Shown here: positions 1 through 64,000 of the stretch, piece after piece
How positions within the stretch are numbered: position 1 is the first letter of the stretch
How the letters are laid out: the number at the start of each line of letters is the position of its first letter
From: Aureobasidium sp. EXF-3400
Lineage: Eukaryota; Ascomycota; Dothideomycetes; Dothideales; Saccotheciaceae
Reading direction: 5' to 3'
Assembly: GCA_024195585.1 (NCBI GenBank)
Contig: SWBL01000008.1
Coordinates: 1-64,000 of the forward strand
Length of the DNA stretch: 64,000 nucleotides
The notes under the pieces: model-generated
The model's input: only the letters and a program-made list of their open reading frames with translations
What the model was told of the DNA's origin: nothing
The model's database searches: none
Made by a program: the position numbers and the translations under genes

Positions 1-1740
1 ATTAAAGCCTTAGTCCTCCCCTTCGAATTAGTTAACTATTAACTACTTCTATATTAGCTAAACTTAGCCTATAGAGCTACTAGCTACTTAGCTAGCTACT
101 TAGCTAGCTACGGCTGCTACTACTCCTTAGTAGCTATTACTAGTACTACCTAAGCTTAATACTACTACTAGCTAGGAGAGCTTTTAGGACTATGTAAAGC
201 TAGCTTATTCTAACTAGTTAATTTAGCTTAATAGAGCTTATATAGCTCTTAAAACTAACTGTTAGGACCTCTAGCTACTATTTAATAGTAACAAGAGATA
301 GCTAACTTAAGTAGTTAAGTAAGGTAGCTTATATATAGTAATCCTTAAGGAATTAACTAAGTTTATTAACTAATATAAGCAATAACAACGAACTAGCGCT
401 CCCTCTACTCTCTCTATTATCTTAATACTCTTAGATTTAGTAAGCTTGCCGTATAGCGTATTAAGTACTAGCGACTAGATAGTAGGTACTTAGCTTCTAA
501 TAAATAGATTACTTATACTAATATTATCTAAGGCCTATATAGTTACCTTCTCGAGGTGCTTAATCTATACTACCTTATACGCTTCTAGCTTGTCGTATTT
601 ATTAACTTATAGTGCTAGATCCCTATACTTATATAGCTAGTGCTTTAAGAGGTAGAAGGTCTATTCTATAGGGTTTAGATATAGTAAGTAAGGTAGTAGA
701 TATAGTAGTTAAACGCTAAACTAGCTATAGAGCTCTATAATCTATTAGTGTTAGTATATATATAGTAAGTACTATAGCTAATTATCTTTTCTAAGTAGTA
801 TATTAAGTAGTTATCTATAATAATTATTAATCTCCTTCCTAGATATAGCTTACTCTAAGGCAGTATTACTATCTCTAGCTAGTACTTATATATAGCTTAT
901 ATTACTACTTCCTTAACGATAAGAGTAGCCTTAAAAAGGTATCTATAGATATCTAGAGCTAGTAATACTAAGCATCGAACCTTTAATAATAGCTCTAACC
1001 TTATATACGTAGGTAGGCTAATTACTAACTATAAGCGCTATTAGAACATTACCTTCTTAGAAGCTACGGATTTATTAAGGTATAGTAACATCTCTAAGGC
1101 CTTAATACTAACTTTGTAGCCTCGAGCTATAAGCTTAGTAAGCGTCTCCTTATATACGCCTTATTTAATAGTAGAGCGACGGCTAGTAATATAAGTATTA
1201 ATCTTACTTAATAGCCTCTCTTCCTTAAGTATATAGCATACTATCGATTTTAATACTTCTATATCGAATTTACACTATAATTTAAAGGCTAGTTTCTCCT
1301 ACTAGAGGTCGTTCCTATACGTAAGTAGCTCTATAGCATACTAGCATATTATTAGTATTATTTTACGATAACGGCCTTACTACTTAATAGCATTAGAAGG
1401 CTTCCTTATATAGCTAAGGGCCTTAAAGTTACGCTATATCTAGTAGAGCGTATTTTAAGAAGCATAAGGTAGTACTTTAAGTACTATATTAACATTGTAG
1501 TCGTTACGGAACATAGCCTTAACTAGTGTTTTATTATACTCGCTAAGAGGTATTAAGCTAAGCTACTCTACTGCTATACTACGGCATTAGTAAGGGCTCT
1601 AAGAGGCTTTAAAATTAGTATATATTAATAGAACAACGACCTATAGCTATTACTATAGCTATTAGAGCTAGTAGAGCTATATATAGCTATATAATCGATG
1701 AATTAGCAGGTAATTAGCTGCTCTAAGCATTGAGATCGAA
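1..1740 (-). mobile_element. RIP-degraded Tc1/mariner-type (DDE) transposon relic
   Basis: Very TA-rich DNA packed with TAG/TAA, ending sharply near 1740 where normal composition resumes. The minus strand holds one long coding-like frame interrupted almost only by TAG/TAA at places where CAG/CAA (Gln) would fit, the signature of C-to-T mutation by RIP. From about 1350 down to 1040 the frame reads as a helix-turn-helix-like DNA-binding part. At 664-678 it reads LNPIE, preceded by a Leu/Pro/Tyr-rich stretch, which is the C-terminal catalytic signature of DDE transposases of the Tc1/mariner group (PPYSPDLNPIE in living elements). No intact ORF remains and I could not define terminal inverted repeats; the left end probably lies outside the window. 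Confidence 0.72.
560..1400 (-). pseudogene. DDE transposase pseudogene (many stops)
   Basis: Remnant of the transposase inside the relic, read on the minus strand from about 1400 to 560. Residues typical of the family survive around 664-678 (Leu-Asn-Pro-Ile-Glu), followed by a Phe-Tyr-Leu-Leu-Lys helix as in Tc1/mariner enzymes. Stops fall at a dozen or more codons that are one C-to-T change from Gln or Trp codons. Clearly dead; the borders are approximate. Confidence 0.65.
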
Positions 1741-2261
1741 GTTAGGGGTGGCAAATTTTAATGAATTTTGAAACCGAGAATAGCGCGATGCCAAGACCTC
1801 ACCTGATCCTTCTATGTGTCAGAGCACAGACCCAGCAGGAAGTGTGCGTATGTTATTCTCGCGATGGCACAGCAGTACTGCGGTTATTGCTTTGTTGAGA
1901 AGATGCTGAGCGCCGCGCCAAGAAGATTATATCGAATAACTGCACTCCTTCGTGACAGATATAGGATAGCCAAGCAATCCTCCCTGGACGCCTTCCAGGA
2001 TGACAGCCGTATGTCTTTAGGCGTGCTTTCTTAGGGTGAGCTCTCTCAGGCCTACTGGTCTAGACGAGCTGTTGATGCTGGAGCACTCTCGTCTGTCCAC
2101 GCCAAGAAACCACCCCTCAAACAGGCCTACTGCGGCGAGAGGCCCCCTCGGCGACTATTCGGACCTTCAATAACACGACAGGCCCTTGGGCCTGATTATG
2201 TGGGAATCTCTACGGTAGCTTTCTTCTCTTCCGATCAACTATCCACCGTCAACTTACCAAC
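1741..2261. other. intergenic, putative promoter of the secreted-protein gene
   Basis: Sequence of normal composition between the transposon relic and the ATG at 2262. A 72-codon open frame (1816-2034) has no recognisable features. Nothing else seen. Confidence 0.5.
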
Positions 2262-3475
2262 ATGCACAACTTCCAGATACAGGCGGTGCTTGTCTTCACT
2301 CTGGGCACCGTCAGCGCAGTCGCTTCGCAGGCTGATATGCTCACTGCTTTCATGCCGTCCTCACTTTTGTCGAAACCCGATGTATCAGTCCAGGTGCTTT
2401 CTTCAGCCGCCGAGGGAAACACGACAGTGGATGACTTCGACACTGGGGCACAAGTGATAAGCTCAGGAAACAAGGAAGATAATCAAGCTGCATTAAACAC
2501 ACAACCCGACTATTGCCCCGACTCCTACGAAACCATGCCTATGTGTACGGACTGTGGCGGATTCACCCTTCTCTATTACAAGGAGCTTGATTACTATGAT
2601 ACGAGATGCAAGGGTGTAAGTCTTTTTCTCGCTCTTCTAAACACAAAGATCGTGGAGATTTAACTGACTAGATTAGGTTGGAGACGACGAGTACTTGAAA
2701 GATTGTTCTTGTCTCGAGAGAAGATACCGAGAGGATGACGACATTGTTTGCGACATTTTCGCCTCTGATTCTGATCCTGATCCTGAGGCGACAATGAGAA
2801 AGACGGAAGAAGCGTTTGAAGCGTTTGCACAGCTCCCAATCATTGATCCACTCACTGGCACCGAACTGAATCAGCCGCATATCGTTTTGGACGATGATTT
2901 CTGGACCGCTACTGTTCAGGACAACGCGGGTCAGTCAGATGATGAACAAGAGGATGAGTGCCTGCCAAAAGAAAGTATCTAGACATTTGAAGGAGAAGAG
3001 TCGTCACAACGTGTGCCGTACTGATACTAGAAACCTTTCTCTCCTTGTGGAAAAGCCGTCGCAGTTCAACTTGGACAGGAGGTCCTTCTTTGGCATTGTT
3101 TGCAAAGACATCTGCAAGGCAGGGGCGCTCGAAACACTTATCCGGGGCAAGGACATCGCAAATCGCGTTGACGATATCAAGTTTATTCGCAGTATGTGAG
3201 GTAGGATGTCCTGCATGTTGTGCATATTTCGACTGACCGTTTGATTAGAAGTCTTCAGCAACATCAACAAATTGGGTAATTCGGTTTCCGTGGACAACAA
3301 AACTCGTATCGCTTGTAACGTTCATTACTCGAAACCTGGTAGAAAAAAGTCTACGTGCAAAGGACAAAAACATGCCGCTTTCACTTTTGACGAGGGCTCG
3401 GAGTATAAAGATGGTAAAATCGAACTTTGTCTAGACTTTTGGCTCACCGAATCAATCGAAGAACTTGACCGGTGA
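2262..3475 (+). CDS. secreted cysteine-containing protein, possibly decayed metalloendopeptidase-like
   Basis: The ATG at 2262 opens a protein with a typical signal peptide (residues 1-22, hydrophobic core, Ala-Ser-Gln end). Proposed exons: 2262-2615, 2677-2957, 3031-3191, 3249-3475 (340 aa). The first and third introns have good GTAAGT/GTATGT donors and TTAG acceptors. The second uses a weak GTGCCT donor chosen because it joins the frames; without it the first part ends at 2982. The second half (Cys-rich, with GKIELCLDFW near the end) resembles fungal secreted lysine-specific/M35-like metalloendopeptidases just upstream of their HExxH zinc site, but no HExxH is visible. A +1 shift at about 3458 would extend the frame, so it may be a truncated or decaying gene. 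Function unknown; the secreted nature is the firmest point. Confidence 0.5.
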
Positions 3476-3744
3476 TCTGGATGAAAACCCAAGACTTTCG
3501 AAACTTGCCGTCAAGATGATTTGCGTACGTACCTCGCTCTGCAAGCATTATTGTGTCTGCTGTTGAGGTTCTGGCTCAAGATTGTCGATGCTTGACGCCA
3601 TTCTCCTTTCAAAAATGATTGTTTTATCGCGTACTACTCTGACTGCTTCCGCGATGACACAATAGTCTTGAAAGACAGGACATCATCCATCGAGATGCGA
3701 TAGATTCCGCGCTTTCTTCTTATCTCGCCCTCACATGTCCCGGC

Positions 3745-4713
3745 CTAGACATTTTGCTCCTCCCCCGGCGTGTTGTGATTACACATCTCTGTACACAGCC
3801 TAAACATGATTGCTGGCCGCAAACGCTTGCCTACCTCATGCTCATGGAAGATTTTGTACGCTACACGCTTCACCATGGCATCCATGTCGTCTACAGGCAT
3901 TCGAGTGAAGTCCTGAGCATAGGTGACGGCAGGAGCTCCACGTTCGCAATGCTCTGCCAACGCATACAGCTGCTCAGCTAACGGCAGACAGGCGTCCACC
4001 ACTTGTATGATTTCATCACCACACAGCCCAAACAAACCGCTATCGGCAGCTCGTCCAATGTCGAGGTGTATAACGACCACCCTTACGACTACCAGCCATT
4101 CTGGCAGTAGCTTTAGTGCTGCTAGGTCTTCTTGCTATCTTGGTGATATCGGTATGCCTTCAAGCGGATAGGCTATAGGTTCGTCATAGGGCTCCGACTC
4201 CCCAATCCATCTAGTCATCAGGCATTCTAACATGACAGATGCTGTACCATTTAGACGCTTCGCTTCCTGAGCCAAAGAAGTCAAAGGATGACCCTGCATT
4301 CTAGGACAGACGATGTCATAGATTGAGGTCCAATTCATGTGTGCAGAGTCGTGGAAAGTATCCTCCCAGAAACCGCGGTCTATAACATTGCCGGTGTTCC
4401 AATCAGCTTCACTCGGCCCAGCAAACCAGCCTGCTCCTCGCCAATCCAGCCTTGAAACCCATTTTCCTGTACCAAAGGCGACTCTGCGCGACTCATAGCA
4501 GACTCGCGTGAGTAATGGCGGGCGAGCATTGCTTCGACTGGTTTTCCAGAGCCAACAGGGAATATTGTCATCTTCGTCTTCGAGAACATCGTAGACATGT
4601 CTTTCGATAGGATCGTCCATTTCGTATACGCGGTACGGCATACAGAGGCGCCATATCTCTTCGCGAAGTTCAAGGGGTAAGCGCGGGAAAGGGTGGAAAT
4701 TATCATTAACCAT
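3745..4713 (-). pseudogene. 2EXR-domain protein gene interrupted by one in-frame TAG
   Basis: Translation from ATG 4713 gives a typical 2EXR domain near the N-terminus (FHPFPRLPLELREEIW, then a CYESRR-like segment), the hallmark of a very large fungal family of unknown role. The frame meets a single TAG at 4135-4137 and then continues open in the same frame to a stop at 3745. The downstream part (WLVVVRVVVIHLDIG, then an acidic/hydrophobic tail) is what follows in intact 2EXR proteins. A CAG-to-TAG (Gln to stop) change would explain it. The longer upstream frame to 4773 begins at a GTG, so ATG 4713 is preferred. Either a recent pseudogene, a read-through case, or a sequencing error; read through, it would be about 322 codons. 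Confidence 0.65.
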
Positions 4714-6005
4714 CCTTGCGTTGTTGGAAGTAGTGTTGGAGTTGAACGTAGCGTCGACCGCCCTCAAATTCACAGCTTGAAATGCAGAAACGTATTCGTA
4801 TACTGCGTGAAGCTTAGGAGGATATGCGTAGGCAACAGAAGGATGTTGTATGAGTGTGAAAGAAAGTTGCTAGCTTATCGGTAATTAGATGAGTGGGATA
4901 ATATATAGTCTTGCGGGATATTAGGTCTTGGCACTTCCGAAATGAGGTCCGCGGTGTCGATACTGGATGTGTGAGACAATGTCACGCGGTGGCCTTAAAC
5001 GGAAGCATCCTGAGAAAGTGGTGATGTCCTAACCTACTAATCTCTGTTAATATGAGCTTCGAATCCTTCGGTCTCGAACTAGTGAGCACCACTATAACTT
5101 AAAGCAGCGAACCATTTGATGATGTTTGATAGATAGGATTGCTGTGTTCTTATCATTAGAGATCGTTCTCTCACTCCGAGTATCCGTCAGATGTGTAGTC
5201 AACGGTATACATAATGGTGTTAGTTTCGGAAAACGGAGGCATATCGATTGAGGACTCATGGAGTTTCGTCGACTGACTTAGTTGCGGATGTTTCAACTCG
5301 TAATCTGCATGGCAGAGCATCATACCAATTTGTTCTACACCTCACGGCCGCGGCTGGATATAATGTGCATCCCAATCGTAGCCTAGTAATACGATAAACA
5401 CGGGAGTCAAAGTGTCATCAGTATGGCCTTGGAGATGTGTTGAAGTGGTGACCCTGTTCGGGCTCGTGCCGGACAGCTACATGAGCGGTCTCTTCCCTCA
5501 ACCGATATCAATCAAGCTTCTTCCTTCTACTTTCACCGATAAGCACTCCGAATACCTCAGCTACGGGACGACCGCGACCCTCCCCATTCATGCCCGACCG
5601 CTTCTCTCGTACTAATGACGGTCGGAGGATCGTACATTAGCTTGGCTGAATTGGTGATGGTATTTGCATCAGCTGCATGATCACGCGTCTGTAAGCAGCC
5701 TGTTTATTGTGGCTGCGTCTGATTGCGCATCGTGATTAGACAGCGATCCCACTCCGAAACAAGCTCATGGCGGTCAGGCTGCAAGCCTCCAATTCCTGTG
5801 CAGCGGCACGTCTCTATCGTGCCAACGTGCTAGCTGCTTGACCGATTCTCCGCAGCTTTTACCGCGGCAGTGAATGTCTCCATATCGCTGAACCTTGAGC
5901 TGCTCAGTCGTGTCGAACCCCGAGATAGCGAGAAGTCAGGCTTTCCAACGTAAAAACCTGCCCAGGCGTTCTTTCATCATACGAAACAAGGACGAAGCGA
6001 CCGTG
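4714..6005. other. intergenic, nothing recognised
   Basis: About 1.3 kb between the 2EXR gene (minus) and the gasdermin gene (plus), so a divergent promoter region. Short open frames (for example 5412-5615) lack domain or composition support. The frame of the next gene stays open upstream to about 5895 but without an earlier ATG. Confidence 0.5.
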
Positions 6006-6899
6006 ATGGCTAACAGTCAAATCTGCTTCTTCTACGCGCCAACTTGGGATTACCCTCCGGGTGGCCCAATAAAGCTGGGCAATGTCATCGCGTCCGTCAA
6101 AACTCCCCATCGACCACTTCACCACGTTCCGCCAGAGAGTGATGAACTGTTTTCTATGTCGCAGACCAGCGTTCAATACACTAAGGAGAAGATGCGAAGG
6201 GGAAAGTTTTCTATCCTGACCAAGTTTCTCAGTATTCTTGGATTCGGCGCTGATGTTGGTGTTGAGTCGGGCAACAGGTAGGGATTTGCTGTCCTCAAAA
6301 GGCACCACAGGTTCTCCGCCGTTGACGATACTAGGCTTGAGGAGACTTTCTCCTTCGATACTGTGAAGACTACGCAGTTTGCCCCAGCTCGGCCCTACCT
6401 TCAAAGATGCCTTGAAGCTGAGAGAGTTCGTGAATTCATCAAGCGGTCCATTTATCGGAAGCCAGTATATGTTATAACTGGTTTGAAGATCGTCACTGGG
6501 GCCAAGGCCGATACTATGAAGACACATACCGTCAAGGGAGATCTCTCTGTGGAAGTGGATGCTACCATCTGGAGCGGACTACCCGTTAGTGGCGGTCCAG
6601 GAGTAGAGGGTGAAGTAGGCAGCAAGGCTGTCAACAAATGGAGCGCGAGCGATGACTTTGTCTTTGCGTTTCGCGTCGTCAAAGTTGTCGCGGGAAAAAC
6701 ACCAGGTCAGGTCGTGAACGAGGAGGATTATCGCAAAGGAGCCATGCTCGAAAGTAAGGAGAAGGACATTGAAGCTCCAATGGTAACTCTCTCTGAGTTC
6801 GAGGATCTAGATGCGAAAAGTGAAGGCTTCGATACAGAAGAGTTGATGGAGGATGAGATCAAAGTGACTTGTGTTGACCCAAGGGAGGAATCCTGGTAA
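6006..6899 (+). CDS. fungal gasdermin-like pore-forming protein (HET-Q1/RCD-1 type)
   Basis: Exons 6006-6277 and 6335-6899 join across a 57-nt intron (GTAGGG donor, CTAG acceptor) to give 278 aa. Residues 133-143 read KPVYVITGLKI, followed by a Lys-Thr-His-containing strand, a Gly-rich loop and, at 199-209, FVFAFRVVKVV. The same order (KPLYxVT, then a T-H strand, then LAFR) runs through the N-terminal pore-forming domain of mammalian gasdermins. The rest is a short acidic tail (about 230-278) and there is no large C-terminal repressor domain, as in fungal gasdermins that are activated by removal of a short tail. It faces, 51 bp away, a convergent subtilase gene; protease neighbours are the rule for fungal gasdermins. 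Expected role: membrane permeabilisation and cell death on non-self recognition once cleaved. Family call from motifs only. Confidence 0.85.
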
Positions 6900-6950
6900 A
6901 GCACAACGTGATTGAAAGGCTTTGGGATCTTGATCAACAAGAGGGGCGGA

Positions 6951-9900
6951 CTACATACTCAATATCCTGGTAATATCACCACATACGCTCTCCAAGTCCT
7001 GGCCAAACAGATTATGCCGATCCAGACTCAATTCCACATAGAAATATCCATCTCTTGGCTGGTAGTTAGGACCTCGCTCAGCACATCTTCTTAGCAATGC
7101 TTCCATTCTATCTTTACGCTTCAGTAGCATCGCTTCACTTTGCGAAAGATGTAGTCGCGCGAATTGTAGCAGGAATGCTGATATCCCAACGAGGATCGGT
7201 GTCGCATAAGAGGTCCCGGATCGGGTTTTGAGATACTCTCCTTCATGACAGAGCAACGTTGGCCACGCCGATTCGACTGATTCACCCACCGTTGCGAGGT
7301 TGATGGCGTCGGAGTAAGCGGTCGGGCTGAAAGATGATCTGTTACCATCTGTGTCTGTTGAATGAACGCAAATGACATGGGTGCTGCTGGCAGGGTACGC
7401 TCGGCCGCGTCTTCCGCCGCTATTAGCAGCGGCAGCGAACATGAGAACTTTACTGCCGTAGGCTCTATCAATAGCGGCCTGTATATCGTCGGAGCCATGA
7501 AAACGAGAGGAAGGCCACCCGAACGACATCGATATAATGTCTACATTCCATTTGTCGAGAGCGTAATCAATCGCCTGTACGTGTCAATGTCTAAGACTTC
7601 AAGGCAAGACCAGCACAAATATTTCAGCTTACCTTTGCGACGACCTTAGGGTCAGGTATGGCATTCTTGTCCGCGATTTTGATCACGTACAACTCTACAT
7701 CCGGCGCGTATTCGAGTATCAGGCTCGCAGCAAACGTGCCATGTCCATTTCTGTCGGCAACGGTCTTTTGAGATTCATTATGGCAGTTGTGCCTTTCTTT
7801 CAGATTCTTCTTTTGGGCTTCGATGAACTCATGATCTCCGTCGATACCTGTATCTAGAATTGCAACCTTCACGGCATTGCATGAGTCGTTCGCAGTTCGA
7901 CCTTTGACGAATTTCTCATAGACGTTTGCAAATTCAGACTTCCAACTGCGGTACTTCCTGGATCTAATAAGATAAAGTCAGTCAGAATCATCATGAATCA
8001 AAACACGCAATTCAAGGACACAGTATCAGAATCATTCTAGACGAGTAACATACTGGGTATCAGAATCTCTTTCGCTTGCCATATCGTCGAAGAACTGGCA
8101 CGTCTCAGGCTGGGCTCCAGAGCTTGAAGTGTCACCGAACGTCACCGGGAATGGCGAAGAAGAACTGGAGCGATGATGAATCTGATTTTCTGATTCACGC
8201 ATCCTTCTTGCGACGAAGTTCTCTTTAGCATCTGCATATGGCGAGAGCGATAGTGGAACTCTGTTCGTAGGTGTAAGTACTGCTGGACCGACTGGATTCG
8301 CATCTTGGTTCGGTCCCAGGGCTATGCTCTGGCCCCAATTTCCTAGGTCCATATCTCTGGCATACTCGTCGATCCCATCTAGAGGTATGTCATTGAAGGC
8401 GCGAGTAAGATTGTCTTCCAGAAGTCGAACAACATGTTGATAGATGCGCGACGTGAGAGTTGTACTATCAAGGGGTTCGCCCGCATGATCTTCCCAGAGG
8501 CTAGTTTTCAAGCAGTTATCTATAGCATCCAAGAGAGGAGTATCCTGTGGTATCTGGGGCCGCCATCCCTCCAGCTTTTCCTTAACGTCTCCGTCAAGGA
8601 CCTGATCAACGTCGACAAGGTAGATGCGACCGTGAGGCCCCTCAGTAAGTGGAATTCGATGTGTATCAGCTAGTTTTCTGAAAGGCTTTATGAAGTGCAG
8701 CTCAATTAAGACAACTGCCAAGGCAATCAATTCCGGACAGCGATGGTTAGAGTTCAGGTCCAGAGAGTCATCATCATCACTATTGCTATCGTTCAAGACG
8801 AGTTGTAGATTAAGACCCCCATCGGATGGGCAGATGCGATTGTATGAAAGGTCGTAGGGGAGTCCTGCGCGAGGTGTCTTGGAAGAATTCAATGCTCGCA
8901 GAACTCCAGCCTGGCTTAAGCCATGAGGTGTTGTTGAGGCTAAGAACCATGTAGCCGAGAATGAGCGAAAGGATACGTTTCATCTTCTCTGTGAAGAAAT
9001 CGCGCCTCTCTTCGAGACATCGAGACAAAGAGATAGGCTGGGCGAGGTTGTCAATCCAAAAACTGCTTTTCTCACTGGGTAATTCAAAGAGTTCACCTCC
9101 AGTGAGCCTAAGGACCAGGCGCCGCAAAGCCTTAGATTTGACCTTTGCCACTGTTTTGCAAAGACTTTCCACTTTTTTTGACCTACGAGTGGAGTTGGTC
9201 CTAGAACGAGATAGCTCTTCACCTGATAGAGCAAATCTCACGATTCTCTCTTTGACGCTACAAACACGAAGTTCTTGCCAGTCATCCTTCATGGAGAGAA
9301 ACATGTCGAACTGAAGCTCTCCAACAAGCTCGTCATTTTCAAAGGTGTTTCGCTTTTGTTTTGCAGATCCGACTGTTGACTGGCTCCTAGCGAGTTCTTC
9401 GGGGATCTTATAGGTGTTCAATTCAAGTTTCGCTTTGAGCTCATGTGTATCTGTGCATGAACACGACGTATTATTGAACAAAGCATCGAAGGCCGATTGA
9501 GCAGCTTTCAAAACGGTTTCTGAGCGTTCGATAATGCTCGGGGCGGTGCGTGTATCTTTGGGTCCTCGATAAGAGTACTTGTATGTTGTTTTGTCAAGGG
9601 CATCTGCACAGACTCTCAATGCATTGTCCAGTTCCGTGCGTTGCTCGGAGGGCATGTCGAGCTTTAGACGTCGTCTAACAAAGGTCGCTTTGGTGTTGTT
9701 GTTATGTCTTTGTATCTCATTCCAATCCAAATTCAAAGCCTTTAGACGATACTCTGTGGTGGTGATGTGACCTTGTAAATCTTGAAGGCCACTCTCTGTA
9801 ATAAAAGAACCAAGGTGTTTTACAGCATCATTAACGAGCTCTCCAATGGCCGAGTCGAGGTTCTGTCGTGAACGCTCTACATAGTCTCGAATTCTGAGGC

Positions 9901-10081
9901 AGTGGGATGAGACGTGGCTGTAGAAGGATTTTACTTCCTCGTCTTCGTGGTCGTCCCGAGCGATATCCATCATTTGTATAAAGTGCTTGGATGATTCTTG
10001 GAGCAAATAACTTTTGCCTCCAAAGCCGGGGTTCGAGTACGTGCCTAGCCCACTAACCTGCATGTGCAGTTGCGATGTCAT
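6951..10081 (-). CDS. DUF7580-subtilisin (S8) fusion protease, HET-Q2-like, with a one-base frameshift
   Basis: Exons (minus): 10081-8054, 7963-7633, 7574-6951. Introns of 90 and 58 nt have GTATGT and GTAAGC donors. The N-terminal two thirds is a helical DUF7580-type region ending with the usual LALxVxLxELxF-like segment, here LAVVLIELHF. The C-terminal third is a peptidase S8 domain with the full triad: Asp in ILDTGID (7854-7852), His in NGHGT (7743-7741), Ser in GTSYATP (7211-7209), and an Asn oxyanion residue near 7424. The frame shifts by one base at a run of five C (8816-8820). Removing one base there makes all exon phases agree (about 993 aa). No intron fits. It lies tail-to-tail with the gasdermin gene, so it is the likely activating protease. 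As written it would be truncated before the catalytic domain unless the base is an error. Confidence 0.8.
8816..8820 (-). other. C5 homopolymer at the protease frameshift
   Basis: Five consecutive C on the plus strand (G on the coding strand) mark the point where the DUF7580 frame ends and the frame leading to the subtilase domain begins. The two frames overlap from 8810 to 8892, so no intron of normal size fits. A single extra base is the simplest reading. Confidence 0.7.
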
Positions 10082-10406
10082 GGCGGTGGGATCAAATACC
10101 AAGATGGCTTGTCTATCAAGAAGGGTTCAATAACTAGGGATCTACTGACTTTTCGAAGCTTTCTGACAGCCAGTGTGACGGACGAAGGCCGCTGACAAAG
10201 AGGGTCGTGCGATCGAAGCATTTAAGAGAAGGGTCCGAGTGGGGTCGGAAAACTGACATGCTTCTATTAAGCGCCCCCACTTGCAGCATGACCGTTCTCT
10301 GGATGCCACTGCCCTTTCCAAATCTTTGTTTCTAGCCATTTCTGGTTCTCATATCGAGCAACCAACTGCTTCGGTCCACCATCACAGATCAAACGCATTT
10401 GCAACC
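10082..10406. promoter_or_regulatory. shared divergent promoter region
   Basis: The 325 bp between the protease ATG (10081, minus) and the ATG of the C2H2-pseudokinase gene (10407, plus). It should hold both promoters. No clear TATA box or operator was recognised. Confidence 0.45.
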
Positions 10407-13400
10407 ATGACGAGCATAGACGTGGGTCCAGAGTCGAAACGAACGAGAATTGCCGATTCTGCTAATCTGTGTTTGGCAACGTTTCAACAATGTCTCGTTC
10501 GAGCATCCTCCATCCATCCCCGAGAATCGTCCAGAATAGAAGATCAAGTCGCACGATTTCGTACGTGGTCTGCAAGTATTGGAATTTCTGCACCCGGGCG
10601 GGCCTCCGCAGATCACAGGCTTCGATACGCTCCAGAAGTGTATGCTGTCATCGTTGGTCTGCTAGAGTCATTACACTACCGCACTCGAACTTGTAGGTTT
10701 GACACTTTCGATGCGCTTAGCCTAAACCACGGCTCGCCTCAATTTTCGATATCAAACATTGAACGACTGCTCAACCTTGTACAGGCTACGATATCCTAAA
10801 CGTCATTGACAAATCCACGACATCGGTAGTTTTGGGGAGTCCGAATGAAGCTTTAGTACGGGCCCTTCATGATATTGCGACCGAACTCAGCCATCTCAAC
10901 AAGATATCGAACGTGATTCGTAGAGCTAGCAAAGAGGCTCGAGATGTCAGAGGGAGCGAGTTCCAGATCAAGAACGATGACGGTGATGATGTGGAAGAAC
11001 TCTTATTCAGCCAGTTTACCCATCTTATTCACGACAGATTCCCAAGTATCAGCGAGACGCTACGACAAAGACTGTCTCGCACAATGCTTCTTCGACGCAA
11101 AAGAGTTTTGTACAGGAGACACCGTCAGGAGAAAATGGATGTTCAGCCGCAAAAGGCAGTTTCCAGGCCGCTCATCAAAGCACCGGTTGCTGAATCAACA
11201 GATCCCGTGGTACAGACAGTCCTACAAGAAGTCGAGCATACGTCCCCGCACGTTCCAATGGATGGAGTTGCACCCTCTCAAGTCAGAAGCGCAACGACTT
11301 TGTTGCAAGATAAGTTCAACACTGTTGCGTCAACTCCATCCGTAGTTTCGGCGAGCAAGACGATACCCTTAGACCAGCATGAGACTCTCAGATTTCCACC
11401 TGCTCCAGGATTTGTTACCAAACAGAAATATGAGCAGCGTAAAAAGCAGCGGCTAGCCGCACACCAGAGTTTCCTTGACAAGATGGAGTTTACGAGAGCC
11501 ACTATCAATACTTGCGAAAATTCACTTAACAGTCGAGATTCATGTAAAGACATCAATGCCCAGATAGCGTCTGCGCAAGCGGAACTAGAAGAGGCTCTGG
11601 ACATGGATCTACGGATGATCGGAGAGATTACTTGCCCCTATTGTCTCGATGGGCTTTCTGCCAAGAGAGTGTTCGAAGAGCGTAGATGGCGGTAAGTGTG
11701 ACTCAATACCAAAAGCACAGGTTGGACATCGCTGACCACCTCCAGGAATCATGTTGTGAATGATCTTGAACCCTATATATGCATTATTGAGGGTTGTGTT
11801 CAGCCAGATGAACTCTACACCCACAGTGATGCCTGGATCAGTCATTTGCGTCAACACGGTCAATATTGGCGGTGCTCGTCTCATCGCGAATTAGGGACTT
11901 TCTCGGCCCATGAAGATTATATCCAGCATTTGCGAGACGACCATAACGCCAAACTGAGCGATACCAAACTTCGCGCCCTGGCAAATAGAAATGCTCGTGA
12001 TTCAGTGGAAATGTTGCAGTCATGCCCGCTGTGTGGGAGCGACGAGGATAGGGTAGAAGGTCAGCTTCTCGAGCATATCACCGGACATCTGAGATCTCTC
12101 GCCCTTATATCGCTTCCAAGCTTTCTAGATGAGGTAGCAGAAGAATCGGAAAGTGGTAAAAACAGCTTTGTTACCTCTCAACCATTAAGCCGGAGTACAC
12201 TCAAGGATCTTGGCGGCGACGAGGTTTCTCCTCTCTTCGACTCAGAGGACGTCCGGGATCATCAGAGGCCTGAAATCGTTGATCTGGACTCCAGGAATTT
12301 TCTAGGCGATTCTCACCGTGATTGGGACGCCGATTGCCAGAGAATTTGGGGCTTGAGCATAACCATTGACGATACCAATGCAAAGAACTCGTTAGAGAGC
12401 ATGGAAACCGATCCTATCCTTCAATCGATGCTTCCACAGCAGGGAGGCGTCGAATTTCAGAGCAATGCCGAAGGTGAAGTGGTTACAGGAGATGGACTGC
12501 GAGGATCTGGTGAGAGCAATCGGAAGGACATGAAGCCCGATGTAGCGCCGGTGACCTTGAGACGTCCAGTTTCTGAACTCACACTCGAGAAATTCCTACA
12601 AGGCGTACCAAAGTTCTATTGGAGGCATCCAGACGGAACCAGAGGCCCTGCTGTCGGAATCGACTATGAGCCAGTCCCAGTGCAACTAGGAAACAGTCTG
12701 GATGATCTGGTAGATTACACCGATAAAGACCACACCTTACTAGTCCATCTCGTTACGATGGATGGCAAGCAAGACCGCGTGGCTGCAAAAATTACGGAAC
12801 CTAATGCCGTGGAATTGTTGAAGAACGAGTTCAACATCCTGAAAAGCCTGAAACATAAGCACATTACAGCTGTTCTTGGAAACTTCTCTCAACTCAGAAG
12901 GCACAAGGGAGAACCTAGATACGGACTTTTGCTGTATCCTCTGGCCGTACGGAAGCTTCAGGACTTTTTAGAGATCATATCGGACCACAATCCATGTTAT
13001 CAACGGCAGAGTCTGACATGGTCTCCACATCACGACGCACACAGAATTCTGCCATACTTCGCCTGTCTCTGCAAAACCGTGCTGTTTCTCCATACCCAAG
13101 ATCCGCCGATCGAACACCGATACATCAGACCTGAGAGTATCCTTATCGATGGAGCTGACGATGTTCTCCTAGCTGAATTTAGCCTCTCTAAAGCCTACGA
13201 TGTTGACGACCATACAAAACCCTACAGCAGCTTGGAAGGTACCGTCATGTGTTCTCCCAGATTTGACTGGGGGGATAAACCAAGAGGGCTTGAATGGGAC
13301 GTCGTCAATCTAGGACTGGTGTTCCTAGAGATGGCAACCGTTTTGTTCGGCAAAACCTTGGACGAGATGCGACATCCCATGACGAAACTTTCTGCCAGTG

Positions 13401-13663
13401 GTGTTATGAGGGTGAACTACTTAGAAGCAATCGCAGATGGCAAGATGAAGAATTGGCTCAACGTTCTCGCAAAGACAGCAACCTCCACAGACTGGAAGGT
13501 CCCTGAACAGTTCTCAAAAGTGACTAAAGACAATCCTGATTACGTCCAGAAGTTTTTATGCATGATTGAGGAAATGATTTTTGCTAGGCAAAACACTAAC
13601 CAACTACTGGAACGTGCTTGGGCAACGTTTGGGTGTCTCTCAACACATTGTCCTCATCCTTGA
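10407..13663 (+). CDS. C2H2 zinc-finger protein fused to a degenerate protein kinase
   Basis: Exons 10407-10692, 10785-11691, 11746-13663 (1036 aa). Introns begin GTAGGT and GTAAGT, and all phases agree. The N-terminal about 100 residues are the helical domain common in fungal C2H2 proteins (ATFQQCL..., APGRASADHRLR). Residues about 380-520 carry C2H2-like fingers (CPYC, C..CVQPDELYTHSDAWISH, CPLC...H). The C-terminal third is a kinase fold. The ATP-binding Lys (VAAKI) and helix-C Glu (NEFNIL) are visible, but the catalytic loop reads HRYIRPES (13115 on) instead of HRDLKPEN, and DFG is replaced by EFS (near 13174). Both Asp residues are lost, so it is probably a pseudokinase. It is divergent from the gasdermin-linked protease. 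Role unknown; the architecture suits a scaffold or sensor. Confidence 0.8.
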
Positions 13664-14051
13664 TCTGAGTGGGTAACTTTGGCCAGAGTTTTTGCAAGTT
13701 ACTAATGGTAATCAAGTATAACGACACGGATGTAGTCTTCAGACTGGATGCCTTTTATCTTGACAGTCCTCGAACGTCTATTGGCCATTGTCGAAATCTG
13801 CGAATTCATACATATTACTATGCGAAAAATTCACCAAACCAGAAAAAGAGACATGATTGAGGTGTGGAATTGTACGAGTGAAAAGTGGAGTCTGGCCACG
13901 GGGAAACATAAGAGGAAACGGGTTTGTGATGTACATTAGACCATAGCTATGGAATTTTTGTGAGCCAAGCAGAGCCTGGAAGTTCTCAAGGATTCCATGT
14001 TGCTTCGTGTTATTGACCAATGAGTTTGTTCTTCGAAGGAGAATCAATCAA
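13664..14051. other. convergent intergenic region
   Basis: The 388 bp between the stops of two convergent genes. AT-rich 3' flank; no gene, hairpin terminator or repeat recognised. Confidence 0.5.
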
Positions 14052-16788
14052 TCAAGAACCCGTGCCGAATTCGTTGTTTGCCAGAAAATCGTCTGGCATG
14101 TCGCCTTTGGAACCAAGAATGTCTGTCGGAAGACTTGTATCTGCATCTAGGACCCACGCAAAGTCCTCTTCCTGAAGCCAATCGATGTCACTTGGGATGT
14201 TCAAGGATGAAACGGATGGATCCATTTGATAGAAGCCATCCTGATCTCCGTAGCCGGTTGGCTGGTATTGTAATGCTGTGGCCGCTTGTGTTGGTTGATA
14301 CCGCGGTTGTGTTACATCTGTGGTAAGTGATTCATTCATGCGGCTCTGTGGGCCATGATTATAAGCAGGTGTGCTCGTTGGTGGTTGATGTGGCGACGGT
14401 GTCGGTGTTGTCGGCGAAAACACAAGTTGATCTTGATGATTGACAGTGTCGAGACTAGATTGTTGAGGCTCGACCACATTTTGTGGCGTTACAGCAAGCG
14501 GCCTCCTAGAGCCTGTACTGACAACCGTCACAAGGCTGGATGAAGGTGGAGGCTCTTGCTCAACCTCGTTCGTGCTGACGCCATACTGAGCGAGCAACTG
14601 TCTACGGATCATCGGAAGTTGGCTTTTGAGATCACTCAAGTCCTTACACTGTCGTATCAACTCTCGAAGACGCATTTCATAGTCGTCGGTGACGGATGAC
14701 ACAATGGATATCACAGGATCCTGAAGATCTAGAATCGTCAGATCATTACAGACAGATTAAGGCATGCAACACTTACATGGAGATGGTGTGTCATGGGGAT
14801 CGGTGTCGCGAAATAGCCATCGATAAGCAAACCTCCATTTTTCTTCGTCGGTGCAACCACGCAGACGCCGGCTGATCGCTGATTGCAAGCCTATGCGTTC
14901 ATCGTGAGTTATCCACTGTATACGCTTCACAGTATCCGTCGAGACTAGAACACAGGGTTCTGAGGATGTTTGGTGTGCCTGGAGCTCTTCGGAGCTCTCA
15001 AAGTCAGTACTAGTACACCTCGGACACTGCAGAGGTTGATCAGAATGTACTCGTTTGAGGTGCTCGCTATTTCCCATCAGCAATCTGCCATTTTGCTTCG
15101 AGATGGTTGAGTGTGAAACTCACTATAACTTGTTCATGTTCTGGAAGTCGTGCGTCCCACATATTCCAAACTTCTTGTCTGTCTGCGAATTCGATCTATA
15201 CATCATCGGGTCGTATTTGTTGTATAAGCAGGCAAGTCTTGTGGATGGCTCAGAATCATCTCGAGAATCACGTCTTTTTTTGGTACCTCGATCATCTTGA
15301 CCATTTGTGCCATCGCTACTCCGCTTAAGCGAATCCTTGCAAGATGAGCTTTCTTTTGAGGGTGATGGAGGGGGTGGCGATAGTATAGTGGATAGCCCCT
15401 GTGATTTGTAGGAAGCGAGCTCTCAAAGTCCCAGTCAGTATTCCAACTCTGATTGTAGATGATAACAGGGATACACAGTAGAAACCTTTTTTGTGATCGA
15501 GTGCTTGATGCCGTCTATTCACACCGTTAGTATGTTTGAGGCTCAGAACCGCAAGTTTGCGTACTTCACGTGCTCTGGACGAGTGTAAACCTGTTGCAGA
15601 TTAGTGATATCCTCTAGCACATAAGGAATCGTTGCAGCTACCTTGTCGCAGAAAGCGCACCCGTGTTCTGGCTTGCCCCTTCCTGCCTTTCTGACTCTCC
15701 CTGTTTTTGTCAAACCAGAAAAATCAGATATTCTGCGATGACTAGAAGCCTTAGGCTCGACACCAGACTCGACAAGAGAGGGATCACGAGAGCACAGCGC
15801 TGTTCGAAGCAGCTCACATAGACAGTCTCTGACTGTGGAGACTTCCGATTCAACAACATCATCAACATTATCTGCTGATGTTGCGGAGTTGGCTGGCGAG
15901 TTTGTCTCAGACAACAAACTGGGTTTCTTGCTGTTGCTATCAGCGGGACTTGTAGGCCGTTCATGATCCCGATTGGCCTTGCGGCTGTTAGCAATTCCAT
16001 GGGCAGTCGTGCGAATGTACTGGAACAATCTTTGAGGCAGGATTGCCACTCTACTTATTTCCTGCCCTGCACCTTTGGTGGCAGAGAATTTGGTCGGATA
16101 TTGAGGCGTTCGTCCCGAAGGCATAGAGTGAGGTTCGCCTACTGTCCCAGTCTTCACGATATCCTCATCCATGCGATCGATCTGTATTTTACCTGAATTA
16201 TCGACCAATGCGATGTAGTTCGTCAAACGGTCATGCAAGATTTCCGCAAAAGATGTCAAAGAGATGCTGAGTCCGTCTGTAACATGAGGGGCATGACTTC
16301 GCGTCTCCGATACACCCAGGCTCTTGATCAAGTGTGGAGATATGGTCTGAAGATACAAAGGTTCATCGGAACGAGTAGGATGGTTCTCTCCGTCGTTCCC
16401 AGACTCTGTGTAGTACATATCCTATTGGCAAGGGATGATCAGCGAATGATGATTGCAGGTCTGAGCATTAGCATAAAACCACAGGATGGTGAATCTTCAC
16501 AAGGGAGAGATGAAGAGCTTCACCAATAGTACATACCTTATACCAATGCTTCTTGACACTGCTTTCAGTGTGCATGGGAAATGTCCTTTCAATCTCACTC
16601 CAGCTGTTACCAGCAATCCTCATGACTCTCAGATTCTCCTCTTCCGCTTGCGCCCGGGTTGTGATTTCCGGCACTTGTTCTGGTTGCGGTGACGGTGTAG
16701 CAGGTTCGTTTGTAACAGATCGACAGATGTCCCCGACGTGATTAACATCTGACTCGTCGTCGGGGCTGTAGGGCAAAACTTCGGTCAT
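14052..16788 (-). CDS. SANT/Myb-like plus C2H2 zinc-finger regulator-like protein
   Basis: Proposed exons (minus): 16788-16537, 16421-15591, 15398-15124, 15066-14777, 14728-14052. All phases agree and give 774 aa. Exon 1 ends in a SANT/Myb-like segment (Glu-rich helix, NSWSEIERTFP, then VKKHWYK). Exon 3 has LACLYNKYDP with Cys, and exon 4 has HLKRVH, then CPRC and an LQAHQ finger. These make the fungal pattern of a degenerate C2H2 array followed by the WRFAYRWLFRDTDP segment that usually follows it. The C-terminus is Pro/Gln/Ser-rich and acidic at the end, like an activation domain. The intron 15399-15590 uses a weak GTTTAC donor, so the locus might instead be two genes, the first stopping at 15543. 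Probably nuclear; target unknown. Confidence 0.6.
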
Positions 16789-17238
16789 GGTTATTATTGG
16801 GAGGGGAATAGTTTCGGTCGAGAAGCGGAAGAGAGCAAAGCCTTGCAGTATGTGGTAGTGCTGTATATAATGCGAGCAAGAGCGTGGGGGCTGCATTTGC
16901 GCAGCTGCGTAGAATACTCCTGGGCTGAGCTGCATGATAACATGCATGCACTGTGACAATCGTAAGCATGCACGGCTCATGTGGGCGTGCGAAGCCCCAA
17001 GTGCGCTTCAAGCAGAATTGGATGATTTGCGCAAGTGCGTAAAAGCTGAGTTTGTGTACTCGATACAGTAGGTAATGTAGCGACTCGAGAGAGAATGATT
17101 TACGCAAGCGCGCAAAAACTGTGTTTGAAAACTCGACTCTCGAAACCTTCCATACCACAAATGATCTAGGGACTCTATGAAGCTTGCATCGGTCAGAGAT
17201 GAGAACGGCAGCCATCAACAACCCTCAGGGCCAACATA
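16789..17238. promoter_or_regulatory. divergent promoter region with TATATA element
   Basis: The 450 bp between the minus-strand SANT/C2H2 gene and the plus-strand membrane-protein gene. TATATAA at 16864-16870 lies 76 bp upstream of the minus-strand ATG and may be its TATA box. Several repeats of the form GCGCAAG/TGCGTAAA lie at 16900-17120 (for example near 17025 and 17105). Otherwise nothing recognised. Confidence 0.35.
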
Positions 17239-17895
17239 ATGTCAAACACGAAATCAATGATACGATGGAACATGATTCGCAAAGCGAAGAATGGTCTCCA
17301 CTACCTGGAGTTCGTGGAGTTCGAGTCTGGATGCTCAGGAGCAGCCATCTTTAGGCAATTGCAACGACTGGGCGTGCCACAAGGCAACACCTTCAGCGAC
17401 GAACTGCGGTCGCCTCTATACTCTCCAGTCGTGTATATCACCACGGCCATCAAGGTAGTAGAGCCCGTTCCCCATCTGTACACGCTCTAACTTGCCAAGG
17501 GTCAAGAATTTACTCAGGGCACCGACATCGAAACGCAGACATTCGCCCATGAAGTATTCATCAAGAAAAGACGCTACAGCGAAGCATATACACTGGCGCT
17601 TCGGGATCCAGCGAGATTCGAGAGTGAAGACACCCCGATCTTTTTGATCAATCGTTCACAGTTCGCAACGAGCGGAATTCCAGGTCAGACTATTCATGCT
17701 CTGTTGGTGGTTCAAGAGATACGACACGCCAAAGTCATTTTGGTTTTCGGGGCTTTTGCTCTACTGTCTGTCGGGATTGGTATTATAGTTGGATTGTCCA
17801 GCAGAGATGTCAACATCGGCGTAGGTGTGACCGCAGGGTTATTCCAATTCTTGACCATGCTCCAATGGTCGTACATCTGGGTCGCTAGAAAATGA
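17239..17895 (+). CDS. small two-helix membrane protein of unknown function
   Basis: Exons 17239-17454 and 17500-17895 (45-nt intron, GTAGTA donor, CCAAG acceptor, phase 0) give 203 aa. The soluble part is followed by two hydrophobic helices near the C-terminus (VILVFGAFALLSVGIGIIVGL and, after a short loop, VGVTAGLFQFLTMLQW). The join restores a continuous, well-composed protein (GQEFTQGTDIETQTF across the junction). An alternative ATG in another frame at about 17199 gives a frame that stops at about 17352, so 17239 is preferred though not certain. Not a family I recognise. Confidence 0.55.
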
Positions 17896-18622
17896 GAGTG
17901 GTCTGTCGGCTGGTACCAGGAAGTTGTACTTGTAGTGAGATCGGAGTATGCCTATCTTGAGGATGACTTCTGTCAAGAGCAAAGTACAGATGTTTTGGCA
18001 ACATCTATTTTGAGCAAACACGAGTGACAAGCGAGGGTGATGCGGTACGTAGCTTTTGCGATAGCTTATCTCGCAGTTCATGTACGGCTGTCAATACAGC
18101 CGTTGAGTCAGATATTCTCAGTGAGGCCGTTGATGTCGGCAATTCAGCTAGTCAGGTATTGAAACACAACGTCATGTACTAGGGCTTGTCATGTCGCGCG
18201 ATGTGCCAGGCAATATACAGGCAGCCACCAGCGTCACGATAGCTGTCAATGATATGGCGAAACAAGAGAGTGTCTCAGAGTGAAGAGGAGAGCGGCAGAG
18301 TGACTCGCCAAAAGCTGTTTGAAGCGTCGTCAGCTGTGAGGGGAAAACTGGTGGTCAGCGCAAGGGACGGACGGCCTTGGCTGAAGAGAGAGACGAAGGT
18401 TTGCGGAGAGGCGAGAGGCTAAAAGCGTCTGGAAGTTTGGCGGGAACGGGCGACGGATCGACAGTTGGTGCTCGGTGCTCCAGAAAGACAACAAAACTGC
18501 AATCACGCCTGTCTCGTTCGGACCTGCCATTCTCTGCCAGTTTTCTGCCATGCGCCTGCCATTGACTTAGCCATAGCGCATCTAATATCTCTTTCTTCTC
18601 GCAACTCCTCGGCCTCGAACAA
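17896..18622. other. intergenic, nothing recognised
   Basis: About 730 bp upstream of the apyrase gene. Overlapping short open frames on both strands at 18330-18630 lie in purine-rich DNA with no domain signature; likely promoter and 5' UTR. Confidence 0.5.
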
Positions 18623-20991
18623 ATGGGCAAATGTACGCCTTTTCTTCGTGTTGTTTCTTATCGCCAAAGATACTGATTCAAGGCAGGGCGATATGGTGTA
18701 ATTCTGGATGCCGGTTCATCTGTACGCACTTCTACCAACCCATACCCGTCGCAATGACACGTCTAACACACTCAGGGCACCCGAGTGTACATTTACCGAT
18801 GGCTCAATCCACAGCGAGCGAGGAAGGATGGCTCTGATCTCGACCTCAAAAGTCTGCCGCAGCTGGAAACAAAGAAGAAGTGGACGCTGAAGATCAAGCC
18901 TGGTATGTTGGCCTGATGTTTGTCGCGTACACACACAGCGACTGATGCAATACAACAGGAGTCTCAACGTTTGGAGAGAAGCCAGAACTCGTCGGTCCCG
19001 ACCATCTCCAGCAGCTCGTCGACCACGCCCTCGATTACATCCCCGATGACCAAGTCCAAGACACTCCCATCTTTCTCCTCGCTACGGCTGGCATGCGCCT
19101 ACTCCCCGATGTCCAACGAACCCAAGTCCTTGACAATATCTGCTCGTACCTGCAAAAAAATACAAAATTCCAGTTACCCGACTGCGGCCTACACATTCAG
19201 GTCATCCCTGGAGAAACAGAAGGATTGTATGGATGGATAGCTGCAAACTACCTACTCGGCGCCTTCGACGCCGATGCCTCCAAGATGCACCTTCATGGCA
19301 AGGACCACTATACATACGGTTTCCTGGACATGGGAGGCGCTTCTGCTCAAATCGCCTTCGCACCAAACGCCACTGAAGCCGAGAAACACGCTGAAGACTT
19401 GAAACTACTGCGTATGCGCAAGGTCAACGGTGACCCGATCGAGTACAAGGTCTTTGTCACCACTTGGCTAGGCTATGGTGTCAACGAGGCTCGCAGGCGC
19501 TACATCGACTCATTAACAACAGCAAGTCCTGGAATCGCAGAATTGCCTGATCCTTGTCTTCCTACTGGTCTGGAAGTCACCAAATCTGGTCACGCTATCT
19601 CTCCTGGTTCTCACGAGGCGGCTGGAAAAGAAACATACCTTCTAGGAACAGGCAAGTTCCCCGAGTGTCTATCTAAGACATATCCCTTGCTGGACAAGGA
19701 TGCGCCATGTCTAGATCCTCCGTGTTTGCTACACGGCGTACACGTTCCTGCAATCGACTTTGACGTCAATCACTTCGTCGGCGTTTCTGAATACTGGCAC
19801 ACTACTCACGAGATTTTCGAAATGGCTCATAAGGATAAGGCCTACGATTTCAACACCTACCAACAACGCGTTCTGGAATTCTGCAGTCAAGATTGGAAGT
19901 CAATACAACAAGGTGTAAAGGAGCAAAAATGGGGTCAGAAGGTTACAGAAGAGAAGGTGGCCGAGGTCTGTTTCAAGGCCAGTTGGTTGATCAACATGCT
20001 GCACGATGGCATTGGTATTCCAAGAGTTGGTCTAGAAGGCACAAAAGGTGGTCACAATGGCACAAAGGCTGTAATCGATGGAGCAAAAGAGAAAGGCTTC
20101 CTGGATCCCTTCCAAGCTGTGAATAAGATCAACGATGTCGAAGTCAGTTGGACATTAGGAAAGATGGTCTTGTACGCCGCTTCACAAGTACCCGGTCCGG
20201 ACGACAAGGCACTAGCTGTTGGTTTCGGCAGTAACGTTCCAGGACCCAACCTTCCCAAGGACTTCCAATTTGCAGGTGGTAGTCCTGCCTCTTTGCCAAA
20301 CGATCTCAAGGACGATGATGTCGACTGGCATGACAAACTCTTCACGTCAAGCTCTTCCCGCAGATTACCAGGTTTCCTATTATTCCTAGTCATTCTCCTG
20401 GTGGCTGCATTCCTCCTCTGCGGACGCGACAGACGCAACTCCCTACTCAGAAGAGCTGGCTTCTCGCCTGGCAAAGGCAGCAAACGCAAACCTAATGCTG
20501 TAACCAACAGCCTAGGCAAACTTTTTGGCAACAACAACTCTGGTCCCGCATACGAGCGTGTCCTGGAAGGTGGTATTGGTCCCGACCCCTCTGACTTCGA
20601 ACTCGACGACATGAACGAGAACGACTCCGACTCGGACAGCAGCAACGGCCGCACTTCTGGTTGGGCTACCCCCAAGATCAACAACAATGGCTTCAGCAGT
20701 CCTGTCTTGCACTCTTCACCCCGTTCTGCGCGAGTGAATCTCTACAATCAAGGCTCTCAACCCATGTCTGGATACTTTGATGGACCGGCTACTCATGGCT
20801 CTAGCACTCTATCCCTTGCTACAACGCCTGGATTGCAAGTGCCTCAAGGTGGTAGAGGTGTGTTGGCGAGGACGGAGAGTCGAGAACAGTTAGCTACTGC
20901 TACCTTGCGCTCAGGAAGCAGGAGTCGGGCGGCTAGTCCTAGTCGGATAAGAAGCCCACTCATCACGCCTCTCAAAGAGACTGTCGAGTGA
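18623..20991 (+). CDS. ynd1: Golgi apyrase / nucleoside diphosphatase (GDA1/CD39 family, Ynd1-like)
   Basis: Exons 18623-18632, 18687-18721, 18776-18902, 18959-20991 give 734 aa; the first coding exon is 10 nt. The start MGKWRYGVILDAGSS and the apyrase-conserved regions are seen in order: ACR1 DAGSSGTR (formed across intron 2), ACR2 ATAGMR, ACR3 around GETEGLYGWIAANYLLG, and ACR4 LDMGGASAQIAF. A single membrane helix follows near residue 500-520 (PGFLLFLVILLVAAFLLC), with a long Ser/Asn-rich cytosolic tail. The family hydrolyses nucleoside di- and triphosphates in the Golgi lumen, which keeps nucleotide-sugar antiport and glycosylation running. Length fits Ynd1-type enzymes. Housekeeping gene, intact. 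Confidence 0.93.
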
Positions 20992-21985
20992 TCAGGAGAT
21001 AGGGCCCTAGAGGCGATTAAATTTGCATCGCATACTGGGATCCAATGGAGGATTTGCTGTCTCAATTTATTGTTTCCTGATTCCCGTTTCTTCTTCTCTT
21101 TGTTCCCTTGGACTTCAGGGTCTTTGTTTCTGTCACATCTCTCACGAGATTGGGTTTTGTACCGTATTAGCGTTGGTGTTTCCCTCTAAGAAGGAAGGGG
21201 CGTATCAAATCTTATTGACTCTTTAATCAGAACTACTTTTGGTTGTGCTCTTTCTGTCGATATCGGTTTGCTTAACTACAGAGGTACTTTGCAGTTTCAC
21301 AGATATGGTGGAACTGAGACCAGCACACGAAACAGACTTTGATACACACTTTGTGCTTTCAAGCAAGTGGTGCAGCAAGCTCTAGCTCTTCTTTCGTTTC
21401 TTGCGTATATCTCGAGTCTTGATAGTGGGTTCAGATCTTGACTAGTTTCCCACTTGTAGAGATGTTTGATGTTATTTGAATTGGGCATTTTGCACTTCTT
21501 TCGCTCAACTACACTGGGAGGGACTCTTATCATTTTGACTCTCGCCTGAAGCAGTTGCACACCCCCCTTTTGTTTGCCTTGGCCGCTGCTCCATCTTTTT
21601 CTTGAGTCCTTGGGAACTTGCTTTGGCTTTCTACAGGCCGCTAGAGTTATCACTGTATATCAAGCAAGGTTGAAGGGTCTTGCCATCGAGATTGGTAAAG
21701 GAGATATTGCAGTATAAAAAGACGTATGATTTGCCTGGAATATGATAGAGGGCGGCAAGAAAAGAGAAAAAGACGAAGCAAGCCCGAACCCTGTAGTAGG
21801 TCCTTGTAGAAGTGTTAAACGCCAGGTTTACGCCGTAATTGCCCCCTTGTTCAGAAAAGCACAGCAAAAAGAGAAAAAGAAAACAGAAACCCAGAAAGCC
21901 AGCATGCGAGAAAGCGTGTCAGCAGTCAGAGATGAGACGCCCAGGGCAAAGGCTTCAAGCCCGCCTCGGACACCGTGCCACCTCT
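20992..21985. other. convergent intergenic region
   Basis: About 1 kb between the apyrase stop and the Rab stop, both genes pointing inwards, so it holds two 3' UTRs and terminators. T-rich on the apyrase side, A-rich (AAAAGAGAAAAAG) near 21755-21885 on the Rab side. No gene seen. Confidence 0.5.
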
Positions 21986-22783
21986 TTAACAGCAATTCTT
22001 CCCCATACCACCCGCAACACCCTGACCCTGGTTCACATCAACCTGACTAGCACCACCCTGCTGAGCACCAGCAGCAGCACCACCGCTGGAATCAATAATG
22101 CGTTTCTTGATATCCGAGGCGAGCGAGAAGAAAGCCTTTTCCACATTGATGTTTGACTTTGCGGATACTTCGATGAAAGGGATGCCGAGTTCGTCGGCGA
22201 GGGCTTGGCCTTGCTCGGTGCTGACGACGCGTTTTTCTTCCCAGTCGCATTTGTTGCCGATGAGGATTTTGTTGACGCCTTCCGAGGCGTGTTGTTCGAC
22301 GTTTGAGAACCAGGTGCGGATGTCTGTGTATGGTGGTCAGTAACGGTAGAACATAGATATGGAGGAGGAGAAGGGAAGGAAGAGTGTGGGTGTAGGGGCT
22401 GCAGGAACAAACGCACTATTGAAGCTCTTCTCATCCGTCACGTCGTAAACCAGCAAGATACCCATAGCGCCACGGTAATAAGCAGTAGTGATGGTGCGGA
22501 AACGCTCCTGGCCAGCGGTATCCCAGATCTGGAGCTTGACACGCTTGCCATCGAGTTCGATTGTGCGGATCTTGAAGTCAATGCCGATGGTGGTGATGAA
22601 TGACGGGGTGAAGCTGTCCTCGCTGAATCGCAGCAGACAGCATGATTTGCCAACGCCCGAGTCGCCGATTAGAAGAAGCTTGATCTGTGGGTAGGCAATG
22701 TGTTAGAGGGGTATTGAATCAGGGTATTGTTGGCAGAAGTGGGGTCGTACGAGAAAGTCATAGTTGCGGTTTTGGCCTGCCAT
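21986..22783 (-). CDS. sec4: Rab GTPase of exocytosis, Sec4/Rab8 type
   Basis: Exons (minus) 22783-22751, 22684-22417, 22323-21986 give 212 aa. All GTPase motifs are present: P-loop GDSGVGKS, effector-loop [11 protein letters not shown], switch [15 protein letters not shown] (as GNKCD), and SAK. The protein ends in GKNCC, the double-Cys geranylgeranylation signal. The effector loop sequence and length put it with Sec4/Ypt2/Rab8, which dock secretory vesicles through the exocyst at the plasma membrane and hyphal tip. The first coding exon is 33 nt ([11 protein letters not shown]). Intact and highly conserved. Confidence 0.95.
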
Positions 22784-23357
22784 GGCGACGGCAGAGTGTG
22801 GGAGAGAGTGACAGCGGTTGGCAGTGAGAGGTGCAAGGGTTGCAGGGGAGACGGTGGTTTGTCGGAAGGCAGTGAATGCACAGAGGAGTCGACGACGATG
22901 AGCAGAGTGGGTGGAAGGCGGTGTGTGTTTGTCCTTGTTGGTTGACCGAGAGTCACAGGGTCCGACGTAGATGTGGTGTAAGAGACAGGTCAACAAAGAG
23001 AAGAGACGACGTCGGCGGCTTTCGGTGGTTCACAGGCGTGGAGTAGGTGTATAGACAGACAGCAACTTGTATGGTGGGTGAGCGACGACAACGACGACGT
23101 CAAGGGTCAAGGCAGATGCCCAAAAGTTACCGTTGGCCAATGTCCCGCCGCCGCCCTCAATTCAGCCTGCGCCTGCCAAGTGTCCCGACCAGACCAGCCA
23201 CGACCCCGACTTCTCCATCCACACAGACTCAAACACTAACAACTGTTTCAAAACGTCCCTATTGATAGTCCTGCTGTCGTTTGCGAAAGGCTTCGGACTA
23301 GCCCAGCCATGTCAAGTAAAGTACTGTTTTTGCCTATTGAGACGAGACGAGAGATAT
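22784..23357. other. intergenic: Rab promoter and Nca2 3' flank
   Basis: The 574 bp upstream of the Rab ATG (minus) and downstream of the Nca2 stop. Open frames on the plus strand (for example 23047-23265) look like chance. No regulatory site recognised. Confidence 0.5.
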
Positions 23358-25684
23358 CTAAAAGTATCGCTTGTACGCCCACCGGATCCTGTTCACCACC
23401 TTCCTCTGTTTCTTGATTCCAGTCCGAACATCGACCAATTCCTCCACATCCTCGACAAAGTCCCTGAATACCTGCGCAGGCATGACTCGGTATGCAGCCT
23501 CGCGCAAAACATGTACCTCGCACAACAACAATCCATGATCCTTGTAATACAGCTCTCCAAATTTTTCTGTAGGCGTCGAGTTGGTGAGCACTCGATCAAT
23601 GTTGCGCAGTTGTCGCATCATATGTCCTTGCTTGCGACTTGCGTCTGCGCCTCGTCGTGATGTGAATGCAGATGACATCCAGCGTGAGATACCGATCGTG
23701 ACGAGAATGCCAGGAGTCAGTCCTACAAAGCCAAACACCAGTTCCTGACTCTTGAGCAATGCATCGATGCCGCCCATAGCTACTTCGACATCGACCTTGG
23801 TCTTTTGTACCTGAATCAACAGTGCGCGAATCAGGTTTCCACGGATAGTGCCCATGAAGGGACTAGACAAATCCTTCTCGTATGCCTTGAGCACTGGTGT
23901 CAAGTCACCCTCGCGGACCTTGGCTCTAATGCTTGCAATCTCTGCTTCTGTGAGCGGGCTGCCGGTTTCTGTCGCATTGCCTGGGTTGTCTACTGCAAAG
24001 TCCACGACCATGCGCTCTAAGCTGGCTCTGTCACCCTCGAGGGACCTTTTGGACATGATCGACACCTCGCTGTCTTTATCATGGCGAATTGTCTGAATGA
24101 CTTTGCGAGTAGGCTCTACACACCAGTTGATCCAAAAGTCGCGGATGGTGTGGCCAAATTCTTGAATCCAGGTAAGAATTTCTGCTTTGCGGTTGACAAG
24201 GTAGCGGAGGATGGTGCTCGACGAGAGAATGCCTACAGTGATGGGGAACCAGTATCGGACAATACGCGATGGCTTGCCGTGTTTCTGCACCATGACCTTT
24301 GACTGCTGCGTGTACTCGGGAATTCTGGCATGTAGCATCTTGATCAGTCTGTCCGCAATGGTCGCAGGATGTACTCCCAGCTCAGAGGCTTCTCTATTTT
24401 CTTGCGTGTAGACTTCAACATCGTAAAGCGGATCGTCATCGGTGGCTCCTGCAATGGCTGCGTCGAATTTATCAACAGCAAGCTCTTCTTCGTTGACCTT
24501 GGCGAGGACAGCATCCATAAGAGCAACATTGCGTGCTACACTGGCCTTCCACTTGTCTCGGCCGTGACTGCCACTAGGCGTTGCAAAGCCTTCTCCATGC
24601 ATGTTTTCATTCATCAGGCCCTCGCCTAGCAACACACCTAGCGCGTTGGCTCCACGCAATCTGCACCTCTTGAGCTCGTTCTGCTTCTGACGAACAGAAC
24701 CACGAATCCTGGCGACAGGACTCACAACACGTTTGCGCATCTCCTTGACACTCTTCTCTCTGACCACCTCTTTGACCAACCCATAAAATTCAGACCAACG
24801 CGCCGTTAGGCTCTGCTGAGCCTCAGCACCAGCATCGCGAATGTTGAAATCAGCGCTTCTCCGACGGACATCAGCCCAGACGTAGTGACTCCACTCGGCC
24901 AGGCGCAGAGGAGCGGTTTGTATGCTATAAAGTGCAGTTGCGTGTTGACTTCCCAGCACCTGATCCCAATACCAGACATCGTCTGCAAGAGCAACTGTCT
25001 CATCCAGCAGGCGCGACAATATCAAGCCATATACCTGGACAGTAGCTTTTGCGACCAGCAGCCATGCCAGCTCTTGCTCATATTCACCATCGTGCTTTTG
25101 CGTAGACAGATCCTCTCCTTCGTTCGGTAACGAGAGTTGGGCACGTGTGAGGTAGTGGTGGATTTGCGATGCTGAAAGTATAGGATTTCTCGAAGACGGG
25201 GTTATAGATAGCGATTTGACCAGTGATTGCAGGTGTTCTGCGCGGTCAGAAGGGAAGTGTTGATCATCGCCAGTGATGTTGATAGGGCCGACGGGTGGTG
25301 GTGCATTCAGCTGTAGACGGTCGATTTGCGAGTCTACTCGTCGCACTTGGCTGCAATCTTGTGGTTAGCTCCATGAACAGTCTTGTGTATGCCCAATTTT
25401 CTGCATCTCCGTGTGCAAAAGACTGTCACAGCGTAGCTGCAGAAATGCACAATGTTTCTGCAAAGAGTGTGGTTTCCGATGAGAAATCTCACGAAAGGCT
25501 ATCTCCATGGCCAGAGTCGCATTTCAGTCGCAACTGTGTATTTCGGCAGCGTACAACAAGCCTTGTACTCGCGTGGAGAGAGAGAGTCAATCGCAAGATT
25601 GTGACAGTCTTTGGCACACGGAGAGGTGCTAGCTTCAGTAATCAGTAGGAATCAGTGGTCAACTCACTCGACAACAAAAGACAT
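23358..25684 (-). CDS. nca2: Nca2 family mitochondrial membrane protein
   Basis: Exons (minus) 25684-25668 and 25350-23358 give 669 aa. The first coding exon is only 17 nt (MSFVVD...) and is followed by a 317-nt intron, long for this window. The join gives MSFVVDQVRRVDSQIDRL, a typical Nca2 start. The body has the conserved RDFWINWCVEPTRKV segment, the SLERMVVDF segment and the C-terminal FVGLTPGILVTIGISRW membrane helix; another membrane stretch is WFPITVGILSSSTILRYL. In yeast Nca2 acts in mitochondria with Nca3 to control expression of ATP synthase subunits 6 and 8. Family match is strong; role by homology. Confidence 0.9.
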
Positions 25685-26409
25685 ATTCGCGCCCGTGTCC
25701 GTAGAAAACAAGACTCTTCTCAGAGATCAATGTTCTCTTGTCATGACTCTCCAAAGAACTTGGTGTCGCTGGCTGGCCAAGTTGTGCAACGTGGGACCAA
25801 CAAACGTGGGCAGCCAAGCTGTGATGATGATGACGAAAGTCTTGCTTGACAAACCCGGGGTTTCCATCATGTGTCAGACCAGAGCATGGCTTTTTGTGCC
25901 CACGCCAACAACTCACAAGGCTGACTGCATGAACGAGGTCTAACGCTTTTTGGAGAACCTTCGACCAGTCATGTTGCAACTCATCCTGAGACTGAAGCTT
26001 CTGGCGCTGTAAGCTTGCAAGTAGCGGCGATCTAGCATCTCTTTTTGGACAATCACATGGTCAAGATCTGACTACATCTTTTGTGAGACACTCGATATAA
26101 GAATTGGAAACGTAGGATATTTTGTCTTGCATGCAATTCCATGCATCTATATCTTTTCAGAAAACTAGGCAAGTCGGAACGCAACTCAGATGTGTGCTCG
26201 CGTGTATGCATCTCCCTCAGTTCGTCTAGTAACAAGAACTCCATCCCAATGCAGAAGATACGAAGAAAGAAGGGCAATTAGAAGAAAGAGGTCCGGTAAG
26301 CGCTGAAACCTGAAATCTGCAGAGACAGAACGTCCAGGCGTCATCGTGCCAAGTCCAAAAACAGCGGACGAAAGCGTGTCGAAATGAAAAGTGGACTTGT
26401 AGAGCACGC
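25685..26409. other. intergenic, nothing recognised
   Basis: The 725 bp between the Nca2 start and the Erg25 stop (both minus). A 110-codon plus-strand open frame (25611-25943) lacks any signature. Presumed Nca2 promoter and Erg25 3' UTR. Confidence 0.5.
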
Positions 26410-27515
26410 TTACTGTGCCTTTCTGGCCTTTGCAAGCTTCTTCTCTCTTCTTCTCTTGGAAGCCTCAGCACCGGCCTCGGTGTCCAAGCAGTAGTCCCAC
26501 CAGCGGAAAGAGCTCGAGTAGTTGCCAATGAACTTTTCGTGGTGAACGTCGTGGTGCTCAGCGCCAGCCCAGAAGGGAAGGAAGTGGTGGAGCGACCAGG
26601 GGAACTCGTAGCCAGAGTGTGCGTCGATGGCTTGGAACAGGCGAAGGACGATCCAGATGTACATGGTCAAAATGTGGAGGTCCTTGGTGATAGCGCACCA
26701 CACGATGGGGATACCAACGGTACCGAAACCCAAGCTCATGACTTCAATTGGCGAGGCGTATTCGGCGGCGAGACCGAAGGGAGCAGAGTATTGGTGGTGA
26801 ATCTTGTGGACAGCCTTGTAAAGAGGACCCCAGTGGAAGGCGCGGTGCATCCAGTAGTGCCATGCATCCTCGAAGACGAAGAAGATTGCGATCTGATAGG
26901 CCATCTTGTAGAGAGGAGGGAATGGAACGCTGGTGCCGAGACCGAAGAACTGAGCCATAGGGTGGAAGAGCCTGAAGAAGCTGGAGTTAGCAATATGATC
27001 TTGGTTGATAATCCTAGAGTATTGTCATACCAAATCTGAGGAAGCTCAACTGTGAAGTGACTCAATAGAACGAGCTTGGCGCATTGGCATTGTTCAGCGG
27101 CAGTAGGGATTTTTTGCTGAAGACTGTGTCAGTATGCTGATAGCCTGGCGCAACAAAGGCAATTGTTTGACATACGTTCTGAATCTTGTACTTGTTGAAG
27201 TAGGGAATACAGTCGATAATGATCCAGGGAAGCGAGCGGCCGAAGTAGACGAGTTCGTGCATCAAGAAGGACATGATACCAGTGGCGAGCACATCGTTAC
27301 CAATGTACGCATACCAAGCCATCCACAGTTTCTCAAAGTAGTTGAGGTGTACATTGTACTCAGAAACCTTGTCGAATTGGTTCCAGTATGTGTCGGAGGT
27401 GTGAGGGAGAGCGTGCTCAAGAATAGCTGTCGCGTTGCTATCGACAAGTCAGATTGCGTGTCCCCGAAGTCAACAAAGTTGAGTACAAAGGGGGCGTAAC
27501 TCACAGGTACGACAT
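26410..27515 (-). CDS. erg25: C-4 methylsterol oxidase (Erg25), ergosterol biosynthesis
   Basis: Exons (minus) 27515-27505, 27437-27176, 27116-27031, 26971-26410 give 306 aa; the first coding exon is 11 nt (MSYL). The three histidine boxes of the fatty-acid-hydroxylase/sterol-desaturase superfamily are visible: HYWMHR, HKIHH and HHDVHH, which bind the di-iron centre. Hydrophobic stretches fit an ER membrane protein, and the tail is Lys/Arg-rich ([16 protein letters not shown]). It oxidises the C-4 methyl groups of 4,4-dimethylzymosterol on the way to ergosterol, using oxygen with electrons from cytochrome b5. Intact, single-copy type core gene. Confidence 0.95.
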
Positions 27516-28810
27516 GATGCAAGCCTCTCTGAATCCTTCAATTGAAGGATCTTATCGCAGATAGAGAGAGAACCCGTAGGTGAGTGTGTATGAGTGTGAG
27601 CAACAAAGGACTTGAAGAAGTGATGAGCTACCCTTTTTCTAAACAACCACTCCGCCGCCCACGTCGGACCAACGTTAAATTTCCAGTGAGGACCAAAATC
27701 ATACGATTTGCCCACATATGGTTCCACATGGTCCCTGAATTCGCGGAGGCTAGAAGGTCCGACCAGCCCTTTGGGGGATGATCAAAGCCAAGATCTGGTG
27801 CCTCGGCCAATCAGAGCCCTCACCGCGCCTAAGCTAAGCATTGAGATCATCTCGTCGACGCGCACAAAACAAAGGCCCATGCCGGAGAGCTCCCTTTTCT
27901 TTTTTGCCCCCTATCAAAGCCACAAACCCGAGCCATCCACCTGCCGTACAGACACCGGAATTCTGGTCTGACGGCGGCAATTGCGTGGCTCCACTTGTAG
28001 CATCTTATCACCAGATCTTTGAGAATCGTACGAAGATCCCGAACAAACCACTCTTTACCATAAAATACTACATCTGTTGTTCAAATCCCGAGTCGCCGTG
28101 ATTGTGGTGGCATGCATGGATGGCCTCATTTCTCGTACCATGTTTGAGCTGATATTACATGCTCATGTGTGTTTGTTGTTCGTGGTCTTGATTTTGTCTC
28201 AACACATCTCGCTTGCCGCCGTGGATGAGAAGTGCCTCTTCCACGTCATATCCACCAAGTGTCCATATTTAGTAGGTAAACTCCAATGATTAACTCTGAT
28301 TCTCTCATCCTTGTCTACGAAGTGTCAAAGATGGATAACGACATGCCTGCGGAAAGGTCCACGACAGCGGATCAATCGGATAGTCAGCAAAAGAAAAGAA
28401 CCAACTCTCATTTCCTTAAAGTCTGCATATTGACATCCGATCAATGCTAGAGAGAAACAAAAAAAAAAGGTATTAAGAAAAAAGACCAGACCACGAAAAT
28501 ATCTCCTCATTCTGCTCTCTGCATCAGAAAAAGCGCCTGTTGTCTTTTCACTTTCCTAAACCTCCTAGATGTAAGAAAAGGCTTTGGTTTCTCGTTCCTT
28601 CTATCCTCCTTCTTTCTTCTTTTGCTTCTTGTTTCCTGAAGCGACAACAACAGCAACCTGCTGTGATTCCTCATCTCTCGGCGACGGCGTTTCTCGTAAT
28701 TGTAAGAAGAACAATGTGCTGCGGTGGACTGTGATGCAGATGACTATTACCATGCGTACGGCCCAGTTTTTGGTATGTGTCCAAGAACAGCAAAGGTGCT
28801 TGCAGCTGCA
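27516..28810. other. intergenic, nothing recognised
   Basis: About 1.3 kb between the Erg25 start and the SR-kinase stop (both minus). Presumed Erg25 promoter plus SR-kinase 3' flank. Short open frames on both strands overlap each other and have no signature. A pyrimidine-rich stretch lies at 28585-28640. Confidence 0.5.
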
Positions 28811-30765
<1,955 letters not shown>

Positions 30766-32550
30766 TTTCGGACGTCTAAACAATGGCGCGCTGCAGCTTG
30801 CTGGCTCTGATGGACTATCAGTAGCCGGCGGAGCAAGAAAGAAGAAGAAGAAGAATGAAGAGTCGAGACGCGGGAGCTCTTTGTGCGGAGATGTGTGTCG
30901 CTTGCGTCGTCGTTGTCGAATGCGCGCGGCTGGTGGGAAGTGGTGGTCGAGTAATACGAATGCTGGACTTGCGCCGACGAAGGAGGGGCTTGTCGTCGAT
31001 ATGCTGTGCTGTCGCAACTCGCGGCGGGCGTCAAAGCAGACAGACAGCGGCGCGGGTCGGGGAGTGACGCTGTACACTTGCTTGGTTGCGTTCTCTCAGT
31101 GGTCAAAGCGGTGCCCTGCCAACTTGATTCTGGCTCTTGAATCTTATGATCAACCACCTGCTTGCTTTGTTGCTTGTTTGTCCATGCACGACTTTGTCAC
31201 TCAACAGCCTTCTATGCCGATGGGGATGCAATATCTAGATGGTTGGGATGTGTCCGCCATTTTCAGGTCCTTGTCACGTCACGTCCTTGACCAAAAGAAA
31301 CCAACTCGATCGCGAACCAGCACAAGCTTCACTCATCAACAGTGTCTCTCTGGATGTATCATATCTCCCCGAACCTCTTTTTCTTTTCTTGTACAGCTTG
31401 AACGTCTATTTATTGGTGCTCGACAACGATTAGACTATCGTGTACGCTCTTGGCCTGTGCTCTGTCTTTTCTTGCCAATGGCGGGGTGGTTGGTCTTCTC
31501 CACCGACGTATGCCTTGCTCATCGAGTATTGGCCATCCAAGTCACACTCGCTCCTGTCAGACAGCCAATCCTTCTGAAACATGTCACTTGTGCCTGTTTG
31601 TACTGTTCTATAAAAACAAGTACTGTGCCATGTGGTTTTGCTGGTTATGACATAACTTATTACCCACTAGTGCGCGGTTCAACCGCTGACACCCGGTTTC
31701 ACCAGCTTCATAACGACATGTGCTGAATCTACTACACTTCCAGAGGTATTTGATGAATCTTCATGGCGCTATACAGGTAGACTATCACCCATAGGAAGAC
31801 ATGATCTTGTTTGACGGCACAAGCGCAATGAAGGAGAGCTTGAATATGTCACGTCTCGGCGGATGCTAGCCTCACTTATGTAGCCACCATGTATCCACGG
31901 TAGAGCTACGCATATTGCAGATTTCCACATACGCAGGAGAACAATTACTGCGTTAGACTATCGCCTTAAATTCGCGTAATCAAGGACATCGAGTACTCGT
32001 TGACAGTAGCCAAAGTACGGTGGCCCAATTTCCTAGAGAACAGGGTCGTCCTATTAGCATCCACGTTTCGACATACATTGTAGGCAGTGGTCAAGAGGTC
32101 ATCTCTGTTGGCCTATCTGACCTGATATAAAAACAAGACCGATTACTCTCATAGTAAAGGAGTTCTGAGGTTAAAAGAGACACGTCACAGGGGTTTAGAG
32201 TGAAGGACGATTGACATGCCTTTTTATCTATGATTTTGACTAGCGACTACAGCAGAAGGTGCTCGAGCAGCAAAACATGGATTTGCAGAGTCAGGCAAGA
32301 TTGCTTTGTATACTCTGAGTATCACTATGACTGTTCCATCTGTGCAAGCAGAGCCTAGTGAACAACGAGTAAAATCAACTTGAATGTTAGCTGTCATGTG
32401 TTGGTGATGTCTCTCCGCACTGTTTGGATGCAGCAGCCTCGGAGCGGAGATAAGAAGTAGTGACGGCGTCATGGCGATTGTCGCAGAAGCTCTCAAGCTC
32501 TCGTTCAATCAATCACAGCACTTGTGATTGTAGCTATTCGATTCAACAGC
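30766..32550. other. intergenic: divergent promoters of the SR-kinase and DDB1 genes
   Basis: About 1.8 kb between divergent genes. A purine run at 30834-30857 (pyrimidine on the SR-kinase coding strand) is 70-90 bp upstream of its ATG and looks like a fungal CT-rich core promoter tract. A 370-codon plus-strand frame (30614-31726) overlaps the kinase first exon and has no signature. Nothing else seen. Confidence 0.45.
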
Positions 32551-35500
32551 ATGGCGTATTTGGCATCTATTCACAGGCCCAGCAGCGTCCGGCACGCGCT
32601 GAAGCTGAACTTCCTCGGCGCCCAAGATGACACCCTTGTGGTGGCGTAGGTTACATCTTACCAGCTTCGGTGTATGCGCTGACAACAAGGTAGCAAGGCC
32701 AACCGCCTCGAGTTTTATGCCCAGCAACAAGATGGCCTCGTATTGCAGCACTCAAAAGCCATCTACGGCAAAGTCATCATGCTGCAAAGCATCCGTCCTG
32801 CCTCATCCGAGACCGATCACCTCTTCGTCGGAACCGATCGATACATGTACTTCACTCTCTCATGGGATGCCACCAAAAAACAACTACGAACCGAGGACAG
32901 TTTCAAGGATTTGTCCGACAGAGCAGCAAGAGAAGCACAGCTGGGAGAACGATGCAACATCGATCACACACGAAGGTACATGACTATCGAGATCTACGAA
33001 GGAATCGTTTCTGTCGTCCCCATTGCACACGAAACCAAGCGCAAATCAACTTCGACCGCTCAGCTGGGCGGCATAGGCGAGCCAACCTCCGTTAGGATAC
33101 CTGAACTCAATGTACGATCATCGACTTTCTTGCACAGGAGGAGCGAAAAGGCGAAGCCACAACTGGCCTTACTCCACGAGGACTCTATGGGAAAAGTCCG
33201 CCTGAAGGTCCGCGAACTCGAATACACTTCGTCACTCAAGGCCAACGAGCCTGGAACAGCCGAACTTGGAAATGAGCAAGACGCAGATGAAGAGCTAGAT
33301 TTGGGTGCCAGCCATCTCATACCTCTACCCCACCCAGCCTACGGTGTGCTTATTCTGGGAGAGACGAGTATCTCATATTGCGAAGAGTTCGATGGCAGAA
33401 TGACCAAAGTCACAAAGAGTGAACCACTAAAAGAAGCCACAATCTTTGTCGCCTGGACACAAATCGACGACCAGCGCTTCGTCCTTGCCGACGAATACGG
33501 TAAGTTATACTTGCTGATGGTAACCCTGAATAGTAAGAGCGATCTCGAGGGCTGGAAGTTGGATGTTATCGGTGAGACTTCACGAGCATCGACCTTGGTC
33601 TACTTGGACGGTGGTCGCATCTTCGTGGGCTCACATCAAGGCAATTCTCAACTCATTCAAATCACTCCTGGCTCTATCGAGATTCTTCAGACCTTCCCCA
33701 ACATTGCGCCCATCCTCGATTTTACTGTCATGGATATGGGTAATCGCTCTTCTGACGCTCAGGTCAATGAGTACTCGTCCGGGCAGGCTCGCATCGTCAC
33801 AGGTAGTGGTGCGTTTAAGGACGGTAGCCTACGCAGCGTGAGAAGTGGTGTGGGTCTCGAAGACCTTGGTTCCATTGGCGAGATGGAAAATATCACCGAA
33901 GTCTTCAGCCTGAAATCGAATCCAGCGCTCGACTTTGTAGACACACTGGTTGTGTCTTTCATTGCACACACCCGTGTGTTTAACTTCTCGGCTGATGGCG
34001 ACGTTGAGGAAGTCGACAACTTCAAGGGAATGGATTTGGCTCAAAGCACCCTATTCGCTACCAATCTCTCTAAGGGGAGGATCCTGCAAATCACTGCCTC
34101 TGCCGTCCATATCGTCGACCCTGAGAGTGGCATGAATCTAGCTAGCTGGTCGCCGGAGGGCGGCTCTTCCATCGCTGCAGCTTCGGTAGCAGACAACAAC
34201 ATCTTGGTTTCTGTCAGTGGCGTTGGTCTTTCGATGCTTGACGTTTCTAGCGACAACGTCAAGGTAACGGCATCGAGAACGTTTGACGCTGGCTCACAAG
34301 TCGCTTGCATATCATTGTCACCCACATTACGGAACACTTGTGTTGTTGGCTTCTGGCAAGACGCAAGCATATCGTTGCTCGACGCTTCTTCATTGAAGAC
34401 CATTCACTCGGAGACAATCGACGAAGAGAGCATAGCAGTTCCTCGTTCATTGCTTGTCGCTCCAATCCTCGAAGGCTCTTTGCCAACCCTGTTTATCGGT
34501 ATGGCAGACGGACATGTCGTTACATATTCGATTGATCCTAGTACCAATGCTCTCTCTTCAAAGAAGAGTATCATCCTTGGTACACAACAGGCCAGCTTCA
34601 AGGCTTTGCCTAAGGGCGACGGTCTGAATACTGTGTTTGCCATCTGCGAGCACCCGAGTCTGATCTATGGATCAGAAGGTCGTATTGTGTATTCTGCCAT
34701 CACAGCAGAAGATGCAACATGTGTATCTCCTTTCGATGCAGAGGCTTTCCCCAACGCTATCGCAATTGCCACAGCGAACGAACTCAAGCTTGCTATCGTG
34801 GACGAGGAAAGAACGACCCATGTGCAGACGTTACCAGTCAACGAGACTGTCCGCAGGATTGCATATTCTGCAGACTTACGTGCTTTTGGTATGGGGACAA
34901 TCAAACGCACCATCAAAGATAGCTTTGAACACATCGAGAGTCACTTCAAGCTTGTGGACGAAGTTGCGTTCCAAGAGTTGCACACTTTTGCTCTCAACCA
35001 AGAAGAATTGGTTGAAAGTTGCATTCGTGCCAAGCTAGATGATGGCACAGGTGATCTTGTCGAGCGCTTTGTTGTAGGCACAAGTTATATCGAGGAAGAT
35101 GTCGGAGATGCACCTAGAGGCCGTATCTTGGTATTCGAGGTGACAGAGGACCGACATCTCAAGCTTGTGGCTGAGCATGCAGTCAAAGGAGCATGTAGAT
35201 GTCTAGCAATGTGCGAGGGTCGTATTGTGGCCGCCCTCGTCAAGACAGTAAGTTTTGATGAACTTCAATCACAGCCCATCTGCTTACGTATCATAGGTCG
35301 TGGTGTACAACTTCAAGTACGAAACAGCAAGCCGACCATTCCTCGACAAAGTCGCAAGCTACCGAACATCCACAGCACCCATCGATATCTCAGTAACAGG
35401 AGACCAAATCGCCATTGCAGATCTGATGAAGAGCGTTTCGGTCGTGCAATACAAGAGAGGCATCAACGGCCAAGACGACACCCTCAACGAGGTCGCCCGC

Positions 35501-36043
35501 CACTACGACACCACCTGGGGCACAGCCGTCGCCAACATCTCAGCCAACACCTATCTCGAAAGCGACGCCGAAGGCAACCTGCTCGTGCTCAATCAAGACA
35601 CCAACGGCTTCTCAGAAGAAGACAAACGCCGTCTGCGCGTACTCTCAGACATGCAACTCGGCGAAATGGTAAACCGCATCCGCCACATCGATATCCAACC
35701 CACTCCCAACGCCATCGTCATCCCCTCTGCTTTCCTCGCCACTGTCGAGGGTGCTATCTACCTCTTCGCTACCATTGCTTCTCAACACCAAGACACACTT
35801 ATGCGTTTGCAAGAGAATATGGCGGAAAAGGTCAGCAGTCCTGGCAATGTGCCGTTTAATCGCTACCGCGCGTACAAGACTACGGTGCGTGAGAGTGAAG
35901 AGCCGAATCGCTTTGTCGATGGCGAGTTGATTGAGCGCTTCCTGGACTGCGATGAGAAGTTGCAGGAGGAGATTGTGCAAGGACTCAGTGTTGATGTCGA
36001 GGAGGTCAGGGGTATTGTCGAAGCGCTGAGGAGGTTGCATTAA
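32551..36043 (+). CDS. ddb1: DDB1 (UV-damaged DNA-binding protein 1), Cul4 ubiquitin ligase adaptor
   Basis: Exons 32551-32645, 32694-35247, 35297-36043 give 1131 aa, the usual DDB1 length. The start MAYLASIHRPSSV and the segment AKANRLEFY...GLVLQHSKAIYGKV at the first junction match the first beta-propeller of the family. The C-terminal domain (RPFLDKVASYRT, DLMKSVSVVQY, GEMVNRIRHID, VDGELIERFLDC) is the conserved CPSF-A region. DDB1 forms three beta-propellers. It links Cul4 to WD40 substrate receptors for nucleotide-excision repair, replication control and, in fungi, heterochromatin and DNA methylation. Intact. Confidence 0.93.
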
Positions 36044-36934
36044 TGCGAAAGGGAAGGTTCCTTCGTTCACCCAAGAAACAGTCAGTAGTATAGAGGACGA
36101 CCAATCTCATTCTTTACTTATATCAGCCATTTTTCATTCATGTGCTAATATTCTCTTGATCACCACGCCCTCTACTATCCACTCACAATGATTCAGAGCA
36201 GTACATCATAGATTTGCATCAAGAATCTGCTGGTTTCTTTCTTCTTCACAGTCAATCACCTGGTATGCTTTTGACTGACACATCTCTAAATTTCTTGTTC
36301 TTGAAGTCCCAGATCAAGACTTTCCTCATGGAAACAATGGAGAGGAATTCCACAAACGTGTTGAACACTTTAAAACGTGGTTATCGGCACAAGGCTTATC
36401 AAAACATCTTCGGTCTCACTGGTGCCGTGGTTGCAGTTGCCGCTTTCACATATTCCTGGTATGCAAGGATGGAAAAGGTAGAGAGTTTTCGGTGAAAGTG
36501 GTGGTCAAACTTTGGTCAGATAAACCAGCGTACGAAAACAGTCAGGGTCGAAAAAAGCAGGAACGGGCACCCATTCTGCTAGATCATGAGAATGGTCAAG
36601 GTACAACTCAATCAAGACAACACAAGCACAAAGGGACGAATGTAGACCGTGATCACAAGCTCGAAAGAGACAGATAGATTTCAGAGATCGGAAAAATCGA
36701 GTGCATAGAGAAACAAAGACAGAAAATGACCGCTCGCCTGCTATAAGGGTAATTGAGAACACAAAAAGAACAACAAAAAAAGATCCATCCTCATCATCAG
36801 AAAGCAGAAATGAAAGAAAGGTGACCACAGAAAAGAAGAAGCAAGATTTTTGAAGGCCGTCTCTCAGCCGCAACTTGAGGAAAACAAGGACTGGGACTTC
36901 AAAGATTGACAAACAGTCAACAAACAACTTTTGT
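36044..36934. other. convergent intergenic region
   Basis: About 890 bp between the DDB1 stop and the DENN gene stop. It holds a possible small ORF (next entry) and A-rich 3' flank (36700-36860). Nothing else recognised. Confidence 0.45.
36328..36495 (+). CDS. possible 55-aa single-pass membrane microprotein
   Basis: ATG 36328 opens a short frame METMERNSTNVLNTLKRGY... with one good membrane helix (LTGAVVAVAAFTYSWYA) and a basic flank, followed by a stop at 36495. Shape resembles tiny mitochondrial or ER proteins. It could equally be a chance frame in the DDB1 3' flank. No family recognised. Confidence 0.25.
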   Translation: METMERNSTNVLNTLKRGYRHKAYQNIFGLTGAVVAVAAFTYSWYARMEKVESFR

Positions 36935-39860
36935 CTAGTTGACAGCGCGCATGTTGAAACGATGCTCAAGACCTTGAGTCGAATACTTTGCGTTGACAGG
37001 CTCTTCATCCTCAGCGGAATGGGCGCCAAACTCGTCAACAACGCCAGAGTCCCCAGAGTCTGCTCTCACAATCTTAGTAGCAGGAAGCTCTGGGATATCC
37101 TCGTTGAGAGTTGTGCGCCAGTGGCTCTGCATGCTTCCTCTATCAGGGGTGGCGGCTGTAGACGAAGAGATCATGCTCATTGATGTGCTGCTGCGATTCA
37201 GCGTGTTCAGACTGTGACTGTGCACGAGATCGGGTGTGGGTGGGATGCTGCTACGCATTGTGTGGCTACGTGCATCGCGTAGGCTGTAATTTGATGAAGC
37301 AGAGGCTTCAGATCTGTCGTCGTACTCGGAAGCGGCGTCGCTGAGCGAAGCGCGTGTCATAATGCGACCCTTGCTGCGACGCTTTAGGTTGCCGCCATGC
37401 TCGGTAGATGCAAGACTGGCTTCGTCGTCATTGCCGTGACGGTCGCTGGCAACGGACTCGGCACGATGAGCCATGTTGAGACCTTCGACTGCAGCTGCAC
37501 ACTGCTCGCTGATATTGCGGATAATGTAGGCGATAGCGTCAGTCTTGTCACGCAATTGGCGGTCTGCTACGTCAGTCATGCTGAGTCCGCTCAGACGGCG
37601 ACGAGCATCAGCGTTGCGACGGAGGGCCTCAGCTGCTGCATCTTCGCCACGAGCTGACATGCGAGTGCTGCTGCGTGATGAGGCCCGCGAAGTCTGAGCA
37701 CTGGACATATCTCCGGAGATGGACGAACCGGGAGCAGGTGATACAGGAAGAGCAGTGGCTGCAGCTTCGTCAACTTCATCAGGCAACTCGATGGTGCGCA
37801 CAATGTGCTCCATGTGGTGAGCCTGACCATCAATCAGAGCACGCAAATGAAGGACAACACGCTGTGCCTCGTCTCGTTGACGGAGTACAGCAGAGTTGGT
37901 CTGTTGCAGAGACGCGATTTCTTGCTTGTTACGCTTGCGTTCGCGTTCGAGTTCCTCTGCAATCTCTTGCTGCAAGACAAGAGCTTCCAAAGCATCGTCT
38001 CTTTGCTTTTCTGTGCCGCTGAGTCTAGGTGTAAGACGAGCAATCTCCTCCTTTGCTTGATCTGCGATTTGAGCAATTCTTCTGTTCTCGCGCTTGTGAC
38101 TCTCGATCTTGACCTTGAGTTCTTGTGTCTCCTTTGTGAGTGTTTCAGCAAAAGCCTGGAACTTGAGGAATTGCTGCTTCCAGGAGTCGAGCTCAGCATC
38201 GAGGATGTTGTTGCGCTTGTTGACCTTGACAACTTCGGTATCCATGCGGCACTTGAGATTGATGAAATCTTGCCATGCCTCGTTTGCGTCGCGAGAGTAT
38301 TGGTTGCGTTCGCGGATGATTTCGTTGAGATGACGCATCGAAACCTTCGTCATCAGAGGCTTCTTTTGAGCACCGCCAAAGACGGCTTTCAGGCCAGTGT
38401 TGCGTCCTAGTTTCTCACAGACATGATCCATGACAGACATGACAGCGTCTTGGTTCCACCAGCCAGGATCTTGTACGCTCTCGACTTCGCCACGCATGAC
38501 GATGATTTGCCCGGCGGGAATCAATTTACCACCACCGTAAGCTGAACGGAGATGTTGAGGAACGCCTGAAGGTGCGACATCGCCGTTCAGAGCCTGAGTA
38601 AGACGGTTGACCATTTTCGTCCTTTGACCGCCAGTCAAAACATCTGGGGGGCTTGAGGTCAAGACGAAGTTGCGATCGAGATCGACGACCAGAGCATCGT
38701 TTGGAGCAGTGAAGAGAGTACGACACTCGGCAGTAACACCAATGATATACGGACCAGGTTCCTGAACAAGGTCCTTTGCGTGGCGAGCGTGTACAATAGG
38801 AACATACAAGCCGCTCCACTCATACACGCGAACCAGGTAACGAATAGTCTCGGAAGCCATTGTCAGCATAGCAGGGTAGTGACTGACAAAGATGATCCTT
38901 CTGGTTGGCGAGATGGCGGCTTCGACGACACCGACGATGTTGGGAATAGACAGACACGAAAACAGAGGCCACATGGCAAAGTTCTGGAAGCCGGTAGGAG
39001 AGGAAGGGAACTGATAGCACAGAGCGTAGTCCTTCATGTCGATACGGACAAGGTCGTTGAGTCTGGGAGCGGGGAAACTAAGAATGCGAGAGACCTCCTC
39101 AGCGTGGAAGAGGTTGGTGGCTTTGTTCCAGTGGATCCACATGCCACGGAGATAGTCGCCGAGCAGGTTGTAAAGAGGGTATCTAGAAAGGAAACTCAAA
39201 CAGTAAGGGATCCAATATGTCTCGCCAGGAGTGTCGTAGTAATCAGACTCGGTACGCTTCCTCAACTCGCGAATCGTCTCAGCACGCTTCTCGTCTGCGC
39301 GAGACCAGACACGAAGGGCAATGCCGTAGAGGGTGTGAGAGGAATCTTGTTGGAGGACGAATGCATGGTGGACACAGTGAGGCTGCATGGCACCGGTACA
39401 GATTTCAACGTCGTGAGGGAAACATGCCTAGACAGCGTCAGCGTGTTATAGTGGTATACATGGTTGGGATGTGTACCCTCATGGCAGCATGAAGGGCGCG
39501 GGCAATATCGTTGTCCTGCTCCAATCTCGGGCTGCTTCCAAGAATCTCAGGAAGCCAAAATTGACCAACGGCACCCTTCATGTGTCCGATCTTTCCCTGT
39601 GAAGGCGGAGGAGCCTTGACCCATTGCGAGGGCTCGCGGCCGACACCACATACCATGTAGGCATGGGTGAGGGTCTTTGGTGTACGCTGGCCATTACGCG
39701 GCTGCGTTAGTTGCGATGCCAAGGGCTGTGTGATACGTGAATGGAGCGACGAGGTGCGGTCGGGGATAACCAGGTCATCATCAGCGCGGCTGGCAGGGCG
39801 AGAGTCTCCGCGCGAATCTCCGCGTGACGAGCGTGGGCGAGATGTGAAGCTCGGAGGCAT
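36935..39860 (-). CDS. DENN-domain protein with C-terminal coiled coil
   Basis: Exons (minus) 39860-39477 and 39427-36935 (49-nt intron) give 958 aa. The N-terminal 60 residues are Ser/Arg/Asp-rich and disordered. The DENN modules follow: an uDENN-like start (THAYMVCGVGREP), PHCVHHAFVLQQDSSHTLYG, then the cDENN core (ISPTRRIIFVSHYPAMLT, WSGLYVPIV, PYIIGVTAE, DALVVDLDRN). Residues about 480-680 are heptad-rich coiled coil, and the tail is Ser-rich. DENN proteins are guanine-nucleotide exchange factors for Rab GTPases, so a role in membrane traffic is expected; the cognate Rab is unknown. Confidence 0.88.
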
Positions 39861-41072
39861 ATTGTCGTTATGGTCGTTGAAGCTTGTTACAGGTGCTCGT
39901 TGTGCGACCCCACGTTGCAATCGTGCTGTTTCAACTTTATCCCGCTGCTTAAACCGTCGGATTCGGATGTGCCCAGTTGTTTGCTGGCACGACCGGCGTC
40001 CAGGGATGTGAGGCTCTAGCTGGTGAGATGGAGGAAAGCGAAAGACAGAAAGCAGCTTTTGCAAAGGAAGGAGTGTCGGGTAGGAGGAAAAGGGAAAACG
40101 GTGCAGGGACGAAGAAGCAGCAGGCAGATCAATTCATCGACAGCCGAAGACCGTACACAGAGTCGACTCCGTAACCCACTAACCACGAATTGCAAGTCAT
40201 GGCCAGTTGCAGCGCGCCACTACGCCCGTCGAAGCGCAGTCCGATGGGGGGACACGGGATCGACAGCTGTGCATAAACCACACTGGAGAAGCGCACGGTC
40301 AACATCTCAACTCTACAGAAGCCGCACCGAATCAGCGCCTGCCGTCGCAGCGCCTCGTCGACATGCTGTGGACCACTAACCTCGCCCTAGCACCACGACC
40401 CCGGCCACGATCCGCTCATCGCGCCCTCACTTGCAGGACCTGGCCATCAACAAAGGCTACACAAAAGTCCTTCTCTGACCACAGAAATTTGCTCGTCCAA
40501 TTTGCAAACCACGCTGCTTGGCTTGGCTCCTGTTTCGCGACAATCAATATCTTTGATTTGGCCGGGTGATGTTCATTACCACTCCCAAATCAGTAATCCA
40601 TCACATCCTTGTTATATCACTAAATAGCCTTGAATTGCCCTCTCCTCCCGAGCCTAGAATTGCCTCAGCTCAGCTGGCATCCCTGTTACATTTAATAAAG
40701 GTCGTGTTCGCTACTCTCATCCTCGACAGACTGCGGCCAAATCATTTCTCTGCTCCTTCAAGGCTGGCTTCTCAAGCAGAAAGATTTGCACTCTGCAAGT
40801 CTCGCACTCGTCTGTACAATGATGCGTGCAACAGTGCCTGCAGCTATCCGCTGCACCATGCACGTTGTTGCCGTCACCCCTCGATATGAAATACTCCAAC
40901 TCAATCTGTTCAATCTGTTCTCTTCGCTTCGAGATGCAAGCCTCCATGTTGCCAACAGCTGAACATCAGTCGGCCTCGCCGAACCTCCGACTCCGGCTGC
41001 CCTGATTCATCGCATCTGATAAGAAAAATCTGATAATCTACTACCAAATAGCCATCCCACAGCAGTATCAAC
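39861..41072. other. intergenic: divergent promoters
   Basis: About 1.2 kb between the DENN gene (minus) and the enoyl-CoA hydratase gene (plus). Overlapping short open frames (40023-40569 plus, 40717-40955 minus) show no signature. No other feature recognised. Confidence 0.5.
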
Positions 41073-41944
41073 ATGTCGTTGAAGTCAAAGTCTTTGCAAT
41101 ACAAACACTTCAATGTGTCTTTCCCAGACGAGCACATCGTTCAGGTTACCCTGAACAGGCCTGATAAGCTCAATTGCATTGATCAAGCCACGAGCAAAGA
41201 AATTGCTCAGATTTGGGAGTGGTTTGATCAGGATGCGAGTCTATGGGTTGGCATCATTACAGGAAATGGTCGAGCCTTCTGCACTGGTGCCGATCTGGGA
41301 GGTAGGTTCGCCAGTACCACTGCTGTGTCACACTCGTGGCTGACATGGCATTAGAATGGAACGAGATGAACAGACGCGGCATTGTCAACGACATGTCAGC
41401 ACCCGGCCTTGCTGGTCTGCCACGTAGAGCAGGCAAAAAACCCATCATCGCTGCTGTCAATGGTATCACCATGGGCGGAGGCTTTGAAATGGTTGCGAAT
41501 TGCGATCTTGTAATTGCCGTCTCCTCGGCCATTTTCTCGCTGCCCGAAGTGAAGAGAGGCATTGTACCAGTCGCAGGTTGCTTGCCTCGCTTGACACGAA
41601 CCTTGGGTCTACAACGCACGACCGACCTTGTGCTCACAGGCAGAAACGTAACAGCCAAAACGCTCCATGGTTGGGGACTTGTCACTGAATTGGTCGACTC
41701 TGCGGAGGAAGTCGTACAAGCCGCTATCAAGACAGCTCAGCTCATGTGCAAAAACAGTCCTGACGCGTTGGTTGTCGGACGCTTGGGCATCAGACTGAGC
41801 TGGGAAGCTGGTAGTGTCGAGGATACTGTAACTACCCTTGCCAACGGGTGGTACCCACGTCTCGTACAAGGCGAGAACTTCAAGGAAGGCATCAAGGCGT
41901 TTGCAGAGAAGCGCTCACCAATCTGGGTGAGCTCAAAGCTGTAG
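41073..41944 (+). CDS. peroxisomal enoyl-CoA hydratase/isomerase family enzyme
   Basis: Exons 41073-41301 and 41355-41944 (53-nt intron, GTAGGT donor, ATTAG acceptor) give 272 aa, the normal crotonase length. Signature segments: VTLNRPDKLNCID, ITGNGRAFCTGADLG (oxyanion-hole strand), KKPIIAAVNGITMGGGFEMVANCDLVIA, and FSLPEVKRGIVPVAGCLPRL with the catalytic-face Glu. The protein ends in Ser-Lys-Leu, a perfect PTS1 peroxisomal signal, pointing to fatty-acid or related acyl-CoA breakdown in peroxisomes. Exact substrate not predictable from sequence. Confidence 0.92.
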
Positions 41945-42687
41945 ATGGGTACCGCAGAGCATGAGGCAGGCTTCGGCTCGATTGTATAAGAACAAAGTTT
42001 CGATGCTTTCTCAGAACGAGCAATTACATGAGACCAGCCCAGCCGTGCAGCGTTGAGAAGCGCGTTATCAACATGTTTGCTGCGTTCGACGCGTCCTGCA
42101 GAATCGTGATGTGATCCACCGGCTCTCCACCCTCTGTGTTGCTCAACTGGGTCGCTTGTTTCTCGGCTCTTGCCGATCTTGATTCAACGAACTTTAAGCC
42201 GCTTGTTTCGAATTCGCTCCGCGTCAAAACTCGACCAGTTTCTGGAATATGTGGATCAAAAGCGAAGGACATCAGATGAAAGCTTAGTCTGCGCTGTCAA
42301 ACAAGCCTCATTACAGGACTCCAACGTTTTTTGAAAGTCCTGAAAACATTTGACAAGGGTGCCTTGCTTTTACAAAAAGCACGAATTATCGTTCATGTCG
42401 CACAGCGCTCACGAGCCACTGTGTGTGTGACAGCATGTCATTGTTTCCATGGATCGAGCCGTGTAGTGCGATTAGGCCACCGTCCATCGCGGCTCATCGT
42501 GAACCCCACTATCGTAACACGAAATTGATGAATTGTACCAAAGATCTCTTTCTAGCACTGACCTCAGGATGAGGGCTGCTGGACGAACAACCGGAGACGG
42601 TCCCGCCTATTCGATTTTCAAGTATTGACTCGGAATAGGCAACCCAACTTGTTCATTAGCGGAGGGCTTCACCCTGACAAAGGCTCC
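41945..42687. other. intergenic with one doubtful small ORF
   Basis: The 743 bp between the hydratase stop and the stop of the Gly/Tyr/Arg-rich protein gene, which are convergent. It holds the small minus-strand ORF described next; otherwise nothing recognised. Confidence 0.4.
42024..42272 (-). CDS. possible small hypothetical protein (82 aa)
   Basis: A true ATG at 42272 starts MSFAFDPHIPETGRVLTRS..., hydrophilic and of protein-like composition, ending GWAGLM at 42024. Closely convergent with the hydratase gene (80 bp between stops). No domain or signal recognised. Could be a real orphan gene or chance. Confidence 0.3.
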   Translation of the reverse strand: MSFAFDPHIPETGRVLTRSEFETSGLKFVESRSARAEKQATQLSNTEGGEPVDHITILQDASNAANMLITRFSTLHGWAGLM

Positions 42688-43398
42688 TTAACAACAACAG
42701 CAAAGCCCGCCATGCCGACGGACCAGCATCGGTCTCTGTGTGTAATACGGCCCACAACCTGGATAACCACCTCTGCCATACCCACAACCTCCTGAACCAT
42801 AATAGTACCCCCCTCCGTACCTGCGCTGTCGCCTTCCTCCAGGAAAGTAAGCTTGTGGTGGCCGCTGAGGACCACTATATCCTCTGCCATATCCGCAATT
42901 GCCAACTCTCCCACATGGTCTTCCGTAATATGTTGGGTAATAATATCCACAGCCTTGCTGACGGTACTCGGGTGTGAGTGCGTTTGATCGACTAGGAGCC
43001 AGATATTGCATCTGTGGTTCAGAGTCGTATTCAGGTCCTTGAGCAGGATTATCCATGGCCGCGTCGTGGTCGATGATGATGTGTTCAGACTCGAAATGAT
43101 GGCTCAGCCTGGGTTTTGACTTCTCAGGCTTTGGCAATCCGATGATCTGTACTGATCTCGTCATGTCGTCGAATGAAGTCGCTGATAGCCCCTCGCCAGC
43201 CATGTCGTCCTCAACTTTGCAAGCCGCACTGCTTGAGATAATCAACATCGTCTCCAGAAGCTTCGTAGGAAACAATGTCGAAAGTCTGGAGCCTGTATCG
43301 TTGATTTGGCCATGGTCTTGCTTTTCTTCCAGTATCGCTAGTAAATGGGCATCAGCCACACTGTGTGTCGAAGAAGTTGAATCTCGCGCGCTCGTCAT
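42688..43398 (-). CDS. Gly/Tyr/Arg-rich protein with tetra-cysteine C-terminus
   Basis: Single-exon frame of 236 aa from ATG 43398. The first 130 residues are ordinary and include SVQIIGLPKPEKSKP. The last 100 are low-complexity Gly, Tyr and Arg with scattered Cys (PTYYGRPCGRVGNCGYGRGY), and the protein ends GGLCCCC. A run of four Cys at the very C-terminus can be palmitoylated or prenylated, so membrane attachment is possible. The GYR-rich part resembles RNA-binding or phase-separating tails. Not a family I recognise. Confidence 0.6.
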   Translation of the reverse strand: MTSARDSTSSTHSVADAHLLAILEEKQDHGQINDTGSRLSTLFPTKLLETMLIISSSAACKVEDDMAGEGLSATSFDDMTRSVQIIGLPKPEKSKPRLSHHFESEHIIIDHDAAMDNPAQGPEYDSEPQMQYLAPSRSNALTPEYRQQGCGYYYPTYYGRPCGRVGNCGYGRGYSGPQRPPQAYFPGGRRQRRYGGGYYYGSGGCGYGRGGYPGCGPYYTQRPMLVRRHGGLCCCC

Positions 43399-45018
43399 TG
43401 TTGGCTAGCACAACCGAGCGATAAAAGCCTTTATTGCGATCTCGAGAGACTGGGCTGTGGTATATCACTTTGCTCTTGGCTGAGATCGGTATGTGTCTTC
43501 GTAAGCATGAGTATATCCGTGACTTGGGCGTTGGCCAAGACGCAAAAGCCTTGAATGTTGTGCTTCTGACTGTTGTATGGAACTGCTGCATGCAGATGAC
43601 TTTGTCTGCATCAATTCATATGCGCGCGAAACCCACCAACTCGTAAGGCTATATTACTAACAACACGCGTTTGCGATACACAAGAATAGATTGCTGGAAC
43701 CATTCTTCCAAGATGTTCCGAGTACAATCTCTGAACAAGTATGACTGACGTGGGCTTTTCGACCTTTGTTCACCAATTTCACCGTACGCTGTGTCGATTC
43801 CTAAATCACGTGGCCACATCACAGCTAATAGTCGCACCTACCTTGCCAACCGATTTGACATACCCAACCTCTACAGCGAAGCCCAAGTGTTCAGAAACCA
43901 AGTGTCCCAATCATGTTGGCCCTGTCAAGTAAGAATGGAGCACAAGAGATACAAAGCTTACTTGCAAGAATAACATAGGCACCAACGCCTCATACTCGAA
44001 TCCTTGATGAAAACTCCCAAGTTCATGTCTTTCTTATGGCTCAAAGCATCTAGCTACCGTACCTGGATCAAGATCCACGATCCTCGCGAAGAAGGACGTC
44101 TTTCTCCCTAAACATGTCTCGTCGTGGACTCGTGTGGGTGGTGAGGCTGGCCAACAACAATAGTCTCTTTAAGAAGCGACGTGCTTGCTTTATTGAATGC
44201 TTGTTAAATGATGACAGCAGCTATGGAAACAAACCCAGATTTTGCCTCGAGGTTGCAGTCCTGGACGGCCCAGCCAGCAATCAGTCTAGTGTCGTCTTTG
44301 GCGAAGAAGCAGGAGTCACTAGTGGCTTGTTTGACAGCTTGGCTGTTGGCAATATTGGGTTCACACAAGGCACCAAAGGCAAGATCCTAGCGGATAGTGG
44401 AAGGACGATGATAGGGCTGACAGTTCAGCGCAAGACATAAGATAATATCCAGACGGCCATGATAATGACGAATGAAAGGTACGTCTCAAGATGTTGCCAT
44501 GAAGGCGATGAGATGAGAAAGAATAAAAGGTGTAAGAGCAGATCATGACTTCTTCCCGAGAACGAAGGCTTTTGCGAAACGTTCTTGCTGTCTGTCGTGA
44601 TATCTTCGCGATGTTCATTCAACTTCATTGAGTATGTTGACAGATGAGAGACAACAATAAAGAGGCCACTGTACATTCCACAACCTCATCGATGAGATGA
44701 ATACGGTGGGATTCAAGAGGCTAACGATACAGTAAGATTCCAACTCTTGATGATTGACAAAAAATTGTTGACAGACAAACAAGCGAAGGACAGAAGGAAA
44801 GAAGAAATCTTCCAACGCCAAAATTTGACTCAACCTTATCATACTTTAGCACTCGGTTGGTTTCAATGTTTGCGCAAGCATATCACTGCATTCCCAACAC
44901 CCTGAGACAATTTTCAAAGGCCTTTTTCTTTTCTTACCAGAACTCCTCAGCAACTCTGCGGAATACACGGATCAAAAACAGTGCAACGACCGGCGATGTG
45001 TGAGAGCGGAGATCAATT
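43399..45018. other. long intergenic region, nothing recognised
   Basis: About 1.6 kb. Open frames up to about 108 codons (44114-44440 plus) overlap others in several frames and lack motifs or plausible splice partners. No RNA gene or repeat recognised. Confidence 0.45.
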
Positions 45019-45245
45019 CTAGTATCCACAAGGGCATCGTTTTCCAGCAATATTGTAGCGACCGCAATTGGGACATTGACGTGTTGCGAACATGACCTAG
45101 AGATGAGATGAGTCTGGGGCAGTTACATCTCAGGTCAGGTTCTACTTACGGGACCGAGAGGAGAGACGTCCAGATGATTGACACACGGAGAGAGTGGGAC
45201 AGTGGTGCATGGCTGAGGTATACTGTCGTGGCATGTCTGAGGCAT
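45019..45245 (-). CDS. 57-aa zinc-ribbon microprotein
   Basis: Exons (minus) 45245-45150 and 45096-45019 are separated by a 53-nt intron with a perfect GTAAGT donor and CTAG acceptor. The start is MPQTCHDSIPQPC and the second exon ends VMFATRQCPNCGRYN...CPCGY, giving a CxxC...CxC zinc-ribbon motif at the extreme C-terminus. Too short for an ORF scan because of the intron. Frame, splice signals and paired cysteines support a real gene. A TATATAAG element lies about 190 bp upstream. Function unknown; a metal-binding regulator or stress peptide is possible. Confidence 0.6.
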
Positions 45246-46360
45246 TGTTGTTGATGGTAGAGTTGCTGATTCGCGATGAAGTTCGAGAAGAATATTGTAT
45301 GGTCTGATGGTTGCGGCGTTGGTAGAGGCTGAGCCGCGATGAGATGTCAAGATGATGGACTGTGTCGGCCTATAGTGGGTATGTTGTTCGAAGACGCTGG
45401 ATGGTGATGATGACTCTGAGGTGAACTCAGGAGTCCTTATATACGGCAGGCTCAACTGTCAATTGCCTCGCGGACCAGCGTAGAGATCTCGAAACATGGC
45501 AGAAAGTCAAATGACCTCTTCACCGCAAGATCATATCAACTTCGACAAGTCAACTTCTTGAGAGCGGCTCGCGGCAACTAACATGAGGGCTGTTTCCAGC
45601 AATGTGGTTACGCATCCAGATCGAGTCGGCCGCATGCAGGAACACCCCTGATTTAAGTTTCTTGACCTGTCAAACCCGTTTTGTGCCCATATTTCGTGGA
45701 AGAGATCGTGCTATACTGCATCTGAGATGACGAATACCAGAAATGTGACGGGTTCTCCAAGGATTTTTTGACGTGTTGTTGTTGGCACTGTCATCCGGGT
45801 TTTGGAAAACAAAAGTCCGAGGAGATATGAAGCATAAGTGCACAAGTAAGGGAGATGTTGCATCAGACTACTGTCTCTGTGACATTATCTTTACGCTCGT
45901 CTGCATGTTGAGATGCTATGACATTGTCGGCGCTTAAGGAAGTAGTATCGGAAGACGGCATGAAATGCAAGTATTCGATCAAGCCGGTGAGGACGTGTCA
46001 AGGGGTTTGTTCATTGTTGATGGAGAGAAAGGTTAACATTGTTCTTGCGTTCATCAAACACGAACAATGTCAAAGATGGCCCATCCTGCAGGAAGTAGTG
46101 ACACCTCTTACGTCGCTCTTGCCCGGACTTTGTTGCCGCGCTGTCGCGTGCCGCTCCGTCCACTGTGCAGAAGCTTGGCACTGCCTTTTGCTATCCATTT
46201 CTGTGCATCTTGTCTCTCTTGATCCTACTATAGGGTGTAGAATCAAAGAATGTACAGTACTGATCAGAGTCGCAGTCTCCAGTGGAAGCCTGCCGAACAT
46301 TGTCATACGATCTTCAATAAATACCACACAAGATACATCTAGTCTCTATGCTCGCCCACA
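45246..46360. other. intergenic: promoter of the microprotein gene and 3' flank
   Basis: About 1.1 kb. Contains the TATA element described separately; a 148-codon plus-strand frame (45918-46364) has no signature. Nothing else recognised. Confidence 0.4.
45436..45443 (-). promoter_or_regulatory. TATA box candidate of the zinc-ribbon gene
   Basis: TATATAAG on the minus strand about 190 bp upstream of the proposed ATG 45245, within a usual distance if the 5' UTR is 150 nt or so. Pattern match only. Confidence 0.4.
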
Positions 46361-48201
46361 CTAATAACTGTCCCCGAGTTCGTGCAAACCCGACGTTACA
46401 GCTATTGGTGATGAACTCTTCTCCTTCGGGCTATGCTGTCCGCTCATCTCCTTCGGACTATGCTGTCCGCTCATCTCGTTGACCGGATTGCCCCAAAGCT
46501 CAGGTGTAGAATTGGTCCTTTCTGCAGCGCCATGGACATAAGTCCCGCTGCCAGGGACACCGATGGCCTTGACCTTGTCCTTACGCGATAGTTTCCACAA
46601 GAACACGCCGAGGCCCACGAGAAGCATGACTCCTGCAACACCACCGACCACGGGCCCAACGATAGTGGATATGGAGGTCTTCGATGCCCGTGTAGATGGT
46701 GAAGCTAACCCTGTGGAGCCTGATGGTGAGATTGTTGTGTTGTTAGATGTCGATGATGCACCTGTGGATCCTGATGGTGAGGTTGCTGTGTTGTTAGATG
46801 TCGTTGATGAACATGTTGGGCTGAATACGTGGCCTTGTTCATCTACAGCCACCAGGTTCTCGTCTGAGCTATCGGTTGCCTCCCACAAAGTGAACGTGCT
46901 GGCGTCTTCATTGACCATAAGATAAGCACCGCCGAGGAACTGACGCCCAAGCTGCATCATCAAGTCGTCGGTATTTCCCACATCGAGCGGGATGATGTTC
47001 ATTTCATTCAATGTGCTGTTGTAGTTGATCGAGCCATCCTCTCCGATGGTTGCGTCTGGTTGCACGACCTGCGAATTTGCGACGGGGATCGAGAACTCTG
47101 ATTGGAGCGATATAATCATGCCAAAGTCAAGCCTAGGTTGCATGGTTAGCTGATTCTCAAATGATGAATGTCGGCATCGATGACTGACTGATACTTCGAC
47201 GGAAAAGTCTCACCCCAAAAGTTGAGACCAATAGAATGCTGTTCAGGAACATCCGAGACATTCGCGGCGAGCTGTAGATTCTCCCAAAATGGGTTGCGAG
47301 GGAGTGTCAGGAGCACGGGGTATTCCGGCACTATGCACCCTTCCACAGAATATGAGAGGTAGGCGCCATGTTTCAACAGGTCGCCCTCGGTACCGTTGGG
47401 AAAGGTAAGCAAGAATCCAGTGATTGTGACGACCATCCCAGTGATGCAGGAACTGTTGTAAGTAAGCGGAAATGTGTAGTTTTTGCCTGTGACTTTGGTA
47501 CTGTCATAGCCTCCAAGGACGAAGGTACCATCGCTTTGTGTCTCGGGCGCTCCAGAATCTCCCCAGTACATTGACCAGGAACGGGATGCGATAGTTCCAG
47601 CCTCCTTGAGTGTATTCAAGAGAGTAGAGTTCGATCCAACGCCCAGAATGTGCTGGGTGAGATCAGGATCATCACCGAAACGCCGAATGCCAAAGGCCAT
47701 CTTGGAAGAGACATTTGACGCAAAATGGAACATGTCTGTACCCCAGATGTCTGAAGTGGCATTGACATAGGTGTCAGAAACATCAACCCCAGCTGCGCTA
47801 ATGCTTGATGCAGCTTCATAACTCGTCGAGTCACTAGGGGTAAAAAATCCACCCCGGTAAGTTGAGCCTTGAGCCTGGGTCCAGCCCTCGGGGCATTGTC
47901 CCTGGTTGTCATAGATGTATGTGTTGTTCGTTCGACTGTCTTCAATCAGCAGGATAACGTGCAAGATTCGGTCAACGTACAATGATGGGATCATAGCCAA
48001 GAGTTGTTCAGATGATCCAAGTCCAACCTGTACTCCTCGCATGGATGTTCCATTAGCGAGAGCTACATTCGTGACCGGCATCGAGAAGGGCTTTCCACAA
48101 CTCTCCGCGCTGGCCATCAAGGTCATGAAATGACATACACAGAGCAACGCAAAAGGTGAAAGTGCTCTCTGCAAGTACGACCACACTCCTGAGAAGTTCA
48201 T
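46361..48201 (-). CDS. aspartic-protease-like (A1 fold) membrane-anchored protein, active site not seen
   Basis: Exons (minus) 48201-47189 and 47132-46361 give 594 aa. ATG 48201 starts a signal peptide (SPFALLCVCHFMTLMASAES); the frame is open further upstream to 48501 but the signal peptide supports this start. The middle resembles fungal pepsin-like ectoproteins (YIYDNQGQCP, SDIWGTDMFHF, FGIRRFGDDPDLTQHILG, FVLGGYD, RQFLGGAYLMVNED). The N-terminal DTGS position instead reads near GLGSSEQLLAMIP, with no catalytic Asp-Thr-Gly visible. Many Asn glycosylation sites, a Ser/Thr-rich stalk with two tandem repeats, then a membrane helix (VGGVAGVMLLVGLGVFLW) and a cytoplasmic tail with EMSGQHSPK twice. 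Likely a cell-surface non-catalytic protease homologue. Confidence 0.68.
46412..46475 (-). repeat. 27-bp tandem coding repeat in the cytoplasmic tail
   Basis: Two near-identical 27-bp units encode EMSGQHSPK twice in a row, differing by a synonymous-type change (TTCGGGCTA versus TTCGGACTA on the plus strand). A recent duplication inside the aspartic-protease-like gene. Confidence 0.8.
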
Positions 48202-50106
48202 CTCATCTGCCGAGCTTCTTGCAGCGAGATCTGGATGGTCAAGGTGAGTAGGCAGGTAACCACTTTTGTTTCTAGAGGCGAAGCGCCCAGCCTTGACCAG
48301 CCACTGAGCACGACGATAAGAGTGCAGCGACAAGAGTGGTGATCTGCAAGGCTGAATCCTCCCAAGTGCATAGGGGAAAGACGTACAGGCTAGGAAGGCG
48401 TTCCTTAGATAGCGCGCACGTCCATGCGGCTGCATATATGTACAAGGATTGCAGCGCATCACGAGTCTTACCGAGTTCGAAACAAGTAGTCTGCAAGCCA
48501 TGCACTATCTAACGGACGCGAAATCGCCGTGTGATAACTCTGCACGGTTAGCGAGCATTCAGAATGTTCGATGGTGTGATATTTGGCGCTATTGTTTGAG
48601 CAAGTACAGCTGAATCAAGTCATGCCCAACAACCAGAACAGTGGAATCTGTATATGACTTGGACCGTATTACCTAGCTGAGCTTTGCTGGTTAGTCGGTG
48701 CCATGCATGGACCTAAGTGTCTGTCGGTCGTGAGTGAGGCTAAGACATTGTATCGATTCAGCCACCGATTGTCAGAAGTCCGCTCGAGAAGACAACGAGA
48801 GAAGGCGGACTTGGTCAATTTGTCATCTGTCATTGTGGTGTACACAATAGGCTGACATCGGGCTTATGAAGCTGCAGAGTCAGTATCACCATACTTTCCT
48901 GACCATTGGGTTCTTCGGAATTTCCAACTGCTAGTACGCCTTGTAAATTGTTGATTGGGAGAGGCGTATGCAAAGAACCAATTACACACACCTCCATATC
49001 ATTTACTTTTGTTTGGATTGAATGCATTGAGAAAACCAGACTGCAGTTGATGCCCAGCCTCAGGCTATTTTGTTGTTTGTCAGGGGACCGTGAACTGGAG
49101 GGAGCACTCCCGCCAATTGCGCCTAGACCACGGAAACCTGAAGAACACCCGATACATAACGGCTTCAGCCACAGAAAGCCCAGCACGCAAGGGATCCCCT
49201 GAAGAGAGTCATACTTCGGTCCAGCCTTGACGCATTCTGAAGCTCCAGCCTTCAAGGCGTGTCCAGATGCATGTTCTAGTTATCAGCGATTCGGGGCCAA
49301 GCTGTGGAGTGGCGTCGGAGAATCGCCGCAGGGTCAAGCTATTTCCAGCAGGTGCATAGCTGCCATGAATGTGTTGTAAGCCACCGGTATGATTATATGA
49401 ACCATGAGACCCCTTTAGAGCTTGCTTTGACAATATAGTAGTCAAAATATAGTCGTCAGAACGAGGTTTGGTTGTTGAGGTGGTGAGTTGTCGTTGAGAT
49501 TTCATTGTCAGGTGCGGAAGCAATCGCGTAGCCGCCGATGTGGGGTGGCACGGGGGCGCTGATTCAGAGTTGATATACAATATCCGTACCGGAACCAGGA
49601 TTGGCGGCTACGTACCGCAGTAGTGCAGAACGCCCCAAGGCTAGAAAACTCGTCCAGTGGTCACCCAATGTATTACTGACATGCTGTGTAAATGCTTATG
49701 TAACTATAGCAGAGCGGATGGGATCCCTAGTGCTTAGCTAACTAAGACGGTACGTGCAAGTAGTACTGATTTAACAAATGATAAACCTTAGCTATGCTGC
49801 TACAAAAGGTGTTCAAAGAATTGCATATGAATGAAGCTGGATTGCTCTAAGACAGAAAGTCAATGGATGGATGATTTCCCTTGTTGTTACAATCCTCGTT
49901 AAAAAGAAAATAAGAAGAACTATGTTGCTATGATTATTATGTACAACCGGTCCCTGATTTGTGTGGTCGTTGGAGGCGCATATACCATACTGGTTCTTGT
50001 ATGCTAAGCTTTTCCATAGACATCAAGATGACATTGTTCTAGAGCAGGACAACTGATGAAGAACATGATTAGTCAATGTACATGACAGAGTTTCACAGAT
50101 CACTTA
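48202..50106. other. long intergenic region with a probable RIP-affected patch
   Basis: About 1.9 kb. Minus-strand frames at 48830-49255 and 49209-49580 lack motifs. From about 49680 to 49930 the DNA becomes TA-rich (TAGCTAACTAAG, TTAGCTATGCTGCTA), like the relic at the left edge but shorter. No gene assigned. Confidence 0.45.
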
Positions 50107-51064
50107 CTATACTGGATCCTGACCAAAGATGATATGCCAAAGATGCTCGAAAACACGACCGCTTGTGTCATCATCAAGTGGTGTCTCGTACAGCCACTTC
50201 AAAGCACCAACATAAAACTCTAGGGGTCGCCGGCGAACTTGATCTCGCGAAACGGCGAATTGTGCACAGCATGCAGCACCAATTACCTTTGGCACGTCGC
50301 TGTTGCCGAATAGCTCTTTCCACACGTCTGCGATTGCGTGTTCTGCTCTTCGGTCCTCTGCATCATGATAATCGTGGAAAGGTCGAACCCCGTCCGGACA
50401 GCCAGGATTGGCGGTGCAGCGGAGATTGGCATAGCCATTACTTTGAACGAAGTCAATATTGAGAGAGGACAAGCTGTTGACATTCGAATGACCGTCTGCA
50501 TCTGTATGCCGTGCATTTTCGTGAGCATGCACAAAGGCAACGGTCGATGGGAGCTTTGCGTAATTTTCCACAATGTACGTAAGATAGACATTGGCCTCTC
50601 GTCCCTTGTTTCTCGACGTATGCAAAGGCCAAGTGTCATTGTCGACCGAGTACACGGCGTTCTGCCATCTGATGTTTGCGTCAGCTTCTGTCACAAGAGA
50701 ATCCAAATCGAATAACTGACAACGGAAGCTTCTCGACCCAGGATGTATCCTCGCTGTTGGTTGTACCCATCACAACAATCTGGTCCAGAGCATTTGAGCT
50801 GCTTGCTGTTGTAGCCTCAATAGGCGAGGTTTTCCCCTGTGTAGTGGCAGTCTCTTCAAAACGCCCTTCATTCGGTGTAACTGTTGGAGCCAGTTCTACA
50901 GACTGGCTGATTTCCGTTGACGCATCATCTCCGACATCGACGAACGACCTCAAATTGGAGCCATGGAAAGCTTCCGCAATTGGCAAGCGATATAGATATG
51001 TTCTGATCAAGAGGAAGCCTGCTAGAATCAAGATGGCAGGAACAAATCGAATAGCTGCTTTCAT
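50107..51064 (-). CDS. DUF3431 family type II membrane protein
   Basis: Exons (minus) 51064-50721 and 50668-50107 give 301 aa. The intron starts GTCAGT and ends ATCAG. An N-terminal membrane helix (FVPAILILAGFLLIRTYLY) follows a very short cytoplasmic end, then a Ser/Thr/Glu-rich stem. The DUF3431 core follows: VVMGTTNSEDTSWVEKLP, then WQNAVYSVDN, NKGREANVYLTYIVENY, VAFVHAHENARHTDA, DFVQSNGYANLRC and a conserved Cys-Gly-Pro segment. Widespread in filamentous fungi near secondary-metabolism and wall genes; its topology suits a Golgi glycosyltransferase-like enzyme, but activity is unproven. Confidence 0.85.
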
Positions 51065-52255
51065 ATCGGCGGTATGTTGAGGGCAATGGCAGGAATGCTG
51101 GTTGCTCCAACCTTGAGCAATATATACAACAACCTACCCATAATCGAGAGCTCGGTCTTCGAAGATCGCCATGAGTGCCGCATCCTTGAGGTGTGCCGCA
51201 TCGTAGCGGCGCGTAGCTATGTATCTCCGTTGGTGCCGATATATTGAACTTGACCCGACGAACCTGTGCCGCATCGTAGCGGCGCGTAGCTATGTATCTC
51301 CGTTGGTGCCGATATATTGAACTTGACCCGACGAACCTGTGCCGCTTCACAATGGCGGCTCCGGGAGATCTGTTTTTGCAGCTCTGAAATGAATCCGGAC
51401 TATAATAGTACACTTAGTGATGTGACCATCAATTCGCTTCGCGCTTCAGTGCCAACGACATGGTTCGGCTTGGACGTCAGTCCCTCAGCGGCGCTTATTT
51501 TTGCGAAGATGCCATCACCTTGACTTAGGCTCAGTACCACTTAATTCTGGCTCGATATCGGAAGTACAGATGACATAGTTTATCAATGATGACAACTTAT
51601 GATATAAATCAGTCAGGCAAGGTGTAGGAGAAAATAGAAGGACCGACTATATACACCGCTATGGTGAGGTCTTGGCGTATTACATAATCACTGCATCGCG
51701 TGTTATCATCAACCTCCGTCAACTTTCCTAGAGCATACAACAACCTACATCGGCAAAAGAAATCTTTGGTTAGCGTCTTGGTAACCAAGCACCAAAAGTG
51801 AATCTTCTGATAGCGGCTCGTTGTAAGAAAAAGAGCTGCAAACAGTCGGTCAATCGCATAAGCGCAAACACGAAAACGATACAGTATCGCCGGACTCACA
51901 GAGAGGACTCCTCAATGCGGACCTCCAAAGAGATGGTCAGTCATAATAGATGCATCCAAGGCTAGCTTCTAATCGCATGTACTGCAGGCAGGTGATTTCA
52001 TGCTCGGGTTGTTCTTCTCTGCCGGATATTTGGGGCACGACTATATGCTTTATAAACTGGATCTCAAGCACTACAGGTCTCAAGTTTGGCGCAAGTACTT
52101 TGTGAAAACCTCGCCGATACAGTCAGAATAATGTGCGATAAGACGACTGTTGTTGCAAAAGAGAAGAGTTGAGGCGTTGGCATCATCAAGCTGGTCGTGG
52201 TCGAGTTATGGTTGCAGACCGTGAGCGCATTCCTCTCCAGGCCATGGTAAAAGAG
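51065..52255. other. intergenic with a 73-bp tandem repeat
   Basis: About 1.2 kb between the DUF3431 start and the Helo-like gene stop. Contains the 51193-51338 repeat; the rest (including a 96-codon minus frame at 51609-51899) shows nothing recognisable. Confidence 0.5.
51193..51345. repeat. 73-bp tandem repeat, two full copies and a start of a third
   Basis: Copies at 51193-51265 and 51266-51338 appear identical by eye (beginning GTGCCGCATCGTAGCGGCGC, ending CCCGACGAACCT), and GTGCCGC at 51339 begins a third before the sequence diverges. Each unit contains CCGCATCGTAGCGGCGC with a small inverted repeat (CCGC...GCGG). Lies about 130 bp upstream of the DUF3431 ATG, in its promoter. Confidence 0.9.
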
Positions 52256-53333
52256 TTACCATTTCGCATGCGTCTTGCTGTCGTGGCTTGTGCGTCTCCC
52301 TAAGCTTCCAGTTCCACGCGTGGAACTCTCTAGGCTAGGACCATTGTGGTCGCTGCTGGGAAGGGCTTTCGGCTGACCTTTGTTCAATACAGCACTTTGC
52401 ATCCGAACCGCCTGCATTGTTGATACAATGATTGGCGTCTGCTGGTTCATTGCAGATTGAGAGAGAATGCGATCGAGGATCTCGGTAGAGAACATGCCGA
52501 TTGCTTGACTCGCGCGATTTACAGCTCGATTGTCTGAAGCGGACACTTTGCCATTGACTTTTAGTTTGTCGCCGCCAATGATCTGGCAAGAGTTGTCGGC
52601 CATGTTGTTATCCAGACGAAGATCGATGACAGGGTGGCTGTCAGCTGTTGCTTGCGCGGCTTTACAAGCAGCAATACTTGCTTCAAGCAATTTTCTATCA
52701 TTCTCCATTGTCTGACGGACAGAACCTTGAAGATCGGATAGACTCTCCATCACGAGTGCAAGCTTCTCTTTGAGGTCCATCTCATTCTCCTTGGCGATGT
52801 TTTTCAGTTCTTCCAAGGCATCTTTCGTTGCAGGATTCTCCTTGCTGTCTCAAGTCAACAACCCTGTTTGAGATCTAGCGCCAAGAAGAAGTTTGAGTTT
52901 GCACTTACAGGGCAACGATCTGTAGGGCAATCTCCAAAGTTGTCTTGTAGTCTGCAAGCCTCTCGCCGAGCTCCTTGACTGTTCTGCCATTGTACTGCAT
53001 CCGCAACCAATCCCGCAAGCTGGATTTGCCCTCTTTCGTGTGCGGATTCCATGATATCAATGATTCCTTCAATTCTCTACAGCACTCACCACAGCTGTAG
53101 AGTGGAGCTTTCAAGACAGCATATCGACTCTCGTGCGTAGCACTCCCGTCGTGAACTTCTTGCTGCAATGGCTTTATCACATCGATGAGCACCTCAACCT
53201 CTGTCTGCAAATGCTCTACGTCTTTGTTGTGCGATTTTATGCTTCTGAGTGTCTGGTAAAAGGAAATTGAAGCTTGAAAGCCGAAAGTAACAAGAGCGAG
53301 AATTCCGGACGCGATTCCAATGGGCTCTGCCAT
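52256..53333 (-). CDS. Helo-like (fungal STAND N-terminal domain) cell-death effector candidate
   Basis: Exons (minus) 53333-52909 and 52844-52256 give 337 aa. Residues 1-140 are a Helo-like N-terminal domain: MAEPIGIASGILALVTFGFQ then SISFYQTLRSIKSH and an all-helical body, related to HeLo/HELL membrane-targeting cell-death domains. A coiled-coil-like helix follows, then at about 220-233 DNNMADNSCQIIGG and a second weaker block with NRASQAIG, then a Ser-rich tail. The same kind of motif opens the divergent NACHT-WD40 protein next door. Helo-like effector plus short motif is the design of fungal amyloid-triggered death effectors such as HET-S or HELLP. Most such domains open an NLR; here the domain stands alone. 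Effector role is inferred. Confidence 0.75.
52562..52618 (-). other. C-terminal amyloid-like motif of the Helo-like effector
   Basis: Codes the DNNMADNSCQIIGG segment (about residues 220-233), placed after the Helo-like and helical parts as in HET-s-type effectors. CQIIGG looks like the core (hydrophobic-Gln-hydrophobic-Gly) of RHIM-type motifs. Confidence 0.55.
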
Positions 53334-53652
53334 GGTCGTGAAAGATGATAAATGTGGAAAGATTGACGGCGGAAACTACTCGAGTACTGATACATCACAG
53401 AGAAAAGGAATCAGCCCCTTGAACACCTTGTGACCGACGTGCATGAGGCTGAATCCTTCGAAGTTCGCACCAATGAGACGTTCAAGATATCCGCTCACCA
53501 GTGCTTATCAGGGCACTGCACATAAGACACGTAAGCCCACACTACTCGTATGACTTGTTTCGTCGCTTTGGTGAGCTGCTCAAGATTTGAAGTCATCAAT
53601 GCCCAGAATTTGATTACGTACAATTTGTCGACAAAAGGCCCAGAAACTTATA
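53334..53652. promoter_or_regulatory. shared divergent promoter, Helo-like effector / NACHT-WD40 receptor
   Basis: The 319 bp between the two ATGs (53333 minus, 53653 plus). The short shared spacer fits co-expression of an effector and its receptor. No operator motif recognised. Confidence 0.5.
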
Positions 53653-56600
53653 ATGACGCTGAGTTTCAAAGCAGACAGCAACATCGCCAAAGACAACGCA
53701 ACTCAGATCATTAACGCGACCTATAATCATTCAGCGCAGACATCCATTGGCACCTGCTTGCGAAAATCAGATTGGCTGAATCCAGATTTTATCAAGACTG
53801 ACATCACCGCCATCGATGGGATATTGGACGAATCGATTGAGTGGATTTTCCGCGATGATTGTTTTAAGCGATGGAATGGAGAACAACAAACGACACTGCT
53901 GTGGATCGTTGGCGGTGCGGGCAAAGGGAAGTCAACCATGACTGCTGGCATAGTCAATGAATTGAAGAAGCCATCGCCAATCTCAGCAACTTCCAACACG
54001 CGACCGACGGTCGGATACTTTTTCTGTCGCAGTTCGCGAGACAACGCCAACACTGCCGTCGATATATTGAAAGGGTTGATCTATTCTCTCATGAATAATT
54101 CCGCACAGCTGGGTCAATATTTGTATCGTCATTGGAACGAACATGAGCAATCGTTCGATTCGAGTGTTGACCGGCTCGTATCCCTCTGGCAAATCTTGAG
54201 GAACATGCTCAACCATCCCGACCAATCGCCCACATATACAATCATAGATGGCCTGGATGAATGCGACGGGACTATTGATGAGCTCCTGCACCTCATTGGT
54301 ACCGACGGCCTGACTATGTCTCGCCCTGTCAAATGGTTATTGAGCAGTCGTCCCCTGGAGCCTCATTTGCAGCACTTTTCTTTCAAAGGTCCTCGTCAGT
54401 ACCAAATTGTGCTTGACGAACATTCAAGCGAGATGAAAGATGCTATCAGAAGATATGTAGCCGTCAAAGTCAAACAGACTGCTTTGTTCGATTACAATGA
54501 GGTTGAATTGGGAGAGATACAAAGCCTTCTGGTCAACAAGGCGGAAGAAAGCTTCCTCTGGGTGTCTTTGGTTTGTCGTGAGATCACAAATTTGCCTGCT
54601 AAGAAAGCTGTCAACATTATCTCGACGGTACCCAAAAGACTTTTTGCTCTGTATGATCGCGGCATGCAGAAAATCCGTGACGGTTGTCAGAAAGGCGAAG
54701 AACAATCACTGCGCTGTTGGAAGCTTATCTGGACGCGGTATTCCCTTCACAATGATCCGCACATCGTCGAGCTTTCCAAGCTCGCAGGTCTTTACGATGA
54801 TAAGAACCATGGAGAGTCTTACCTCAGAGGACTTGTCAACGCCTGCAACGGCTTTTTGCTTCTTACTGACAACAAAACCGTACGCCTGGTCCACACATCC
54901 GCCAAAGATTACCTTGATCACAGTTGTACACAGTCGTCCTTCCTCTCGATTGGAATCCCAAACCATCAGCTCATAACAGAAAGATGCTTAGGCGTTCTAT
55001 ATCGGAAGCTCTGTAAAAACATCTCTCAATTGGACTGGGTGAACTTTGCTGCGGCAGATGTTAAAGCAGCAGTAAAAGAGGATGTCAGGTCACGAATCGG
55101 GTACTCTTGTACGCACTGGGCCAAACACCTCAGAATCGCTGGGATATCGCCGACGCTGTCGAAGGTACTGCAGCATTTCCTATCGACACATTTTCTGCAT
55201 TGGATTGAGGCACTGTGTGTCCTGGATAGACTCTTTGATTGTATGCTCGATCTAGAGACAATCATCTCCCTCCTCAAGGTCAGCATGAATTCCATATTGT
55301 TGATTGAGGCTTACCCGGATAAAATAGTCTTCGGAACGGCTAGAGCTTCTGAAATTCGTTATTGAGGCCCGAACTTTTGTTCAACTAAATGGTTCGCGAC
55401 TAGCAAGATGGCCTCTACAGATATACTCATCTTTGTTGGTGTTTTCTCCACAACAGGATTTTGTGGCAGGGTATCTTGCTGCTCAGAGACCTCCGTGGGT
55501 CACGCGTTGTTTCAAACACAATATGCCTTCGATCTTACCATTATGGACTATCGAGACTGACGCTGAGAGGATCTTCAACATGGTCTATTCTCCAAGTGGA
55601 CGTATCATAGTCACTCAATCAGCCAACGCACTAAGACTCTGGCGTCCAGAAGAGTCTAGTGAATTCGTTGTTCTGCTGGGTGAGACTGAATGGCTTCGCA
55701 AGAGTTCCACAGAACATTGGAGATTTTTGGAAGACGAAACGAAGACAGAAGCCACTCTGTTCGATGAACATGATTCTTCACTGTACTGGACCGCCACATG
55801 GGATACTGTCACTGGCGACTTGCTTGATAAGAAGACAGAACATAGACATCGGCGCCGGCGAGACCACAGGCAGGAATACTCTGAGGACCTCCAGTTGGTA
55901 GCAAGCTGCGATTCACGTGGTTCTGAAATGCTTCTGGAAGACATGGCAGGGAAAATCACTCCAATGAGATTTCCCGCAGAACCTGCACAAATGCGCGCGT
56001 GGCTTACCTTTTCACCAAACAACCAATACTTGGCCGCTTGCTACGATGGATCGATGCACATATGGTCGACAACAGGTCGGCGACACTTAGCAACTATCAA
56101 CGTCGGGTCTCGGGAAGATTGGGATCTGCCATTGTTCTCTTACTTCCTGAAATTCTCTAGCGACAGTAAGCGGCTGATTACTTTTGTGTACAACACCTTG
56201 GGGATGTTTATCTGGAAGCACGATGTCTCCAAGGTTCTTTCCCTCGACGGATCCATTTTCGATTACACTTCGAACGAGTCGACCTTCCCTTTTCCTGAAA
56301 CCGGTTGCATGCTAGCTGTGCATCCAAGTGAGACTGACACTCGGACCTGCGTCTTCAGAGGCACAATCCTTTCTCCAGACGGTGCATATGTTGCTGGAAT
56401 CATAGGAAATGGTATATTTATTGCCGAGACAGAAACAGGCATTGTCATTAGAAGGATCCTGGGTCGTTTCGAAGCTATAGCTTTCAAGCCTGAACCCCTT
56501 CGACTTGCATCGTCGGACTCACTTGGAACCATCCAGGTTTGGGCCGTGCACACTGATGGACACCATCCTCTGAGTCAAATTGCTGAGCTTAACACATTGC

Positions 56601-57793
56601 CCATGCTCACCTCAATCGAGAAGAAAGCCTTCTCAATGAGTCATATGGAATCTGGCTCGCTAGGCTGGATTAATCCGGATACCAAATATGAATTCATAGT
56701 ACCATCACCTGATAGCCGATTCGTCTGCTTGAACTCATATAGATGGGGAATCCATCTCCTAGACAGACTATCCGACGAGTCTTTCGTAATTCGGTCGTCA
56801 CCGATCGACATTGGCGACCGCGAATGCATATTCTCTCCGGATAGTCAGTGGTTCGCAACAAGCAGCAAGGGTAACGAAGATGAGACTTCAAGAATACAAG
56901 TATGGAGCACTTCGATTGCAAGGCCTTCCAGATCCACCTTACACACCAATGTATCCTGGAAACACCGACATGTATTCTCAGGCGTGAGAGGTTCAACAGT
57001 GCAGGCAATGTCTTTCTCAAGAGACTCAAGTCTATTGTATTGTTCGTATGCGACTACAACAGGCCTGTTTCCGCGAATTTGGATGGACGTCTTGAACCTA
57101 CAGAACGAGCAATTACGCACAATCAAAGGACCTCTATGTACTCACGAATACAGTCATGATAGAGGGGTAGCATGTGTGTCTTCTGATAACAGTCTTGTGG
57201 CCAGCACCCTCGGACAGAAAGCAGGAATGGTAAATGTGGTGATACTGCGGGACTCAGGGTCGAGACCATGCGTCTTGTCGACTGAGCCTTCTCCACTTGC
57301 CGTCAAAGCAATGCTCTTCTCGCCTTCTGGTGATTTGCTTGCAGTTCATCGGGAAGAAGGCAAACTGGAGGTTTACTCCACCTCTAGTCTGACCAATGGA
57401 CTTCTTTCGAACGTGGGAGCAAAGCGTACGAACCCAGTTGCACAGTTCGATGGCCTGAAGACTCTTGCTCATCTTGAGTTCACGCACGACGGCCAGCAGA
57501 TTCGAACAAATTGTGGCACCATCCACATCAAAGATCATCACATCTCGCGGTCGCCAGACTCATTCTTGCAAAGGCTTTCCCTCGATGAACAATGGATCTT
57601 CCTTGGCGGACAAAAGATTCTATGGCTGCCGCCGGAATATAGACCTCAAAAGAAGACTCACAAGGGAAGAAACAGCCGAACCTACTTCATCAGCAATTGG
57701 ATTTGGTTCCTTGATTCAACAGACTGTATCACTGCGATAGAATTTGATCTGAATCTTGTAAAGGAGCTCATACGAGAGGAGAGATTCGTCTGA
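53653..57793 (+). CDS. NACHT-WD40 NLR receptor with N-terminal amyloid-like motif
   Basis: Exons 53653-55278 and 55328-57793 give 1363 aa. A 49-nt intron (GTCAGC donor, AAATAG acceptor, phase 0) joins what otherwise look like two genes. There is no effector domain at the N-terminus. Residues 8-22 read DSNIAKDNATQIINA, then the NACHT domain with Walker A GGAGKGKST (87-95) and Walker B YTIIDGLDEC (195-204), an SSRP sensor segment, a winged-helix-like region, and a C-terminal WD40 region (weakly conserved repeats such as IFNMVYSPSGRIIV, LTFSPNNQYLAACYDGSMHIW). This is the NWD2-type layout: WD40 senses, NACHT oligomerises, and the N-terminal motif seeds folding of the effector motif. Activation is inferred from the family. 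Confidence 0.88.
53674..53727 (+). other. N-terminal amyloid-like motif of the receptor
   Basis: Codes DSNIAKDNATQIINATYN (residues 8-25), rich in Asn, Gln, Ile and Ala. With one gap it aligns to DNNMADNSCQIIGG of the neighbour (about 8 identities in 14). Rapid divergence outside the core fits a functional shared motif rather than gene duplication. Confidence 0.6.
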
Positions 57794-58328
57794 CCTAGGG
57801 CTCTGTTCAGTGAGCAAGCCAAATTATTTCAACAATGAAGGAAGATTGGTTGCCCGATCAAGTCGTAGACAGGATAAGGCCTCTTATGTAGATTTGTAAG
57901 AATCTGAGTATATAATTTCGTCAGGATGCAGGCTAATTTGCGCCTAGTCTTTACTGCATAGGAAAAGAAAAGCACAGCGTATTTGACCGTTACTCATGGC
58001 ATTTGTTGACTGTTGCTTGATCACGTTCATCCATGTCATTGTGGGGCGCTTGTCTGTTGTGCAACCGTTTCTGCATCGCCATAGCGCGCAGATCCATGAA
58101 TCTGCATATACAAGCATCATAGCGATTAAGTATTGCCGGCATTCGATCAAGCAGGTGCAAGCCACGCACCAACCATCGGCTGCAAAATGAAAACACTTCG
58201 AATGCACCACCAGAATGCTGAAATGCCAACGCGGCATAAGGCACGTGATACTGTGCCGCTGACAAGTCTGCCCCCGTGTTCAGCCCTCTGTTATGTTTCC
58301 TGTCGTCCAAGATCGCAAACACAAAGAC
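57794..58328. other. intergenic, nothing recognised
   Basis: The 535 bp between the NLR stop and the FHA-like gene. Overlapping frames on the minus strand (57944-58337) have no motif. Confidence 0.45.
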
Positions 58329-59547
58329 ATGGCTCAACCCGCCTCTTCCATCCTCGATCCGGGCGGTAAGCTTCTATGGCTTACTATACACCTCTGTGAA
58401 CCTCCACTGACAGCCATGATAGCTGCATATCTTCTGGAGTTGACATGTATCACGTCTCAGCAAGAACAACAATCAACGCGACAAGCAACTACGCCGTCCG
58501 CTGACGTACGCAGTATACGTATAACACAGAACTGTTCAATATGCTACATCGGTCGCGAAGACGAGGAGTCTAAATCTGCGAGCGATAACGCCTACTTTGC
58601 GTCAGAAGCAGTCGAACACAACCACGCTCTGATCACACTAAATGATAAGGTCCTCCAAACACCTGATCGTTTTTTGTTGAAGTATTGACATAGACGCAGG
58701 GTGAACTCTATATCCTGGACAATTCAGCACTAGGCGGTGTATTGATCAATGGGGAGGAGCTCAAAAAAGATATTCTTACACTTCTCCAACCCAGCAGTGA
58801 AATCGTTTTGACGCATTCGAAGAACATAGTCACGTCTAGTAAGCAGCTAAGATTCAAGCAGATGACATGTACTAACCCTGCCCCTTAGGCTGGACACAAA
58901 AGTTTGCGCTTAAGGCTACCGTTCGCCTGGCCTCTTCTGCCTTGTCAAGCATGGAAAACAGCTCCACTTCCTGCGCCCAACAGCAGTCGCCCCTCAACGA
59001 CTGCGCAGTCGCTGACTTCGGATGCTCTTCAAACATTGCTCCCTCTCACGGCCGGAAGGGTCTCTCTAGCGGGGTTCAGAAGGAGCCCAGTGTCTCTCAA
59101 GGGGCGAGAAAGAGGCTTCACAACCAGACTGAATCAGACGATGACAACTTTCTGCCTAGCAGGCCGGACAAGTCCCCACGTCTTGCATTGCCAGATATCC
59201 AGCGTTGGCAGGAGAATGTACATGTTGGACCATGGCCAAATACCTGTTCAACACATTCCCAGCAAGATCACGGAATGAGTTCTTCGCAGACTAGTCTACC
59301 GGATCGTTCTTCAACAAGATCCAGGTCCAACAGTCCAGCGTCTAATCAGCCTCCTGCTCTAGAGCCTGAAAAGTCACCATATCCTATTATTTTGCCTGCT
59401 ACCGCAGGAATACACGCAATCGGCGCAATCTGCAGGTTTGTGGATTCACTGTCCAAAGGACCAAGCCGACCTGAACATCGGGCAATTTACCAACACATAA
59501 TGGCAATAGCTAAGCTGGATTCTATTATGTCTGATGAGCGACTGTGA
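58329..59547 (+). CDS. FHA-like domain protein of unknown role
   Basis: Exons 58329-58365, 58423-58649, 58700-58838, 58889-59547 give 353 aa with phases agreeing. Donors are GTAAGC, GTCCTC (weak) and GTAAGC; acceptors ATAG, GCAG, TTAG. Residues about 40-140 fit a forkhead-associated fold: CYIGREDE (IGR strand), EAVEHNHALIT (S/H-x-x-H-A-x-I strand), GELYILDNSALGGVLINGEEL (D-x-S-x-x-G-x-x-x-N-G) and a hydrophobic closing strand. The Arg and His that bind phosphothreonine are present in IGR and HNHA. The remainder is Ser/Pro-rich with a final helical segment. It sits between two NLR genes, tail-to-tail with the NACHT-ANK gene. May be a phosphopeptide adaptor; link to the NLRs is only positional. 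Confidence 0.6.
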
Positions 59548-59895
59548 CCGTCATAAGATTATATTGAGGGTCACTCGAAGAAACTGTCTTAGATCTGAGT
59601 TGGCCGCTTGGAGACAAGAACAAAAATTGGACAGAAGCTATTAGCATGGACAGAATGTAGAAGGGCTCTTGAGTATAACAGATTCGCTGTGACCCGAGGA
59701 TATAGAAACAAGCTACTAAGCTACTATACACCTAGAAGCGCGGTCGACTAGTAGGCTAAGTGCCTCGCAAGAGAGTCTCTGCGTTCCTAATGCTATTTAC
59801 TGCTTTAATAGCGGTTAAAGACCGTGCTTAGCTAGAGTCTCATCACCAGATCGCAATAGTGGTAGAAGGTGGGATGCTCGAGAAGCAATTTCACT
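59548..59895. other. convergent intergenic region with TA-rich patch
   Basis: Between the FHA-like stop and the NACHT-ANK stop. TA-rich, with CTAAGCTACTATAC and GCTTAGCTAGAGTC blocks at 59715-59850 resembling the RIP-affected relic at the left edge; probably a small decayed repeat. Confidence 0.4.
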
Positions 59896-62800
59896 CTATT
59901 GAATTACTCGAGAACATTCTGGATTGTACGGATCACAAGGAGGTCTAGGTGATGTGTTTAGTCTGAGCGAGGGCCGGCCGTGTGGTATGTATACGCTGGA
60001 TGTAGGGCGTCCGACTGCTTTCAACAAGGATGTCACAACTTCCTCGTGACCGCCTTCAGCCGCAGCATTCAAGGCACCCTTCGCGAAACCATCTGCAAAC
60101 ACCTTAGCCCCGTTGTCCAGTAGTAAGGCTACCACGTTGATATGACCGTGGTAAGCAGCAGCTTGTAATGCATTGCCATAGATGCCGCTTTTTGCGTTGA
60201 CTTTTGCTCCGTGATCCAAGAGAAGGCGAACCAGTGAAAGATGACCTTTCATTGCAGCAGCTTGCAAAGCATCTCCGATTTTGCCGCCAAAGTTCACATC
60301 TGCGTTGCTGGCTATCAAGAGTTGAGCAATGTGTTGATGATTCATGAGACATGCCACTCGGAGTGGCGTGCCAAGGGGTCCCTCCGCTTCGATGCTCAAG
60401 CCCTCGTCCAAGAGGAATACAAGCATCTTCTCTCGACCATACAGAGCCGCAGTACTGACTGCATCGGCTGGTAATGACAACGAAAGATCGGCAGGGTTCT
60501 TGACGCTACGTCGTAGCAGCTCTATGTCACCGCCGCCAATAACCTTGTTGATACCAGTATGTGGGGTTTTCTGTGCGAATGATGCGATCAGAGTTGAATT
60601 TTGAAGTTTTCCGTGAACTCGACGGAGCCCATGTTGAGAAGCTCCCAGGACCGCTGCGTCGTAGATCGTCTGATCTAATTGGATGTGGGGGTGTATTAGG
60701 ATATCAAGTACTACATTCTCCTGGTTGCCGTGGAAAGCAGCTTCCAATGCGGTCAAGATTGTTTTACCAGACGGCGCGGAAACTCCGTTCTCCAATAGTA
60801 AATGGACAGACGTCAAGTTACCAGCGAAGCAGGCAGCTGCAACTGGGTTGCCTCGCTTCGGACATTCGAGATTCACATCCGCCCCATGGTAAAGTAATTT
60901 CCGGATTATTGCATCGTGTCCCATTGCGGCTGCAAGGTATAGACCCGTCTGGCTGAGCGAATTCCTTCTATCCCAGTCAATCCGGCCTGGGCTGTTCATT
61001 TCGTAGTCATCAAGAATGTCATCCAAACCAAACACACATGCTGCGAAAAACGGTGTAAAGTCGAGATGGTCAGAACCATGAACAGCATTTAGCGATACAG
61101 ACTGGGAATGATCTCTTTCAAGAGTCGCAGAGATTTTCTTGATTGTCTCGAGCCAATTGATGAAAGACCGGCTTACTTCGCCGTCGTCGTCATAGATGAA
61201 TTTCTTCAGGTCGGTGAACAAATTCGATGCTCGTCGTTGCTGGCCAGCAAACTTGGAATGATAAGGCCAATAGATCATGCTGTATCGATCTAGGGATCCA
61301 GAACTCGGGAGCCGATCGGTAGATTGGTTTAAGCAGCTCTCGATGCACCGCATTGAGATAGCACGATGCACATTTGCTTCTTCAAATATTGGGTGCTTGC
61401 GAGCAAATTCTTGGACTGACTGGTGCGAAAAGCGAAACATCCCGGAACTGTTGTCGAGGACAACCAAGTTCGAGCAGATGTCAACGATATCCGAGTTCAA
61501 GCTACACTTCACTGCTGAGGCGAATGCATCCGTTGTGAGTGGCTCTTGAGCATATAATAGCCATGAAATTGTATCAATTGCTACTTTACGTGCTGCAGAA
61601 CCACTGTTCAGTAGCTTGTCCATGATCTTTGTGTAGATCTGATCAAGATTGTCGAAGCGTTTGTGTTGTATCAAGTCGATTATGTCTTCTTCCACTGGAA
61701 GCTGCCGGAAAAGGTCAAATTGACATTTTGCCCATTGGAACCTGTCAAACATCAACTCCTGGGTATTCAATCCATGACCAATAGCTGACTTACATTTCTC
61801 CTGCCTCCTTGAGTAATATTTGAATGAGACTTTCTTCCAAGACTGGATCTTGCAACGTGAGTAGCTTCCCTTGACCCATTGCTCCGGTCATCAGCTGACG
61901 GATGAAGTGCTCCATATCTTTGTGGGTTTGTTGGCTCTGAACACATATTCGAGAAGCCGTCGACAAAGTCCTAAACGTCCTAGTGTCGTTACGAGTGGTG
62001 AGAAAAACCTTGACCAAGTTCTGTGCGTTTGCCATAATTCGTTTCAGAACACCAAGTAGCTTGTAGCGGTCGTCGTCCGGAATTTCGTCAAGTGCGTCCA
62101 CGACTATGGTGACTGGATTGTCCAAGATGATCTCCATAATCAATCTTTCGCAATCCTCAGTGCGTGGTCGGATCAAGTCAATGCCATCTACTTTACATTT
62201 CGCTTGCAGACGATCATACTCGGATGAAAGCACATGGCGGACTTCTGCTCGCGGTCTTCCAGATGTTGTAAGTTGACGCACAATGCTTCGTAGAATTTCT
62301 TCTGACCGCCCGCGTTCTTTCTCGGCCTCGTAGTTTGCACAATAGAAGTACGCAAATGGTTCCGTGACCAAATCATTCTGGCGTTCGGTAAGATGCTGTT
62401 GGACTACAAGGGATGACAGAACCGATTTTCCACAGCCAGGAATTCCATGGAGCAGAATGGTGGAAGAAGAGCTGGTCGATTTCCATCTCTTGTACTCAGG
62501 ATGATCGAGAAGCCACTGGCCGGTACCTACTAAGTGTCTTTCAAGCCGATCTTGATGGGCTGCATGAAAGTCGATCGAAGATATCCATGTAACCAAATTT
62601 TTGTGCTGGTGATCGAATTCGAGAGTCCTGAGCCTTTTCGAGAGGTCTTCCACTATCTTTTGGACATTGAGGAGTGTTTCGGAGTCGGTAAGATCGACGA
62701 GCTTCAGCAGATCGGTTTCGATAGCCAAAATTCTCTTCTTTTTCTGACTCTCCACGTCCTGGAATACACTGGTAATCAACCGAACTGTGGATAGTAAGCA

Positions 62801-63383
62801 TATTATTCTAGCTTCATTCTATGATGACTGGCTTACCTGGAGTACTCTTGTCAAAGTACTTGATGGAGTATGCCAGAAAAGCTAGGATCTCCGCGTAGAG
62901 TTGAATCAAGGTGCCTGCAACCTGACCAGCGAGTGAAGCAGGTCCCAAAGGCATGTAGAAGTTCTCAAAAGCTTCGTAACAGGAAACAAGGCGTGTGACG
63001 AGCTCCACATTCTCTACCATGGCGCAGAATTCCTCAGATTCGTTGCAGACCAGCTGCAACAAGAATCGTACACCTGCCCATGGCAACGAGGCGTGTGCTG
63101 GATCATACTGTACGGCAATATCTCCGACCTCCTTAAATTCATGAATCCACTTGACGACTTTTTGGGCAACGTCGCGAACGAATATGGTATCACCATTAGA
63201 CCTCTTGATCTTCCACCGCTTGTTGAGGCACAGTTCGTGCTTTTCTTCCGCAGCTTTGAGTGCGGCCGCCACAATGTCACGTGTGTGGGTCATAGAAGAG
63301 TCGAGGATGCCTTTGATGTTAGGTTCAAGTGAGTCATAAGCGAGCTTCCAGTAGTCTGGCTTCGATGGAATCGGTGAAGCCAT
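59896..63383 (-). CDS. DUF7708-NACHT-ankyrin NLR receptor
   Basis: Exons (minus) 63383-62837, 62784-61794, 61741-59896 give 1127 aa. Introns have GTAAGC and GTAAGT donors, and the joins read continuous NLR sequence (GEMFQWAKCQF). Residues 1-180 are a DUF7708-type N-terminal domain (SLPWAGVRFLLQLV). NACHT has Walker A GIPGCGKS (297-304) and Walker B TIVVDALDEI (near 409-418). A winged-helix region follows (MFRFSHQSVQEFARK). The C-terminal 400 residues are ankyrin repeats (GLYLAAAMGHDAIIRKLLYHGADVN, ALQAAAYHGHINVVALLLDNGA and others, some degenerate). NLRs of this type sense non-self and trigger a death response. Intact, so likely functional; ligand unknown. Confidence 0.9.
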
Positions 63384-64000
63384 AGCTGCGTACGGCGATA
63401 ATGACTAACGATGTGGACGGGTGTGTTGGGATGCTTGTGTAGTTCCGCAATTCTAAAAAGTGCCTGGATTCAATCGCAGTGGAGTAGCTGCCCATTCATA
63501 TGCCAGAAATCAGCAGCGTCAGACAAGCCTGCAGCCATGCGATGTAGATGCATGTGCTTCTACAATGGCTAATCACACAGCCACTCAAGCTGTGCGTTGA
63601 GTACTTACAATGCATAGCAAGGCTGAGTACTTGAGCTCCGCCTCCATTGCATGATCCTTGTTAGACATCACTGCACCTGTTCGTATTGGACAGAGTGAAC
63701 CCCTCAACTGAAGGCGGTATGCAGCCGCAGACAGCACGGCGCGCCAGCCTCGCAGATAATTGAGCTGTCCCGGGATTAGCGACGATTAGCATGTTCTTTG
63801 AAGATATCTGCTGGCTCATGATGCCCGCTCTGTTTGTAACATTGAGTGTACAGAAGGAGCGCAGTTGATTGGCAGTTATTCAAATGTTGTTGACGTCGCA
63901 AGATTCTGCTCGAGCTAAATTAATGCAAATTTTGTTCACTCTTGTCAGATTATGCAGCATTTCATAACTTTGGTTGGAGCCTTGACCTTCGCGTCCGACT
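63384..64000. other. upstream region of the NACHT-ANK gene
   Basis: The 617 bp to the window edge. Presumed promoter. Nothing recognised. Confidence 0.4.

Follow-up and report, generated by a model that had tools for sequence, protein, structure and literature searches.

Two genes transcribed divergently on contig C8 (SWBL01000008.1) of Aureobasidium sp. EXF-3400, one encoding a HeLo-like effector and the other a NACHT-WD40 receptor, raise the question of whether a short motif found in both products makes them an amyloid signaling pair and, if so, whether that motif belongs to a class that has yet to be named. An earlier note had suggested the first and raised the second as a possibility. As judged from sequence, the C8 pair quite probably carries out regulated cell death under NLR control and is of the HET-S/NWD2 (HELLF/FNT1) type, with a motif that is a divergent form of the HET-s-related amyloid motif (HRAM). 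The kind of system is known; the version of the motif is unusual. Among the papers listed by literature searches, none dealt with amyloid signaling in Aureobasidium, which is weak evidence of absence. Published statements are given here as they stand in the excerpts of the cited papers that were consulted.

The gene pair and its domains

In the window, which is the whole stretch of 64,000 nucleotides that was analyzed, the pair comprises the following features.

52256..53333, minus strand: effector gene, 337 aa, with one 64-bp intron (52908-52845), from open reading frames and a splice test
52691..53330, minus strand: HeLo-like domain (PF17111, PigL_N), effector residues 2-193, spanning the intron, from hmmscan
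52568..52624, minus strand: first effector repeat (r1), residues 216-234, HRAM positions 3-21, from the sequence and a profile of the related C100 pair
52490..52546, minus strand: second effector repeat (r2), residues 242-260, HRAM positions 3-21, from the sequence and the C100 profile
53334..53652, no strand: intergenic region common to both genes, 319 bp, between the divergent start codons
53653..57793, plus strand: receptor gene, NACHT-WD40, about 1357 aa, with one short intron, from open reading frames and domain matches
53665..53721, plus strand: receptor motif (r0), residues 5-23, HRAM positions 3-21, from the effector r1+r2 profile
53833..54360, plus strand: NPHP3_N/NACHT nucleotide-binding domain, residues 61-236 (NPHP3_N E 3.9e-32; NACHT E 8.1e-7, above cut-off)
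55346..57790, plus strand: WD40/beta-propeller region of the receptor (PF00400 E 2.2e-12, above cut-off)

The start codons, at 53333 (minus) for the effector and 53653 (plus) for the receptor, enclose the 319-bp shared promoter region that the earlier note had described, and the domain order that it gave is borne out, with the HeLo-like domain ahead of the effector motif and the nucleotide-binding domain behind the receptor motif. The receptor intron (55279-55345) is a choice among several candidates that keep the frame. The effector matches PF17111 with an E value of 3.8e-45 and 154 bits against a cut-off of 27, which places it among the HeLo-like proteins; PF17111, formerly named Helo_like_N, is taken here as the domain that the amyloid literature calls HeLo-like. 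In Pfam, the effector also has a sub-threshold SesA match and no match to PF11558, and NACHT_sigma is listed for neither protein at E values up to 5, short profiles being ones that such a search can miss. About 60 residues precede NPHP3_N in the receptor, which, with NACHT and WD40 domains behind an N-terminus of fewer than 150 residues, is a fungal NLR of the short-N-terminus kind. The best homologue of the effector is P0001 of Aureobasidium melanogenum (79% identical), and the best match of the effector paralogue, at 94%, comes from the same species.

In DNA searches for duplicates, the pair itself and its right flank matched themselves alone, and the left flank gave a 70% match on contig C22 and two short matches. 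The gene that adjoins the pair at 50107-50769 (minus) encodes a DUF3431 protein (E 7e-71) and lies in the region of the C22 match. A second NLR in the window, at 59896-63404 (minus), has NACHT_N (PF17100), NPHP3_N/NACHT and ankyrin repeats spread over three reading frames.

A doubled effector motif and its single receptor copy

The motif sites that the earlier note had named were found where it put them: DNNMADNSCQIIGG occupies effector residues 220-233 (52612-52571, minus strand) and DSNIAKDNATQIINA occupies receptor residues 8-22. The count of eight identities in 14 holds when one residue is gapped, whereas the ungapped register, which fits the other copies, gives 6/15. The effector also carries a second copy, r2, 26 residues from r1, and this copy rules out a single-copy motif of an unnamed kind. 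Two effector copies and one receptor copy are the layout of HRAM systems, and we numbered the motif after the HRAMs of PMC4518210, with G at position 19. In this numbering, positions 3-21 read DLRLDNNMADNSCQIIGGD in r1, VSASDNRAVNRASQAIGMF in r2 and FKADSNIAKDNATQIINAT in r0, the full 21-mer of r0 being receptor residues 3-23. N8, Q16 and I18 are common to all three copies. The nearest relative of the C8 pair, on contig C100 (receptor 39% identical over 252 residues), has the effector repeats FVLNNNTTSDNSRQFIGTD and FTATHNHAGPSSVQRLGMF and the receptor motif FNISNNVAHATSQQIITTY, and all six copies of the two pairs have N8, Q16 and I or L at 18.

Measured against the published HRAMs, the C8 copies agree in part. 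HRAMs have hydrophobic residues at positions 5, 8, 10, 16 and 18, with Q16 allowed in HRAM5 (PMC4518210), the family that has been called the most diverged of the HRAMs (PMC7885112, PMC7889193). Positions 10 (M/A) and 18 (I) of the C8 copies fit this description, position 5 is R/A/A, and N8 and Q16 are polar residues at positions that are hydrophobic in most HRAM cores; the consulted parts of the HRAM text (PMC4518210) do not mention N8. G19, published as invariant in HRAM effector repeats (PMC4518210), is present in r1 and r2 and is N in r0. The loop between the repeats has five residues in both the C8 and the C100 effector, outside the range of 6-18 residues given for 154 of 155 published cases, the remaining one having two (PMC4518210). 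Position 15, for which R or K is a preference and not a rule (PMC4518210), is C, S and T in the C8 copies and R in C100 r1 only. The departures from HRAM are thus N8, N19 in r0, the five-residue loop and the missing R/K at 15. We nevertheless call the motif a divergent HRAM-type motif and not a new class, because it agrees with HRAM in layout, in length, in where it sits in the receptor, in Q16 and, for the effector copies, in G19.

A predicted model of the homologue P0126 shows, at modest confidence, a pair of strands in each repeat with a spacing of 26 residues, and strand prediction failed for P0001. The helical part of the P0126 model resembles the MLKL bundle in structural matches; no HET-s entry was among the structural matches listed, which excludes nothing. 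Likewise, no entry for HET-s or HELLF came up in PDB sequence searches with the effector, the motif alignment, the C95 repeats and the P0003 repeats, an outcome that is not decisive.

Related pairs in the same genome

PF17111 has seven matches in this genome, five of them above the cut-off, and each of these five genes (C8, C100, C565, C7 and C95) faces a NACHT gene head to head, the C95 partner carrying NPHP3_N. For the two weak matches (C51 and C210), NACHT searches gave no match on either contig. The pairs on C7 (C7:85000-93000) and C95 (C95:104500-112500) are divergent, with two effector copies and one receptor copy, and their motif, which has Q3, hydrophobic residues at 5, 8, 10 and 18, and G19, fits the published description of HRAM2 (PMC4518210). 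The match between receptor and effector is strong in both (C7, p = 0.0023; C95, p = 0.0003, among 25 comparisons). An HRAM pattern scanned upstream of 32 NACHT locus entries found C7 and C95 only, a result not counted here because the pattern is by construction unable to see C8 or C100. In the fifth divergent pair, on C565 (C565:1500-9500), the effector repeats fit HRAM (r1-r2 p 0.005), and the N-terminal exon of the receptor, at about 6482-6370 (minus), which is unannotated and was read by eye, matches weakly (p 0.20).

How far the match exceeds chance

In the pair test, ungapped windows of 17 residues were scored against a background of 3000 shuffled receptor N-termini. The best window between C8 r0 and its own effector scores 22 (p = 0.15), no better than the shuffles, so that the shared motif of the earlier note, although its sites are correct, is a candidate for coincidence when that match is taken alone. 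Within effectors, the resemblance of r1 to r2 has p values of 0.18 for C8, 0.16 for C100, 0.017 for C7, 0.002 for C95 and 0.005 for C565.

Only when the second repeat is added does the C8 match become more convincing, since a profile of r1 and r2, the register and borders of which were picked by eye ahead of scoring so that its ranks are not blind, places r0 first of 1339 receptor positions and the own receptor first of 31 NACHT loci (12.5 against 8.7 for the next). These loci, drawn from 48 NACHT matches plus later additions, were ranked over three frames of their upstream regions. The three C8 motifs, used as a profile, find C100 r1 and r2 as first and second of 305 positions and C100 r0 as first of 1351; the converse search, with the three C100 motifs, puts C8 r2 first and r1 second of 319. 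The C100 receptor motif is first of 1351 for the C100 effector profile and second of 1351, behind an overlapping window, for that of the C8 effector. A profile of nine HRAM2-like motifs ranks C8 r2 first of 319, r1 tenth of 319 and r0 eighth of 1339.

When effectors alone are ranked against the 31 loci, the own receptor comes first for two of the five (C8 and C95) and second for C7 and C100, and that of C565 falls outside the top seven. The C100 receptor is outranked by a window on C63, 1222 nt upstream of the NACHT there, and the C7 receptor by C95. The C8 receptor fits the C100 effector (score 31, p = 0.015) above its own effector, which places specificity at the level of the motif class; co-variation specific to each pair, the check that the earlier note had proposed, was not found between C8 and C100 (31 against 22).

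Conservation among homologues

Effectors of the C8/C100 type number 11 in the set compared: two from this genome, seven from Aureobasidium (P0001, P0002 and P0126-P0130), and P0131 and P0132. Both repeats, with N8, Q16 and I or L at 18, are present in 10 of the 11. The exception, P0002 (Aureobasidium melanogenum KCU98_g1485), keeps r1 and has a GTPase-like stretch in place of r2. Both P0002 and C210 (C210:9500-15500) show PF17111 followed by a GTPase-like domain of the AIG1/MMR_HSR1 type, in weak Pfam matches, and the join in P0002 is possibly a gene-model fusion or a HeLo-like/GTPase architecture. A pair of repeats with Q16 also occurs in P0003 (Lophium) and P0005 (Monosporascus), two more remote PF17111 proteins, in which position 8 is V, as is position 19 in r1.

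Between the C8-type and C100-type effectors, identity is 0.38 in each of r1 and r2, 0.38 in the HeLo-like exon, 0.34 in the linker helix and 0.22 in the tail. The effector motif is therefore not specially conserved, since its identity equals that of the HeLo-like exon. The tail after r2 (52256-52489) has 77 residues and is present in homologues, poorly conserved. On the receptor side, the best 120 of 181 homologues include no close Aureobasidium orthologue, and none of these 120 has the strict N8/Q16 pattern in its first 120 residues; the top-scoring N-terminus among them, that of P0014 (Penicillium), reaches 11.4 and has N at position 18.

Comparison with known amyloid signaling systems

The C8 pair resembles HELLF/FNT1 (Podospora anserina, HRAM5) in having a HeLo-like effector with two repeats, an adjacent NLR with one, and the Q16 by which HRAM5 is recognized in the literature; it differs in the N8 at the core and in the 77-residue tail after the motif, HRAM5 being compared here by its description only. 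Like HET-S/NWD2 (Podospora anserina, HRAM1), it consists of divergent genes with a NACHT-WD40 receptor, two effector copies, and a receptor motif at residues 3-23, which is where NWD2 has its motif (PMC3321046). Unlike HET-S, the C8 effector is HeLo-like and not HeLo, lacking PF11558, and N8 and Q16 replace hydrophobic core residues. It shares with the HRAM2-like pairs of C7 and C95 the head-to-head order of a PF17111 effector gene and a NACHT receptor gene as well as two repeats plus one, whereas those pairs have Q3, a hydrophobic residue at 8 and A, V or G at 16. With the PP/RHIM systems (HELLP/PNT1), it has in common a HeLo-like executioner and a conserved Q, but its core spacing is different, and the PP motif is a single-copy pseudo-palindrome (PMC5485727, PMC7885112).

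Proposed mechanism and rival readings

The mechanism is modeled on NWD2/HET-S and FNT1/HELLF (PMC7885112, PMC7889193, PMC5485727), and beyond the identification of domains and motif we infer its steps by analogy. The WD40 region would sense a ligand, and the NACHT domain, to judge from its family, would then oligomerize. The r0 motifs clustered in this way could form a beta-solenoid-like amyloid seed, which would template the effector repeats r1 and r2, located C-terminal to the HeLo-like bundle. As in HET-S and MLKL, the released helical bundle might then insert into membranes and cause cell death. The prion-like NLR/HeLo-like pair of the earlier note is thus retained as the best explanation, amended in that the motif is double in the effector and neither RHIM- nor PP-like. 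The note had described a Gln-Ile-Ile-Gly core as RHIM-like; the copies read SCQIIG, ASQAIG and ATQIIN, and a Q-x-I-G core is not G-V-Q-V-G, its Q-to-G spacing being off by one residue. A conserved Q beside hydrophobic residues and G is what speaks for a PP/RHIM-type motif. In the C8 copies, however, the residue ahead of Q is C, S or T, and two residues lie between Q and the G or N, which departs from the published G-(I,V)-Q-(I,V)-G core (PMC7885112), and the effector of a published PP system has one motif (PMC4518210) where that of C8 has two. We rejected this reading on core spacing, and hardly any probability attaches to it.

The motif match could also be a coincidence, the pair signaling by direct contact or the effector acting alone. 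The p values of 0.15 for the pair and 0.18 for r1 against r2 leave room for this, as does the choice of register and borders by eye before scoring, but the first rank of r0 among 1339 positions and 31 loci, the recurrence of the arrangement in C100, a diverged pair, and the strong C7 and C95 matches, which show the signaling mode in use in this genome, make coincidence distinctly improbable. It is likewise unlikely, if less readily dismissed, that the motif forms a separate amyloid-signaling class outside HRAM, with the same layout and mechanism and its own N/Q-centered fold. N8 and Q16 recur in every one of the six copies from the two diverged pairs, the HRAM2-like profile is poor at finding r0 and r1, and r0 is without G19, all of which would suit such a class; against it, the doubled effector motif, single receptor motif, length, register and Q16 match the description of HRAM5, the repeats of P0003 and P0005, with Q16 and V8, bridge to ordinary HRAM, and C100 r1 and the receptor motif of C7 align without a shift in register (p 0.004). 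One speculative form of this idea, to which we give a low probability, is a lineage-specific amyloid class in which N8 and Q16 at the core of r0, r1 and r2 would build N/Q ladders, a seeding code that insulates the C8 and C100 pathways from the HRAM2-like pairs of the same cell. If true, polar ladders and not hydrophobic packing would set the specificity of an immune amyloid. We favor the divergent HRAM-type reading, and the motif class is not clearly unnamed, as layout, length, register and Q16 point to the HRAM superfamily, with HRAM5 the nearest by description.

Survey windows and motif classes in one genome

The C8 motif may already be among the motifs of the 2015 and 2022 surveys, as far as their consulted parts go (PMC4518210, PMC9815663). 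The 2015 survey covered the C-terminal 80 residues of proteins no longer than 310 aa (PMC4518210), and the 2022 survey the last 100 residues of NLR neighbors (PMC9815663). In the 337-residue C8 effector, r1 starts 122 residues from the C-terminus, and such motif variants may be under-counted because they fall outside these windows. This one genome has at least two motif classes on one effector family, each with partnered receptors, and since two partnered classes coexist in it, it is a good natural set for cross-talk avoidance in amyloid signaling. The assembly is 53.4 Mb and contains near-duplicate NACHT matches (e.g., on C287 and C288), which may indicate a hybrid or diploid assembly.
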